From the NCBI GenBank assembly GCA_950295325.1, contig OX485808.1, positions 30,774,527 to 30,838,526 of the forward strand: a DNA stretch of 64,000 bases, written 5' to 3'. Below, piece by piece: positions 1 to 64,000 of this stretch. The notes below the pieces were generated by a model. That model saw only the letters and a list, made by a program, of their open reading frames with translations. It had not been told where the DNA came from and searched no databases. The DNA is from Polytrichum commune (Eukaryota > Streptophyta > Polytrichopsida > Polytrichales > Polytrichaceae). Numbering within the stretch: the stretch's first letter is position 1; each line of letters starts with the position of its first letter. Made by a program: the position numbers and the translations under genes.

Positions 1-1430
1 AGGAAGGGCTTCTAATGAATGATAACACTTCCTTCATGATAACAATGTTATGTCAATCGCGGTCAAGGGGATTAAGGAAAGATTTTTGGTAAAACCATGT
101 AAAGCGAAGGTGGAAACATTGGGAATCACTTATAACTTGAAAATATTCTAGTTGGTCTCACCCTAAAATTAGCATTAGAGACCCAAATGTTGGTACAACA
201 AGATTAAGTTGGGATAAATTACCGACAAATATATATGGACCAAATATTACTACAACACCATAGTTGCCACGAATGTCATTCTTCACATTCAGACTGAATG
301 TGGGGAATATTCCGTTGAGTATTGTAAGTCCCACATAACACTGTTATGGATATGAATAATGTTATGATCCAGTCATGCATAGTTGTTGCATATATAAGTT
401 CATCCCTCTTGATTCTCAAGTTGGACTTACCCCTACATAGTCATGGTTAACTCACATCAAGTGGGTTCCATTACCTTATGTTGGGATCCTTGAAGCCAAA
501 TTTCATAACATGAAACAATGACTTGGGAATACTCCCTCTCCATTCAAATGTGGGTTACATGTGCGGTTACTTTCTAGCCCAACATGTAAGTGTTAGCCTT
601 GTAGATGGTTCTTGCAAGCATTGTGAATTAAGATCTCGACATTTGACTGCCCATTAGAAGAGCCGGAAGTTAGGCTATAAATATATGGTATTTTTGTTCA
701 CATAAAGACCCATGCCAAATTTCCCTCTGTCATTTGAGATAACCTTCTTTTGCGGAATGCACCCCGCCATACTTGGAAGCAATGTGTATGTTTGACAAAT
801 CTCATTTGACATTCAATTTCAAATCCAAAGTGTCACACAACGTTTTCAAAAACAAAAAATGTATGTCAATTGACATCTACATTTCCTTCTCAAATGTCAC
901 CTTAATGTCACATGCCTAATAGTATGCGCCATTTCAATTTTTGAAGTGTCAATTGACGTGTGGTTTTTCTTCTTCACAAGTCACACTACATGTCAAAATC
1001 TAAATTGTGCATGTCAATTGACGTGCATTTTATTTTTGTGCAAGTTTTTGCTATCAAATGTCAAAAACTTGCAAAAACTTTGTCAAAAATACACATTGCT
1101 TGGAAGTTGCCCACACTAAATCTACAAATAATTTAGTTTTCATTTCTCAAGTGTGAATCTTTAAATTGTGAATAATCGATCAATAAATAACATCAAAATT
1201 TGTAGACTTTTGTCCAACCCACTATAGGGTGATGTTCCGGAGCATCTACCAAAGTGGAGGGTGAAAACGTTGATTTCTATATATAGATTGGGTATTTCTA
1301 TATTTAGTCAAATCAATGCCTACATCACACATAGAGACTCCAAATTAACATGAATACATTAATGTAGGATGAAGCAACATCAAATTTGTAGAAAGTAAGT
1401 TTTTATCAATGTCTAGTCCGTATCATTCGG
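1..1430. other. AT-rich intergenic DNA, no gene seen
   Basis: No open frame here resembles a known protein and no RNA gene was recognised. The stretch is AT-rich with many short direct repeats of the type tgtca / atgtcaa between about 780 and 1080. The only ordered structure noticed is the triple palindrome listed separately. Confidence 0.6.
865..1022. repeat. Three copies of the palindrome GTCAATTGAC
   Basis: The perfect 10-bp palindrome GTCAATTGAC occurs at 865-874, 948-957 and 1013-1022. The last two copies share the extension TGTCAATTGACGTG. The copies are spaced 83 and 65 bp apart in otherwise unremarkable AT-rich DNA. They could be a cluster of dimeric binding sites or a decayed minisatellite; no adjacent gene was found. 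Confidence 0.6.
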
Positions 1431-2020
1431 GTATCTAAGGTAGACATGCCTAATTCAATTACTTATGCTAATCAAACACTTGTATTTCAATAGTACATGG
1501 TTTGGTGTGATTTTGTGAACATATACCAAAAAGAGGCATGTATGAATGGGACCGGTGTTCAAAATATGATATCCATTTTAGGCTCCAAAAATAAACATAA
1601 TTTTGGGGAAGGGGATACATATGATCATTTAGGAGCCATTTAGCAAAAATCCTCACTTTGGTAATAAATAAGATATTCACATGAGCTCCAAATATTACGA
1701 GGAAAGTGGTCCATGGCCTTGATTTAGACTTGCTAAACCATCTCACAGGTACTAATTGTGTGTTTCATATCCTAGGAGAAGTGGGCTAGATTGATTCATC
1801 CCAATTAGTGTGTGTTACTATTCGGAGTCACGCATTACTTAATGAGAACGTAGCATTTTACCAAGCAAAGTCATTTATATAGCCTATAATATCCAACTGA
1901 ACTTTCGTTAAGAAACATTGAACTCCCGAGCAAGAAGTTATTGCACCGTGTAACTCCCCGAGTAGTGACACACACTAATTGGGATAATCAAGCGTGGTTG
2001 GAAAAATGTAAGCATTTAAA
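1430..2020. repeat. Dispersed repeat family, copy 1
   Basis: This segment shares recognisable stretches with 47,108-47,250 (for example cactttggtaataaataaga against cacttttgataaggaaaaag, followed by catgagctccaa and tatcctaggagaagtggg-like strings). Weaker similarity is seen at about 4,330-4,570, 5,980-6,150, 45,830-45,990 and 62,850-63,500. No coding capacity is visible, so these are most likely fragments of one old mobile element family. Confidence 0.5.
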
Positions 2021-2199
2021 GCCCACCTATCTTAATTAGTGTGACACTTAAGTCCCTCACCACTCAACTAATAACCTAAGTCATGTCGATGATTATTACT
2101 AAGTAGCTGACTACGTGGCCACTCCCCAGTCGCCGTTGGGCGCAAGCAACAACAAAGATCCTGGAAAGTAACGAATGAACTACACCTCAGTGTACCACT

Positions 2200-2430
2200 T
2201 GACCTCCCCGTGCCCGGGCCGCGCCGCCCGACCCGCTCCTCTGCGTCCCCGCCGTCTCCCACCCGGCCCGGCCCGTCCCTGACGTCCTTCCTCCATAACA
2301 CCTACACAGGGAAGCACAAGCACAGCAGCTTCCGTAGCCCCTGCCCCGTCCTTCCCTGGCCTCCTTCCTCCACAACACCCACACAGGGAAGGACAAGCAC
2401 AGCGCCTCCATAGCCCCCGTCGCCTCTCAA
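2200..2430. repeat. GC-rich islet with a 77-bp imperfect tandem duplication
   Basis: The islet is much richer in G+C than its surroundings. It contains two units beginning tccttcctccataacacc (2285) and tccttcctccacaacacc (2362), 77 bp apart, each running through acacagggaag and acaagcacagc. Short open frames exist on both strands but are low-complexity Pro/Arg/Gly products of GC bias and match no family. Confidence 0.6.
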
Positions 2431-2445
2431 CTTGGAGCCCTTTCG

Positions 2446-3755
2446 CAGAACACCATTTCTCTCTCTCTCTCGTGCTCATGTGTACGCCATTTGCAGTGGA
2501 GCCCAGTTGAATCACATCTTGTTCCCACCTCCCCCGCATCAACGTTTCAAGCTTTTCGGGCAGGAATTTGGTGTTTTGTGCAGGTTGGGGCGCTCCTTGG
2601 CAGGGGAGGGAAGTGGAGGGGAGGGATATGTTGCGGTGGCGATGTCGTGGTCAGTGATCGACAATGGGAGCGTTTGGGAGTGGTGGTGAGTGGTCCCACC
2701 CTTGGAGACAGAAAGAATGTTTGCAGATTTCAACATGTCGAAGGTTTGGGATGTGTTGATGGTTGTCTGTGGAGTTTGGAGTGTTGTTGGCTTGGGTTTG
2801 AGTTGCGATCAGTTGAGGGTTTAGCTTCAAAATTCAATTTTAGATTTGGGTGTGTGGGATCCGCGGCCTCTTGGGCTGATTCTTTGTTGTTGACATGGGG
2901 AGGACATTCTCTGGGCCGGTCTTCAGCTTTCTCTGTTTTGTTTTGTTTTGTTTTGTTTTGTTTTGTTTCATGTTAGTTTAGCGAAGGTGTCTTCGTTTTC
3001 GGTACGTTGTTGCATTTCTGGGTGTCCGAAGGGTTGCATCTCGAGTTTACAGTAGTTATGTGATGTGTGAGTGGTTGCTGTTGTTGTTGATGGGATGTTG
3101 CAGAACACCATTTCTCTCTCTCTCTCGTGCTCGTGTGTACGCCATTTGCAGTGGAGCCCAGTTGAATCATATCTTGTTCCCACCTCCCCCGCATCAACGT
3201 TTCAAGCTTTTCGGGCAGGAATTTGGTGTTTTGTGCAGGTTGGGGTCTTCCTTGGAAGGGAAGGGAAGTGGAGGGGAGGGATATGTTGCGGTGGCGATGT
3301 CGTGGTCAGTGATCGAAAATGGGAGCATTTGGGAGGGGCGGTGAGTGATCCCACCCTTGGAGACAGAAAGAATGTTTGCAGTTTTCAACGTGTCGAAGGT
3401 TTGGGATGTGTTGATGGTTTTCTGTGGAGTTTGGAGTGTTGTTGGCTTGGGTTTGAGTTGCGATCAGTTGAGGGTTTAGCTTTAAAACTCAATTTCAGAT
3501 TTGGGTGTGTGGGATCCGCGGCCTTTTGGGCTGATTCTTTGTTGTGGAGATGGGGAGGACATCCTCTGGGCTGGTCTTCAGCTTGCTCTGTTTTGTTTTG
3601 TTGTGTTTTGTTTCATGTCAGTCTATCGAAGGTGTCTTCGTTTTCGGTACGTTGTTGCATTTCTGGGTGTCCGAAGGGTTCCATCTCGAGTTTACAGTAG
3701 TTATGTGATGTGTGAGTGGTTATTGTTGTTGTTGTTGATGGGATGTTGGCAAAGT
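2446..3755. repeat. 655-bp direct tandem duplication
   Basis: Copy 1 (about 2446-3099) and copy 2 (about 3100-3755) are closely similar from the shared start agaacaccatttctctctct to the shared end gttgttgatgggatgttg. The offset is 655 bp, measured on gcccagttga at 2501 and 3156. Copy 1 carries a TTTTG microsatellite (about 2936-2968) that is shorter and interrupted in copy 2. Open frames cross both copies but share no family motif. The junctions look like splice acceptors (tttcgcag / gttgcag before aacacc), so this might be a duplicated non-coding exon. Confidence 0.75.
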
Positions 3756-3759
3756 GTTG

Positions 3760-6400
3760 TTGATGTTGTGCTGATGGTTAACAACTTTTCCAACCAGCCT
3801 ACATCTCTGAGGGTATGAAACACATAATTTGTATAAAATGGGTAGCAAATCCTAATGGAGGCCAGTCACTTTCCTCGTACGTTTTGGAGTTCTTATGAAT
3901 ATCTCATCCGTTACGAAAGTGAAGATTCTTGTACTCATTAAATGGCCATATGGGATGTCTGACATTTATTTAACCTAGAATTTTCTTTTAATTCATTTTT
4001 CATCAATGTTCCAATTGGTTTCATGTATATGACGAATGGGCTTAATTTCATACATAGTCAACTTTGATTTTTATTTATTTTTTGCTGAAAAGGCCATCGA
4101 AATTTCTCAAACCCTATCGATGACATCCAGAGGCTCAAAAAAATGGACCTCTTACACGTATACGGGTCAAGGGAAGTGGGCTTACTTCAATTACGTATCT
4201 TAATCGAACATTCAATCAAACTTTTCCTTGGGAAAATGGTGTCACTTGCCATTCAGAACTACTCATTGCTCTAAATTGTTACAAAGAGTGGAAGGTTTCC
4301 GCAAGTAAAGTACATTGTGTAAACACCTTATTTGAGCTTTGCTACATAGATTATCCCCAATCAGTGCATGTGACTAATCGAAATTACGCAGTGCAATTAC
4401 ATCTCACTCGGGAGTATACTTTTTACTAAAGAAAGTTCAATACAATAAGTTGTTAAAACATTATAGAACATAAATGACTGCTCAGTAGAATATTGCAATC
4501 TCATTAAATAATTATAGCATTATGTAACTCCGCATACTAACACACAGTAATTGTGGTAACCACTGTGGTAAGAAAGGAATTGTATTTTGAACATTTTATA
4601 GCCTTGCATGACTCTGAATAGTATGGTACATTAAAAAAGTCGTAAACGGTGCAGGGACCACCAACTCGCGTTTGTTCCATTTGCATAAGTGAAGGAACAT
4701 GATCTTCTTCCGTAGTGGCTTGGTGGGTTTGAGTGGGCAAGGTAGGAGGGGCGCTTGCTTGTCCCTGCTTCGTCGGCTCTCGTGTCCCCAAAATTTTCCT
4801 AATGAGGGGAGGTTATAGATTATATAAGCACCAAATTTCAACACACTCCAAGCGGGTCCTTCTTATCGTATCGACAATTGACACATTGACAACCTAAGCA
4901 TCTAGTTAAGGCCCTTTGCAAACAATGTATGTGACACTAAACACCATAAACAATGTAGTATATGAATACGAGACGACCGTCTTATGTCGCTTGAAAGATT
5001 AATACAAATATAGCATTGTGTAGATTTGCATTTTTCTTGTTCTACTTGTAGGACAAGTTTCAATCAACACAATTCAATTGCCTCGAATGCGTATCCTTGT
5101 AGTGAGGTGGCCATCCTAAATAATTCCACTTTCTTGTTTGCAAGTGATCAAATACATGTGAGGTTGAAAATTATAGATTCAACTATACAACTTGTATGTG
5201 AATGACACCATGGAGTCTACACTACGTAGTGACCAAGAGCCTTAAAATGTTCCAAAAATGAGAGGTAACTCTATTGTAACTTTTATAGTGTTCCAAATTT
5301 TGACAATTTTTTGACATGTAGCATACATTGACACATAGGGCACAAGTGGTACTCAATCTAGGGCATGTAATTTGCATTTGTGATCAAGGGTCACGATCAT
5401 TGCTCCTTGATTTCTCTCATTGATTGAAAAATTAGTGGCGGTCTTGCTTTTGTGCACACTAGGTCACCATCAATTATGAACATGTTCTATCACCGACGAG
5501 GACTCGAGTAACATAAAATCATACATGTCATAAAATGCATAAAATTTGGTAATCACTTGTATTTTGCAGTTAACCCACCTAAATATGTCGTATGAACAAG
5601 AAAGAAAGGAAAAGAAATTCATGCCAATGTTCAATTACACTAACATGCAATGTACATTCATCACCTCCTATCCATGGTCGCGTGGACATGGGGGGCTATT
5701 GTCTCAACGAAAGAATATCAAATTTTTGTTTGGCTCTACATTATGTCTTTGTGTCAAGGCTTTTAAAAGAAAGGACATGGATTTCTCTTTGTCATGGCTC
5801 TTCAATATTGCACAATATTTACCACTTCACAGTCAAAATTTATATTTATATTTATTTATTTTGTTTTGGTTTCCAAAGAATACAATTTGTATGTAGCATA
5901 AATACAATATTGTGAAATAATGGAATCATTTCAATGAAATCCATGATTAGTGGATATGATTTACCAACAAAGTAGGGTATGGAAGACTATAACACATGTA
6001 TGCCCAAAATACGTTAACGATTTTAGGCTCAATAACTCAACACAATTAGAAGGACCTATGTAATCATGGCCAAGGAAAAAAACATCTCCACTTTGATAGT
6101 AAATTTATATTTTTATTTGTGCTCTAATATATCCATCGGAATAGATGGAAGTACCCGTACTTTGACACTTGGTAAAACATGATAAAAGGAAAGAAGAATG
6201 GGCTCCCGTTCACGCCGGTGGAAACAAAAAATTCGTGTTAATTTTAAAGGATTGTTAAATCAACCACACATTGGTTAAAACAACCGCATTCATTATGCAA
6301 GGTATCAATTAAACTCTGACTTATCATTTGTGCTGGCCAAGTTTGTTAATTATAACACATAGCTGATATCTTACTCCTCTCCATGTGTATGATAAACAAT
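3760..6400. other. Intergenic DNA with dispersed-repeat fragments
   Basis: No gene was recognised. Fragments at about 4,330-4,570 and 5,980-6,150 resemble the dispersed family described at 1430-2020. The remainder is AT-rich unique-looking sequence with only short, family-less open frames. Confidence 0.5.
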
Positions 6401-6529
6401 TAGATTTTGACAGATGACGTGACCGTGTGACGCGTGTAAGTCGTCAATTTAACAAACTACGTGGTCAATTTCACAACTCCCTATGTAGTTTAATTTATTC
6501 ATTAACAACAATAACTCATTGGGTTCCAA

Positions 6530-8660
6530 TGATACACTGGGGAATAGTGCGAGAGACCCGGGATCAACTCGTCGATTTACCCAGCCGGGTAAGTACAATA
6601 CCCAGGCGCCGCGGGTATTTGTCAAAGGTCGGCAAATCTATGTTAGGAGTAGATTTCAGGAGGCCGGCAGCTTCCCGACAGCCAGTATCAACGAGAAAAT
6701 CCTACATCGTAGATGATAAGAGACCATATCTAACGTTAGCGTAGATGCCAAAAGAGCATATCTAGCGCTGACCTAGATGTGTGAGTCTGCTTTAGTCTTT
6801 GCTAGTTCCGTTTCTCCGTGTCGTCGTCGTCGAGCTCTTCCCCTCGCGGTATGCGTGTTGCTTATCTCGTCACTCCTGCAATCGCGCTTCGTTTCTGGAG
6901 CTCGCTTGCACGGCATCTTAGTCTACTAAACTACAGCTTCTCGGAGACCTAATTTTTGCAGGTTAGGTTGCTCGTTTAGTGATGTTTGGTCCAGAAAGCG
7001 CTGTAAAACGAAGCAGAGTTTGCGGCTGCGAGAATTGGACTGTGCTCAAGTTTGTAGTCTCGGTCGTGGGCCTTTGAAATTTTTCGAGGATATCTATTTC
7101 CGTATCGCGGTGTTTCTATTCCTGTGTGCAAGGTTGTGGAGGTTGTGGTCGGTGTGTCTGCGACACCCTAGCTAGGGTTTTACGAGGTTTGGAACTAACG
7201 TGGAGAGAGACGCCTTGTTGTTGTTTCTGCGATATTAACGCGGAGTTTTACGACAAGACTCTGCCTTTTCAGAAGGTTTGATTTGTGTTCTTTATATTTT
7301 ATCATTCCTCCCAAGGTTTTTGCACTTAAAGTGGCGGTTACGATATGAAGTTCTGCATATACGTCCAAGGTGTCTGCACATGTGAGGGATTGGTCTTTGT
7401 TTTACATCCCTTAGCATCCCGGGTTGGTTTACTTTTTTTTGTTTTGAATGTCTTTTGTGATGTGTTGGGTTTACCTTAGCATATCAAGTCCGGATGTTTT
7501 TGTGTCCTCTTGTACTGTCTTTATTAGGTCCTATGCACGTTCGCATAAAGAAGTGCCGAGCATTACATCGGAATTTCTGTTAGGTCTGTCTTAATATGTG
7601 TAGTAGTTCAGAGTTATATTGTTGTAGGATGTAATAGGCCTAGTTGCACTGAGTAAAGTACACGGGTGACCTTCACTTGTTCTTCTGCTATAAGAACAGA
7701 GAAGTGCTGGTCTTATCGGGTTTTAGAAATTTGTTCCTTTCTTACAGAAGCCGTGTCTTCTTGTTTGATTGATCTTGTCACTAAGCCGCAATGGTGTTGT
7801 CAGTGTTATTGTCTTGGGTTAATATGGATGAATTTTCCTCTGGTTTTTGTTGCAGGGAATTTGAAGGTGTAGAAGCTTGCCGAAGCTTGAGGGGTACAGG
7901 AGGCAAGAGCGTTAATCATGCTTCAGGTTGGACCCTTGGCAAGTCTATAGGTTATTTATACTATTGTGCCTGAAGACCTATCTCTCTCCACACCTGACAT
8001 CTATCTAACACATACTTTCTCACTGCCCTCGTTTAGTTCTGTTCCTGTATCTCATGACAGCTGAAGACCATTAGAGAGATGAAGTAAGAGAAGGATTACT
8101 TATTTATGGTAGAGGTTTACTTATTTTTGACATTGTTAAGCCAATATTGTAAGGTGTCACTGCCTTATGATTTTGGGACTGGTTGCAAGTCATTTGTTTT
8201 CAGTTTCTTCTCTATGCTGACTGTGTTTTGCATTGCAATTGTTTGTAAACAGACTGACTTTCCAGGGCCAACAGGAGGGCCTAAGCGTGCCCGTACTGAT
8301 GGTGAGATGCTTCGACCATAGCATGAGTGATAAAACTCACTTAACTTGTAATGGTGCAGAATATTGCAATTTCATGTATGGTTATGGTTGTCTGTCAAAT
8401 ACTGTCTTCCCTTTGGAAATGGGCCTTTTACTACTGATATTATGGTTTGAGGGTAAGTAAGCCACTCTTGTGTTATCCTGGTGTTGCACTACTAATTTTG
8501 CTACCTTGTGAGCTTGCTTTCCGGTGCTAATAAGCTTAATAAGTACCGACAATTTCATCGTGTGTTGGGAGAAGGTGTCAAGGGTTGTTAAAATTATGTG
8601 GCGGACGAGGGTCCACCCAAGCACATTGTCAACCAAGGAGGCCCTCGGCCCAAGTCACGG
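6530..8660 (+). other. GC-richer, possibly transcribed stretch without a recognisable protein
   Basis: From about 6530 the base composition becomes more balanced, and a TCG-rich segment (6810-6910) looks like a plant 5' leader. Plausible intron ends follow: tttttgcag before 6961, tgttgcag before 7856 and tttccag before 8265. Short in-frame pieces lie between them, such as GPTGGPKRARTDG after the last acceptor. No continuous protein of a known family could be assembled. It could be the eroded 5' half of a gene or a non-coding transcript. Confidence 0.3.
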
Positions 8661-9170
8661 GCCCCACGATGAATAATAACCCCCCCCCCCCCCCCAAAAT
8701 GGTGGTCTATGAATGACACACTTCAAAACTTTAAAACATTAATCACTTTGATTCCAAAATTAACAAGGCGAACTCTCATGGTTGTCAGATTGAATTTGAC
8801 CAGATTTAGTTATTAACATATACAGAAGCAGATTGGTGATATAAAGAAACGCAATGATATAAAGAAACTCATTCAAGATCAAGTCCATCTTATGGCAACA
8901 AAATAAACAATTTGGCCAATTGTTGTACAAGAATGTTCTACTAGGTGTAAGGCAGAAATACAAAGACCGGTGGAATTAAACTGATGTGGCCAGAAAGTGT
9001 GGCTTGAAATTTGTGCAAGATTTCTTCAATAATGGAGTAGAAGAAATGACGAGGAATGCAAGTTGTTTGTAATTTTATTCCCTTTAAATAATTAGTTAGA
9101 TTATTTCAAAGAGGCAAGCAAGTCAAACTCCCTACTTGTATAATAGCGTCTCCCCAATTTGAGCATCAAA
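8660..9170. other. Intergenic, includes a C homopolymer
   Basis: A run of about 15 C residues lies near 8681-8695, followed by AT-rich sequence. Nothing coding was recognised. Confidence 0.5.
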
Positions 9171-9179
9171 ATTTGGTCT

Positions 9180-10330
9180 ATGTTGTTGTTGGGTCGCACT
9201 TGTCAACATTTGTGATCTTCAAGATTTGAGTTATATATGAGGTGGAAGATCGTTTGTTGTGGTTTGGTTGATTTGGTTGTGGTGTGGTGATCAATCTTTT
9301 GAGTTGGACTTGGACGTGGAGGTGAGTGTAGAAAGGGAAAGCGCATTGTGTTGGCCAGGTTGGAGAGGAGTGCCAATGTGTTCTCGACCGGAACGGGGGT
9401 GGATGTGTAGGTTGTTGTGCTCTACACGAGTTGATGGTCTCATGCACTTATATGTCTCAAGTGGTTGTGGTTACATGTATTGAATTTCTTCGAGCATCGG
9501 GTGGGGGATGGTGTCCTTAGAAGTTGCTTGCTGATGATGTGCGTTTTTTTTTCTAATGGAGTTGACATGTCAAGGTTTATGAACCAATATGAGGAAGATT
9601 TTGGGTTCTTTGAGTGGGAGTGGATGTGCCAAGATCCTTGTATGACATGACTTAGGGGGGTTTCATCTCTGTTTCTTAAAACGGTTGGTACTCTTGCCTT
9701 CGAGTATATGTGATACTCTTCTTTCTCTCTATTATGGCAGTACAAAAGTCTCCGAGGAGGTTTAGATCATTTTATGTGAGGACAAAGACCTAGTCTTCCC
9801 AAAGTTGTAAGGGGAGTGAGGAAACGGGCTCCCCTACTTTTTTACTCTCACGTGTAGATGATTCGAAATTATTCCATGATTTGAACACTCAAATTGTATA
9901 CTTTAAGTTTGCTTCCACACACCTAAGCGAGGACTTCAAGCCCGGAGGATAGTTCCTATAGAAAATGTCATATCTCGAAATCATCGCACTGCAGTCACTT
10001 TAAAAATGAGTAGTGATGAGGACATGGTTCACGAGGCTATAGATAGAGTAGTGTGTCGATGGGAAGATTGTATTGCTTTTCTTATAGAATGATTGATTGC
10101 AATGATTGAGGTTATGTGAATTTGTTTTTAATGTCTTCCCGATGTGGGTTTCACAAATCCTTCTCAAGTTTATTGAATTCGTGATCGTTGACGTGTACTT
10201 TCAAGAGCTGAGATCATTGGTTGTGGAGGAAGCCAACAATGAAGTAATTTGACCATTTCAACCATGAAATGCTTGAAATGGTGCAAGTTTGAAGCAATTT
10301 GATACTTTCTTGCGTTTAGTGAAAAAATGA
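9180..10330. repeat. Long dispersed repeat, copy paired with 11.45-12.18 kb
   Basis: The part from about 9590 to 10330 aligns with about 11,455-12,180 at an offset of roughly 1.85 kb. Shared strings include gtgggagtggatgtgcca against gtggaagtggatgtgcca, gatactcttctttctctct, gaggatagttc and tcgaaatcatcgcactg. The first part (9180-9300) also resembles 36,960-37,080 through gggtcgcacttgtcaaca and ttgttgtggtttggttga-like strings. No transposase or reverse transcriptase is visible. Confidence 0.6.
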
Positions 10331-11886
10331 CTTCTTTTGATTACATAAGAGACTACTCGTGAGGCCTTTTCCGTCCAGCAACGCTGGTCATGACCACAGG
10401 TTCAAGTGACTAGTTTGGATTGCCTCTCAGGTTGATGATGATGGTTTGGCAACCTGCAAAAATATAGAGAAAAGTTTGTTCTTGTACGATGTTTAATCGG
10501 AAATCTACTATCGGAGTAGTTTGTTTGTCATCGGTGCGGGTGGCCTTGGAAATGCAGTTTGGGCTACAACTCGTGGGCTCAGGTGGGTTTTGTTCTTGTG
10601 TGGATTTAGTGTAGCTTGGTGAGGGCCGTGGAGTAAGCAAATATGAATCAAGGGTTGGTGTGTTTTGCTCTATGGTCGGGTTGGGGTGGAGCTTCTGTAG
10701 GGATGAATGAAGGAAATGTCGTATCTATTGGGGTTTTGGTCAACGCCAAGAAAAGTGTTTTGTCAGTGTTTTGAAAAAGTTGGGATCTACTTGGTTTCTC
10801 GTTAATTGTTTAGGCATTTGTACAGAGGATGTATGCTTTGTTGGTAGAAATTTGCATTCTAAATGCCTACTTGCTAGAATCATGCGTTGAGTCCATTTTC
10901 TTTGCCCAAAGGCAAACTTTTCAAATTGTTTTTTGTTCTTGCTTACAATTATGTGACAGTTCCCTGGGGCCATTCATTGTAGCAACGCCTAGTCAATACC
11001 TATCTGTTTTAAAGCTATCCTCGCAAGTGACTGCAAGCGTGTGTGTAGGAAGTTCAAAGCGGATTGCAGACTCCTGAAGAAAGTGATTTTATGGACATTT
11101 GTGAATTTTGTGTCTCCTTAATTTTGTTACTTCATCTAATACTTGTAACTTAATTGTGTCCTTGATTGAGTTGTGGCCATGGCCAGTCAGTGACACGTGG
11201 AGTATGGAGCCTGTTGTTCAATAGACTCGATTCGATTGAATGTATTTGAATCCACTGCTCTGCGAAATGTGTAAGATAGGACACCGATCTGTTACAAGGA
11301 TCTTAAAAATTGTACAATCCATAGCATGTTTGGAAGCAAGATGGAGCTGACACCTCTACAATTTATGTTGTTCCTCTCAACCTTGAACCGTATATTGTTC
11401 ACTTGGTTTTTTTTTATAGTGTGTTGTATTGACATGAAATCAATCAACTCTAGGGAGTTTAGGGTTCTTTGAGTGGAAGTGGATGTGCCAAAATCCTCGT
11501 ATGACATGACTTATCTGCAAATTGTTTCTCGGTTTCTTAGAACATTTGGTACCCTTGCCTTCAAATATGTGATACTCTTCGTTCTCTCTAGTATTCAGGT
11601 GGTACAAAAGTGTCCGAGGGGGTTCAAACGATCTCACGACCTACTCTTAGCGAAGTTGTCGGGATAGTGAGGAAATGAGCTCCCTTGCTTTTTGTACTCA
11701 CTCATGCAGATGACTGGAAACTTTTCCACACTTTGAACACTCAAAATGCATACTTTCAAGTCTGCTTCCACACATTTGAGCGAGAAAGACTTTAGGCCCA
11801 GAGGATAGTTCATGTAGAAAGTGTTATATCTCGAAATCATCGCACTGTTGTCACTCGAAAAAATTAGTAGTGATGATGACATGGTT

Positions 11887-13295
11887 CACGAGGCTCTAGA
11901 TAGAGTAGGGTGTGGATGGGAAGTTTGTATTGCTCTTCTTACAGAATGATGGATTGCAATGATTGAAGATGTGCAAATTCGTTTCAAATATCTCCCCGAT
12001 GTGGATATCATAGATCCATGTCGGGAATACTGATGTTGTGACTGCTGATGTGTATTTTCAGGGGTTAGGATCATTGGTTGTTGAGGAAGCCAACAATGAA
12101 TGTTGGAATAGGGGTGTTCCAACTTTGAAGCAACTTGATACTTTCTTGTATTTAGCAAAAAGGTACTTCTTTTGATCAGGTGAGAGCCTATTCATGGGGT
12201 CCTTTTCATGGAGATATAAATTTCAACGTACATTTACAGGTGATTGTTCATCTTCATATGAGTATCAATAATGGAGGCATTTACTATATGCTAGCCGAAT
12301 GCTGCAAATAATTTTTTTTGCATCTAATGATGTCTTCCAGGTGTACATTTTAAGTCATCACGGTTGTGAACATCATTGTACAACCCGAGGGTTATACGCT
12401 TCTCTGGGAAGGGAGCAAAGTTGTCGCAAACAATTATACTCTTGTAAGTGGTGTTGAAGGAGATGGCACCGGACTACAAGGTGAGCATTTCTAGACCTCG
12501 AGACTTATGACGAGTTTATGAGGCTATAGATAGAATAGTGTGTTGATGGGATATTTGTATTGCCTTTCTTACAGAATGATTGATTGCGACGATTGAAGAT
12601 GTGCAAATTCGTTTCAAATATCTCCCCGATGTGGATTTCACAGATCGTTGTCGGGAATACTGAAGTTGTGATTGCTGATGTGTATTTTCAGGGGTTAGGA
12701 TCATTGGTTGTTGAGGAAGCCAACAATGAATGTTGGAATAGGGGTGTTCCAACTTTGAAGCAACTTGATACTTTCTTGTATTTAGCAAAAGGGTACTTCT
12801 TTTGATCAGGTGAGAGCCTATTCATGGGGTCCTTTTCATGGAGATATAAATTTCAACGTACATTCACAGGTGATTGTTCATCTTCGTATGAGTATCAATA
12901 ATGGAGGCATTTACTATATGCTAGCCGAATGCTGCAACTAATTTTTTTTGCATCTAATGATGTCTTTGTCGTGTAAATAACGATCGTGTGTCACTGCAGC
13001 TCGAGTACCAACCATCACTAACAAACAACACTAAAACATAGCAAAGTCACACATAAACAACACACCTCGACATGCCCCCCACTTCGGCCCTCGACGCCCC
13101 ATACCGTGACATCTTCCAAGTGTACATTTTAAGTCATCACGGTTGTGAACATCATTGTACAACCTGAGGGTTATACGCTTCTTTGGGAAGGGAGCAAAGT
13201 TGTCGCAAACAATTATACTCTTGTAAGTGGTGTTGAAGGAGATGGCACCGGACTACAAGGTGAGCATTTCTAGACCTCGAGACTTATGACGAGTT
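11887..13295. repeat. 630-bp tandem duplication (11887-12516 / 12517-13295)
   Basis: The two copies are near-identical and adjacent, at an offset of 630 bp (gaggct-tagatag at 11890 and 12520); both end in cgagacttatgacgagttt. The second copy is 149 bp longer because of a 145-bp insertion plus a 4-bp target duplication. The low divergence makes this one of the younger duplications in the window. Confidence 0.85.
12967..13111 (-). mobile_element. 145-bp solo-LTR-like insertion with 4-bp target duplication
   Basis: The sister copy of this tandem duplication reads gatgtcttccaggtg at 12,336, which is an empty site. Here the same site is split by 145 bp flanked by TCTT on both sides (12963-12966 and 13112-13115). 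The insert begins TGTCGTG and ends CGTGACA, so its ends are short inverted repeats of the TG...CA type typical of LTRs. The minus strand starts TGTCACGGTATGGGG, which is LTR-like. It is too small to code, so a solo LTR of a miniature retrotransposon (TRIM/SMART-like) fits best. Confidence 0.65.
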
Positions 13296-15988
13296 TGTTA
13301 GTTCCAAATCATTTGATACGTATGTAACCATTCTGGTTCAATCGTTTACTCGTCTGGTTCGTCTACATGAGGGTTTGCAGTTTTTTCTTGTGTTACCTCT
13401 GTTCTTGTGAAGAGCTGCCTTTGTGGAAGGTATGAATATACCTAGTCCGTGAGGATTTGCATGCAAAAAAATGAGGAAGTTGAATTGTTTGTCAGTGTTT
13501 ACTTGTCCTCGTACCAAAAGGTAGGAAATAACACTACAAAGGAAATAATTCAAGAGCAAGGGCCCTTGATAGGTTGTTGTGGAATAAACCATTAATGTAA
13601 ATGATTTTCTTATCTCTGTTCTCTCTCTTTGTTAGTGTTTTGAATCATGTTGAAGTTAAAAAAAAGTTCGATATTCTCTTTGTGCATATTTCAATAATAG
13701 GAGCTCCATCTTTAGATATTTTGAGATATGTGATTTCATTGGAGTACTTTGTCGATGTCATGAAAAGTTGGAATTTATGTGGGTTGTATGTTTGGTGTTG
13801 GTAGTTGTTTACGCATGTGTGCGTTTGGCTTGTGGGAATTCGCATATTGAGCACTAAGTCGCTAGAATCTTGCCCAAGGTCGTTTTCTTGGTCCAAAGTT
13901 GAACCTATCCACTTGCTTTTGTTCCTCAGCATAGTATTGTTACAATCCCTTGGGGCCAGTCATCGTGGTACTTCCATTGTTCCATAGGCAACCTGCTCTC
14001 GTGCTTTGGTTGATGCTCATAAACAAGTTATGGAGTAAGGAAATCGTTGGTGGTACTTCATGCAATGTTGTGATGGTGCACAACTATAACAAATGCTTGT
14101 CGGCTAGTTGCGCAACAATCTATAATAATGCTATTGCTTGTAGAAACCATTATGTATCAATGTCATAGGTTGGAAAACTTCCTCATAGATGCTCAATGAA
14201 ATAGGCTCACTAGTGCAACCTTTTGAATACCATGATTTGTTTTGTTCATTTGGGGTTGGAAGTCATTGAGAAAGCATCAAGCTCAACTATTTGAACAACT
14301 TTATGTGTATTCTCCATGTGAGGATATCTTATATTGTAGATAATAGGGTTTAATATGCTAAGCATGAATTTAAATAGTAATCTTCTTGCTTATATCCCTC
14401 GTAATTCATTGTATGGGATGGTTTCATCTACCATTACATTTATTATTACAATAATAGTATTGGTTTTGAACATTTATGAAAAGTTTGGAAGTTGATGATG
14501 GTCAAATTGATTAGCCATTTATTGTAGTGGAAAGATCCACAAGCCTTGTTGAGGGGAGATTTTGCATTGTGCATGAATTGAATTTCTAGGGAAGGAGATG
14601 GGACAAGTCAAACGGTAGGAAGATCATTCCACCATGCAATAAGGTCATTGATAACCAATAATATATTATATGTTGAGCTCGTGCAAGAGTGAACCCAATT
14701 GTAGAAGTTTGATGTTTTGGCACATACAATTCTAGAGAGCACACCATTGTGTTGTCTCCTATGATATTGTTGAAAGTTAGAGTGGTGCTCATGCTAATAG
14801 GAGTTTGTAATACCGGTATTCTAGGATATGAATATGTGGTCATGTTGTTGTCACTTGTACCTTGAAGGTGTCGTAGAAAATGATATATTAAGTTATTGGA
14901 ATTGTGCATTCCAACATTCCTAGACATGGTCAGTAGGCATTTATCAACAAGAATGTGTGCTCATCGTTTTTGGACATTCATGTCTTGAGAAGGTGGACAC
15001 TAGAAGCTCTTTATGTTCTATCCTCACTTCTTTGTCTTTGACAATTTGTTTGAATTGTATTGAAGTTAAATCATTTTAGTATGATATTCTCTTATGTGTA
15101 TATTATATACGGGATCTATGTGGGTTGTGCACCTTTGTTTGTCCTAGGTAGTTTAGACATTTGTGGAGATGACATGTGTTCTTGGTGAGTGCAAATTTGC
15201 ATTCTTAGCTGCTAGAATGTTGCTCGAATCAGTGTTTTTGGCCCAAAGGCAAACCTATCGGTTTTAAGTTGTTCATGGGCATAGTTTTGTTACAAGTTCT
15301 CTAGGGTTGGTCATCGTAATATCTTTGATCTCCTCACAGTCAAGCTCCTCTCATGTTGTAAACTCATGTTGCCCTCAAACAAGCTAGGAATAAGGATCTT
15401 GTAACGTTGTTATCTTCATGCAATGTTGTGATGTTGGAGAAGCAAAATCGAGTAGTTGTCATCGAGATGGGGAATTACCTATAATTATGTTATTGTGTGA
15501 AAAAATATTATGTATCATCGAAAGTGGTTGTAAGATCGAGTCCCAAACCAATTGTAAGTAGGAGTTTGCAAGTGTAGATGTTTAAAAAGCTTGAATGGTT
15601 GAATCAAATCCAATGTGTTTAACCCTTAAAGGACGAAGGGGGATTGATGTAGGACCTATATGCATATTTTTTTTTGTTTCTCTTGGAATTTGAAACATAA
15701 TAACATTTTTATCTTTAGTGGTTTGAAACTTTACTTAGCAATTATCTAATGTAAGAGAAGAAAAAGGATAATTTTTATATGCAACATTGATGATTAGCAT
15801 ACATATTATATATATGCTTCCACAATGTGTATTTGAATCAATTTCATCACAACATACTTCAAAAGTGCATTTGAAGAGAGAATTACATAGGATCGTTTTT
15901 AAAACAATCGTCCAAAAATGCATGTCTGTAGCGTAAACACACGTTTTTGTGCACAGGGGTTGAGGTGTTGACTTGCGATACCAAGTTA

Positions 15989-16968
15989 CAGTCTAACCTT
16001 GATAATGTCACCCTTGTTAATAAAACACCTTGATATTGTCACCTAAAAGTTTGAAACCGATTTTCATAGTGTAAAACTCCCTCATCATCACCCTTGATAA
16101 TGTCATTATTTTTTTTCAAAATCTGTAGTGTAAATGTGATAATATCAAGTATGGATGGATTGTATGGGTGGGCATGGGTTCGATATTATTGTTCATGGGT
16201 GAGCATGGGCTAAAGCAAAGCATATTGGGGGTCATTGAATGAGCTCTCATTCAATGCTTTCGGCATAGTGGGATGCCTTGTGTAATTTCAAATTTGGTAC
16301 GTGTTTCGGAGTCCAAATGCTCAATTCTATTGTTGAAGGCAAGCCTGTAGAAAAGCTTTGTCCTTTGGAGTACATAAACATGGAAGGTGAAGATGATTTT
16401 GAGGTGGAATTTTCTACTGAGGAGCTTGTGCAATTAGTGCAAGATGGCGAACAAGTTCTCGATTCCATGGAAGTGGACCCATTGATTGTTGATAGCAGTG
16501 ATGATGAGTCTAAAGTAGTGAAGCTATGCAATGCACAAAAATATGCTAAAGATGTTTTGAATTTTATGGCTAGCCAAGGTTCTCAGATTTTCAGCACTCA
16601 TGAGTTGTTAGAAATGGAAAAAGTCCATGACAAACTCATTAGAATTGGTGTTGCACATTTAACATCAACAAAACAATGTGACATTAGAAGCTTCTTTGTC
16701 TCTAGTGAGAGGTCTTTACCTGATCTCAATGACACATTATGATGTGCTCTTGTTGTTATTCACAATTTTGAATTAGATTTTACATTCAAAAACATTGAAG
16801 TCTCATATTTGTTATTTAAAAAAAGAAATGTAATTATATTTTGAATTCCTACATATTTTTTGATAATATCACATTATGCACAAAATGTGATATTATCAAG
16901 TATGTCACACCTTGTTTATATCACACTTTTTGGTGAAACGGACGGTGTGACATTAGGGTGTACTATGG
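15989..16968 (+). mobile_element. Degenerate pogo/Tigger-like element
   Basis: The left end reads CAGTCTAACCTTGATAATGTC directly after a TA dinucleotide. The right end, read on the minus strand, is CCATAGTACACCCTAATGTC, also next to TA. Pogo/Tigger elements start CAGT and duplicate TA on insertion, so the ends fit a degraded member. The inverted repeats are imperfect but share the core TAATGTCAC. Further copies of gataatgtcaccctt and gtgatattatcaag lie just inside the ends. Only a C-terminal transposase-like fragment remains inside, so the element is internally deleted. Confidence 0.5.
16278..16742 (+). pseudogene. C-terminal fragment of a Tigger/pogo-type transposase
   Basis: This open frame of about 154 codons starts without an ATG; the first methionine is at 16317. 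It is acidic in the first half (EEL..LVQDGE, SSDDES) and has a helix (AQKYAKDVLNFM) before a basic tail ending QCDIRSFF. An acidic linker, a helix of the AL..L..F kind and a tail ending in a Q..I..FF motif are typical of the region beyond the DDE domain in Tigger/jerky-like transposases. No DDE triad, CENP-B or HTH domain is present. Its position inside a TIR-bounded element supports the reading, but family assignment from a C-terminal piece is tentative. Confidence 0.45.
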
Positions 16969-16969
16969 T

Positions 16970-18120
16970 AAAGTCAAATTTCACTTCAACAAGTGGATCT
17001 AGGTAAGTGTACATGCTATTGTGGAGACTAGGATGTAAGATGTGTTTTTAATATTACTAAAAATGATCTTGTTACTTATTTACCAATAGAATATTTTCTT
17101 GTAGCAATTTTAGTCCAATATGACATTCAATATTACAATATTTGTAATATATTCATGACATGTTGGGGGATTAATATTGTCACATTGATGAGCCAATTTA
17201 GTGTAGTTGAAATCCTAAGCTAGAAATGTTCTTAGGAAGTTAGAGGAAGTCATCTGGTAGGATGATCGTTCCACCTTGCAACATGTTCTCCTTGAATTAA
17301 GAATTTAAGATTTGTTGAGCAAATACAAACTATAGAATAAACAACACTAGGTAGACATTGTGCAAAGCTAGCCAGTGATGACCAACTTGATAATCTACAA
17401 TAATAGTGTCTTTGAGACATAGATATGTACACATTGTGACATAGTGGGCGAACATTTAGAGGTAGGCATGTGCATATTGCAAGTAGAGGGATTTATTGAT
17501 ACAATCAAATAGAGTGCACATTATGCTTGTTGAAGTTGAATTGCTAACTCAACGACAATGGTTTTGTCTTAACCATTCATGCTAAGTGTCTCTAGTTTGA
17601 CATGTTTGGTCTGGTATGTTGATGAGCGGACTTGGCTTAAATGTCTATCTATGGCCTAAACTAATAACTTATGTTTCGTCATTAAACGTTGATAGGGAAG
17701 GAATAATATGCATTAATAGTTGTAAATCTTTGATTATGTTGGTTGATTACATTGTTGTAGTTCTTGAAGAAAAGGTGAATTGTGTAGTTTACCTCTCAGT
17801 TTTGAAATTTTGTTCATTAAGTTGTGTACATTGTGTCTTGTCAAGGTTAATAATGTGAGTTGTCATGTGGAAGCGGCTAAAGCTTTAAAGGAGAATTGTC
17901 ATTGTAGAATGAACTATAATTGTATGTTTTCATTTGAGCATATTGTATGATTTCAATTTGAAGAGGTTGTGGTTGGTATGTTGAATATCATTCACTAGCT
18001 TCTTGTACATATGAACATTTGAGGTTCTAGTTTTGCTTAGATTGAGGACGCTTGTAGTTTTATTATCGTCAAAGAATGAAAATAATATTGCTTTTTGTCT
18101 TGCTTATTGGAATATTAAGT
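16970..18120. other. Intergenic, upstream of the immune receptor
   Basis: Apart from the weak repeat near 17.22-17.35 kb nothing was recognised. No convincing TATA box or conserved promoter element could be assigned to the receptor gene downstream. Confidence 0.4.
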
Positions 18121-18128
18121 ATTTTACC

Positions 18129-18396
18129 GATTTGTGATGTTTTGTGTATGATTTAGTAGAAATATATGCAAAGTATGATTTGATGGAGGATGGACAGAGA
18201 GCGATTCCTTTATGAAAATGACAAATATATAAGGCTTACTAGAGGAAGTTGCAAACTTCCCTAAGGTTTTGTGTTTTGCATATTGGTATATCACATAATT
18301 ATGTTGATTGTGATGTTTTGTGTATGATTTTCCAGGAACATATGCAAATTATGACAAACATACAAGGCTTTCTAGAGGAAGTTACAAACTTCCCTA
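18129..18396 (+). repeat. Partial duplication of the receptor 5' end
   Basis: The segment around the receptor start (18306-18396) contains tgtgatgttttgtgtatgatt, atatgcaaattatga, acaaggct and ctagaggaagtt-caaacttcc. It is preceded by a diverged copy at 18129-18262 with the same landmarks plus an insertion of about 45 bp. In the downstream copy the tract tgattttccag|gaac could act as a splice acceptor; the upstream copy reads tgatttagtagaaa. This makes the first coding exon uncertain. Confidence 0.65.
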
Positions 18397-20075
18397 TAAT
18401 AGAGGAGAATCCAGAGGTTTTGAATAGTAGGCAATGCAAGAATTTGTTTAGGAATATTAAAAAAGGTGTGGAAACGATTCAAAGGATGATTGATGGTTCC
18501 TATGGCGCGGATGTGTTCCACCAAGTAGAGCAAGAGATGCTTGGTATTATGAAGAAAGCAAGGCATATGGTTGAAGAATGTTGCAAGGTCGGTGATTGGT
18601 GTCGAGTGGTGGTAATGCAATTGAATAACAAAGAATCCTTCAGAGAACTTCTCTTGGACTTTGAGTATTGTTTCCACACAATGTGCGAAATATTTTGCCA
18701 ATCTTTTCCCAGTCGTGAAGTTGAAATCCAAGATATGGAAAAGTCTACAACATTCTACCCGACAAGCATTGATGAAGTTGAGCAAGACCAAAATGCAATA
18801 TTTGAACGACTTTCCAAGGAAGTTGATTTGTGCACAATTGACAATTGCCACGATCATTGCATGCTTTTGCGATATTTGATGGAACGAATAAGGGGGTTGC
18901 AGAAGGCCACGGGTGGTGAATTAGATAGCATCATCTTTCCAAATAACTTTGAATCCCCTGACTATGGGAAGCCACCTACGCCTTTGGGTAAGGGGGGGTT
19001 TGGGAGTGTGTACTCAACCCAATGGTTTGGATTTGAAACTGCTACAAAGGTTATCAAAGTTGAGAACCTTAATCTTAAGCATGAAACAGTTGTTCGCAAG
19101 GAGGCTAGTATTTTGGGTGGATTGGATCATCCCAACATCATCAAGTTTTTTGGTTGTGGCTTATCAACGAAATGTGACGCACGTGGAAGAGAAAGTAAAA
19201 CATTTGAAATCGTCATGGAACAAGGAATTTCGAGCTTAACAAGCTTTTTGGAAGGACCTAATATGCTCACAGATTCCATGAGAGTTGACATTTTGATACA
19301 AATTGCAAGTGGAATGTGTTATCTTCATGACATGAAAGTGGCGCATCGTGATTTGAAGCCCGATAATGTTATATTGACTTCAATGGGTGGCTCAACAATG
19401 GAACATGTGCATGTGAAGATACTTGATTTTGGGATTTCAAAGATCGAAGTGAAAAACTCCCCACAAGTGCCTACAAATGGAGGTTGTTTTGGTACTTGCG
19501 GATATATGGCACCTGAAGCTCATACAAAACGAAGATCAGAGGTGGATGCATTCAAAATGGATGTGTTTAGTTTTGGCACGTTGTGCTACGAGATTATTTC
19601 AAACAAGAGAGCTTACAATGGAGAGAGGAGGTATTCTGACTATGTGAGGTCTTTGGTAAATGAGAGACTGGAGTTACCCAAAACTTGCTCTAAAGATTTG
19701 AAATCATTGATACATGAATGTCGGTCTTTGGAGCCTTTGAATAGGCCCACATTCCTTGATATCTTTGAGAGGTTGAGAAAAGTCAAAAGTGATGCAATGC
19801 TCAAGGTTGCTAGTGATGTGAGAGTGGCTAAAATTTTGCACGAATCCACAACTCCTAGCAATTGTATTGAATATTCAAAGCGATGTTGGACAATGGTCAA
19901 ACAAAAACTCCATGCATTCAATATATGGGCAATTCTTCTTTTGTGGCAAATGTTTATCACCTTTGCTCAATGGTTGCCACATTACACATCAAATTTCTTG
20001 GAGGCAATTTCCATTTCGTCATCAAGTGCTCAAGAGAATTCAAACACCACAACATCAAATAAAATAGCTCATCAA
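18324..20075 (+). CDS. Receptor exon 1: DUF1221/HeLo-like domain plus protein kinase
   Basis: Residues about 10-130 are helical and match the plant MLKL-type DUF1221 pattern (NSRQCKNLF early, then VEECCKVGDWCRVVV), the region likened to the HeLo four-helix bundle of animal MLKL. The kinase spans about residues 215-500. It has a glycine loop GKGGFGSV (222-229), beta-3 lysine in ATKVIK (K242), catalytic HRDLKPDN (341-348), DFG (368-370) and APE (396-398). All residues needed for catalysis are present, unlike the pseudokinase of animal MLKL. A hydrophobic stretch (about 534-552, IWAILLLWQMFITFAQW) follows the kinase. The frame runs past the donor site (gtaagc, 20076) for four codons to a TGA, so a retained intron would give a stand-alone kinase. 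Confidence 0.85.
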
Positions 20076-23000
20076 GTAAGCATTGAATGAGGTCAACCTT
20101 CATTGTCAACTTTTAGTAGGGGTCAAAAGGTTCTGCATTGTGACTTTATTGGTAAAATTTGGAATTTAGTGGTATTTTTCTAGTGAGGTTTGTTGGATGG
20201 CAATGAAAGTTTTCATTTGGCATTTTATGCAGGTCACTAAGGAAACAAAGCGAATCTCCAAATTGATCGGACTCGAAGGAAATATATTGGAATTGGAGAA
20301 GCAACTTCACGACCTTGGTAGTTTGGGGATTGTTGGCATGGGAGGAATTGGCAAATCAACTTTGGCAAATGCTCTAACCGACCATGTTTCCCACAAATTT
20401 GGTGCGACATGCTTTGTGGGTGACTTTACATGTGAAAGTTGTACCATTCACGTGAAATACAAACTACAAGATGTGAAAGAACCACCTCAAACCAAAACAT
20501 TGAAAGAAGGGCACACATTTTTGAAACAATTGCAAGAGACCAAAAAAATCCTTATTGTTTTGGACAATGTGGGCAACGCAAGGCAAGTGGAAGAACTATT
20601 GGGTGATCGCACATGTCTTGATGTTCATGGTAGCAAACTTATTGCTACTTCCCGGAGTTGGGAGTCTTTGAAACAACATGTACTTATAAATGGTAAAGTA
20701 GATATGGAGACCCTTGATAAAGAGCAATCCAAAGAATTATTTTCTCTCCATGCATTTGCGACCAACCAACCATGTTTGCCATATTTGGAACATGTAGTTG
20801 AGAAGATTGTAAAGGCTTGTGATGGGCTTCCTTTGAGTTTGGAGGTGATGGGTAGTTATTTGTATGGAGAAGGGAGGTTGAGAATATGGGAGCGAACTTT
20901 ACAAAGGTTGTTGAGGGCAAGACATGATGGAAGCATAGATGGAAAAATATGGGAAACATTGAGGATTAGCTTTGATGAACTCGGTGAGAAAGAACAAAGT
21001 ATGTTTTTAGACATAAGTTGTTTCTTTTCCAAGGACTCGTGGACTAGTGATTGGTTTTATACAAAAGCAACACTACTTAGAATGTTTGATGATGACATCA
21101 AGAGTACCCATCACACATTGGAAAGTCTACAAGACAAATCGATGGTGAAATTTGACAAAAGGGACATTTTGGATATACATGATCAATTGCGGGATATGGG
21201 ACGCATGATTGTTGAAAAAGAGTTTCAACAAACTCGAGTTTGGAATTTATCTTTGACAACATTCCTCGAATATTGGAATCACAAGGTATGATACATAATG
21301 CAAATGAAATTGTAGATTCTTTGCCACTTTGTTAGAATATGGTGATAATTATACTAGAGAATTAATTGCATGTGGTGTTGTACTTGCAGGGCATAGAACT
21401 TGTGGAAGGCCTTTCATTTACTACGCTTGAAAGGAATAATTTGGCAATTCAAACAAATGTAGGTGTGAACACTATGAAAAACCTACGATTTTTGAGTATT
21501 AAGAATTGTGAACATATTGACATGCTTTTAGCTATCATTACAAAAACAGTGACATTGAAATGGTTGAGGATCCATTTCTCAACTCTATATGACAACATTT
21601 TACAGCAGCATACATATTTTATGAAGGAATTCATGAAGGTTGGTGAAGATCATCTTCAACAATTGGGTGTACTTGAACTATTTGAAATCATAATTTGCAC
21701 ACCTGCTATATTCCAAAATTTCCAACCCAAATTCTTGAAAGAAATATCTTTCATCAAGTGCACATTCCCACAAGGGGAATTTCCAATTGGCCTTGGAAAG
21801 ATAGAATTGGAAGAACTCAACATTTATGACTGTGAACAACTGAAAACACTACCCAAAGACTTAATCCATTTGACATCTCTACTCAGATTGGACATCTCAA
21901 AATGTACGACCTTGGAGGAGTTCCCTTCCGGAATATGCACTCTCAAGGCTTTGGAGGAATTAGATTTCAGTAAATGCAAATCTTTGAGGAAAATACCGGA
22001 AGGGTTGGGGGGGTTGACTTGTTTGAAGAAATTGTACATGTGGGATTGCGAGGCCTTGGAGGAGTTCCCTTCCGGAATATGCACTCTCAAGGCTTTGGAG
22101 GTATTATCATTCAAAGGATGCAAATCTTTGACGAAAATACCGGAAGGGTTGGGGGGGTTGACTTGTTTGAAGGAATTGTACATGTGGGATTGCGAGGCCT
22201 TGGAGGAGTTCCCTTCTGGAATATGCACTCTCAAGGCTTTGGAGGAATTACATTTCAATGGATGCAAATCTTTGAGGAAAATGCCGGAAGGGTTGGGGGG
22301 GTTGACTTGTTTGAAGAAATTGTACATGTGGGATTGCGAGGCCTTGGAGGAGTTCCCTTCCGGAATATGCACTCTCAAGGCTTTGGAGAAATTATATTTA
22401 AGTGGATGCAAATCCTTGAGGAAAATACCGGAAGGGTTGGGGGGGTTGACTTGTTTGAAGGAATTGTACATGGGGGATTGCGAGGCCTTGGAGGAGTTCC
22501 CTTCCGGAATATGCACTCTGAAGGCTTTGGAGGAATTATATTTCAATGGATGCAAATATTTGAGGAAAATACCGGAAGGGTTGGGGGGGTTGACTTGTTT
22601 GAAGAAATTGTACATGTGGGATTGCGAGGCCTTGGAGGAGTTCCCTTCCGGAATATGCACTCTCAAGGCTTTGGAGGAATTACATTTCAATGGATGCAAA
22701 TCCTTGAGGAAAATACCGGAAGGGTTGGGGGGGTTGACTTGTTTGAAGGAATTGTACATGGGGGATTGCGAGGCCTTGGAGGAGTTCCCTTCCGGAATAT
22801 GCACTCTCAAGGCTTTGGAGGAATTATATTTAAATGGATGCAAATCTTTGAGGAAAATACCAGAAGGGTTGGGGGGGTTGACTTGGTTGAAGAAATTGCA
22901 CATGTGGGATTGCGAGGCCTTGGAGGAGTTCCCTTCCGGAATATGCACTCTCAAGGCGTTGGAGGAATTACATTTCAATGGATGCAAATATTTGAGGAAA

Positions 23001-26000
23001 ATACCGGAAGGGTTGGGGGGGTTGACTTGTTTGAAGAAATTGAGGATGTGGGATTGCGAGGCCTTGGAGGAGTTCCCTTCCGGAATATGCACTCTCAAGG
23101 CATTGGAGGAATTACATTTCAATGGATGCAAATCTTTACGGAAAATACCGGAAGGGTTGGGGGGGTTGACTTGTTTGAAGAAATTGATTATGTGGGATTG
23201 TCAGGCCTTGGAGGAGTTCCCTTCCGGAATATGCACTCTCAAGGCTTTGGAGGAATTAACATTCAAAGGATGCAAATCTTTGAGGAAAATACCGGAAGGG
23301 TTGGGGGGGTTGACTTGTTTGAAGAAATTGTACATGTGGGATTGCGAGGCCTTGGAGGAGTTCCCTTCCGGAATATGCACTCTCAAGGCTTTGGAGGAAT
23401 TATATTTAAGTGGATGCAAATCCTTGAGGAAAATACCGGAAGGGTTGGGGGGGTTGACTTGTTTGAAGGAATTGTACATGTGGGATTGCGAGGCCTTGGA
23501 GGAGTTCCCTTCCGGAATATGCACTCTCAAGGCTTTGGAGGTATTATCATTCAAAGGATGCAAATCTTTACGGAAAATACCGGAAGGGTTGGGGGGGTTG
23601 ACTTGTTTGAAGGAATTGTACATGTGGGATTGCGAGGCCTTGGAGGAGTTCCCTTCTGGAATATGCACTCTCAAGGCTTTGGAGGAATTACATTTCAATG
23701 GATGCAAATCTTTGAGGAAAATGCCGGAAGGGTTGGGGGGGTTGACTTGTTTGAAGAAATTGTACATGTGGGATTGCGAGGCCTTGGAGGAGTTCCCTTC
23801 CGGAATATGCACTCTCAAGGCTTTGGAGAAATTATATTTAAGTGGATGCAAATCCTTGAGGAAAATACCGGAAGGGTTGGGGGGGTTGACTTGTTTGAAG
23901 GAATTGTACATGGGGGATTGCGAGGCCTTGGAGGAGTTCCCTTCCGGAATATGCACTCTGAAGGCTTTGGAGGAATTATATTTCAATGGATGCAAATATT
24001 TGAGGAAAATACCGGAAGGGTTGGGGGGGTTGACTTGTTTGAAGAAATTGTACATGTGGGATTGCGAGGCCTTGGAGGAGTTCCCTTCCGGAATATGCAC
24101 TCTCAAGGCTTTGGAGGAATTACATTTCAATGGATGCAAATCCTTGAGGAAAATACCGGAAGGGTTGGGGGGGTTGACTTGTTTGAAGGAATTGTACATG
24201 GGGGATTGCGAGGCCTTGGAGGAGTTCCCTTCCGGAATATGCACTCTGAAGGCTTTGGAGGAATTATATTTAAATGGATGCAAATCTTTGAGGAAAATAC
24301 CAGAAGGGTTGGGGGGGTTGACTTGGTTGAAGAAATTGCACATGTGGGATTGCGAGGCCTTGGAGGAGTTCCCTTCCGGAATATGCACTCTCAAGGCGTT
24401 GGAGGAATTACATTTCAATGGATGCAAATATTTGAGGAAAATACCGGAAGGGTTGGGGGGGTTGACTTGTTTGAAGAAATTGAGGATGTGGGATTGCGAG
24501 GCCTTGGAGGAGTTCCCTTCCGGAATATGCACTCTCAAGGCATTGGAGGAATTACATTTCAATGGATGCAAATCTTTACGGAAAATACCGGAAGGGTTGG
24601 GGGGGTTGACTTGTTTGAAGAAATTGATTATGTGGGATTGTCAGGCCTTGGAGGAGTTCCCTTCCGGAATATGCACTCTCAAGGCTTTGGAGGAATTAAC
24701 ATTCAAAGGATGCAAATCTTTGAGGAAAATACCGGAAGGGTTGGGGGGGGTTGACTTGTTTGAAGAAATTGTACATGTGGGATTGCGAGGCCTTGGAGGA
24801 GTTCCCTTCCGGAATATGCACTCTCAAGGCTTTGGAGGTATTATCATTCAAAGGATGCAAATCTTTGACGAAAATACCGGAAGGGTTGGGGGGGTTGACT
24901 TGTTTGAAGGAATTGTACATGTGGGATTGCGAGGCCTTGGAGGAGTTCCCTTCTGGAATATGCACTCTCAAGGCTTTGGAGGAATTACATTTCAATGGAT
25001 GCAAATCTTTGAGGAAAATGCCGGAAGGGTTGGGGGGGTTGACTTGTTTGAAGAAATTGTACATGTGGGATTGCGAGGCCTTGGAGGAGTTCCCTTCCGG
25101 AATATGCACTCTCAAGGCTTTGGAGAAATTATATTTAAGTGGATGCAAATCCTTGAGGAAAATACCGGAAGGGTTGGGGGGGTTGACTTGTTTGAAGGAA
25201 TTGTACATGGGGGATTGCGAGGCCTTGGAGGAGTTCCCTTCCGGAATATGCACTCTGAAGGCTTTGGAGGAATTATATTTCAATGGATGCAAATATTTGA
25301 GGAAAATACCGGAAGGGTTGGGGGGGTTGACTTGTTTGAAGAAATTGTACATGTGGGATTGCGAGGCCTTGGAGGAGTTCCCTTCCGGAATATGCACTCT
25401 CAAGGCTTTGGAGGAATTACATTTCAATGGATGCAAATCCTTGAGGAAAATACCGGAAGGGTTGGGGGGGTTGACTTGTTTGAAGGAATTGTACATGGGG
25501 GATTGCGAGGCCTTGGAGGAGTTCCCTTCCGGAATATGCACTCTGAAGGCTTTGGAGGAATTATATTTAAATGGATGCAAATCTTTGAGGAAAATACCAG
25601 AAGGGTTGGGGGGGTTGACTTGGTTGAAGAAATTGCACATGTGGGATTGCGAGGCCTTGGAGGAGTTCCCTTCCGGAATATGCACTCTCAAGGCGTTGGA
25701 GGAATTACATTTCAATGGATGCAAATATTTGGGGAAAATACCGGAAGGGTTGGGGGGGTTGACTTGTTTGAAGAAATTGAGGATGTGGGATTGCGAGGCC
25801 TTGGAGGAGTTCCCTTCCGGAATATGCACTCTCAAGGCATTGGAGGAATTACATTTCAATGGATGCAAATCTTTACGGAAAATACCGGAAGGGTTGGGGG
25901 GGTTGACTTGTTTGAAGAAATTGATTATGTGGGATTGTCAGGCCTTGGAGGAGTTCCCTTCCGGAATATGCACTCTCAAGGCTTTGGAGGAATTAACATT

Positions 26001-28290
26001 CAAAGGATGCAAATCTTTGAGGAAAATACCGGAAGGGTTGGGGGGGTTGACTTGTTTGAAGAAATTGTACATGTGGGATTGCGAGGCCTTGGAGGAGTTC
26101 CCTTCCGGAATATGCACTCTCAAGGCTTTGGAGGTATTATCATTCAAAGGATGCAAATCTTTGACGAAAATACCGGAAGGGTTGGGGGGGTTGACTTGTT
26201 TGAAGGAATTGTACATGTGGGATTGCGAGGCCTTGGAGGAGTTCCCTTCCGGAATATGCACTCTCAAGGCGTTGGAGGAATTACATTTCAATGGATGCAA
26301 ATATTTGAGGAAAATACCGGAAGGGTTGGGGGGGTTGACTTGTTTGAAGAAATTGAGGATGTGGGATTGCGAGGCCTTGGAGGAGTTCCCTTCCGGAATA
26401 TGCACTCTCAAGGCATTGGAGGAATTACATTTCAATGGATGCAAATCTTTACGGAAAATACCGGAAGGGTTGGGGGGGTTGACTTGTTTGAAGAAATTGA
26501 TTATGTGGGATTGTCAGGCCTTGGAGGAGTTCCCTTCCGGAATATGCACTCTCAAGGCTTTGGAGGAATTAACATTCAAAGGATGCAAATCTTTGAGGAA
26601 AATACCGGAAGGGTTGGGGGGGTTGACTTGTTTGAAGAAATTGTACATGTGGGATTGCGAGGCCTTGGAGGAGTTCCCTTCCGGAATATGCACTCTCAAG
26701 GCTTTGGAGGAATTATATTTAAGTGGATGCAAATCCTTGAGGAAAATACCGGAAGGGTTGGGGGGGTTGACTTGTTTGAAGGAATTGTACATGGGGGATT
26801 GCGAGGCCTTGGAGGAGTTCCCTTCCGGAATATGCACTCTGAAGGCTTTGGAGGAATTATATTTCAATGGATGCAAATATTTGAGGAAAATACCGGAAGG
26901 GTTGGGGGGGTTGACTTGTTTGAAGGAATTGTACATGGGGGATTGCGAGGCCTTGGAGGAGTTCCCTTCCGGAATATGCACTCTGAAGGCTTTGGAGGAA
27001 TTATATTTAAATGGATGCAAATCTTTGAGGAAAATACCAGAAGGGTTGGGGGGGTTGACTTGGTTGAAGAAATTGCACATGTGGGATTGCGAGGCCTTGG
27101 AGGAGTTCCCTTCCGGAATATGCACTCTCAAGGCGTTGGAGGAATTACATTTCAATGGATGCAAATATTTGAGGAAAATACCGGAAGGGTTGGGGGGGTT
27201 GACTTGTTTGAAGGAATTGATGATGTGGGATTGCGAGGCCTTGGAGGAGTTCCCTTCCGGAATATGCACTCTCAAGGCTTTGGAGGAATTATCATTCAGA
27301 GGATGCAAATCTTTGAGGAAAATACCGGAAGGGTTGGGGGGGTTGACTTGTTTGAAGAAATTGTACATGTGGGATTGCGAGGCCTTGGAGGAGTTCCCCT
27401 CCGGAATATGCACTCTCAAGGCGTTGGAGGAATTACATTTCAATGGATGCAAATCTTTGAGGAAAATACCGGAAGGGTTGGGGGGGTTGACTTGTTTGAA
27501 GGAATTGATGATGTGGGATTGCGAGGCCTTGGAGGAGTTCCCTTCCGGAATATGCACTCTCAAGGCTTTGGAGGAATTATCATTCAGAGGATGCAAATCT
27601 TTACGGAAAATACCGGAAGGGTTGGGGGGGTTGACTTGTTTGAAGAAATTGTACATGTGGGATTGCGAGGCCTTGGAGGAGTTCCCTTCCGGAATATGCA
27701 CTCTCAAGGCTTTGGAGGAATTATCATTCAGAGGATGCAAATCTTTACGGAAAATACCGGAAGGGTTGGGGGGGTTGACTTGTTTGAAGAAATTGATTAT
27801 GTGGGATTGCGAGGCCTTGGAGGAGTTCCCTTCCGGAATATGCACTCTCAAGGCTTTGGAGGAATTAGATTTCAAGGGATGCAAATCTTTTAGGAAAATA
27901 CCGGAAGGGTTGGGGGGGTTGACTTGTTTGAAGAAATTGATTATGTGGGATTGCGAGGCCTTGGAGGAGTTCCCTTCCGGAATATGCACTCTCAAGGCTT
28001 TGGAGGAATTCTATTTCAATGGATGCAAATCTTTGAGGAAAGTACCGGAAGGGTTGACTTGTTTGAAGAAATTGTACATGTGGGATTACGAGGCCTTGGA
28101 GGACTTCCCTTCCGGAATATGCACTCTCAAGGCTTTGGAGGAATTATCATTCAACGGAGGCAAATCTTTGACGAAAATACCGGAAGGGTTGGGGGGGTTA
28201 AGTTGTTTGAAGCAATTAGGCATGAGGGATTGTGAGGTCTTGGAGGAGTTGCCTTCTGGAGTATGCGTTGTTAAGGCTTTGGAGGTATAA
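18324..28290 (+). CDS. Kinase-NB-ARC-LRR immune receptor (PNL class) with giant LRR array
   Basis: Three exons are inferred: 18324-20075, 20233-21285 and 21390-28290. Both introns (157 and 104 bp) are GT-AG and phase 0, and joining them keeps one frame through kinase, NB-ARC and the first LRRs. The architecture is DUF1221/HeLo-like helical bundle, protein kinase, hydrophobic segment, NB-ARC, then about 90 LRRs of 24 residues. Allowing for one extra G at 24743-24750, the product is about 3,230 residues, far longer than typical plant NLRs (about 900-1,500). Kinase-NBS-LRR receptors are a moss class; by family knowledge the protein would sense pathogen molecules or host perturbation through the LRRs and signal through kinase and helical domains. 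The extra G puts the second half of the LRR region in another frame, so the allele may be defective, or the G may be an assembly error. The start is the first in-frame ATG; 18342 is the alternative. Confidence 0.8.
20233..21285 (+). CDS. Receptor exon 2: NB-ARC nucleotide-binding domain
   Basis: The 351 residues carry the NB-ARC motifs in order: P-loop GMGGIGKST (about residue 619 of the whole protein), kinase-2 LIVLDNV (Asp near 695), RNBS-B GSKLIATSR (717), GLPL (782), an RNBS-D-like FLDISCFF, and an MHD-like IHD at 899-901 followed by QLRDMGRMIV. The motif styles (LDNV, FLDISCF, HD.LRDMGR.IV) are closer to TIR-type than CC-type NB-ARCs. The domain should act as an ADP/ATP switch. The donor after NHK and the acceptor before GIELVEGLSF sit where many TNL genes also have the NB-ARC/LRR intron. 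No start codon is needed because the exon joins exon 1 in frame. Confidence 0.9.
21390..28290 (+). CDS. Receptor exon 3: LRR domain, about 45 tandem 48-residue units
   Basis: About 160 residues of irregular LRR-linker (with ELEELNIYDCEQLKTLP) lead into the array. Each unit holds two 24-residue plant LRRs: LTCLKKLYMWDCEALEEFP plus SGICT, then LKALEELHFNGCKSLRKIP plus EGLGG. Unit 1 starts at 21870, and units 2-20 follow at exact 144-bp steps. After one inserted G, units 21-43 continue from 24751. Unit 43 is 135 bp, and units 44 and 45 (28054, 28198) are divergent. The frame closes at TAA 28288-28290, where other units read gtatta. Without correction for the extra G, the upstream frame would read a non-LRR repeat to 27893. 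Confidence 0.8.
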
Positions 28291-28920
28291 GTTTTCAAAG
28301 GGTGCAAATCTTTGAGAGAAATACTGGAAGGGTTGGGGGGGTTGAATTATTTGAAAGAATTAGGCATGAGGGATTGCGAGGCCTTGGAGGAGTTCCCTTC
28401 TAGAGTATCCACTCTCAAGGCTTTGGAGGAATTAGATTTGTGGAAAATACTGGAAGGGTTGGGGGGGTTGACTGATTTGAAGAAATTGATCATTTGGGAA
28501 TGCAAGGCTCCAAAGGAGTTCCCTACAAGAATATGAATTGTGAAGGCTTTGGACAAACTATGAATCCGTGAATGCATATGTTTGAAGAAAATATAGGATG
28601 GGTTGGGGGTTGATTTGTTTGAAGAAATTATACAAAGATGATTGTGAGGCCTTGGAAGAGTTCCTTTCCGGAATTTGCAGTCTAAGGCTTTAAAGGAATC
28701 ATCATTCAATGAACGCAACTCTTTGAGGAAAGTAACGGAAGTGTTTGGGGGGTTTGACTTGTTTGAAGAAATTGAGATAGTGAGGCGTTGGAGGAGTTTC
28801 GTATTGAGCTATGGACTTAAGGAGTTTGGAGGCGTTATCATTGTACTGTAGGATATCTTTGAGGTATCTACGGGATGGATTTGAAGGTTTTTGGTGTTTG
28901 AAGTAATTGTCCATGGCTTG
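21870..28920 (+). repeat. 144-bp coding satellite with higher-order repeat and decaying 3' edge
   Basis: About 49 units are traceable: 45 in the coding frame to 28,341, then decayed units at 28,342 (126 bp), 28,468, 28,610 and about 28,757. Central units are close to identical. A higher-order repeat is visible: units 2-11 (22014-23453) recur as units 12-20 at a 1,440-bp offset with very few differences, and again from unit 21 at a 9-unit offset; shorter partial blocks follow (units 30-33 and 34-38). Edge units are the most diverged, as expected when unequal exchange homogenises the centre of an array. Every central unit has the tract TTGGGGGGGTTG at its end. Confidence 0.95.
24743..24750 (+). 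other. Single-G insertion (G8 instead of G7) shifting the LRR frame
   Basis: Other units read ttgggggggttgactt with seven G. At the unit 20/21 boundary there are eight (ttgggggggg then ttgacttg at 24751). Periodicity before and after is exactly 144 bp, so this is one inserted base. It moves the LRR reading into a new frame. A homopolymer inside a near-perfect repeat is prone both to real slippage and to sequencing or consensus error. Confidence 0.9.
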
Positions 28921-30160
28921 ATATAAACTTACTTTATTTGTTCAATGATTTGTTTGTAAGATATGTTGCACAATTTGTGACTTTTCAACTTGGCATACAA
29001 TTTTGACCAATGGATCTTATTGGGCATTGTGCCATTCCTGTTGTATGTTGTGTATCATGTAGTTTGTTATTTCAAGTTCAAATTGGGAGTTTTGATGTCA
29101 AAGTTAAAGTTGGTCAAAGCAAGGATTTTATTTTCCTTTAGATAGTGCCAATTGAGGATGCAAGGCAGGATGTTGGAAAACATGCCTCCATGAACTGTGA
29201 GGAGGATGAATGGGGTTGTTCAAGACACGACAATTGCTTAAGTGAATTTTTTTTGGTTTTGCATGTGGACATTCCTATATGAGAGTTTAGGTTTTGCATC
29301 CTATTATGGGCTGAACTATTCTGCAAATAATTTTTTTTTGTTTTTGTAATTTGTGATGTTGAAATCCCCGTTTAAATTAAGGTTGAACCACATTTTAAAG
29401 GTTGCTTCAATGGGGCGGAGGTGTGCCTCTTTATTGACGTGGGCTTTGGTTGACTCTGTAGAAAATTGCTCGCCATCCGTTTGCTTAACATTTTAGTTTT
29501 GAAATTTAGGATCCCTTGGACTTTCATCTGATTTGTTTTCATTTTTAGTTGATTTATCATCGTCAAGAAATGCTTGTTTATTGAACCTTCTATCGTGGAG
29601 AAAATCTATACTAAATCAAGATACAAATCCGATTATATCTATTAAAGTCAACGCAGTTACCTCTACACGGATCCTCTTGGGATGGCCTTTGGACCTACAA
29701 GGAATACTCATCGACCTCAAAATTCTTAAGACAATTAAGTCTTTATCCTTAATTATCTAATTTTGCTTAGCTCCCTTAAATAACTTGTACATAAAAATTT
29801 AAAATATGTTATTTATGTCCTCTTCACCCTAAGCTAATTTCTATCACTAAAACCTCATAATTAAAAGTACCACTCTCTTAATAACCCAAATAATGATAAT
29901 ATAAAGATTGTTTGTTGAAAGAATCAAATCAACCCATCACAATTCCTTTCATTCATACCTTCAATATTGAGAATAATATGTAGAAGTAGATAAGAAATCT
30001 CTTAATTCTAAAATCAATTCAATCTTGATCTACTGAATGAGTAAGTAATGATGTTTGTGGGTGTGTGTTTTTTGAAACATAGCTTCACATATTTCAGCTT
30101 AATCATGTCTACAATAATAAACTTTATGCGGTTGTTAATTTCTTACTTGTGAATTAGGAA
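28291..30160. other. Receptor 3' flank: decayed LRR units, then AT-rich DNA
   Basis: To about 28,920 the DNA is decaying LRR units, one still open from 28,312 to 28,536 (LKELGMRDCEALEEFPS), showing that the array once coded further. Beyond this, to 30,160, the sequence is AT-rich with no recognised gene or element. Confidence 0.6.
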
Positions 30161-30399
30161 GTGCGGTGCATTGACAACCACGATCCACCATTAAAGGTGA
30201 AGAATAGTTTAGAGTTGGCGTATTTGCATTGTGCAATTAAGCTAGCTCCCCCTATGTGTAAGCCTCAATCACCCCCACCCTTCGATTGCGTCCTAGTCCG
30301 GGTGAGGGATCATGAGGTACATTTAATTTTGCAATTCACATACACAAGCAAGAGAAAGGATTGGGAGAAGTGGTGTGTATAACACCTTTTTTTTTATTA

Positions 30400-31229
30400 A
30401 AGAATGTAAGCATTCACAAATACTCTTGTACTCTCCTACCCGTTCTTTAAATCCTTCATAACATCGATGCGATTCCAGGCCTAATTGCACAATCCTCCTA
30501 TCCAGCCATCTAACGAAATTGCTCCTACTCATCCCCACATTGCTGAACCCAGGGTGAAGCAACCTCTGCTGCAACAAGGGGACCACACGCCGAGCGATCG
30601 ACGACGCTTCAGTAAACTACCGGCTTCAAAGTCCCCCTAGGTGGTCATTAACTCCGCCAATAGCCTGCATGATGTCACTTTCTCCCCCCGGCCGCCAGAA
30701 CAATTCTCAGTCTCATGCGCGGAGTGCCCAGTAACACGAGCCCCTGCAGCTGCAGCGATGCCAGCCTTCCCCGAAGCGGACTCCTTGCTGCATAAATTCT
30801 CACAAGGAAACAAGCAAGAGAACGACAAGAAAACACAGAGAGAGCACGTAGGCCAACCCTCCTGTGAGCACGCGGCTAGGATCCTGTGTGTTCGAGGCTC
30901 CTCAACATGCAAGTTTATCCCTCGTCTAGCTCTACCTATAAGCCAAGTCAGTCTCCCTTAAGCCTTACCACTTCATCTCCACGACGATGGCTGGAGTTCT
31001 AGTTCCACATGTTTCCTTCCCTCACTACGAACTCCTTCGTCCCTCAATGCTAATGTGAAAGTGCCGCACTACAACCTGACCATAAACACCAACATTGAAG
31101 CTAGCAGTTTTCTAGCAGCAAGCCTTCGTGAACCTCGCCGTGCACGTCAACAATTCCTACGTTACCTTCCCCCCCCCCCCCCAATAGCACCGAGCGGCAG
31201 TAACTACTGAACTCGAATGTAGCAGTGAA
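30400..31229. other. GC-richer segment, left part of a unit split by a CACTA element
   Basis: Base composition is clearly richer in G+C than the flanks and resembles 32,713-33,960 on the other side of the CACTA element; the two parts were contiguous before insertion. Open frames occur on both strands without family motifs. The unit may be an old retroelement or a piece of imported gene DNA. A C homopolymer lies at about 31,170-31,182. Confidence 0.4.
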
Positions 31230-31559
31230 CACTACTAGAAAATCATGACCAAATCAACAAAAAATCAACAGATCTTTGTCGATCCGGGCATTGCAATGAC
31301 CGATTTCACTGATTTTTTAATTTTTGTAAAAATCAACTGTTTACTGCCTACATTTTTGTTGATTAGAATAGTACAATGACCAAATCAACAAAATTTTAGT
31401 AAATGTGAAATCTTTTTTGGAATATTCTAGGATCTATTGGAATATTGTAAAATCTTTTTAATTTTTTGCAATTTATGGACTTGTAAGTGTATGGGTATGG
31501 AAATAATTACGAATTCAAAGGTGTGTAAATATTATAAATATTATATTAGTTGATTGTTA

Positions 31560-32247
31560 ATATTTTATATATATATAAATATATAAATATATGTATATAA
31601 TATAAATATATGTATGTATATATGTATATATGTATATAATATATGTATATAATATATGTATATAATATATGTATATAATATATGTATGTATATAATATGT
31701 ATGTATATAATATGTATGTATATAATATGTATGTATATAATATGTATGTATATAATATGTATGTATATAATATATATGTATATAATATATAATATATAAA
31801 TATGTATACATTTACAGTAAATATATACAGTATATATTTACTGTAATTATATACAGTATATATTTACTGTAATTATATACAGTATATATTTACTGTAATT
31901 ATATACAGTATATATTTACTGTAATTATATACAGTATATATTTACTGTAATTATATACAGTATATATTTACTGTAATTATATACAGTATATATTTACTGT
32001 AATTATATACTATATATATTTACTTTAATTATATACTATATATATACTATATATATTTACTGTAATTATATACTATATATATTTACTGTAATTATATACT
32101 ATATATTTACTATATATATTTACTGTAATTATATACTATATATATACTATATATATTTACTGTAATTATATACTATATATTTACTATATATATTTACTGT
32201 AATTATATACTATATATATACTATATATATTTACTGTAAATATATAC
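31560..32247. repeat. AT minisatellites inside the CACTA element
   Basis: Two arrays adjoin. From about 31,600 to 31,800 a 15-bp unit (gtatgtatataatat) repeats. From about 31,810 to 32,247 a 26-bp unit built around cagtatatatttactgtaa repeats, shifting to ctatatatatttactgtaa variants. The second unit is close to a palindrome (acagta...tactgt) and could extrude cruciforms. The long open frame on the minus strand here is only an effect of the repeat. Confidence 0.85.
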
Positions 32248-32321
32248 ATCAAGTAGGTAGTAAAGAGAAAATAGTGGCCTTATTCTAGAAAGGTTTAAAA
32301 CACTCCATTTATATTATGTGT

Positions 32322-32520
32322 GATGTGATGACCTAGTGGTTAAGGCACATGTGTGGATGTCACTAGGTGCAAGGTTCGATTCCCGTGGCCGACACCTTCG
32401 GCTTGGGCCTTGCCACCTAGGTGAGTGGTAGGTAGTCTATACTTGTAGGTGAGGTATAGGTTGAGGTTTACTTGGGAGGTGTTAGGAATTGCAGATCTCC
32501 CATTTATTCATTTTTGATTT
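32322..32520 (+). mobile_element. tRNA-derived SINE nested in the CACTA element
   Basis: An A-box-like tagtggttaagg (32334-32345) and a B box ggttcgattcc (32373-32383) lie about 28 bp apart, the layout of a Pol III internal promoter. The sequence does not fold into a full tRNA cloverleaf. It continues into an unrelated body (ccacctaggtgagtggtagg...) and ends near a T-rich and (TA)n tail at 32,510-32,552. This is the structure of a plant tRNA-derived SINE. Confidence 0.7.
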
Positions 32521-32712
32521 TTTAATGTAATATATATATATATATATATATTAAAAAATAAAAAAAAGTTTTTTAAAAAAAATCTTTTTGTGACCATATC
32601 AACAGAAAAAATCAACAAAATTGTGTTACATCATGTCCAGGTCAACGCGTCCTAAGTAACAACCGCGACCAACGCCTTTCTGTTGATCCGGACGCAGAAT
32701 TTTCTACTAGTG

Positions 32713-33985
32713 GAATCCTTGCTACCGAGATAACCCGGCCTCCCACACGCCTGCCTAGATCGACAAGAAGCCCATCCCAGCTCCCCATCTCACTCTAACC
32801 CAAATCCTTCCCTCCATTCTCTGTCAAAACCAAACTACACTGAACTAACTAGATTTCCTAACACCAACTGCTGATGCCGAAGAGCAGCTTTACCCCTTCC
32901 TTTCTGGCGAGAGCCCCTTGCCGAACTTTAGCGTTACATTCATCACGACACCCATGCTTCGCCTCATTCTCAAGACTAATACCACCACGCAGACACATAC
33001 TGACTTCTTTCTCTTATTCTTACCCTAACTCCCAACCCCTCTTTCTCACAACCTGCGCATGCACCTTCTGCGTGTTGCCCTTGTCGTATCCTCAAGAACA
33101 CCCACATACAACGCAGATTTCATGATTCGTCACAAGTCCGCCGAACCAGAACCTGGGGAATGCCTGAGTAAAGCAAATCCCACCTCGTACTTGCACCCCC
33201 ACCGGTGTGTTCACTAACTTAGCTATACCTGAAGCCGGCGGTCGGAGTATGAAGGAAGAAGCCGCACAAGAGGGTGCCTGGCAACCCAGGTGAACTTGCT
33301 TTGATTCCACCTCTGGGCGCCCAGATCCTCCTTGATCAGTGCTTCGATCTAACAGTGGATGCGGTCGTCCACTTCATGGTGCGCCCTGCTACCGAAGAGG
33401 GAAGGTGCACTTACCCTTTGTCCTTGATGGCCGATCTCCCTCGGCCGCGACCTCCATCCAGCAAGATTGAGCCCACGTTGCCGCTTTCCTCCCCCAGAGG
33501 CTTCACGACATTCTTATAGCGATCCTCGTCCTGATGAATACACGGTCCCTCCTCCTCCTCGTCGACGTCCTTCTATCTAATCTCTCAGGGCTTCCGCGTT
33601 GTCTTCGCTAGTCCCTCCTCTCTTGCCTTGATCACCCCCGAGGCAGGGGCTTCGCCTCCTCCAGTTCTCTTTTCCTCCATTCCCCCCTCATGCATCAATT
33701 CCCAATGGAGCAGGGCTTCGCCCTTTCTCCCTTCTCCCTCCTCCTCTACCTCTCTACATGCATAATGAGGTTCCTTGCCTCCTACCTCCCGAGACCCCTC
33801 CAACCTCTCCTTTTTTTCCCGGGTTGCCCGGCATCTTTCAGGCCGCCCGAGAGAAAAAAACGGGTTAAGACCTTTTCCTTTGGCCTTCACCTTTCCAAAC
33901 TCCACTTTCCACTACTTCACTTGACTTCTTCTCCCCCTAGACTCATAGATAGATAGATAGATAGAAAGATAGGACAATAAGAGTA
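32713..33985. other. GC-richer segment, right part of the unit split by the CACTA element
   Basis: Proline/serine-rich open frames appear on the + strand and Glu/Lys-rich ones on the - strand, which is usual for C/T-biased DNA. No conserved motif was found. A GATA-type microsatellite (tagatagatagatag) sits at about 33,945-33,960. Confidence 0.4.
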
Positions 33986-34039
33986 ACCCACCGTAGTCGT
34001 TAGCAAGTAATTACGCTTGTGTTATGGTATAAGTTGCGG

Positions 34040-34180
34040 TTTGTTGTGTTGGTGGTCGCCAAGTCATGTCTCCTCGGTTGGTTGAGGGAGGAAGTTTGTA
34101 CTATACTTAGACGGTCCGGGTTCGATTCCCGTTGAGTCCGTCTGATCAATAAATAATGGTCATCATTATGACCCCTTCTC
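34040..34180 (+). mobile_element. Second tRNA-derived SINE-like sequence
   Basis: The B box ggttcgattcc (34119-34129) sits inside ccgggttcgattcccg. An A-box-like ttggttgaggg lies about 43 bp upstream near 34,076. No acceptor stem pairs across the unit, so it is not an intact tRNA gene. The A/B arrangement fits a tRNA-derived SINE head. Confidence 0.5.
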
Positions 34181-34199
34181 TTATTCTATTGGCATTGCT

Positions 34200-35305
34200 T
34201 GGTTGTTTTTAGTACGTTTTTTACTAGACTCTCACTTAAACACTTATGTCTTTACTCCCCATTAATCCTCTAAGGTTTATTGCCTTTCCTAGCTCTTATT
34301 TACCCATTAACTTAATTCCCCCAAGACATTTAACGCCTCACCTTTCTTATCAACTTGATAATTCAAGCAAGCATAAAATTAACTTGTTAGCCATGTTTTT
34401 GCGATTAAGGATCCATGTGAGCACGATTTTGGGCTCACATAATTGGCGACCATCAGGGGAGGGACACAGAATCTCTTGCTTTGCAGGCAAGAATTTGAGT
34501 TCAAATCTTATACTCCTTAAAAATACATACAAAAGACCTAACTCATACATTTTGCAAAGACAAACAAGAGCCACACTAAGTAAGGTTAAGGTGGATACTT
34601 TGGTTTAAGGCCAAGAAGCCGCCTCTAATGAATGAAAAAAACACCAACCTACTTTGAGTACTGCTGGACCTTACCCAAAAAACAAATTAATTTTTTTTAA
34701 ATCACAAGACTGACGAGGTTTCATAAATTGTATTTTTAGTTGACAAACCTTATTCAGAAAATAAATAAATGTTTGTTTCGAGGTGCACGAGCCAGCTATG
34801 GTGCTACGGTAGTGACCTTGATGAGCTGCTGGAGAATAACACCGCCGCAAGAGGAGGCCGAGATGATGCCGATCATGTTTCACTGAGCTCCAAACATCCT
34901 CAGAATTCCATTGCACGCGTGTCTCCAAAAGAATCAGAAAACGGGTCACAAGCGGAGGAAACCTCAATTCATCCTAAACAAATCCTTTGAGCATCATCTT
35001 TTGAGCATTCAAATTTTGAGTTGCTTTGGATGTAATCACTATATTCGTTAATTTGGGATTTTTTTGGCATTTTGAGACAATTACAAATATAAGAACATGG
35101 ATAAAATCACACAAATATTGAATTGATAAGTTGGACATTATGAAACATTGACAACGTTACTTGGTAGAAAATTATTTCAACGGTAAAAAGATATAGCACC
35201 GTGTAAATCCAAATGGTTAATCACACTAAATACCAGATTTGCTGTATCAAAGTTCTCGCTGCAGTAACACAAGACACACTAATAAATTTACAACCATATT
35301 GTGTG

Positions 35306-35378
<73 letters not shown>

Positions 35379-37500
35379 TATTTCATTTTCATGAGGTGTA
35401 ATTTAGGAAGACCAAATTTTGGTTTTAGAGAAAGCGGCCTTGTTTTGACGGCATGTTAGCAAACACGTTCATTCGATGTGGTGAGTATATATGAGATAAT
35501 TTTGGTTGAAAACCTTCAGAGACCACTAGGAGAACCAATCCTGTTAGCTAATTTTGGATGTGGACAGTGTATCATGGTCAATGAGATTTAGTGCATAGGC
35601 ACTGTTGTGGCGACAACAACACGTTTGCTAGTTTCTTGATGTATTGGAAAGGTTTTTTCAATCAACACAATTCACGGGTAGATCACTCCATTGTCAAGTT
35701 GAACACCACGTGCGACCAAAAAAAATCTTCTTTTGGTAAGTTGCACCACCAAAATGGGTCAAAATTTTATCAAATTGTTTTCATGAGTAGATATACACAA
35801 TACCTATGACATAGTCAAAAGTGGTAACTAAATTTGATGATGTGTTTTTTTCATAAAACATACCATTTCTAACTAGAATGACACAGAATTGAACTAAAAC
35901 AATTACTAAAAAAAATAAAGATGACTAAAATTTTCAAAAAAGTATAAAAAAGATACTATCAATGGTTATGTATATGTAGAAAAAATATCTTAAATTTTAA
36001 AATTATATATGGCATGTAATATAGGGGTAGCAAACTTTGTCCGCACGTGGTGTCAACTTGACAATGAAGTGACCTCCCCGTGACACAATTTTGGCAATCC
36101 CAACTTAAGAAATCAAACTTCAAGCTTTGGTCCAACCTTGAATCAAAAAATAAGGTCCATGAAGGGGTGTTTTGGATCCCGAGATTTGTCCTTGACTTAG
36201 TTATCAACAAGAGAAATCCGTTTGACAAATTGGACTCAGCTAGATTTATCCGTAAAGTCCTTCGACTCAAAGAGGCACTAAACAGTGGGTTTAATCTTTC
36301 TTTGGATAAACTTTGTATTAAGAGCTCATTGGCTCGTTCTATATCAAAAACTATTTTCAAAGTTGGTTGAAACTTTTGGGTCCTCAAATTTCTACTGCTT
36401 AAATTTTCATACATGAAGAGTGGCGTCGGGCTATTAAACACCGGCCTTTTAGCTTGTCCAACTAGAATAAGTGGACCAAGCTAGATTCACATAGGCTAAT
36501 CCAATTTTTAGGATAGCAGGTTCCATGCAGATATCCTATTTAGATTCTAAAATGCTTGCCAAGTTTTTGAGGTGAACAAACTTTCAAAAAATTTCACCCA
36601 ACTTCAAGGAACATAATATCCCACAAATTTCACACAAATTCTCATAAACTCAAGGTTTGGAACTAAACCTGTGGTTTTATATGCTTTACTTTGCACCTCG
36701 TCATTTTCAAGTGTCCGAAAGGGAAAAGAAAAGGCTAGAGCATAGGGCAGCAAAGCACATAAGCTAGGCAGCTACACGATGCAAGTTGACCCTGCCCTCC
36801 AGACTCACCACATTTGCATGTATATATGTAAGTGCTTATATGTATGTGCTTATGATCATGCAAAGATTCCTCTGAACTGGGCCCTCAACACCCTCGGGAA
36901 TTCAAGGAACATAATATCCCCACAAGACCCACACAACGTTGGAGGTGTGAATGCCGGTCTGTGTTGTTGTTGGGTCGCACTTGTCAACAAGTGGGAGCGT
37001 TTTGAGCTTCGAGCTTTGAGTTATTTGTTAGGTGGAAGGTCATTTGTTGTGGTTTGGTTTGATTTGGTTGTGGTACGATGCTCCGTCTTTTGAGTTGGAG
37101 TCTATTTGACACGTGAAGTTTGTGGTGGACATCAACCACATGCAAGTCAACCAAATTCGTCACCATTTGAAGCAAAGTTTATGAGAATCGGATGCACTCA
37201 TGAAGTGCCTCGTTAGGGCGATCCCATTCATTTTCAAAGTACTTTCAACCCTTCTTGTGACACTCTACACGAAAGTTATCAAATGAGGTAACTATATTGA
37301 GGGCTCAACCTCCGGACCCCTTCGCCTTCTATTGAATACTAAAGCTCTTTATGGTGTCATATAGGTGACATTAGCCTATCTCTTGCGGAGGCTAGTGCAC
37401 TCCGCCACTCTAGGGTATTAACTCATTTGAAGCCATCATGGTGTACTTTTTGTCCCATTAGCCTCTTTGGTGTCCTGGACTTTAAAATCAATTTCACTTC
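34200..37500. other. Intergenic, microsatellites and repeat fragments
   Basis: No gene was recognised. The segment attggcgaccatcagggga at 34,442 resembles the stretch just inside plant LTR retroelements but no LTR pair was found. A (TA)n / (GTATAT)n microsatellite lies at about 35,309-35,378. The stretch 36,960-37,080 is a copy of the repeat starting at 9,187. Open frames on both strands at 35,960-36,440 share no known motif. Confidence 0.4.
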
Positions 37501-37506
37501 ATATGA

Positions 37507-38250
37507 GGGGCCATTCACGGTTGGGGTACTACTTTTGGGTGTCTAACGCTTTAAGGACCTTTTTTGATAACTTCACATACTTGGTATAATTGGATTTGTA
37601 TTGTGGAGCATATTTTGGATCATACCTACATTTCATCCTCCATATTGAGTACAACGACAAAGTTCATTTAGAAGGAATAGGGTCATCTATGATATCCATT
37701 TGATTCCTTAAAGGACATTCAGGAGTGTTGTCTTACTTCCTGACCTTAGGATCAAGGAACGAAAAGGACAACAAAAATTAATCGAAATGATCCCAATTTT
37801 TTTCCTCACAATTATCGTTCAAGTGTGTACCAAATATGTATTGAATAGCAATTGCCCAACTTTACATGTGGCACCAAACATGTCCAAATATACATATACT
37901 CACGGCCACACGTAAAAGGAACGTCTAGTATTAGAATTGGACAAAAACATTTATATGAATGGACACATGACACTTTTACCAAGGTACCAAGATACATAAC
38001 AGGAAATAATTGACCACCAATGCACACCTAAATAGCAAAAAAATGCCACTGATGTGGCCTAGGGTTTAGGGTTTAGGGTGATTATTAAATAATAATAAAA
38101 ATCTTTCTTGCTAAAGCTCATGAACTATCTACTTATTTATGTAAAATTTATTGATCAAATAATAATAAATCATGATAAAACCAAGATCAATGCGACAAAG
38201 TCCTTAAGTCCTTTGTCCCAAAAGTAGTACCTCAACCGTGAATGCCCCCA
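37507..38250. mobile_element. Inverted-repeat (foldback/MITE-like) element
   Basis: The left arm (37507-37560) contains ccattcacggttggggtact, acttttggg and ttaaggac. The right arm (about 38196-38250), on the minus strand, contains gcattcacggttgaggtact, acttttggg and ttaaggac in the same order. The arms are about 50 bp and imperfect, with a non-coding centre of about 640 bp. The centre includes a short TTTAGGG run. No target duplication could be fixed. Confidence 0.55.
38060..38079 (+). repeat. Short interstitial TTTAGGG (plant telomere-type) run
   Basis: The sequence tagggtttagggtttaggg holds nearly three units of the Arabidopsis-type plant telomere repeat. Such short runs are common inside chromosomes, and this one is not evidence of a chromosome end. 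Confidence 0.6.
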
Positions 38251-39790
38251 TGAATCCATCATTGGATCCTAAATAATATTTTGAAAATTTCCATGCATTA
38301 ATTCACATACCATTTACATTATAAGCAAGTCTTACAAATGTCATTAAGAGTAGACACTTAAAATCAACATTGAACCTAAAATGATCATTAGTTGCCACAA
38401 TTGTACAGTTGAATCTCCTAAACATATCAATTTGGTGCATAGTGTTGGATTTTGGTAAGTACACATACCTTAGCCCTTAAATGCTTAAGAAGCCAAAAAT
38501 GGTTGCAAGCGTTTTTCAACAATATTTTTCTCAAGAAAAACATGAATTTTGTGTCCGGTTTTTCCCCACTTTGAACTAGCAAACTGATTCAAATGAATGT
38601 AAGATATGCACTTTGAAAATGATGGGGACTGAAATTTCCTTTGTTACAAAATAAATAAGGTCAACACCATGAATAATTTTTATTTTTTCCACCAAGTTAT
38701 GAAATGCACACTTTCAATCAAACCACAAAAAAATGCAATGATTTTAATTCATCCAGAAAAATAATTATCATGTTATAGAGGGATATAAAGTCAAACTGGT
38801 TTGGCGGAGATCAAGGATAATGATCTTTATTAGAACCATGTGGATGTGGTCTCAAATTTTCTCTTCAAATTTTTTCCTCCAACTCCAAATATGATCCCTA
38901 TTTCATATTTCATGATACATGTTCGGTTTAGGCTTTTAGGGGTTGAAGCCATGCCTTTAGAGATATGATAGCCCAATCAATTTAACCATGAGGCATCACT
39001 TAATGAACGATTCTAACATGGTTATAAAAGGTTTCCAAGTTCTTAGGGAAAATAACAAGGACAAGTAAAGGTGTATGAGTACAACTCTAATAAGAAAGGG
39101 TCAACTTTTAAAGGAGGTGGTCCCCCAAATGGGTCAAGCAACATATAGTAGCACAATAGACAAGAGTAGTATAAGCCTAACTTGAAAAATCTAAAACTAA
39201 GCGATCCCATTATGCAAGACTCAAGAGCATTGCATTGGTCCCTCTGTCTTTATGCTAGGATCCCAAGACCAAGATATCATGAAGCAAAGTGTCTCCAAGG
39301 CGGCATGGTTATGGCATGTCAAGGTTTCAATATGGCCTTGGCCCAAGAAAGTATTACATCTAGTAAATTGCACCTTGTCCTTTGTTTCGCATAATATGTA
39401 TCTAGAAAAAGAGTTGACTCACCCATAGGATAAAGACGAAAGTGATGGAATAAAAATTGGTCGCCCTTTGTATTTTGATTGACTCATTCTTCGATTATAC
39501 CAATCTCAATAAAACCAATTTCATTTATTCTTTCTTGGGATTATCCTTGGTTTTAATCATAGACTTACATATTATATGACAATTTTCCTATCATTTTAGC
39601 ACTTCACGGTTTCCAAACTTAATGAGACCATTTCAAATTCAGGGCCTTTTTATTTAATTTAGGACCTATACATTCCACGGAAATAGGTCATATTTTTTAC
39701 TATTTTTGGAAGAAGTTGGAATCTTCTAAGTATATTCAAATATTTCTAAAAATGTTTCTAAATTTAGTTTAAGAAGTTTACTATTTTTAC
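38250..39790. other. Intergenic, with a dispersed-repeat segment
   Basis: The part at about 38,450-38,800 resembles 53,180-53,520: both have cttaagaagccaaaaa, ttttcaac-ata, ctcaag and a following aaggtcaaca segment. No gene was recognised. Confidence 0.4.
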
Positions 39791-39799
39791 TTCCTCTCC

Positions 39800-41560
39800 G
39801 CTCACCGCTCACATAGGAGTGTCGTCCACTTGGCAACTATGTCCCTACGTTGGGCCAATGCCTGTGGAGGTTGTACCTTTCGGCCTCAGGTGGGTTCGGC
39901 TGGCCACGCAACCTCACCCATATAAGCTCTCACACTTTGGGCAAGGCCCCTACCCCACCGTCAAGTAGTCTTTTATCTCTCTCCTAAGAGATGTGGCCAA
40001 GTAGACATTTTCCATTAGCCGTTGGGGTTGGGAGCCCCCAACAACATCAGACCTCCATAACTTTGTGGCATGATCTATGATGCTATCATCTGATCACTCC
40101 ATCGCCATCTATTTTGTGCGTAAATGCCGATAGACTCCTTATTTGCCCCATTCTGGAAAGTATTGTGGACATTATAGTTGTTTTATCCTGGGCTGTCCCT
40201 GGCACTACTCTCAAGTCACTGTTGTCCCAAGGTGTTGTCCCTAGGCAACGCCCCACTCAAATTGCCATATCTCCTAGCTCACACCTTCGATTGGGGTGTC
40301 TTTGGCATTTTCAAATTCGGACGCTATAAGACACTCATAGCTCATGGCCTTACCTTTATGACTCGTAGTCCCCGTGGGTGGGAGGCATTCTCAACGCTCG
40401 AGGCCTTTATCCACACATAGATCACTTGGGCCCTCTCACCAATGGCGTCTCAAAAGCCGTGTGTCGCTCCGGGGTCCCCCTTGTGCTCATGGAATTTTGG
40501 GCAGTCCTCATGCACAAGTGGACTTTTTAGAACTCATGGGCTCACCATCATCATCCGCACATTTGATAGCCATCTTTTTTTTCAAATTGCTAGCTCAAAG
40601 ACTAGAACCCAACTTTGATACCACGTGTCGCAACCCTTGCTAGGTTTCTTTAACTTATATTGAGTGTTTTCCAACTCTAGTAAATGCCACAAGCTCTAAC
40701 CTGCACATTCCACACATGTGCATGGTTAGCTCCCCATATGCAGACCTTCAAGCTCAAAGCTTGGTCACCAAACCCTCGTACACATGCGTTCGGGACTCCT
40801 CACTTAGTAGATATCCAATGATTAAATGTGGACTTTCATTTATGGAAGTCCACTCTTAAGTTGATCACCATGTTGCCAAAACAACACTACAACATCTTGA
40901 AGCATAGCTGCCAATTATGCTCCAAGTGGGGTGGGTCGGTTGAGTCGCCTCATCCATATATATAATCCTCTAGGACTTTGGGCAGGGCCCCTACCCCACC
41001 GTTAAGTATGCTTTTGTCTCTCTATAAGTGTTGGGGCCAAGTAGACATTTTCCTTTAGCAGTTGGGGTTGGAAGCCCCCAGCAGTTTCAACCATCATCAC
41101 TTCTTCCCATGATCTTTGATGTTATCAAGAGACTACTTTATTGAAATTAAATCTTTGCATAGATGCCAATCGACCCCTTACTTGCCTCATTCATGCAAGT
41201 ATTGAGGAACTTATGGTTGTTCAAACCTTGGTAATCCCGAGCGCCACTCCCTAGGTCACTGTTGTCCCAGGGCGTTGTTCCTAGGCAACGCCCCACTCAA
41301 ATCATTATATCTCCTAGCTTACACCTCTAATAATGATGTGTTCCTAAGCATTCTAAAATCCGGACGCCATAAGCTACTCATAACTCATAGCCTTATCTTG
41401 TTACTCATAGTCTCCGTGGGTGGGAGACAGTCCCAACGCCCAGGCCCTCACCCACACTAGGATCACTTGAGCCCTCTCACCAATGGCGTCACAAGTCTTG
41501 GGTGTCACTTTGGGGTCCCCTTGTGCCCATGATATTTCGGGCACTCATGGAGAGGTGCAC
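39800..41560 (-). mobile_element. Degraded LTR-retroelement copies in direct repeat
   Basis: Two diverged direct copies about 1,041 bp apart share ctttgggca-ggcccctacccc, ggccaagtagacattttcc, gttggggttgg-agcccccaac and ctaggcaacgccccactcaaat. They lie at about 39,905-40,560 and 40,945-41,540. Between them, near 40,600, the minus strand reads TGGTATCAAAGTTGGG. This resembles the initiator-Met tRNA primer-binding site that follows the 5' LTR of plant retrotransposons. The arrangement suggests a minus-oriented, internally deleted retroelement with eroded LTRs. No gag or pol frame survives. Confidence 0.45.
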
Positions 41561-41792
41561 AACAGTAACCCCCATCAAGGTATTGGGAGCGAATCATTCA
41601 CATGGGTAGCATGCAAAGGGTAAGCGCTCATAACCCTTTTTAGAATTGAGAAACGGCCAAAATAGTTTAAGGGAGCTAGTAAGGGTTGCAGGAATCCTCC
41701 ATTACAAGAATGTAGCCTTTGAAAAGTGTATGAATTCAAAGAGGGTGCATACATTTTTTAGAGGCTAATTAATACAACAATACATGCAACCT

Positions 41793-42131
41793 TTAATTAT
41801 CAATATTCTCATAATTGAGAAACATAATTGAAGTTACTGAATAAGATACATCACTTGCAGAAGATACATAACGTGAAGAATTAGCATATAAGAACTGGTA
41901 GTTAGTTTTATTTTTCCACAAAAGAATTATCTCTCCAATGATATTATCAAAATTCTCATTTGGCCCCTCCAAGGCAATTCTATCATCCAAATCCTTATTT
42001 CCAAGCCTATTTTTCACTTGTGTTTTGATTATATTTTTTACATTAAACGCCCTCTCAAAAATGGCTATTGATACACGTTGTGCTCTAGCCAAATCAGTAA
42101 GGACAAGCAGATTGGAATATCGGGTTTGCAA
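41793..42131 (-). pseudogene. hAT-superfamily transposase C-terminal fragment
   Basis: The fragment of about 112 codons has no ATG start and is bounded upstream by a TAG four codons earlier. It contains the hAT dimerisation-region pattern: RYSNLLVLTDLA, then VSIAIFERAFNVKN, IKTQVKNRLG, LDDRIALEGP and a terminal ILLWKNK. In the family this corresponds to S..ERxFS..N.IKT..RNRL....L..L..I..EGP (KIAA1586/ZNF862-like hAT proteins). The catalytic DDE part and the BED zinc finger are absent, so it is a dead relic. Confidence 0.7.
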
Positions 42132-45100
42132 TAAATGATTCTATGTGATCAAGCCCCAGAAGTCTCTATAAGTCTTATCCTCCCATTTGGAGGTGGCTTA
42201 CAATTGAAAGCAAAAAACTTACACTTACAAGCTATCACATTGACAAGGGAGAGGAAATTTAAACCTTTTTGGGAGCAATCATACCCCACAGGTAGTTCAC
42301 TTACTGCATTTAAAAAATGACATGTGGCATAATATAGGGAGGATTATATTCGTTTGACATAAAATAATAAAAGTTTCCAAATAATGAAGGGATCGTTAAA
42401 ATTAGCTAGAAATGAGGATCTTAGGATGTATGTCTAGTATGATCAATTTTGTACGCATGCCTTGCGAAGGATGGATGAAAAATGACTCCTTATTTGTCCA
42501 AACGTTTGTGACATAATGAACTATATAGGGTTCATGACCAAGCCTGGCTCATCTTTGAGTGTTTCACACTATATGAGTATTGTACACTATGTTTTTGGTC
42601 TTCACTATGGTAGTGGGTCTTAGCGAATGTGAGCATCAATGGCAAGCTTGAGGGGAAAATCAATATTTTGTGCCGGAATAGAGAGCCCTCTATGGTGCTA
42701 CCAACGGAGGTGCCTTACTAGCACCATCACCACATGTGGAAGTACACTTACATATTTATTAGTTATGTGAGCGTTTGTTTCCCAATGAATTTGTTGGCTT
42801 CATCTTAATTTTCACATCATAAAATCTTGGATACCCAAGACATGCAACACTCAACCCACATAACATTATGAACCATGTGGGTCAATTCCATGGCTCTAGA
42901 ATATGCCACTTATATTTCACGGGTTCTTGAACACAAGTAGGAATATTCATTACTATTCATAAATTCAAGCTAAACTTGGAAATTTGGGTGGAGTTATACT
43001 CCTAGCACTATACGTAGGAATTATTGGTCATCCCAACATTATATCCTATAAGTGCAATTAATAGAAAAATAACATTCAAAATACCAACACTTTTCACAAT
43101 ATTCTTACTATTCAAACCGACATTATTCATTATTCGTATCAACGTCAATTTCTTCTTATTTTCTAAATTTATTTTCATGAAGGTAGGATAGTGGAGGCCC
43201 ATGTCATATGCCTAATATAGAATGTAACACAAACAACGACCGGTCTACAAATCCAAACATCCGTTCCTGACTCCATATGCTCCTATTTCTATGCCACACT
43301 CTCATAAACCAAGCTCAAAAATGCCAAATTTCTTTCATTCTCCTTGCAAAAGCAATGCTTGAATGTCCACAACATGCTTCACAAGCATGTACAAAAATAT
43401 GTATGATATTCCTAAGAGCAAAATAAGTCTTCTCCTCCCTTCCTCAAGTGCAAATGCTAGCTAAAATTCAAGGTGAAGACAAGCGAAAACAAGTGAAGCC
43501 AAAAGAAGACAAGAGAATGGTCAAACTTGATTTATTTTTTCAAAATTTCCCTTTCTGAACATGTATTAAAGAAATTAACACATTCATTTTTTAGTGCATG
43601 GTCATTCCTCTTGGTCCACATTCGGTTTACACCTAGTGGGAGGCCCAAAGGCTTTGTAAATTGATTTTATTAAGAAATCAGACCATGGAAAAGGCCATCT
43701 TCCATGGTCTAACTTCATGATCCATGGTGTAAACCGGCCCTAACATTTATTAATTTTCCTATAACACACCAATAAACCCATCTCAAAATGTGTCAAAGCT
43801 GACATGTTGAATGCTTTGGGATTTCATTTCACTGCACTTTTAAAATAGACCTCACCTCACACCTTCCTCACAACTTCAAACCTCCCCACCATTTGTCTCA
43901 CAAGGAAAGAGATTGTCAGCTTATTGGAAGCAAGAAGCCCAACCTTGTTTAATAAATAAGGATCTTCATGCAACCCATTTATATTCCTTGTAGAGAATGA
44001 GTGTTGAAGTGGTTGAAGAATATTTTGTGACTCATTCATAGACAATCATAACAACTAACTCCAATACATTACCAACATATCACCCTAAAAGGCCCAAGGC
44101 TAGACTTTAGAGGGAGCACCAGCCTCTCATATGTACGCATCCTGTACATTTTGATTAATACAATTTTATTTTTTATTTTTTGTTAAAAAAAATCTCTACT
44201 TTATTTTAGCTTATGATTTGAAGTATTAGAATATAGACATATTTTGGGTGCAAGATATGAGAACCTTAAACGTGGTCACTCTTTTTAATCAGACAACTAT
44301 GGTGGAGTGGTATACAGCAACACTTATCAAGGCTCTCACCAAAACAATGAGATTTGTGATCATAATGAACTTTCAAAGTTTAAACTTCTAAATTCATAAA
44401 TGCGAGAGGACGAAAAGTGGTTTCCATACTTTTAACTAGGTGGATATAATCCTTCAAAGGAGGCTTGACTTTGGCTACTAATATTCAAGTAAATTTGGAC
44501 TAAATTCAAGTCCAATATATTAATGTGCAATTTTTTGTTAAGAGTTTCAACTAATAGACATTGCATGGAAGGACTATGGATCAAAGAATATGCAAATTTG
44601 ATTATAATAATATTATAGCAAATAAATCTATTTTTATTACTTAACATTTGGTTATAAAGATGTACATCACTAAATACATACATACATACATACATACATT
44701 TATAATATCTTAGAAGCATAACACTCAAGTAATCACTAACAATTCACATATCTTCCATGAAATCTAGGTATATTCATTAAGTAACAAGCCTGGAATGACC
44801 TTCTCAAAAGAGCATCAAACCGCCACGTGCTCACTTAAAGTATAATACTTTAATGAGTTTATATCTAATATGTCAAATTTTGTTAAACAATGTGTCTTTC
44901 AAAGTTTTACTTCTACTACATTTAATTTGAATAGAGTAGGGAAAATATATTGTTGATTTTATTTTAAATTGACAAACCTAGTTTAGGAAATTACTTGATG
45001 TAAGAGTGCAACCCTATGGCAGAGACAAGAAAGTGGAGGCTCTAACTCAAGGAGAGCCATGGATTTTGCTAATTCAATATGTTAATGAATTTTTTATATT

Positions 45101-46600
45101 ACATTGAATAACAAAGTGTGGCATGTCACTTGTGGTCCCACATTCTTACAATGATGACTCATGAAGTTCTAGGCACAAAGATAGCATGTTATCAAAAGTA
45201 CTTTATTTTCATTGAAAAGGCGGCCCATGACCTAGTAGATAAGTAGCATAACAAGATGTACTATATGATTCACAACAAAAATACTGGAAACATTTTGAAT
45301 TGCAAATTTCACAAAAAATTAAGATGCATATTGTGATGCTCTTGAAAATTTAAACTTGGTTACTTGATGTTATGAATTCAAATCTTTAAAAAAATTACAA
45401 CATTTGATTCCGCATTAATGGGTTACTATGTTACTCAACAAAATACTCAAGATATAAATTGGATCACTCTAAGTACCCATACTCATCAAAATGTCGAGAA
45501 TATCCTACAAAATCTTTGGCCTACTTCAATCACAAGAATGGCAGACTTCACTTGCTTCAAGCTCATTGAAATCTCGTACACAACACAATCATGGATTTAA
45601 ACGAAAATTCAAGTGAAATATGACCTTCAGAAGTCCTGTAAAAATCAATCTAGAGTCCTTTCCAAATGCTCACAACCAAGTTAAGAAGGTGGATGAGGCT
45701 AATGTGGACACCTCCAGCTCTATAAAATCATCCAGCTGATGGATTCAAGCAATAGTATAAACACTTCGTGCTTGTTCTCTTTCTCACCCATCAACATTGC
45801 ATCCTATTCATCCACAGAAACCCACTAAAGTAGACGTGACTAATTCGAACATAGAAATAATTTGGACACCTATATATTGAGTCATGTGTGGTTAGGTGTG
45901 GATCTAAGAATGGCCACCAAAAAGACATGTGTTTCAAAATATGCTAACCATTGTAGACATAGATCTCCACATGTTCCCAACTATCAGTATTAGGATAACA
46001 TGGCCATCGCACTTGTTCCTGCCACTAGACCTTACCAATCTATAAATGTGATCTTAGAATCTAATAACTTTGTCAATCTCAAAACCACCTCCCGGCAAGA
46101 GAACCAGTTGTAAACCACATCATCCCCCCTAGTGTATCCAGCAAACAACAACACCACACATTTTCCTCCAAGTTATAGAACATGAATATGTAGCATTATG
46201 AATAAACTAATCTTCCCTGATCAGACATTTTCTATTTCATATCAACAAACACACATACCTACCTCTTCTGAAACTTACTTCGACAGACCTGAACTGTCCA
46301 AAGAGAGACATCATGTGGATCTTTTATCTAATTTTCTGTGTCACCTCATAAGATTGCTGCGCAATCATGAAAGGTCGCCTCTTTGCAAAATAAATTTAAT
46401 CCCTTCTACACTGTCTCTACTTCACGCCTTCTTTACAAATCATCACATGTTTCCTGATTGAAATTCATGATACTTCTGGGTAACCTATATCTACTTTGAA
46501 AGAATCCAATAGTCTCTCTGCTACAAGAATCTTTGACAAGCTGTACAAAAGCTTCAAACCCCGAGACTAACTTCAACATGGAGTCTTTAAATGATACCAC
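42132..46600. other. Long intergenic stretch, no gene recognised
   Basis: AT-rich DNA with only short open frames lacking family motifs. A (CATA)n microsatellite lies near 44,676-44,698. The segment 45,830-45,990 shares strings with 46,940-47,060 and 62,860-62,990 (for example ggacacctatat, ggatctaagaatgg, aaaaagacatgtg). Confidence 0.45.
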
Positions 46601-46617
46601 TAACTGCACATTAAGCC

Positions 46618-49600
46618 TTATTGGTTGAGGCGATAGCTCCGGCCCGTGAAGGCAGATCGAGCAGATCCCTGTGCAACAGGAGTTGGAGCCACCACAGGTC
46701 CGGATAATCCATATACAGCACCTGTTGTTGATGGTGGTGGTGGAGGTGAAAATGCAGTAGGGCCTGCTGTGGTCCACTTGCCAACCAAGTTATGCCTGCA
46801 GATAGAATTTTTGTCAAGGAAACACCACCCACCATTCTTAAAGGAAAGGACACACACAGAAATATATGGATGCAAACCATAACCAGAACGCAATCAACAA
46901 ACACTTCAAGGTCTAAGGGGCTCAATATGCGACCTAAGGTAGACATGCCTAAGTCGAACACAACAATAATCTGGGCACCTATATTTGAGTGGTGTGTGGA
47001 TCTAAGAATTTTCTTATAAGAAAATTGGACTACATGCTCAAAATATGCTCATCATTCTATGCTCAATAGTCAACATGGCTGTAAAACCTATATGACCACC
47101 TAATGAGGAAGAGAATCTTCACTTTTGATAAGGAAAAAGATATTCATATGAGCTCCAAGGATTATGAGATAAATGGTTACGAGCATCATTTGGATTTGCT
47201 AATCTTGCACTAATTGCATGTTTTATATCCTACAAGAAGTGGGTGCAGAGAGGAAAGTATCCATCACATCTACCTTATTTACAGAGTCTCTACAAGTTCT
47301 CATCAAGTCCTAGAGTATGAAAAATCATTATGGCTTTGAAATTCATTCAGCATATTATTTTATGTTAGGGAGAAACACAAAATTCTCGTAAGTATGTGAC
47401 ATTGATGGTCAATGTACTAAGTATATGTTTGCATCCAAGGGCACCTAGGTTAATTATATTAAGGTATCTAACTGAATATTAAAGTGCACTTGATGAAAAG
47501 ATTAATTTTAGATAGGGTCACTTTTCACACAATTTAGCTAAAAACGGAGGTATGTAGCTCAAATACATATTTTTGTTCATGGAGAGGCCCATAGAGGGCC
47601 TCTTTAAGGCTGTAGGGGTTAACAAGTTAATCACACACACTTCTCCACATAGACTGCTGACCTTCTCAATATCAAAGTTCAACATTATACAGATCACAAA
47701 AGAAAAACAATACTTCAAAAGTGGTCACAGTATAGCAATAAAACATTGTTTCCTAGTTTCAAAATAGAAATTGTCAGTTCAAAAAGGATACACCCAAGCA
47801 GGAGTCTGCAGATAGTGGCGTCCAGTAACTCGAGGATGCAAGATGGTGAGGAAGTAGTAGGCATGGCCTACAACGATTCCAACTACGTCACTCAAAATGC
47901 TCCCTCCCATCATCACGTTTATGGCTAATAGACCGAATGGCATCCATAACCCCTGCAATCAGCAACATCCGCACAAGTTTCATGTTTTGTGTAGTTGATC
48001 GATACACAAGTAAAAAGGATGGAAGTGGCAATTAGAGCAATAGTATTGGAGGGCTCTCCATGCCAACAGAATATAAATATTTTTTCCTCAAATTATGCCA
48101 CATGACATTCCTACATGTGAAACTACATTTTGGCACAATTCATGAGCATGTATTCAGCACTATTTACTGAAAGTAAAGATGAACTAGAGCACCCTCTATG
48201 GTAATCTGCATTCCAGAACATAATGAGTGAAGTGCTCGGAGGTATGTGGCAGCCAGAAACAGATACAGAAATACAAACTATTCCAGACAAGAAACTCATT
48301 TTTCAGTTGTAGATAGAATTGTTTCATATATCCCAAGGACTTTGGTGTATGAAAAAATTGGTTCTGACCTGTAATGTCAGAACTCCCATCAGAGAAATCT
48401 TTGCCGTCGGAAACTCGCGACTCCACAAATACAGGAGCATGAATACCAAGGACCCACTAAGAAATGGCACTCGGTAAAACGGAAGTGCCAATGAGACAGC
48501 CTGTATAACACATGACACAACAAAACAAAACCATTTCGTAAGTGCTGCTACTCCAATTCATATCATTGAAAGAACATCACACAACAGAACCCCCAATTAA
48601 CACAAACTTTCTAGCACTAGATAAGAAACCACCTCACTAAACATCAAGTAGAAATAAGCACTAGATTCCATGTATTGATGAGGATGGGAGTCCTAGAATC
48701 AAAATAAACTACCCATATGCACGGCAACAAAACAAACAATGCACATAGAGAAGCAATACAAAGAAACAGGCCACAAAAAAGTTAAGAGCGTACCAAGAAT
48801 GCTGTCATCGAAATCATAATCATCCATAAAAAATCGGCGGTGCGGTTTACATAGGTCTTTTCAAGTTCAACTCCATATCTTGCTCTGAGTACATCACAAA
48901 CAAGAATTTTCACTTAGGTGAGTCAATATCTTTTGATCAGTGATTCTTCAAACAGACAGGTTGTGGCATATTTTGTCCCCATCCTTCACATTTTATATAA
49001 TCGCGTGAAGCGACAAAATCGTAACTTAAGAATATGATGTCATGAAAGGAGATCCATCAAGATAAACAGCAATTACAGTACCAGATGTCAAATTGGAATC
49101 TCAGTTCCATTGATTCAAAAAGAAAACCAGAAGACTCACAACATCAACAGCCGAACAGCGAATTGAATAGAAAAGCCTCCCAAGAAAAAGAAGTTGGTCA
49201 ATAACCGCCATATCTGCAACCAAGAACAGTATCAGAGCTTTGTAGTAGGCAGTCAGTAACCCAAAACAACTATATCTTATAAGCTTAAAGTTTACCACTA
49301 TACATTTGGAATATGTAGAAATACAAAGCATTTTATATCCCATCATTGTCATGCTTTCTGATGACTATTTGTGATCAATTTCCTCTATTATCAGGATTTC
49401 AAGATTCATATTGATTATTTCCTACTAACTTTCCAAGATTATAGCATGCATCACAATAACATCAGCTGCATGGCTTTACAAACCTGGAACTTTCCGCCAA
49501 CGAGTGCAAAATCAAGGTAAATCCACGTGAGGGGAATGAGACCCAACTGGTATCCCACAGTTACCATAAAACAAATTGTTCCGTAGGTCTTGATCACTGG

Positions 49601-51081
49601 TGGCAAGGATCGATAGAAGCTGCATCGACAAGTGCAAATGTCAGAAGAAGCTCATTTGATCATAAATAATTCCAAGGTTCGCATATCCAAATGTGCAGAC
49701 AGCTGAGAGAATCCAACTTGATTTATGATAGACCTGATAATTGCAGCAACAAACTTGTGCATCATAGTAATCACAACCAGTGATACATTGCACCACTTTC
49801 TTCATGTTCTGCATCATTATTTTTCCATGGTTAAACTCCTAACAACCCGTTAGGAAGAATGATGACACTGTTTAATTTTGAGAATGGTTGTCACCAGTGA
49901 TTTTGACGAGCTGAACTACTGAGAAATTAGGTTTATAGGGACAAGAAAAAATTTCTTGACAAAAGTGCAGGACTTGAAAAACTCTTACACACCCATAAGC
50001 ATTTCATATTATTTTAAATTGACAAGGTAGAGATTGAACACTATGACCTCAAGTACCCCATCCTTTAGATTTCTTGACTGTTTTCAAGATGCACAGTATC
50101 ATACCCATAAACGATACATCCATGCCTTCAACTGATTACATGAATTGGTGTACTTCCATGGGTCCTACAAACACAACCTTACTCATACATGCGATCTCAA
50201 CCTGATACCAAGTCCTGATACCACTCAAAAGAGTGAAAGACACGTCCAGGGAGCATATTAATTCAATAAATACACAACCTCACAACCTCTGTTGGACAAT
50301 AATCGCCAAGAAAGAATGAAATTTTATGACTAGGCTGCTACTCCAATGCTGTTCAAAATTGGTCTTGAAAATATTCCTCCCTTTAAGACTTTTCCAAATT
50401 CCTTCAGATCAACAGAACTCAAAACTGTTTTGGTAGATTACCGTGCAGAGAGATGAGAATATTGGTTCTAAGTTCATTACTACACTGTAATTAACTGTGT
50501 TTTCCAAAAAATACAAAGAAAGCACATCTTACAGGACTCTCCTGATTGATGAAACCGTAAACCTCCACAATCTCATTGACCAAAACGACCACGACACGGG
50601 AAAAATTAACATGTGATTCAAATCTGATGCCACTCAAAAGAGCAAAGACATGTACACGGCGCATATTAAATTCTATAGGTACAAAACCTCTGTGTTAGAC
50701 AATAATCGCCAAGAAAGAACTAAACTTTATGGCTAGGTTGTTACTCCAATGCTGCGCAAGATGATCTTGAAAACATTGGTCTCCTAAAGACTTTTCAAAT
50801 TCCATCAGAGCAACAGAATTCAAACTCGTGTGATAGATTGCAGTGCAGTGAGACGAAAACAGTGGTTCTGATTTTGTTACAACACTATAATGGACTGAAT
50901 TTCACCTCAAAAGAAAGAAAGAAAGAAAGAAAGACAGGGCATCTGCCAGGACTCAACTGATCGACGAAACCCTAAACCTCCACAATTCTCATTGACGAAA
51001 ACGACCACGACACAAAACGTATTGAAGCCAACAAAAATGGATAATTTCGGAGAGCACAACTCACTCGGATGGCGAAGACAT
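46618..51081 (-). CDS. DER1: Derlin (DER1-like), ER-associated degradation channel
   Basis: Seven exons were read on the minus strand: 51065-51081, 49484-49619, 49140-49213, 48794-48884, 48369-48500, 47792-47952, 46618-46795. They sum to 789 nt, 262 residues plus stop; all introns are GT-AG and every phase agrees. The start MSSPSDFYRSLPPVIKTYGT is the classic plant Derlin opening. Also present are the WR motif in IWRLLTNFFFLGGFSI, ARYGVELEK, VFMLLYLWSREFP and the GxxxG helix GIVVGHAYYFLTILHP. The Pro-rich tail ends FTGRSYRL, resembling an SHP box for CDC48 binding. Derlins are rhomboid pseudoproteases of the ER membrane that help move misfolded proteins to the cytosol. The motifs point to Arabidopsis DER1 rather than DER2. 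The first exon is only 17 nt. Nothing suggests loss of function. Confidence 0.93.
46930..47260. repeat. Dispersed repeat family copy inside DER1 intron 6
   Basis: This copy lies within the last intron of the Derlin gene (46796-47791) and matches the copy at 1430-2020: aggtagacatgcctaa, cacttttgataagg, atgagctccaagga and tatcctacaagaagtggg. It shows that the family inserts into gene introns as well as intergenic DNA. Confidence 0.6.
50222..51015. repeat. Tandem duplication of about 400 bp in DER1 intron 1
   Basis: Copy 1 (about 50,222-50,615) and copy 2 (about 50,632-51,015) share actcaaaagag, gacaataatcgccaagaaag, tactccaatgctg, gaaac-taaacctccacaat and aaaacgaccacgacac in the same order. 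The second copy carries an AAAG microsatellite (about 50,912-50,935). Divergence is moderate, so the event is not recent. Copy 2 ends about 50 bp from the 17-nt first exon. Confidence 0.8.
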
Positions 51082-54000
51082 CGTTCAATGCCTGCAGACG
51101 CTTAACCTTGGCACTCCTCGCACCCGCTTAGGTATGTAACGCCTCGATCAAAAATTGGAGTTCAGTACGGTCTGTTTCACGTTGCGGTGGATGCTCTTCC
51201 GCACAGATTCGACGACAATCGAATAAGTTGATAAGCTGGCTCGGCCTAACTTAGGTCTCACCACAGGCTCGCAAACTCTGCTTGTGGCAACATACATTAG
51301 GTCAATACCTGCCTACAGAGCACTGCGATCAAACGGCATACAGGTAAACCTATCGACCCTGCGCATCCCTCCTAGAGAAAATCAATCAACAGCATACTCC
51401 AACCTTTACAGGCAACCCTATCAACATCGTAAACATCTCTCAAGAAGGTCAGTAGAGCTCAATCGACGGCACAAATGCAACATCTACAGGTAAGTCAACC
51501 CGTGGACGGTATGCAAGTTTTGAAAAACGGAGGAGCTCAATCAACGCCATCCTGTAACATAAATATGTGGAGCAAAAGGTGTGATTGGGGAGGAAAACCT
51601 ACTTTAAACCCTCTCGATTTCGCTTCAATACTTCATCGAAGCTTCCCTTCGAGTGTGCCTTCCTTGAGCAAGTGAAAATTTGAGCTCGTTCAATTACTGG
51701 AGTTCTTAAGAAATCTGGAGCCGACACAACAATCAGTGCCTGGTGCCAGATTGCTACGTTTCCGAAATGCGAAGAACGAAGGTGGATCGCCACGACTTTA
51801 GTGTGAGTAATCTGGAAACTTCTTCCGAAATTTGAGGATGACTCATCAAATTAGGGTTGACTCCAACTCGTCGTTAGAGTTTCCTTATTTTCCTTTTTCT
51901 TTTATGAGTGAAGGTATGTGGGTGTTAGTTGGTTTGTTTTTCATGTTCTCCAACTTCTACCGATTATATTTACACAACAAAACGCGTGTTGCATCAACAA
52001 ATCTACAATGAAACATCTGCAAAAACCAGATTGAAAATCGCACCTCCTTTCTGATTTAGTTATGGTTATCAGTCGGAAGTGCAAGTTTGTTGATTTCTTA
52101 ACTGGACGCATAGGTCATCCCAATTGTGTTCATTGTTTGAGTGTAAAGTATTGGTTAATATTTGAAGGCGTGGTACAATCTCTTTTAAACATGTGTCCTC
52201 GTGATGTTTGCCCTTTGCAGATCCTCACTGAACCACATACCAATCAAATCTAGGGGTCCAATTAAGAAAACGAGCCACTTAAGACCCGTCTACCTTATCT
52301 ACATGTTGGCTACACAACGCAAAATGAAAATTGCCATTTGGCTTTTGATTGTTGTATCCAAATTTGGAGGTGGTGATAGGATGCAATATCATTAGAGTGA
52401 AAAAATAAAGAAAAAAAAAATAGAGCTAGGTCATAAAGGGAGGAGCTAGAATGGTTGAGGTGTTGGTGACAACAAAGGTTGCATACGTGACATTTATTGC
52501 AAGGTCAACACTAACATGCCAAACCATGTCATTGTTCCGTTAGTCGTTTGGATTTGTCTTTTCAAGTTTTTATTCTAAAGGGAAAGAGTCATCTTATTAT
52601 TTTTGTTGCAATTTGGCATCATGAAGCCAAAAATAAATGCATAACATTGCTTAGGCCTAATAAAGTCACCCTTAAATTAATGTCCCTCAAAAACTCACAT
52701 TTTGGTAGGGATTTTCAACATCTCGGCCCACTTTTGACAATTTATGATGTTTAAGGAGTGTTCAAGTGGTGTTGGAAACCTCAACTTTGGTGAAATGAAG
52801 TGGAGGTGTTTGATATTGGCCAAGGGATGGTTACATAAAAGTGAACTTCTTAGGAAACATCTTGTCAAGAAATTTATGTGGTTGTCTTCTGGCAAAAGTC
52901 AAACACCTCAAATTTTTGACAAGATTTATTTTGATCAAAATTTTGATCATTTTGAACGGTGATTTATGAGCAATGTACGAAACTTATGAGCAATTAGTAG
53001 TTAATTATGAAATAAGGAACATGCCAAACCAACATGCCAACCATCTTGACCTCCATTTTGATTCACCAAAGTGAGGGGGTCCGACCTCACTTGAACGCTT
53101 CTTAAGTGTAATTATTAATTTGATGTCCTTTTTTTCAAGGTTAGGTGGGGGTTGAGCTGGAAATCTCCGGAAGACATTAACTAAAAAACCCCAAATTCTT
53201 AAGAAGCCAAAAAATGGGTGTGGGCATTTTCAACTATATCTTCTCAAGGTGTATTTATTTATTTATATTTAAGTATCTTGTACCTTGGACTAATAAAGCT
53301 CCGCATCATCTAGACCAAATGGTTTGGAATGATCTATTAATAGATTCCATATTTGGATCTTGAAGTAGTTAGAACACTTTTTTTTCTTTGTTATAATTAG
53401 TTTACTATTTGGGTAAGTAAGAAGGTCAACAAGATGAATGTTATTGACTTTTCCCATAAAGGAAAGTCACAATTTTAGCCAATCGTAACAAAGGTCAATC
53501 AATTTTGGTTCATCTTGACATGAATTAGATTTGATTACTCAAATTACCCAATCTAGGCCTCTCCATGCACAAAAATGTATATTTGAGCTACATGTTTTCA
53601 TGTTGTCAACACTAAACCTATCTAGAATCAATTTATTGAACCTCCCATACTCACGTTTAGTGAGTTATTCAACAACCTAATTGAATTTGGGTTTATTGGA
53701 ATTTTTTTGTTGAGAACTTCATGTTTGCCTTCATTTATGTAAAGAATTATTTGCCTTGAGACGATTTTATTTTTCTTACGAGTTCTTCTATGAAGAAATT
53801 GAGTTCACAATGTGGTGCAAATATAGTCACGTACAAATATGTGAAAGAATCTAGGACATTGTGTGGCATTGTTCTATATACATGTAAGATGTAGTATTTT
53901 TGACCCACAATTTCTACACATGATAATATTTTTGTATCTCAAGAACTACATCATATATAAGTTAGTTATGAGCCTTGGGACACGATCTTATTAAATTTTA

Positions 54001-54420
54001 TCATGTAGGTGAATGAGGCTCTTTATTCATGCTTGCTTCGCTTTAAATTGACATTTATATCTAGATTATCTAAGTTTCTATCAATGAATAAATGCAAATC
54101 AAAAAGTTATACATCAATTTTGGCATGTCAAGATGTTAATTTAGTTTTGAATTATATGAATACACATTAATAAGTGATGTGGAACAACCGACTCCACAAC
54201 AAGTCGGTGGATTTGGAATTGCTTGGACTAGTTAGCAACAATATCCCCCTATGTGTACAATGTACATGACATGTCCAATGAATATCCTTTCTTATGTAGC
54301 CACATAAGTAGGTATTGCAGTGTAGAGTGCACCCTCTAGGTGGGATTACATAAGTCCCACATACTTTAGAGCACACCCACTAGTCATTATATTTGTATGC
54401 ATTAACATTTATTATGAATA
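51082..54420. other. DER1 upstream region and intergenic DNA
   Basis: The first few hundred bases upstream of DER1 are more GC-balanced and probably contain its 5' leader and promoter, but no core element could be assigned. The rest is AT-rich with short open frames of no known family. The segment 53,180-53,520 is a copy of the repeat at 38,450-38,800. Confidence 0.4.
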
Positions 54421-54427
54421 AAAGAAT

Positions 54428-55118
54428 GGGGGGTGGACTCTTCATACCACGTACAAACTAACGTGAGTGTAAGGAGGGGTATTGTTTGAGGCATTAGAGT
54501 ACACAATATACATAAGAGAGAGGTATTGCTTTTTCTTTAGTGTGTACATCTAAAGAGGGTATTAAATTTTATGAAGTAAAGGTAGATGTACAAAAGGGAG
54601 CCCTAAGGTGTTCGAGAAACAAATGACAATAAATGTGTTAGTTTCATCCACTCCATATTTTCATCCATTGTTTTCCCATGGTCATAGTCCTCAATGACTA
54701 CCACGTGGCTTTTAGTTAGGGTTGCATCTGGGTGCTAGGTTTTTACAAACTAGAGCCTCTTGGAGCTCTTATGGGCTTCCTTTAGTTTTTCTCTCTGGAT
54801 TATGGTTGTTATTTTGCTTTTATCTTTGTTGTTTGATACAATCATTGAATTTCAATTCAATGACTTTCTATTTGGAAAGTGATAGTGGAATTTATATGAA
54901 ATAAAAGTTTTTGATTCATGATGTATAGTTTGTATATGTAATGGAGGCATTTATAACATTAAATTGAAAAGCTTAATATAAATACTTGAGTCCATTTTTC
55001 AGCATGTTGTTAGTATGTATACACCTGTTTTTCTTTATAAACTTCTCATATAGGGGGTCTAATTTCATAGTGACCCACACATGTCATTTAGGTTTCCATT
55101 GAAGAGTCCACCCCCCCC
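54428..55118. mobile_element. TIR-bounded MITE-like element
   Basis: The left end GGGGGGTGGACTCTTCA (54428-54444) and the right end TGAAGAGTCCACCCCCC (55100-55116) are perfect 17-bp inverted repeats enclosing about 690 bp with no long open frame. A target duplication could not be identified with confidence because the ends lie in G/C runs. Size and structure fit a non-autonomous DNA transposon of undetermined superfamily. Confidence 0.6.
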
Positions 55119-57440
55119 TCGGGCTCACTATCTACAACAATGTTATGTTGCTCGAAGGCCATGGGTGGGCCGGGCAACGCCGGAAGAAGGGCATAAACTT
55201 GTCAAATAAACATGATTGGTTAGGTGGATCCTTCCCTCCTTGCTTGCCTTCCTCCCACCCTTGAGTTTTTAGCTTACTTCCTCGTTCTTGAGAAGCAAAA
55301 CAACACACATGCAGATAAACTCTACTTTAAAGAAACGCTCACTCAATATCAAGAAACCAAATGTGCCAAGCTTATGACAATTTGGTGGGAGGATCTTGAA
55401 ATGTGAGCTTGTTTTCAATGCATAGCCAAATCCCAAGAACTAAATCTCTTTCCACTATGATGCGTAGAGACTCAAGGATCTCTCTAAAATGCAAAACCCC
55501 TCAACATGTTATGTTGAGAACATTAGAGCTCTCAATCCATGAGGATAATACAATTAGACATGTCACGACATGGGGTGCAATCAGTGTTTTTTTTTTCAAA
55601 AGAAATGGGTCTCTACATTGGCTCTTGGCCCATCCATTGGCTAGCTTCTTTGGCAATTTGAGTTGGCTTGAAGGAGCCCTAGCTGGCCACGTGGGATGAC
55701 TTAACATATGGCAAATGCGACTAGATGTCATAGAAGGTTTGAGTATGTGGCGATATATAATTTTTTTGGGGCGAGTGTATGTGGCTATGTTTTGCCAACG
55801 TAGAGTTGAAATATGGCCCCCACTTCCTACGTTGTTGATGTAAATGTGGCTAATACAACCCAAAGTACATCAAAATTTGGCTACATCTAAGATTCAATGT
55901 ACAAAAAATATTTGTTCCACGGCCCATGGGAAGAATGCTCAAAAATATGGCTACAGCCTATACATGTGAGGTATTCCTCCTCAAATACAAGGAGAGGGCC
56001 ACAAGAACATGTCCCATAACCCTTGTCCAAACCCCAATGAGCAGAAATAAAGGAAAAAAAAGACGGAGAAGGGGAAAGAGAAGGGGCTTGGCTTGGAAAC
56101 AAGCCAAACTTAAACAAAGAGTGCCCACCTGCAGAAACCTAGGCGCCCGGTGTGGAGGGAGTCTAAACTTGCCGGGGCCTGCCTCGTAGGACGGTGGGGC
56201 CTTTTTGTTGGCAGGAGAGGAGCAGAGCGGCGATGGAGAAGCACACAACGGGCTTGGGGTGGCGATATGGGCGGCCGTGATTGAGCCGGGGGGTGGCCTC
56301 TAACACCGTGGTAACGGGGCCGGGTTGGCTACAATGCATGCCGCCCGACCTGGTTTGAGGCTAACCCAACGGGCATTTTCAAAATAAACCATGTGTAAAC
56401 ATAGCATGGCCCTAACTAGTGTAGCAAAAAACATCTGTATAGCCAGATATAAAAACGCTGGGTGCAATGAAAGCAATTTCCAAATTTACACCCAAAGGCT
56501 TTGCAACTTCTAGAGAGTTTCTTCACCTTCAATTGTCCATTATCTCTTACAACCTCTTCTTAATAAATGCAACATACGTTTCAAAACAAAGGATTTCACA
56601 ACAACGTCTATCACATCACGCCACGTCTTGTGACATTGGACCCAAAAACATCACGCCAACAGGGGGTGAGTTTGACGAAATACCTAGGGGTTTACTAATG
56701 TAATGAACCTTGGTCAATTGCTATTTTGTAGTTGACATAGCAATCGACTAATTGTTTTCTTAAAAACCAAATTTTTGGGATCTTTAGACTTATTGGATGC
56801 AAGATCTAATAATCCATTTTTTTTGGAATGTTTTGATTTTTGATTTTTTTAATATTTTCTAAGTCAACTAGTTGGTCAACTGTTGTAATAAAAAATGAGC
56901 AGTCGACTAGCTAGTTGACTGCTCCAAATTGACTGTTGCGATCAAACAAGATAAATTGGTTGGCTGGTCATCTTCTATTAGCAATTGGTTTCTAAGAAAT
57001 CCAAAAACATCAAAGATTAAAAAATTCTAATTTTTTTTCCAGACTGTTAGATCTTGCATCCAATCAGATCTAATGGGCCATAATTTTCTTTATTGTTGAA
57101 TAAATTTCCAGAAGTCGCCTACTAGTAGTATTCGACAAGAAAGTGGATTTTTTTAACAAAGAAATTCTCCAATAATTTTTTTATCACATCAACAGGTGTC
57201 ATGTCCCAACATGGCGTGACATGATACCATCACATCATTTGTGGCGTGTCGTGACGTGACGGCCAGGGGCCATGTTACATTCATTTGCACATCCTTGTTT
57301 AGAGCTCAGTAATGACCAATAATGGTGTCCTTAATCTTGTCATTTTAACAACCTTGAAGAAGACAACGAGAGGAGAGCCTATCCAAGGCCTACCATATTC
57401 CATTAGAACACATAAGGGATCTCAGGTTTACATCAAAGTG
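55119..57440. other. Intergenic, no gene recognised
   Basis: A GC-richer patch (56,020-56,360) separates AT-rich sequence. Open frames in the patch are short and biased in composition, and no conserved motif was found. Confidence 0.4.
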
Positions 57441-57443
57441 TTA

Positions 57444-58298
57444 CAGTCCACCCTCAATATATGTTGATACTTTGGAGCAAAAAGACTTGTAACACTTTCG
57501 TGGTGTTAACACTTTAACACTTATCGGGGGTAGCATAGACAATTTGTAACACTTACATGAATAACACTTATAAGACTTTGAGATTTTAAAAAATAAAACT
57601 TACATAAATAAAAGATGAAAATACATAAGATATGAATGTCATCATGCATCTAAGCATAATGGAAGATGTAATCTACAATGGATTGATGGAATTCTTGTGC
57701 ATGCCAAAATCCTATTTCTTTTTTATTTGTTTGAATGCTTTAAATGAGAGGTGTAACATCAATAAGTATTTGTTTCAAAAATTATTTCAAAGTCACTAAT
57801 GCAATTTCAACATCCTTGAATCTTACTCTATCTACCACCAATTTGCATATCGTCAACTTCTTTGATGGGTTCGTGGTGAGCTACATCATCTCTTTCATCA
57901 AGCATACCTATAATTTCCTCCTTCATAAGTATGTAGGGATTGTTTAGATTGTATTCCAGTTCATAAGTGATGAACTCATGTGCATTCATCATGCATCCAA
58001 TTTCACTCTCTACAAATACCAATGCTAGTGTTTCCAATAAGGAAGCAAGCTTCAGGCTTTAAAGTTAGATTTTTTGTCAATGTTATCCAGGTTATGAAAT
58101 TTCATAGCCCAACCTTCATCCAAATTAACACTTACTGAGATGAATTCATTGAAGAGAAGAGCATAATTTACTCAAATCTTTTTAGCAATTAACACTTACT
58201 AGTGTATTTTTTCTTTTTCTTTTTTTATGGGAATCGCAATTTTCCTTGACACATGCGATTTTTAACACTTATTGGGGTAACACGTATTGAGGGTGGGG
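57444..58298 (-). mobile_element. Second degenerate pogo/Tigger-like element
   Basis: The left end CAGTCCACCCTCAATA follows TA (57442-57443). The right end, on the minus strand, is CCCCACCCTCAATACG next to TA (58299-58300). The core CCACCCTCAATA is shared, giving terminal inverted repeats of about 14-16 bp plus a TA target duplication. Both ends also carry aacactta-type subterminal repeats. The left end resembles that of the element at 15,989 (CAGTC..ACC). The interior retains a broken transposase C-terminus on the minus strand. Confidence 0.6.
57750..58037 (-). pseudogene. Broken Tigger-type transposase C-terminus
   Basis: On the minus strand an open segment (GCMMNAHEFITYELEY, then DERDDVAHHEPIKEVDD) runs to a TAG near 57,828. 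Past that stop the same frame continues with FKDVEIALVTLK to another stop. An acidic linker followed by an F..V..AL..LK helix is characteristic of the tail of Tigger-type transposases. The catalytic domain is missing and stops interrupt the frame. The position inside a TA-flanked TIR element supports the call. Confidence 0.45.
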
Positions 58299-58985
58299 TA
58301 TATGCCAAAAGAGTTCTTCAAATTTCCTATTGAAGAATACATGCGGATGAGAGGTTATTCTTTTCTACCTTAGTCCAAATGGGATGAACAGGTCAGGGAT
58401 GAGAATGTTGCCAGCTGGCAGATACGGCTGCTGATGACTCATCGTCCACGTCACTCCCTGTCTCCTCTGTCACTCCTGGTTCGGGAAGAAGAACTGTAAT
58501 CTTCAAACCCTGGGAGGCCAATTCGATCCGCAAGATTTTTGCAGGAATCGCATTGCAATTTGCCACAGCGGGAGGCGGCAGCTCTCTGGTAGGAGAAAAT
58601 TCGCTTTCTCCACCTTCTTCTCCTTCCAATCTTAGCGCAAATTAAAACAGATAACAACGAATATTCCTTATACCTTCGAGATTTTGAAATTTGCAGAATT
58701 CCCAAGTGTGCACATCGGTGTGGCAGGATCGGCATGGGTTCTAAAGGTAAAGTGCCAAATTGAAGAGAAATTTGGAGAGACTCAATCTTCAGAACAATCT
58801 GGTGGTACTTGTAGCTTTGGAGGAGTGAGAATAATTTTGAGCCATTTCTGTATCCTTCTCCTTGTCGAAGGGGTTTAGGGGAGTAGGAGAAGTCCTCTTC
58901 TTGTGGAAGGGGTTTAGTAAGTGCAATTGGTGAGAGTTGGGGTTTAATTCCACAAGTGAGTGGAGGCGGGCTATATTCGAGCACC

Positions 58986-60152
58986 ATGCACATGGCATGT
59001 GCTACGGTATCATGGCGTCCATCATCATCCATTACCGCAAATCATATTGATTCAGTTTCGAGCTCTTCGAAAATTGGAGCGAGAGTGTTGGTGGAGAGGA
59101 TACAGATACAGCGACAACAGCCATGGCAATTGAAGAAGAAGAGATCGGTGGCAATTCCGGGGTTGGTTAGGGTTAGGGCATTAGGTTACCCTTCCGACAA
59201 TGAAGACTCCTCCCATGGTGTGACGCCATATCTTGCAAGGAAGGGAGCGAAACTGTTTGCTGAAGAATCCATAGGCGCTCAGCACGGCGAGGGATTCTCG
59301 ATGTTCAGACCGACCGGGCCGTTACATGTTGACGTGGACTTTCTAAACGACCGAATGCAGGAGCGGGGGCTACGCAGGATCAGGTATGCCATGAAACCGG
59401 ATGAAGCATTCGGGTTAATTTTCTCCTGGGACAATGTACTGCTAAATACACATGCGTTGCGTATGGTGGCATGGAGCCGTCTCGCTGCGGAGGAAGGGAA
59501 AAAATTGCCTTCGAGCGCGGAGAAGCAGAAGCAGTTGCTATGTATGAACGTGGAGCGGGGTTTAGAAGGTGTTCTGGACTGGGGGGAGGGTTTAAGCTTG
59601 CGCGAGGGGGAAGTAGCTCGGTTGACGAAGAGATTGGCTACTTTGTACTGTGAGGAATTAGCTGCGGTACAGGTGCCGATGGAGGGGCTAAGATCATGGT
59701 TAGATGCACTCTTAACGGCCGGGGTGCCATGTGCCATCGCATCTTCCATGGATAGGTTAAGCCTCCTTGGAGCTCTGCAAAGGATGGGATTGTTGAAGTA
59801 CTTCAGGGCAGTTGTGAGCGAGGAGGATGGCATGGACTCCATTGCACATAGGTTTCTCTCGGCCGCGGTGAAACTCGATCGGCCGCCTGCGAAATGCGTT
59901 GTGTTCGAGGATGACCCTCGCGGTGTGGTTGCAGCTCATAATTGCACCATGAAAGCTGTCGCCATTATAGGATCCCATCCTGCGTATGAGCTCACTCAGG
60001 CCGATTTAGCCGTCAGCAGCTTCGCCGACCTATCTGTGATGAATTTACGGCGGTTGTTTGCGAACAAGGGAGCTGAGTTCATGGATCTGCAGAAACAAAG
60101 TGAACCGAAGAAACCTGCAATGAGGAAGATCACAATGGATACGTGGTACTGA
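58986..60152 (+). CDS. HAD-superfamily protein, PYRP2-like, probably plastid-targeted and catalytically altered
   Basis: Single exon, 388 residues from the ATG at 58986 (CACCATGC context); the frame is open 10 codons further but without an ATG. Residues 1-60 are Ser/Arg/Lys-rich with few acidic residues, like a chloroplast transit peptide. The HAD domain spans about 140-345. Motif I reads IFSWDN (S147, D149) where active HADs have DxD. Motif II is IASS (S253-S254). The motif III region around D284 lacks the usual KP. Motif IV is FEDDP (307-311). The tail HPAYELTQADLAV with DLSVMNLRRLF is like that of Arabidopsis PYRP2-type phosphatases, which act in flavin metabolism. Loss of the nucleophile Asp and the motif III Lys suggests no ordinary phosphatase activity. 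Family call is firm, substrate unknown. Confidence 0.85.
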   Translation: MHMACATVSWRPSSSITANHIDSVSSSSKIGARVLVERIQIQRQQPWQLKKKRSVAIPGLVRVRALGYPSDNEDSSHGVTPYLARKGAKLFAEESIGAQHGEGFSMFRPTGPLHVDVDFLNDRMQERGLRRIRYAMKPDEAFGLIFSWDNVLLNTHALRMVAWSRLAAEEGKKLPSSAEKQKQLLCMNVERGLEGVLDWGEGLSLREGEVARLTKRLATLYCEELAAVQVPMEGLRSWLDALLTAGVPCAIASSMDRLSLLGALQRMGLLKYFRAVVSEEDGMDSIAHRFLSAAVKLDRPPAKCVVFEDDPRGVVAAHNCTMKAVAIIGSHPAYELTQADLAVSSFADLSVMNLRRLFANKGAEFMDLQKQSEPKKPAMRKITMDTWY

Positions 60153-60740
60153 GACAAATGTTTCCCATCGAAGAAAGTGAACTTTCACATGTAGTATTCC
60201 TCTCGAATCCTCTCCACTTCTCTTGTGTATAGTAGTGCTCCAAATTGAGTTGCTTGATTTCCTGCGGAGGGGAGATGATCATATTGCTTAGTTCCTGCTC
60301 TGCTGTGTTTATATGGAACCGATTCAACATTCTACTTGGTAACCTTGTCATTTGTAATGACCGCTTCTCGCACATTGCGCAGTGATTCCCCACCTCCCCT
60401 CTGCATTGGAATTCAGGTTTCAGGGGTCTTGCAAAGAGGAAGGTCACGATGGACATGTGGTACTGACAAATGTTGCCTATCGAAAAAGTGAAAGTTTTAG
60501 TATTCCTCCGAGTCCTCTCCACTCTCTTGTGTATAGTAGCTGCTACAAATTTAGTTGCTTAGCTTCCTGCGGAGGGGACACCATCATATGGCTTGGTTCC
60601 TCCTCTGCTGTGTGTACATGGAACCCATTCAAATTCTCCTTTGGTAACCTTGTCAATTGTAATGACCGCTTCTTGCACATTGCGCAGTGATTTGTCCATC
60701 TCCGTGTGCATTGGACTTTTAGGTTTCAGGACTCTTTATG
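60113..60740 (+). repeat. Tandem duplication of the HAD gene 3' end
   Basis: The last codons and 3' flank of the HAD gene (about 60,113-60,425) recur at about 60,428-60,740, offset about 315 bp. The copy begins with aggaaggtcacgatggacatg, a version of the final codons (RKITMDTWY in the gene, RKVTMDMWY in the copy) including the stop. It then repeats tcctgcggaggggaga, tgtcatttgtaatgaccgctt and cacattgcgcagtgatt. The duplicate may give an alternative last exon or polyadenylation region. Confidence 0.85.
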
Positions 60741-60759
60741 AGTTTTAGGGTATGGTTTA

Positions 60760-61400
60760 ACCTCGTTCTGACAGTCATCAGTAGGAGCGCATTTTCCTCC
60801 TATGATCGTCAACTCTGTCAGAATCTTCTCAAAGTACTTCACTGGATTTCTAGGAGTAATACTTCACCTACATTTCTTTGAAACTCAGCATCGTTTGGAG
60901 CTCAGTACTTTATTTCTTAAGTGCACTTTATTGATTTTCTTGAGTGTGCACTCTTCAATTGTGGCTAAATTGCCTGTTACTCATTCTCGTGTTTTTGGAG
61001 GATTATACAATTGTTTCTAATTTTATAGAAGGGTGTTCAATGATGCAAAATCGCAAAATTGCATCTGATTACATATAATGCCGTGTTCAGCTTACCACTC
61101 TATCGATTTAGTCACCTCTCTTGTTTGTGATACACGGACATACTCAACAGGAGACCTTACATGCTTTTTTGAAGTGACTCCTCGAAGTCTTTGAATTCTA
61201 TCTTAGGCTGATCCTACATGCCATGATTTTCAGCTTGACATGTGTTCACTGTTTTATTGGTCGTTAATATGTAATCTGGTGCTTCCTTTGAAGCAGGACA
61301 TACTTGCAAGAGCTTCTGATCATAAAGGTGCGCAGAATGCAGTTGGGTGATCATTTTCAATTTCTTTTGCTTATCTCCTGTTTCATCTTCTTTCAAATGA
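60760..61400. other. Intergenic, no gene recognised
   Basis: Downstream of the HAD gene the sequence is unique-looking with short open frames only. Confidence 0.4.
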
Positions 61401-61402
61401 AA

Positions 61403-62405
61403 TTCAGGCATCAAGTTCTTCTGGATTTCTATGCAGAGAGTGTGGAATGATAGATGAACATAACTCTTTATACACTACTGGTTCTTGTGTTGTCTTTTGA
61501 ATGAGCTGTCAATTTATGTTATTTGACATTGTGTCACTGGTTTGTGACAGCTACCAAGCTGAGGTATTCTTAGAGAGAGGATTCAGGCAGGAAGTTCTTC
61601 TGGATTTAATGTTGGTTGAACATAACACTATGGGTCTTATATTGTCGTTGGAGTGAGCAGTTAGTTGGTGTTATTCTACGTTAAAGCTATCCTTTAACTT
61701 AATGGGACTTTTTTGTCGGGAGTTGGTCCCATAAGATTTCCCATTGGTTGCATACAATATCAATAATTGTTTTCTACTTGTGGTGCATGCTAGGAGGTAG
61801 TGTTTGAATTTTAATGAAGAGCAACCTATTCTGGTTTACTGAGGGTCAAAATCATGTGAGCATGTCTTGGCATGACAAATGAGTGACCTTTCGTGGACTG
61901 ATATAGAATGTTCTTCATTCAAACCTCCACACTACCTCCAAGCATGCACCAAAAATTTACATTTATGGAAGGCATGTATCCAAAACAACCAACTCCCGAC
62001 CAAGAGTCATGTTTATTTAGAGGATAAGTCTATTGTGTCAGTGGTTTGTGACAGCTACCAAGCCGAGGTACTCTTTCAAACAGATTCAGGCAGGAAATTC
62101 TTTTGGATTTCTGTAGAGAGAGTTTAGGATGTTGGCTGTACATGACCCTCCATCAACTTCTGGTTCTTATATTGCATTTTGAGAGGGCAGTCAATTTATG
62201 CTATTCAATATTGTGTCACTGATTTGTAACAGGTATCAAGCCAAGGTATTCTGTCATAGAGAGTTCAGGCAGGAAATAATTCCTGGATCTATGCAGAGAG
62301 TTTAGGATGTTGGTGAACACAAATCTATATAAACTACTAGTTCTTGTATTGTCATTGGAGTGGGTAGTCAATGAATGTAAATATATATTGTCTTTGTTTT
62401 GTGCC
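61403..62405. repeat. Four copies of a 150-180-bp imperfect repeat, split by an unrelated segment
   Basis: Copies start at about 61,403, 61,575, 62,080 and 62,265 with ttcaggca-gaa-ttct-ctggat. They continue through gcagagag-ttgg, tggttcttat-ttgt, and end gtgacagctaccaagctgaggta-like. Units 1-2 and 3-4 are adjacent pairs, separated by about 370 bp of unrelated sequence (61,685-62,045). The tgtgacag / tgtaacag / tgtgccag strings before ctaccaagc resemble repeated splice acceptors. No protein motif is visible. Confidence 0.65.
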
Positions 62406-64000
62406 AGCTACCAAGCTCGTTCATGTGGGGGTAAAGCACAATGAGAGATGTTCCAAACTTAGCATTTTAGTCCATATCTAGACTTACATGTTAAGTTTAG
62501 AGGTAAACTATCCTCATTGTGTTTGGAGATGTTTATAAAGAAAACTGAAATTTGTAACGAGAAAGCTCTTTTAGGAGAAACTAGCAAGCACTTGGAGCAG
62601 TTGCTAATTTCAAGTGGTTGATAAATAAGATCATTACATAAGTTGTGTCAATCTCAGTACTTGGATAAGCTTTATATAAGGTTTCTTCAGAACGAGAGAC
62701 CTGACCTTTTAATTGCACAGTGTTCTCTTGAAGGCCATTCAGTTTCACACCAAAGATATTTGATCCAAGTAATCTTTAGAATTCTTAGAGCCTGAAGAAA
62801 AATAACATTGGTGTTTTCATCTCTTAAGGTATGTGGGCCTTATGTAGTTTCTTTGTAATTTGACACCTATATTTTGAGTGGCATACGGCAAGGCTGGTAG
62901 CTAAGAATGGACAGCAAAATGGACAGCAAAAAGACATGTGCTGCTGTGAGATTGGACTATGTGCTCAGAATCTAGACATCATTCTAGGTTGAATTTTGGA
63001 AACAATTTGGAGGGCCTTTGCAATAGCTTATAAAAAACAAAGAGAATTTCCAGTTTGACCTATTATAACTTTTGCATCCCAACACTGATTCTGAAACTTG
63101 AAATGACAACTTTGGTGATTTGCAATTGCTAAACTGGATGAGACAATCCTGTGTCATGTTCAATGATCAGAAATGAATGTGGACTTGGAAATTCATACAA
63201 TATAGAGGGCCACATACCTTACTTACGAGGATAGGATTGACATTCAAACTCCAAGGATTTTGTGGTGACAAGTAGGAATGATTCCTAGACATCTATTGCT
63301 TGTAACGAGGTTGTCAGGTGAGAGATAATGGTGACTTGAGCACCATAGACTTTTTCATCTCTACTTGCTCCTTTGGTAAGAGGACTGCCCAAAAGTGCAA
63401 ACTCAATTTCATGAAGGCTCAAAGATACATTGTTTTGTCTAATTAGTGTGGGTTACCCTTTGGAGTTATGCATTGCTATAACATTTTATTTGAGGGTATC
63501 TTTTTTTACCCAAACAATATAAGTAATTAGTATGTACACTGAAGAATATGATTTAACTTAGTTGGCAAAAAATGATAATGTTGGTAAATAGTTATAGTGA
63601 CATATAACTTTGAGTAGTAACCCACCTAATTAGACAAAACAATGTAGTTCATGAACCTTCCAACCAATGTGACTAGAGTGTTCTATCCACTTCGTGAACC
63701 TTCTAAACTAGCTCTCGATTCTTTTAAATTGACTTGACATGTGGCACACCTCAATTTCATGATAATGGACCTTTATCTCTAGCAACTTCATGTATCTTCC
63801 AAACTAATTTCATAAATCTCTTTGCACTCTATGGTTTTCATATTTTCAACTTCTCAATTTCTCGTCGTCTCATTTTGTCTTCTGAGCCTTCTTATTGTGC
63901 ATTGGTTCCTCTTTGTTTTGTGTCTACTCATAAGCCTCTAGCCTTGATGTCGATTTATCTTTGGTCTTTCATTACAATATCTCAAAGTTGGAAGTAAGTA
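62405..64000. other. Intergenic, with a dispersed-repeat copy at 62.85-63.5 kb
   Basis: The segment 62,860-63,500 shares strings with 45,830-45,990 and 46,940-47,250 (cacctatattttgagtggca, aaaaagacatgtg, gattggactatgtgctcaga). No gene was recognised; the open frame at the window end has no family motif. Confidence 0.45.

Follow-up and report, generated by a model that had tools for sequence, protein, structure and literature searches.

A long array of near-identical double leucine-rich repeats in a candidate kinase-NB-ARC-LRR gene of the moss Polytrichum commune

Diversification of the LRR surface of plant NLRs has usually been studied between alleles or paralogues. In angiosperm resistance genes such as flax L/M and RPP5, LRR copy number alters by unequal exchange, and the internal LRR duplications of these genes comprise far fewer and less alike units than the array described here. 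Mosses possess a class of protein kinase-NBS-LRR genes (PNL, also Pkn-NLR) in which phase-0 introns separate the kinase, NBS and LRR parts, and HNL genes have the same phases (excerpts of PMC3352924). Kinase-NLRs are also known from monocots (excerpts of PMC11218826). Highly variable NLRs (hvNLRs) are recognised by a high entropy of amino acids across the alleles of a species. In these receptors, diversity lies at exposed concave-strand residues of the LxxLxLxx motif, aromatic ones included (excerpts of PMC8226289). In lamprey and hagfish VLRs, LRR modules follow one another in tandem and form a concave face that varies; these receptors are completed in developing lymphocytes, where LRR modules are inserted into an incomplete gene (excerpts of PMC3900441). 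Somatic assembly of the lamprey genes involves an AID-APOBEC-type deaminase. In the accelerated horizontal evolution of protein repeats, copies within a protein are driven apart by both relaxed and positive selection and are homogenised to some degree; the excerpts of this general survey mention no NLR array of the present scale (PMC5120217). Among the papers listed in searches of open-licence PMC full text, none dealt with homogenised or hypervariable LRR arrays in moss NLRs.

The window analysed here is a 64,000-nucleotide stretch of the P. commune genome, and the features of its gene are collected in Table 1. As in the moss PNLs, kinase, NB-ARC and LRR domains follow one another in this order with both phase-0 introns between them, and the assignment to the class rests on these features. 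The donor GTAAG closes the kinase exon after 609 whole codons (i.e. in phase 0), and the ORF of this exon contains what we take to be the HRD and DFG motifs. Both the kinase and the NB-ARC exon are open in the assembly, while the C-terminal LRR domain was recognised by Pfam (LRR_14, E 2e-114) and its predicted model is an LRR solenoid. Judged by this architecture, the gene belongs to the moss PNL class (protein kinase-NB-ARC-LRR), and the array forms its LRR exon. Unlike described PNLs, its LRR exon holds dozens of near-identical double LRRs; the PNL accounts excerpted from PMC3352924 and PMC11218826 make no mention of such arrays. The window gene is apparently an extreme NLR, diversified within the gene, of an otherwise known receptor kind.

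Table 1. Features of the kinase-NB-ARC-LRR gene and its repeat array (positions within the window)
Feature	Position	Strand	Remarks
Protein kinase exon	18249..20075	+	start codon uncertain; Pfam Pkinase E 3.1e-41
Intron 1, phase 0	20076..20232	+	sites by eye, GTAAG ... TTTTATGCAG
NB-ARC plus winged-helix exon	20233..21285	+	Pfam NB-ARC E 2.3e-24, WHD_ROQ1 E 1.2e-9
Intron 2, phase 0	21286..21389	+	sites by eye, GTATG ... TACTTGCAG
Irregular N-terminal LRR region	21390..21869	+	translation shares the array frame
Unit 1, diverged first unit, 48 codons	21870..22013	+	
Units 2-20: 19 double-LRR units, 144 bp each	22014..24749	+	frame shared with kinase and NB-ARC exons
G8 tract, +1 frameshift	24743..24750	+	other u2-u42 unit ends: G7
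Units 21-43 (23 in all)	24751..28053	+	in the assembly, frame differs from that of the upstream exons
Degenerate terminal units, including an LRR-frame stop	28054..28290	+	
Decayed remnants of repeats, several stops	28291..28774	+	

The 42 tandem 48-codon double-LRR units (u2-u43) that the original prediction had placed at 22014-28053 are present, with 19 of them ending by 24749 and the other 23 following from 24751 on, and they carry the codon states that had been listed for both LRRs. They do form an array, but only 20 are distinct at the DNA level, i.e. they are not 42 independent units. As expected, a few codons were highly variable: codons 6, 8, 10, 30, 32 and 34 contributed 67.7% of the amino-acid-changing pairwise codon differences in u2-u42 (41 units; u43 was dropped due to its irregular end) and 68.7% among the 19 distinct units of that range, shares reached by none of 200,000 random six-codon sets. 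Outside these six, amino acids changed at codon 33 (F/L), which belongs to the core, and at codons 38 (S/Y), 40, 3, 13, 42 and 39. Neither an even spread over the unit nor a burial of the variable sites was found in the codon alignment and predicted structure. The claim that the scaffold is nearly silent at synonymous sites did not hold, as codon 27, within the supposedly invariant DC-ALEEFPSGICTLKALE stretch, differs synonymously in 41% of unit pairs, and codons 25, 39, 40, 38, 43, 12, 20 and 19 also vary synonymously (u2-u42).

Further arrays were drawn from 150 listed of 225 matches (others may exist); those listed fall on contigs C1-C7. A threshold of 24 or more out of 38 scaffold residues gave 799 units among the matches listed; most statistics used those with at least 30 scaffold residues and no stop and, within the window, those that begin no later than 28060 (719 units, 571 distinct). 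L016 and L017 were merged as one array, as were L031 and L032; the overlapping L001-L008 were excluded and L035 yielded no units. The stretch taken as L026 leaves out its NB-ARC exon and may begin inside the array, the frame of its first units being assumed. Of 772 junctions, 14 were left unclassified, with a spacing outside 100-190 bases. This provided 25 arrays, among the matches listed, for comparison within one genome.

The six variable codons lie on or beside the LRR β-strands in the predicted structure (mean pLDDT near 73 in four of five models), and the variable positions correspond to alternating β-strand residues, in agreement with the original prediction. Those at codons 8, 32 and 34 would occupy exposed positions of the predicted strands, as compared between units and not between alleles. 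Diversity at exposed concave-strand residues is common to this array and the hvNLRs, but here it is found among the units of one gene and the paralogues of one genome, not among individuals' alleles (cf. excerpts of PMC8226289).

Comparing the eight-unit blocks u3-10, u13-20 and u22-29 two by two gave 1, 2 and 1 differences over 1152 bases, and on this comparison much of the homogeneity of the array is recent block duplication. Units have apparently also recombined internally: the four-gamete minimum (Rm) was 3 in window units, and some of these (e.g. N and R) match exactly what a single crossover between others of the window would give, while recurrent mutation could produce some of the four-gamete pairs. 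Block copies and mosaics therefore support the proposal that units are copied and shuffled, but the shuffling is incomplete, because exposed residues are still associated within units (mutual information 0.81 for codons 32/34 and 0.45 for codons 8/32, versus 0.16 and 0.18 when shuffled). None of 23 window unit types was found exactly in the other 24 arrays among the matches listed, which speaks against a frequent import of units into this array in recent times; 33 of the 571 distinct types were common to some arrays (among the matches listed). Excluding codons 5, 6, 8, 10, 11 and their counterparts, pS came to 0.08 for the window and to 0.26 for the family as a whole, among the matches listed. 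Homogenisation of the frame, which had also been proposed, is explained to a large extent by recent block duplication, but is not the whole reason for its constancy. When two diverged loci were compared with the array, synonymous pS was 0.65 and scaffold pN only 0.095-0.10, indicating that purifying selection also holds the scaffold. Exposed pN in this comparison (0.30) was below synonymous pS, so exposed states seem to be drawn from a limited set.

Together, these features probably describe an intracellular immune receptor of the kinase-NB-ARC-LRR (PNL) type known from mosses, with the long double-LRR array as a ligand-facing surface diversified by unit copying and re-mixing. The sequences show that block duplication copies units inside the array, that units look like mosaics of others, that purifying selection keeps the solenoid scaffold, and that alternating strand residues 8, 32 and 34, less strongly 6, 10 and 30, take most of the amino-acid change. 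Unequal exchange is a plausible copying process, by which standing residue states would be copied and re-mixed in the germline, over generations, into new concave surfaces. The exposed residues may bind pathogen or guarded host proteins; ligand binding would then free the NB-ARC switch, with signalling by the N-terminal kinase. Divergence of copies within one protein, with some homogenisation, likens the array to the repeats of the general survey (excerpts of PMC5120217). In one gene with tens of near-identical modules, the constraint on the scaffold can be measured alongside the diversification of the surface. With many modules per gene and 25 arrays, within-gene unequal exchange becomes testable as a source of recognition specificities in early land plants.

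The original prediction overlooked a +1 break of the LRR frame after unit 20, where the closing tract is G8 and not the usual G7. Provided that the assembly is correct here, units 21-43 have lost the frame, and the in-frame stretch in this assembly comprises only units 1-20 (40 LRRs), followed by 1047 residues in another frame that stays open as far as 27893. The window copy could therefore be a pseudogene or truncated allele, idle here, whose pattern was inherited from functional relatives. We regard this as a serious possibility but lean against it. The long out-of-frame stretch and the decayed end units favour it, and many sister arrays are broken too (among the matches listed). However, the kinase and NB-ARC exons have stayed open, the 20 in-frame units are among the longer uninterrupted runs of sister loci (among the matches listed), and an error of the assembly could account for the single additional G in the G7 run.

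Across the 25 arrays (among the matches listed), codons 8, 32 and 34 had pN/pS values of 2.6, 2.3 and 1.7, with array-bootstrap intervals above 1 relative to overall pS, compared with 0.23 for the scaffold. Codons 10, 6 and 30 gave 0.90, 0.74 and 0.48, none above 1. These values bear on a neutral, minisatellite-like expansion, in which slippage and unequal exchange would lengthen and shorten the array, the scaffold would be constrained only by its fold and the strand codons would drift unselected. The six codons taken jointly against their own pS gave 1.11 (0.90-1.37), one-base differences are distributed near-neutrally, half of the window array is out of frame and stops and frameshifts are frequent across loci (among the matches listed), all as such an expansion would have it. 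Yet neutrality does not account for three codons whose intervals exclude 1, nor for an excess of amino-acid change that, in each of the unit's two LRRs, sits on alternating residues of the strand, and we consider it rather unlikely.

Alternatively, the array could be a multivalent or structural scaffold, e.g. for a repetitive ligand or for receptor assembly, instead of a set of different recognition modules. The near-identity of the units is compatible with this, as is the recurrence of residue classes at fixed places in the 571 distinct units (F, W, Y or H at position 10 in 69%; charged residues at position 6 in 86% and at position 30 in 90%). The same 571 units nevertheless display 270 different combinations of the six exposed residues, which, with pN/pS above 1 at three codons, makes a multivalent or structural role of this kind unlikely.

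The G7 tract at most unit ends contained 50 of 64 frameshifts, and 41 of 43 one-base losses gave an immediate stop (both among the matches listed). Loss of one G turns GGG GGG TTG A into GGG GGT TGA, a stop at the unit boundary, while gain of one G shifts reading into a second frame, which the consensus unit leaves free of stops. The receptor might then resemble a germline contingency locus, with G7 as a mutable switch of length that, together with block duplication, would allow rapid change of receptor length and surface by lineage. G loss would fix receptor length and leave the downstream units as an untranslated reservoir, and G gain would result in read-through in the second frame. We think this improbable, but it adds a hypothesis that can be tested, the control of receptor length by a homopolymer.

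Somatic assembly, in which rearrangement of units in body cells would yield a repertoire, is highly improbable, since the array shares with VLRs (excerpts of PMC3900441) the tandem modules and variable concave face that had suggested a lamprey-like logic, but not the incomplete gene with module insertion, being in this one assembly a continuous, finished tandem stretch in a single exon, coupled to open NB-ARC and kinase exons, with nothing somatic seen.

Codon 8 takes the states TAC, ATG, ATT, AGG and CAC, which differ by up to three bases. Only 6 of 472 distinct-unit pairs at distance 2-3 match in 47 codons with two or three bases changed in the remaining one, three of them at codon 8. Diversity-generating mutation, in which single codons would be hypermutated from a template or by targeting, was therefore rejected, and no special mutator is needed. 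Fst was 0.26 at the exposed codons (8/32/34) and 0.43 at synonymous third positions; this contrast was rejected as proof of balancing selection, because scaffold first and second positions also gave 0.26 and its bootstrap interval touches zero (-0.28 to +0.03, 61 resamples). Intact and frameshifted units differed clearly in stop frequency and hardly at all in scaffold N/S, which was slightly higher past frameshifts (1.45) than ahead of them (1.27). On the 79 one-base tree edges, the N rate relative to the S rate was 0.92 at exposed and 0.66 at non-exposed codons, i.e. the newest changes are scarcely concentrated on exposed codons. Codon 2, which is not on a strand, led in amino-acid changes when edges of three bases or fewer were counted, and over the whole tree its value was 1.28.

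The gene that carries the array most likely encodes an intracellular immune receptor with a concave LRR surface that is rebuilt in the germline. It is located on contig C6 (44.65 Mb) of a genome of 408 Mb in 64 contigs. ORFs and Pfam matches identified three consecutive open exons, encoding a kinase, an NB-ARC domain with winged helix and the LRR region. An excerpt of PMC3352924 describes the same domain order, with phase-0 introns at both sites, for the moss protein kinase-NBS-LRR (PNL) class, and gives HNL genes the same intron phases as PNL genes. Such kinase receptors are called "Pkn-NLRs" in an excerpt of PMC11218826, which places kinase-NLRs in monocots too. Elsewhere in the window, AT-rich tandem repeats with periods of 15, 26 and 37 lie at 31566-32247, downstream of the array, and an ORF at 58956-60152 encodes a haloacid dehalogenase-like hydrolase domain (Pfam HAD_2 E 5.8e-13).

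Features of the receptor gene, in window coordinates
Feature	Position	Remarks
Protein kinase exon	18249-20075	Pfam Pkinase E 3.1e-41
First intron	20076-20232	phase 0, splice sites judged by eye
NB-ARC + winged-helix exon	20233-21285	Pfam E 2.3e-24
Second intron	21286-21389	phase 0, splice sites judged by eye
LRR region	begins 21390	open exon
Irregular N-terminal LRR part	21390-21869	
One diverged unit, ahead of array	21870-22013	
Units u2-u20	22014-24749	144-bp units
Units u21-u43	24751-28053	144-bp units, u43 shortened

The array comprises 42 units of 144 bp, each made up of two 24-residue LRRs. At the DNA level there are 20 different unit types (A-T); their order is ABCDEFGHIJ KBCDELGHI ABCDELMHI ANHIJDLG OPQRST. 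Three blocks of eight units (u3-10, u13-20 and u22-29; 1152 bp each) differ from one another by only 1, 2 and 1 bases in pairwise comparison, and much of the array therefore consists of very recent copies. The 19 distinct units of regular form have 12 informative sites; 16 of the 66 site pairs show all four gametes, for a minimum recombination count of three. Five unit types (D, N, O, Q and R) are exact single-crossover mosaics of other units; N joins the first part of a B/D/F/K/L-type unit to the rest of G, and R the first part of an A/C/E/J/P-type unit to the rest of Q. Recurrent mutation could explain part of this four-gamete and mosaic signal. The block copies and mosaic-like units agree with the original prediction that units are copied and shuffled, but re-mixing of exposed residues is not free: in 571 distinct units from the wider family, mutual information was 0.81 bits for residues 32/34 (0.16 shuffled) and 0.45 bits for 8/32 (0.18 shuffled).

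Amino-acid variation was expected to centre on the exposed strand codons (6, 8, 10, 30, 32 and 34), and it does. In 41 window units (u43 was dropped due to its irregular end), these six codons account for 67.7% of the pairwise codon differences that change the amino acid, a share that 0 of 200,000 random six-codon sets equalled, and 0.5% of synonymous ones. The amino-acid-changing share was 67.3% in the in-frame part u2-u20 alone and 68.7% in the 19 distinct units. Amino-acid change outside the six occurs at codons 33 (F/L, a core position), 38, 40, 3, 13, 42 and 39. The scaffold had also been thought nearly invariant even at synonymous sites; this did not hold, as synonymous variation is present, most at codon 27.

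Selection was assessed across the family, with all figures resting on the matches listed (150 of 225). From these, 27 stretches were fetched; 26 yielded units, giving 24 further arrays after merging, or 25 with the window. Units were found by scoring scaffold positions only, which avoids bias from the exposed codons (799 found, of which 719 passed the filters and 571 were distinct). The ratio of pooled pN to overall pS, with intervals from resampling the 25 arrays, was 2.59 (1.95-3.37) for codon 8, 2.30 (1.83-2.86) for codon 32 and 1.69 (1.35-2.08) for codon 34. Next came codons 10, 11, 41, 6, 40 and 2 (0.90 down to 0.64), while codon 30 stood at 0.48 and the non-exposed codons jointly at 0.23. 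Codon by codon, the ratio exceeded 1 at 8, 32 and 34, but not at 10, 6 and 30. Jointly, the six codons reached 1.42 (1.11-1.78) against overall pS but 1.11 (0.90-1.37) against their own, and their pN exceeded the array's own pS in 23 of 25 arrays (exceptions L028, 0.99, and L030, 0.97). Event counts on tree edges gave 1.25 for the six and 0.34 for non-exposed codons (1.45, 1.57 and 1.54 at codons 8, 32 and 34); codon 2, off the strand, reached 1.28 and ranked first on short edges. On the 79 one-base edges the contrast was almost gone (0.92 exposed versus 0.66 non-exposed). Mutations arise almost evenly, and the excess at exposed codons accumulates among older variants.

The original prediction attributed the constant frame to homogenisation, which is real inside arrays: for 64% of the 719 units the closest relative belongs to the same array (5% expected), and none of 23 window unit types occurred exactly in the 24 further arrays from the matches listed. 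However, scaffold constancy also reflects constraint. Two loci with diverged genes, L024 and L034, keep the scaffold of the window's array although their kinase (53-55% of residues identical to the window's), NB-ARC (61-63%) and N-terminal LRR (39-41%) have strongly diverged. Against the window, their scaffold pN is 0.095-0.10 and pS 0.65 (ratio 0.15), compared with 0.21-0.22 and 0.54 for NB-ARC (about 0.40). Judged by sequence ratios computed for these two parts, the array scaffold is more constrained than NB-ARC, and recent homogenisation alone can therefore hardly explain its constancy. At this distance exposed pN is 0.30, below pS. Fst between arrays was 0.26 at codons 8/32/34, 0.43 at synonymous third positions (the bootstrap interval of this difference touches zero) and 0.26 at scaffold first/second positions. 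At least 12 array-bearing loci, the window's included, lie within about 0.93 Mb of C6 (29.87-30.80 Mb). The longest stretches, with neighbouring fetches added and broken by frameshifts, hold about 85 (L016 + L017) and about 67 units (L031 + L032).

Most likely, germline copying of unit blocks, with recombination inside units, produces new concave surfaces, and selection keeps the solenoid and favours change at strand residues. Of this model, the gene architecture, the copied blocks, the mosaic-like units, the pattern of variation across sites and the constraint on the scaffold are shown by the sequence. The strand residues would bind ligand, the kinase would signal, and diversity would presumably be beneficial. 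The likeness drawn earlier with the VLRs of lampreys is sound as regards surface geometry, but their defining trait is somatic gene completion, which was not seen in the window gene.

Most units in the window array end in a seven-G tract. Unit 20 ends in eight (24743-24750) and u21-u43 are therefore frame-shifted; the frame entered stays open for 1047 residues. In the 25 arrays from the matches listed, 64 of 758 classified junctions are frameshifted, 50 of them at the seven-base tract (15 of 25 arrays), although copies of one shift passed on by unit duplication do not count as independent. The tract is thus the family's main frameshift site. In the consensus unit, one-base loss leads into a frame opening with a stop, and gain into one without. 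Of 43 one-base tract losses, 41 give an immediate stop, which in 33 of the 43 is the first in that unit's frame. The first-unit frame ends exactly at a unit boundary in eight stretches (L009, L012, L013, L021, L022, L026, L027 and L028) and likewise in the L017 fragment. We consider it quite unlikely that the tract is a useful switch rather than a mere liability. Stop-bearing units are rarer before the first shift (16/433) than after it (42/366; P = 2.9e-5), supporting translation of the LRR frame upstream.
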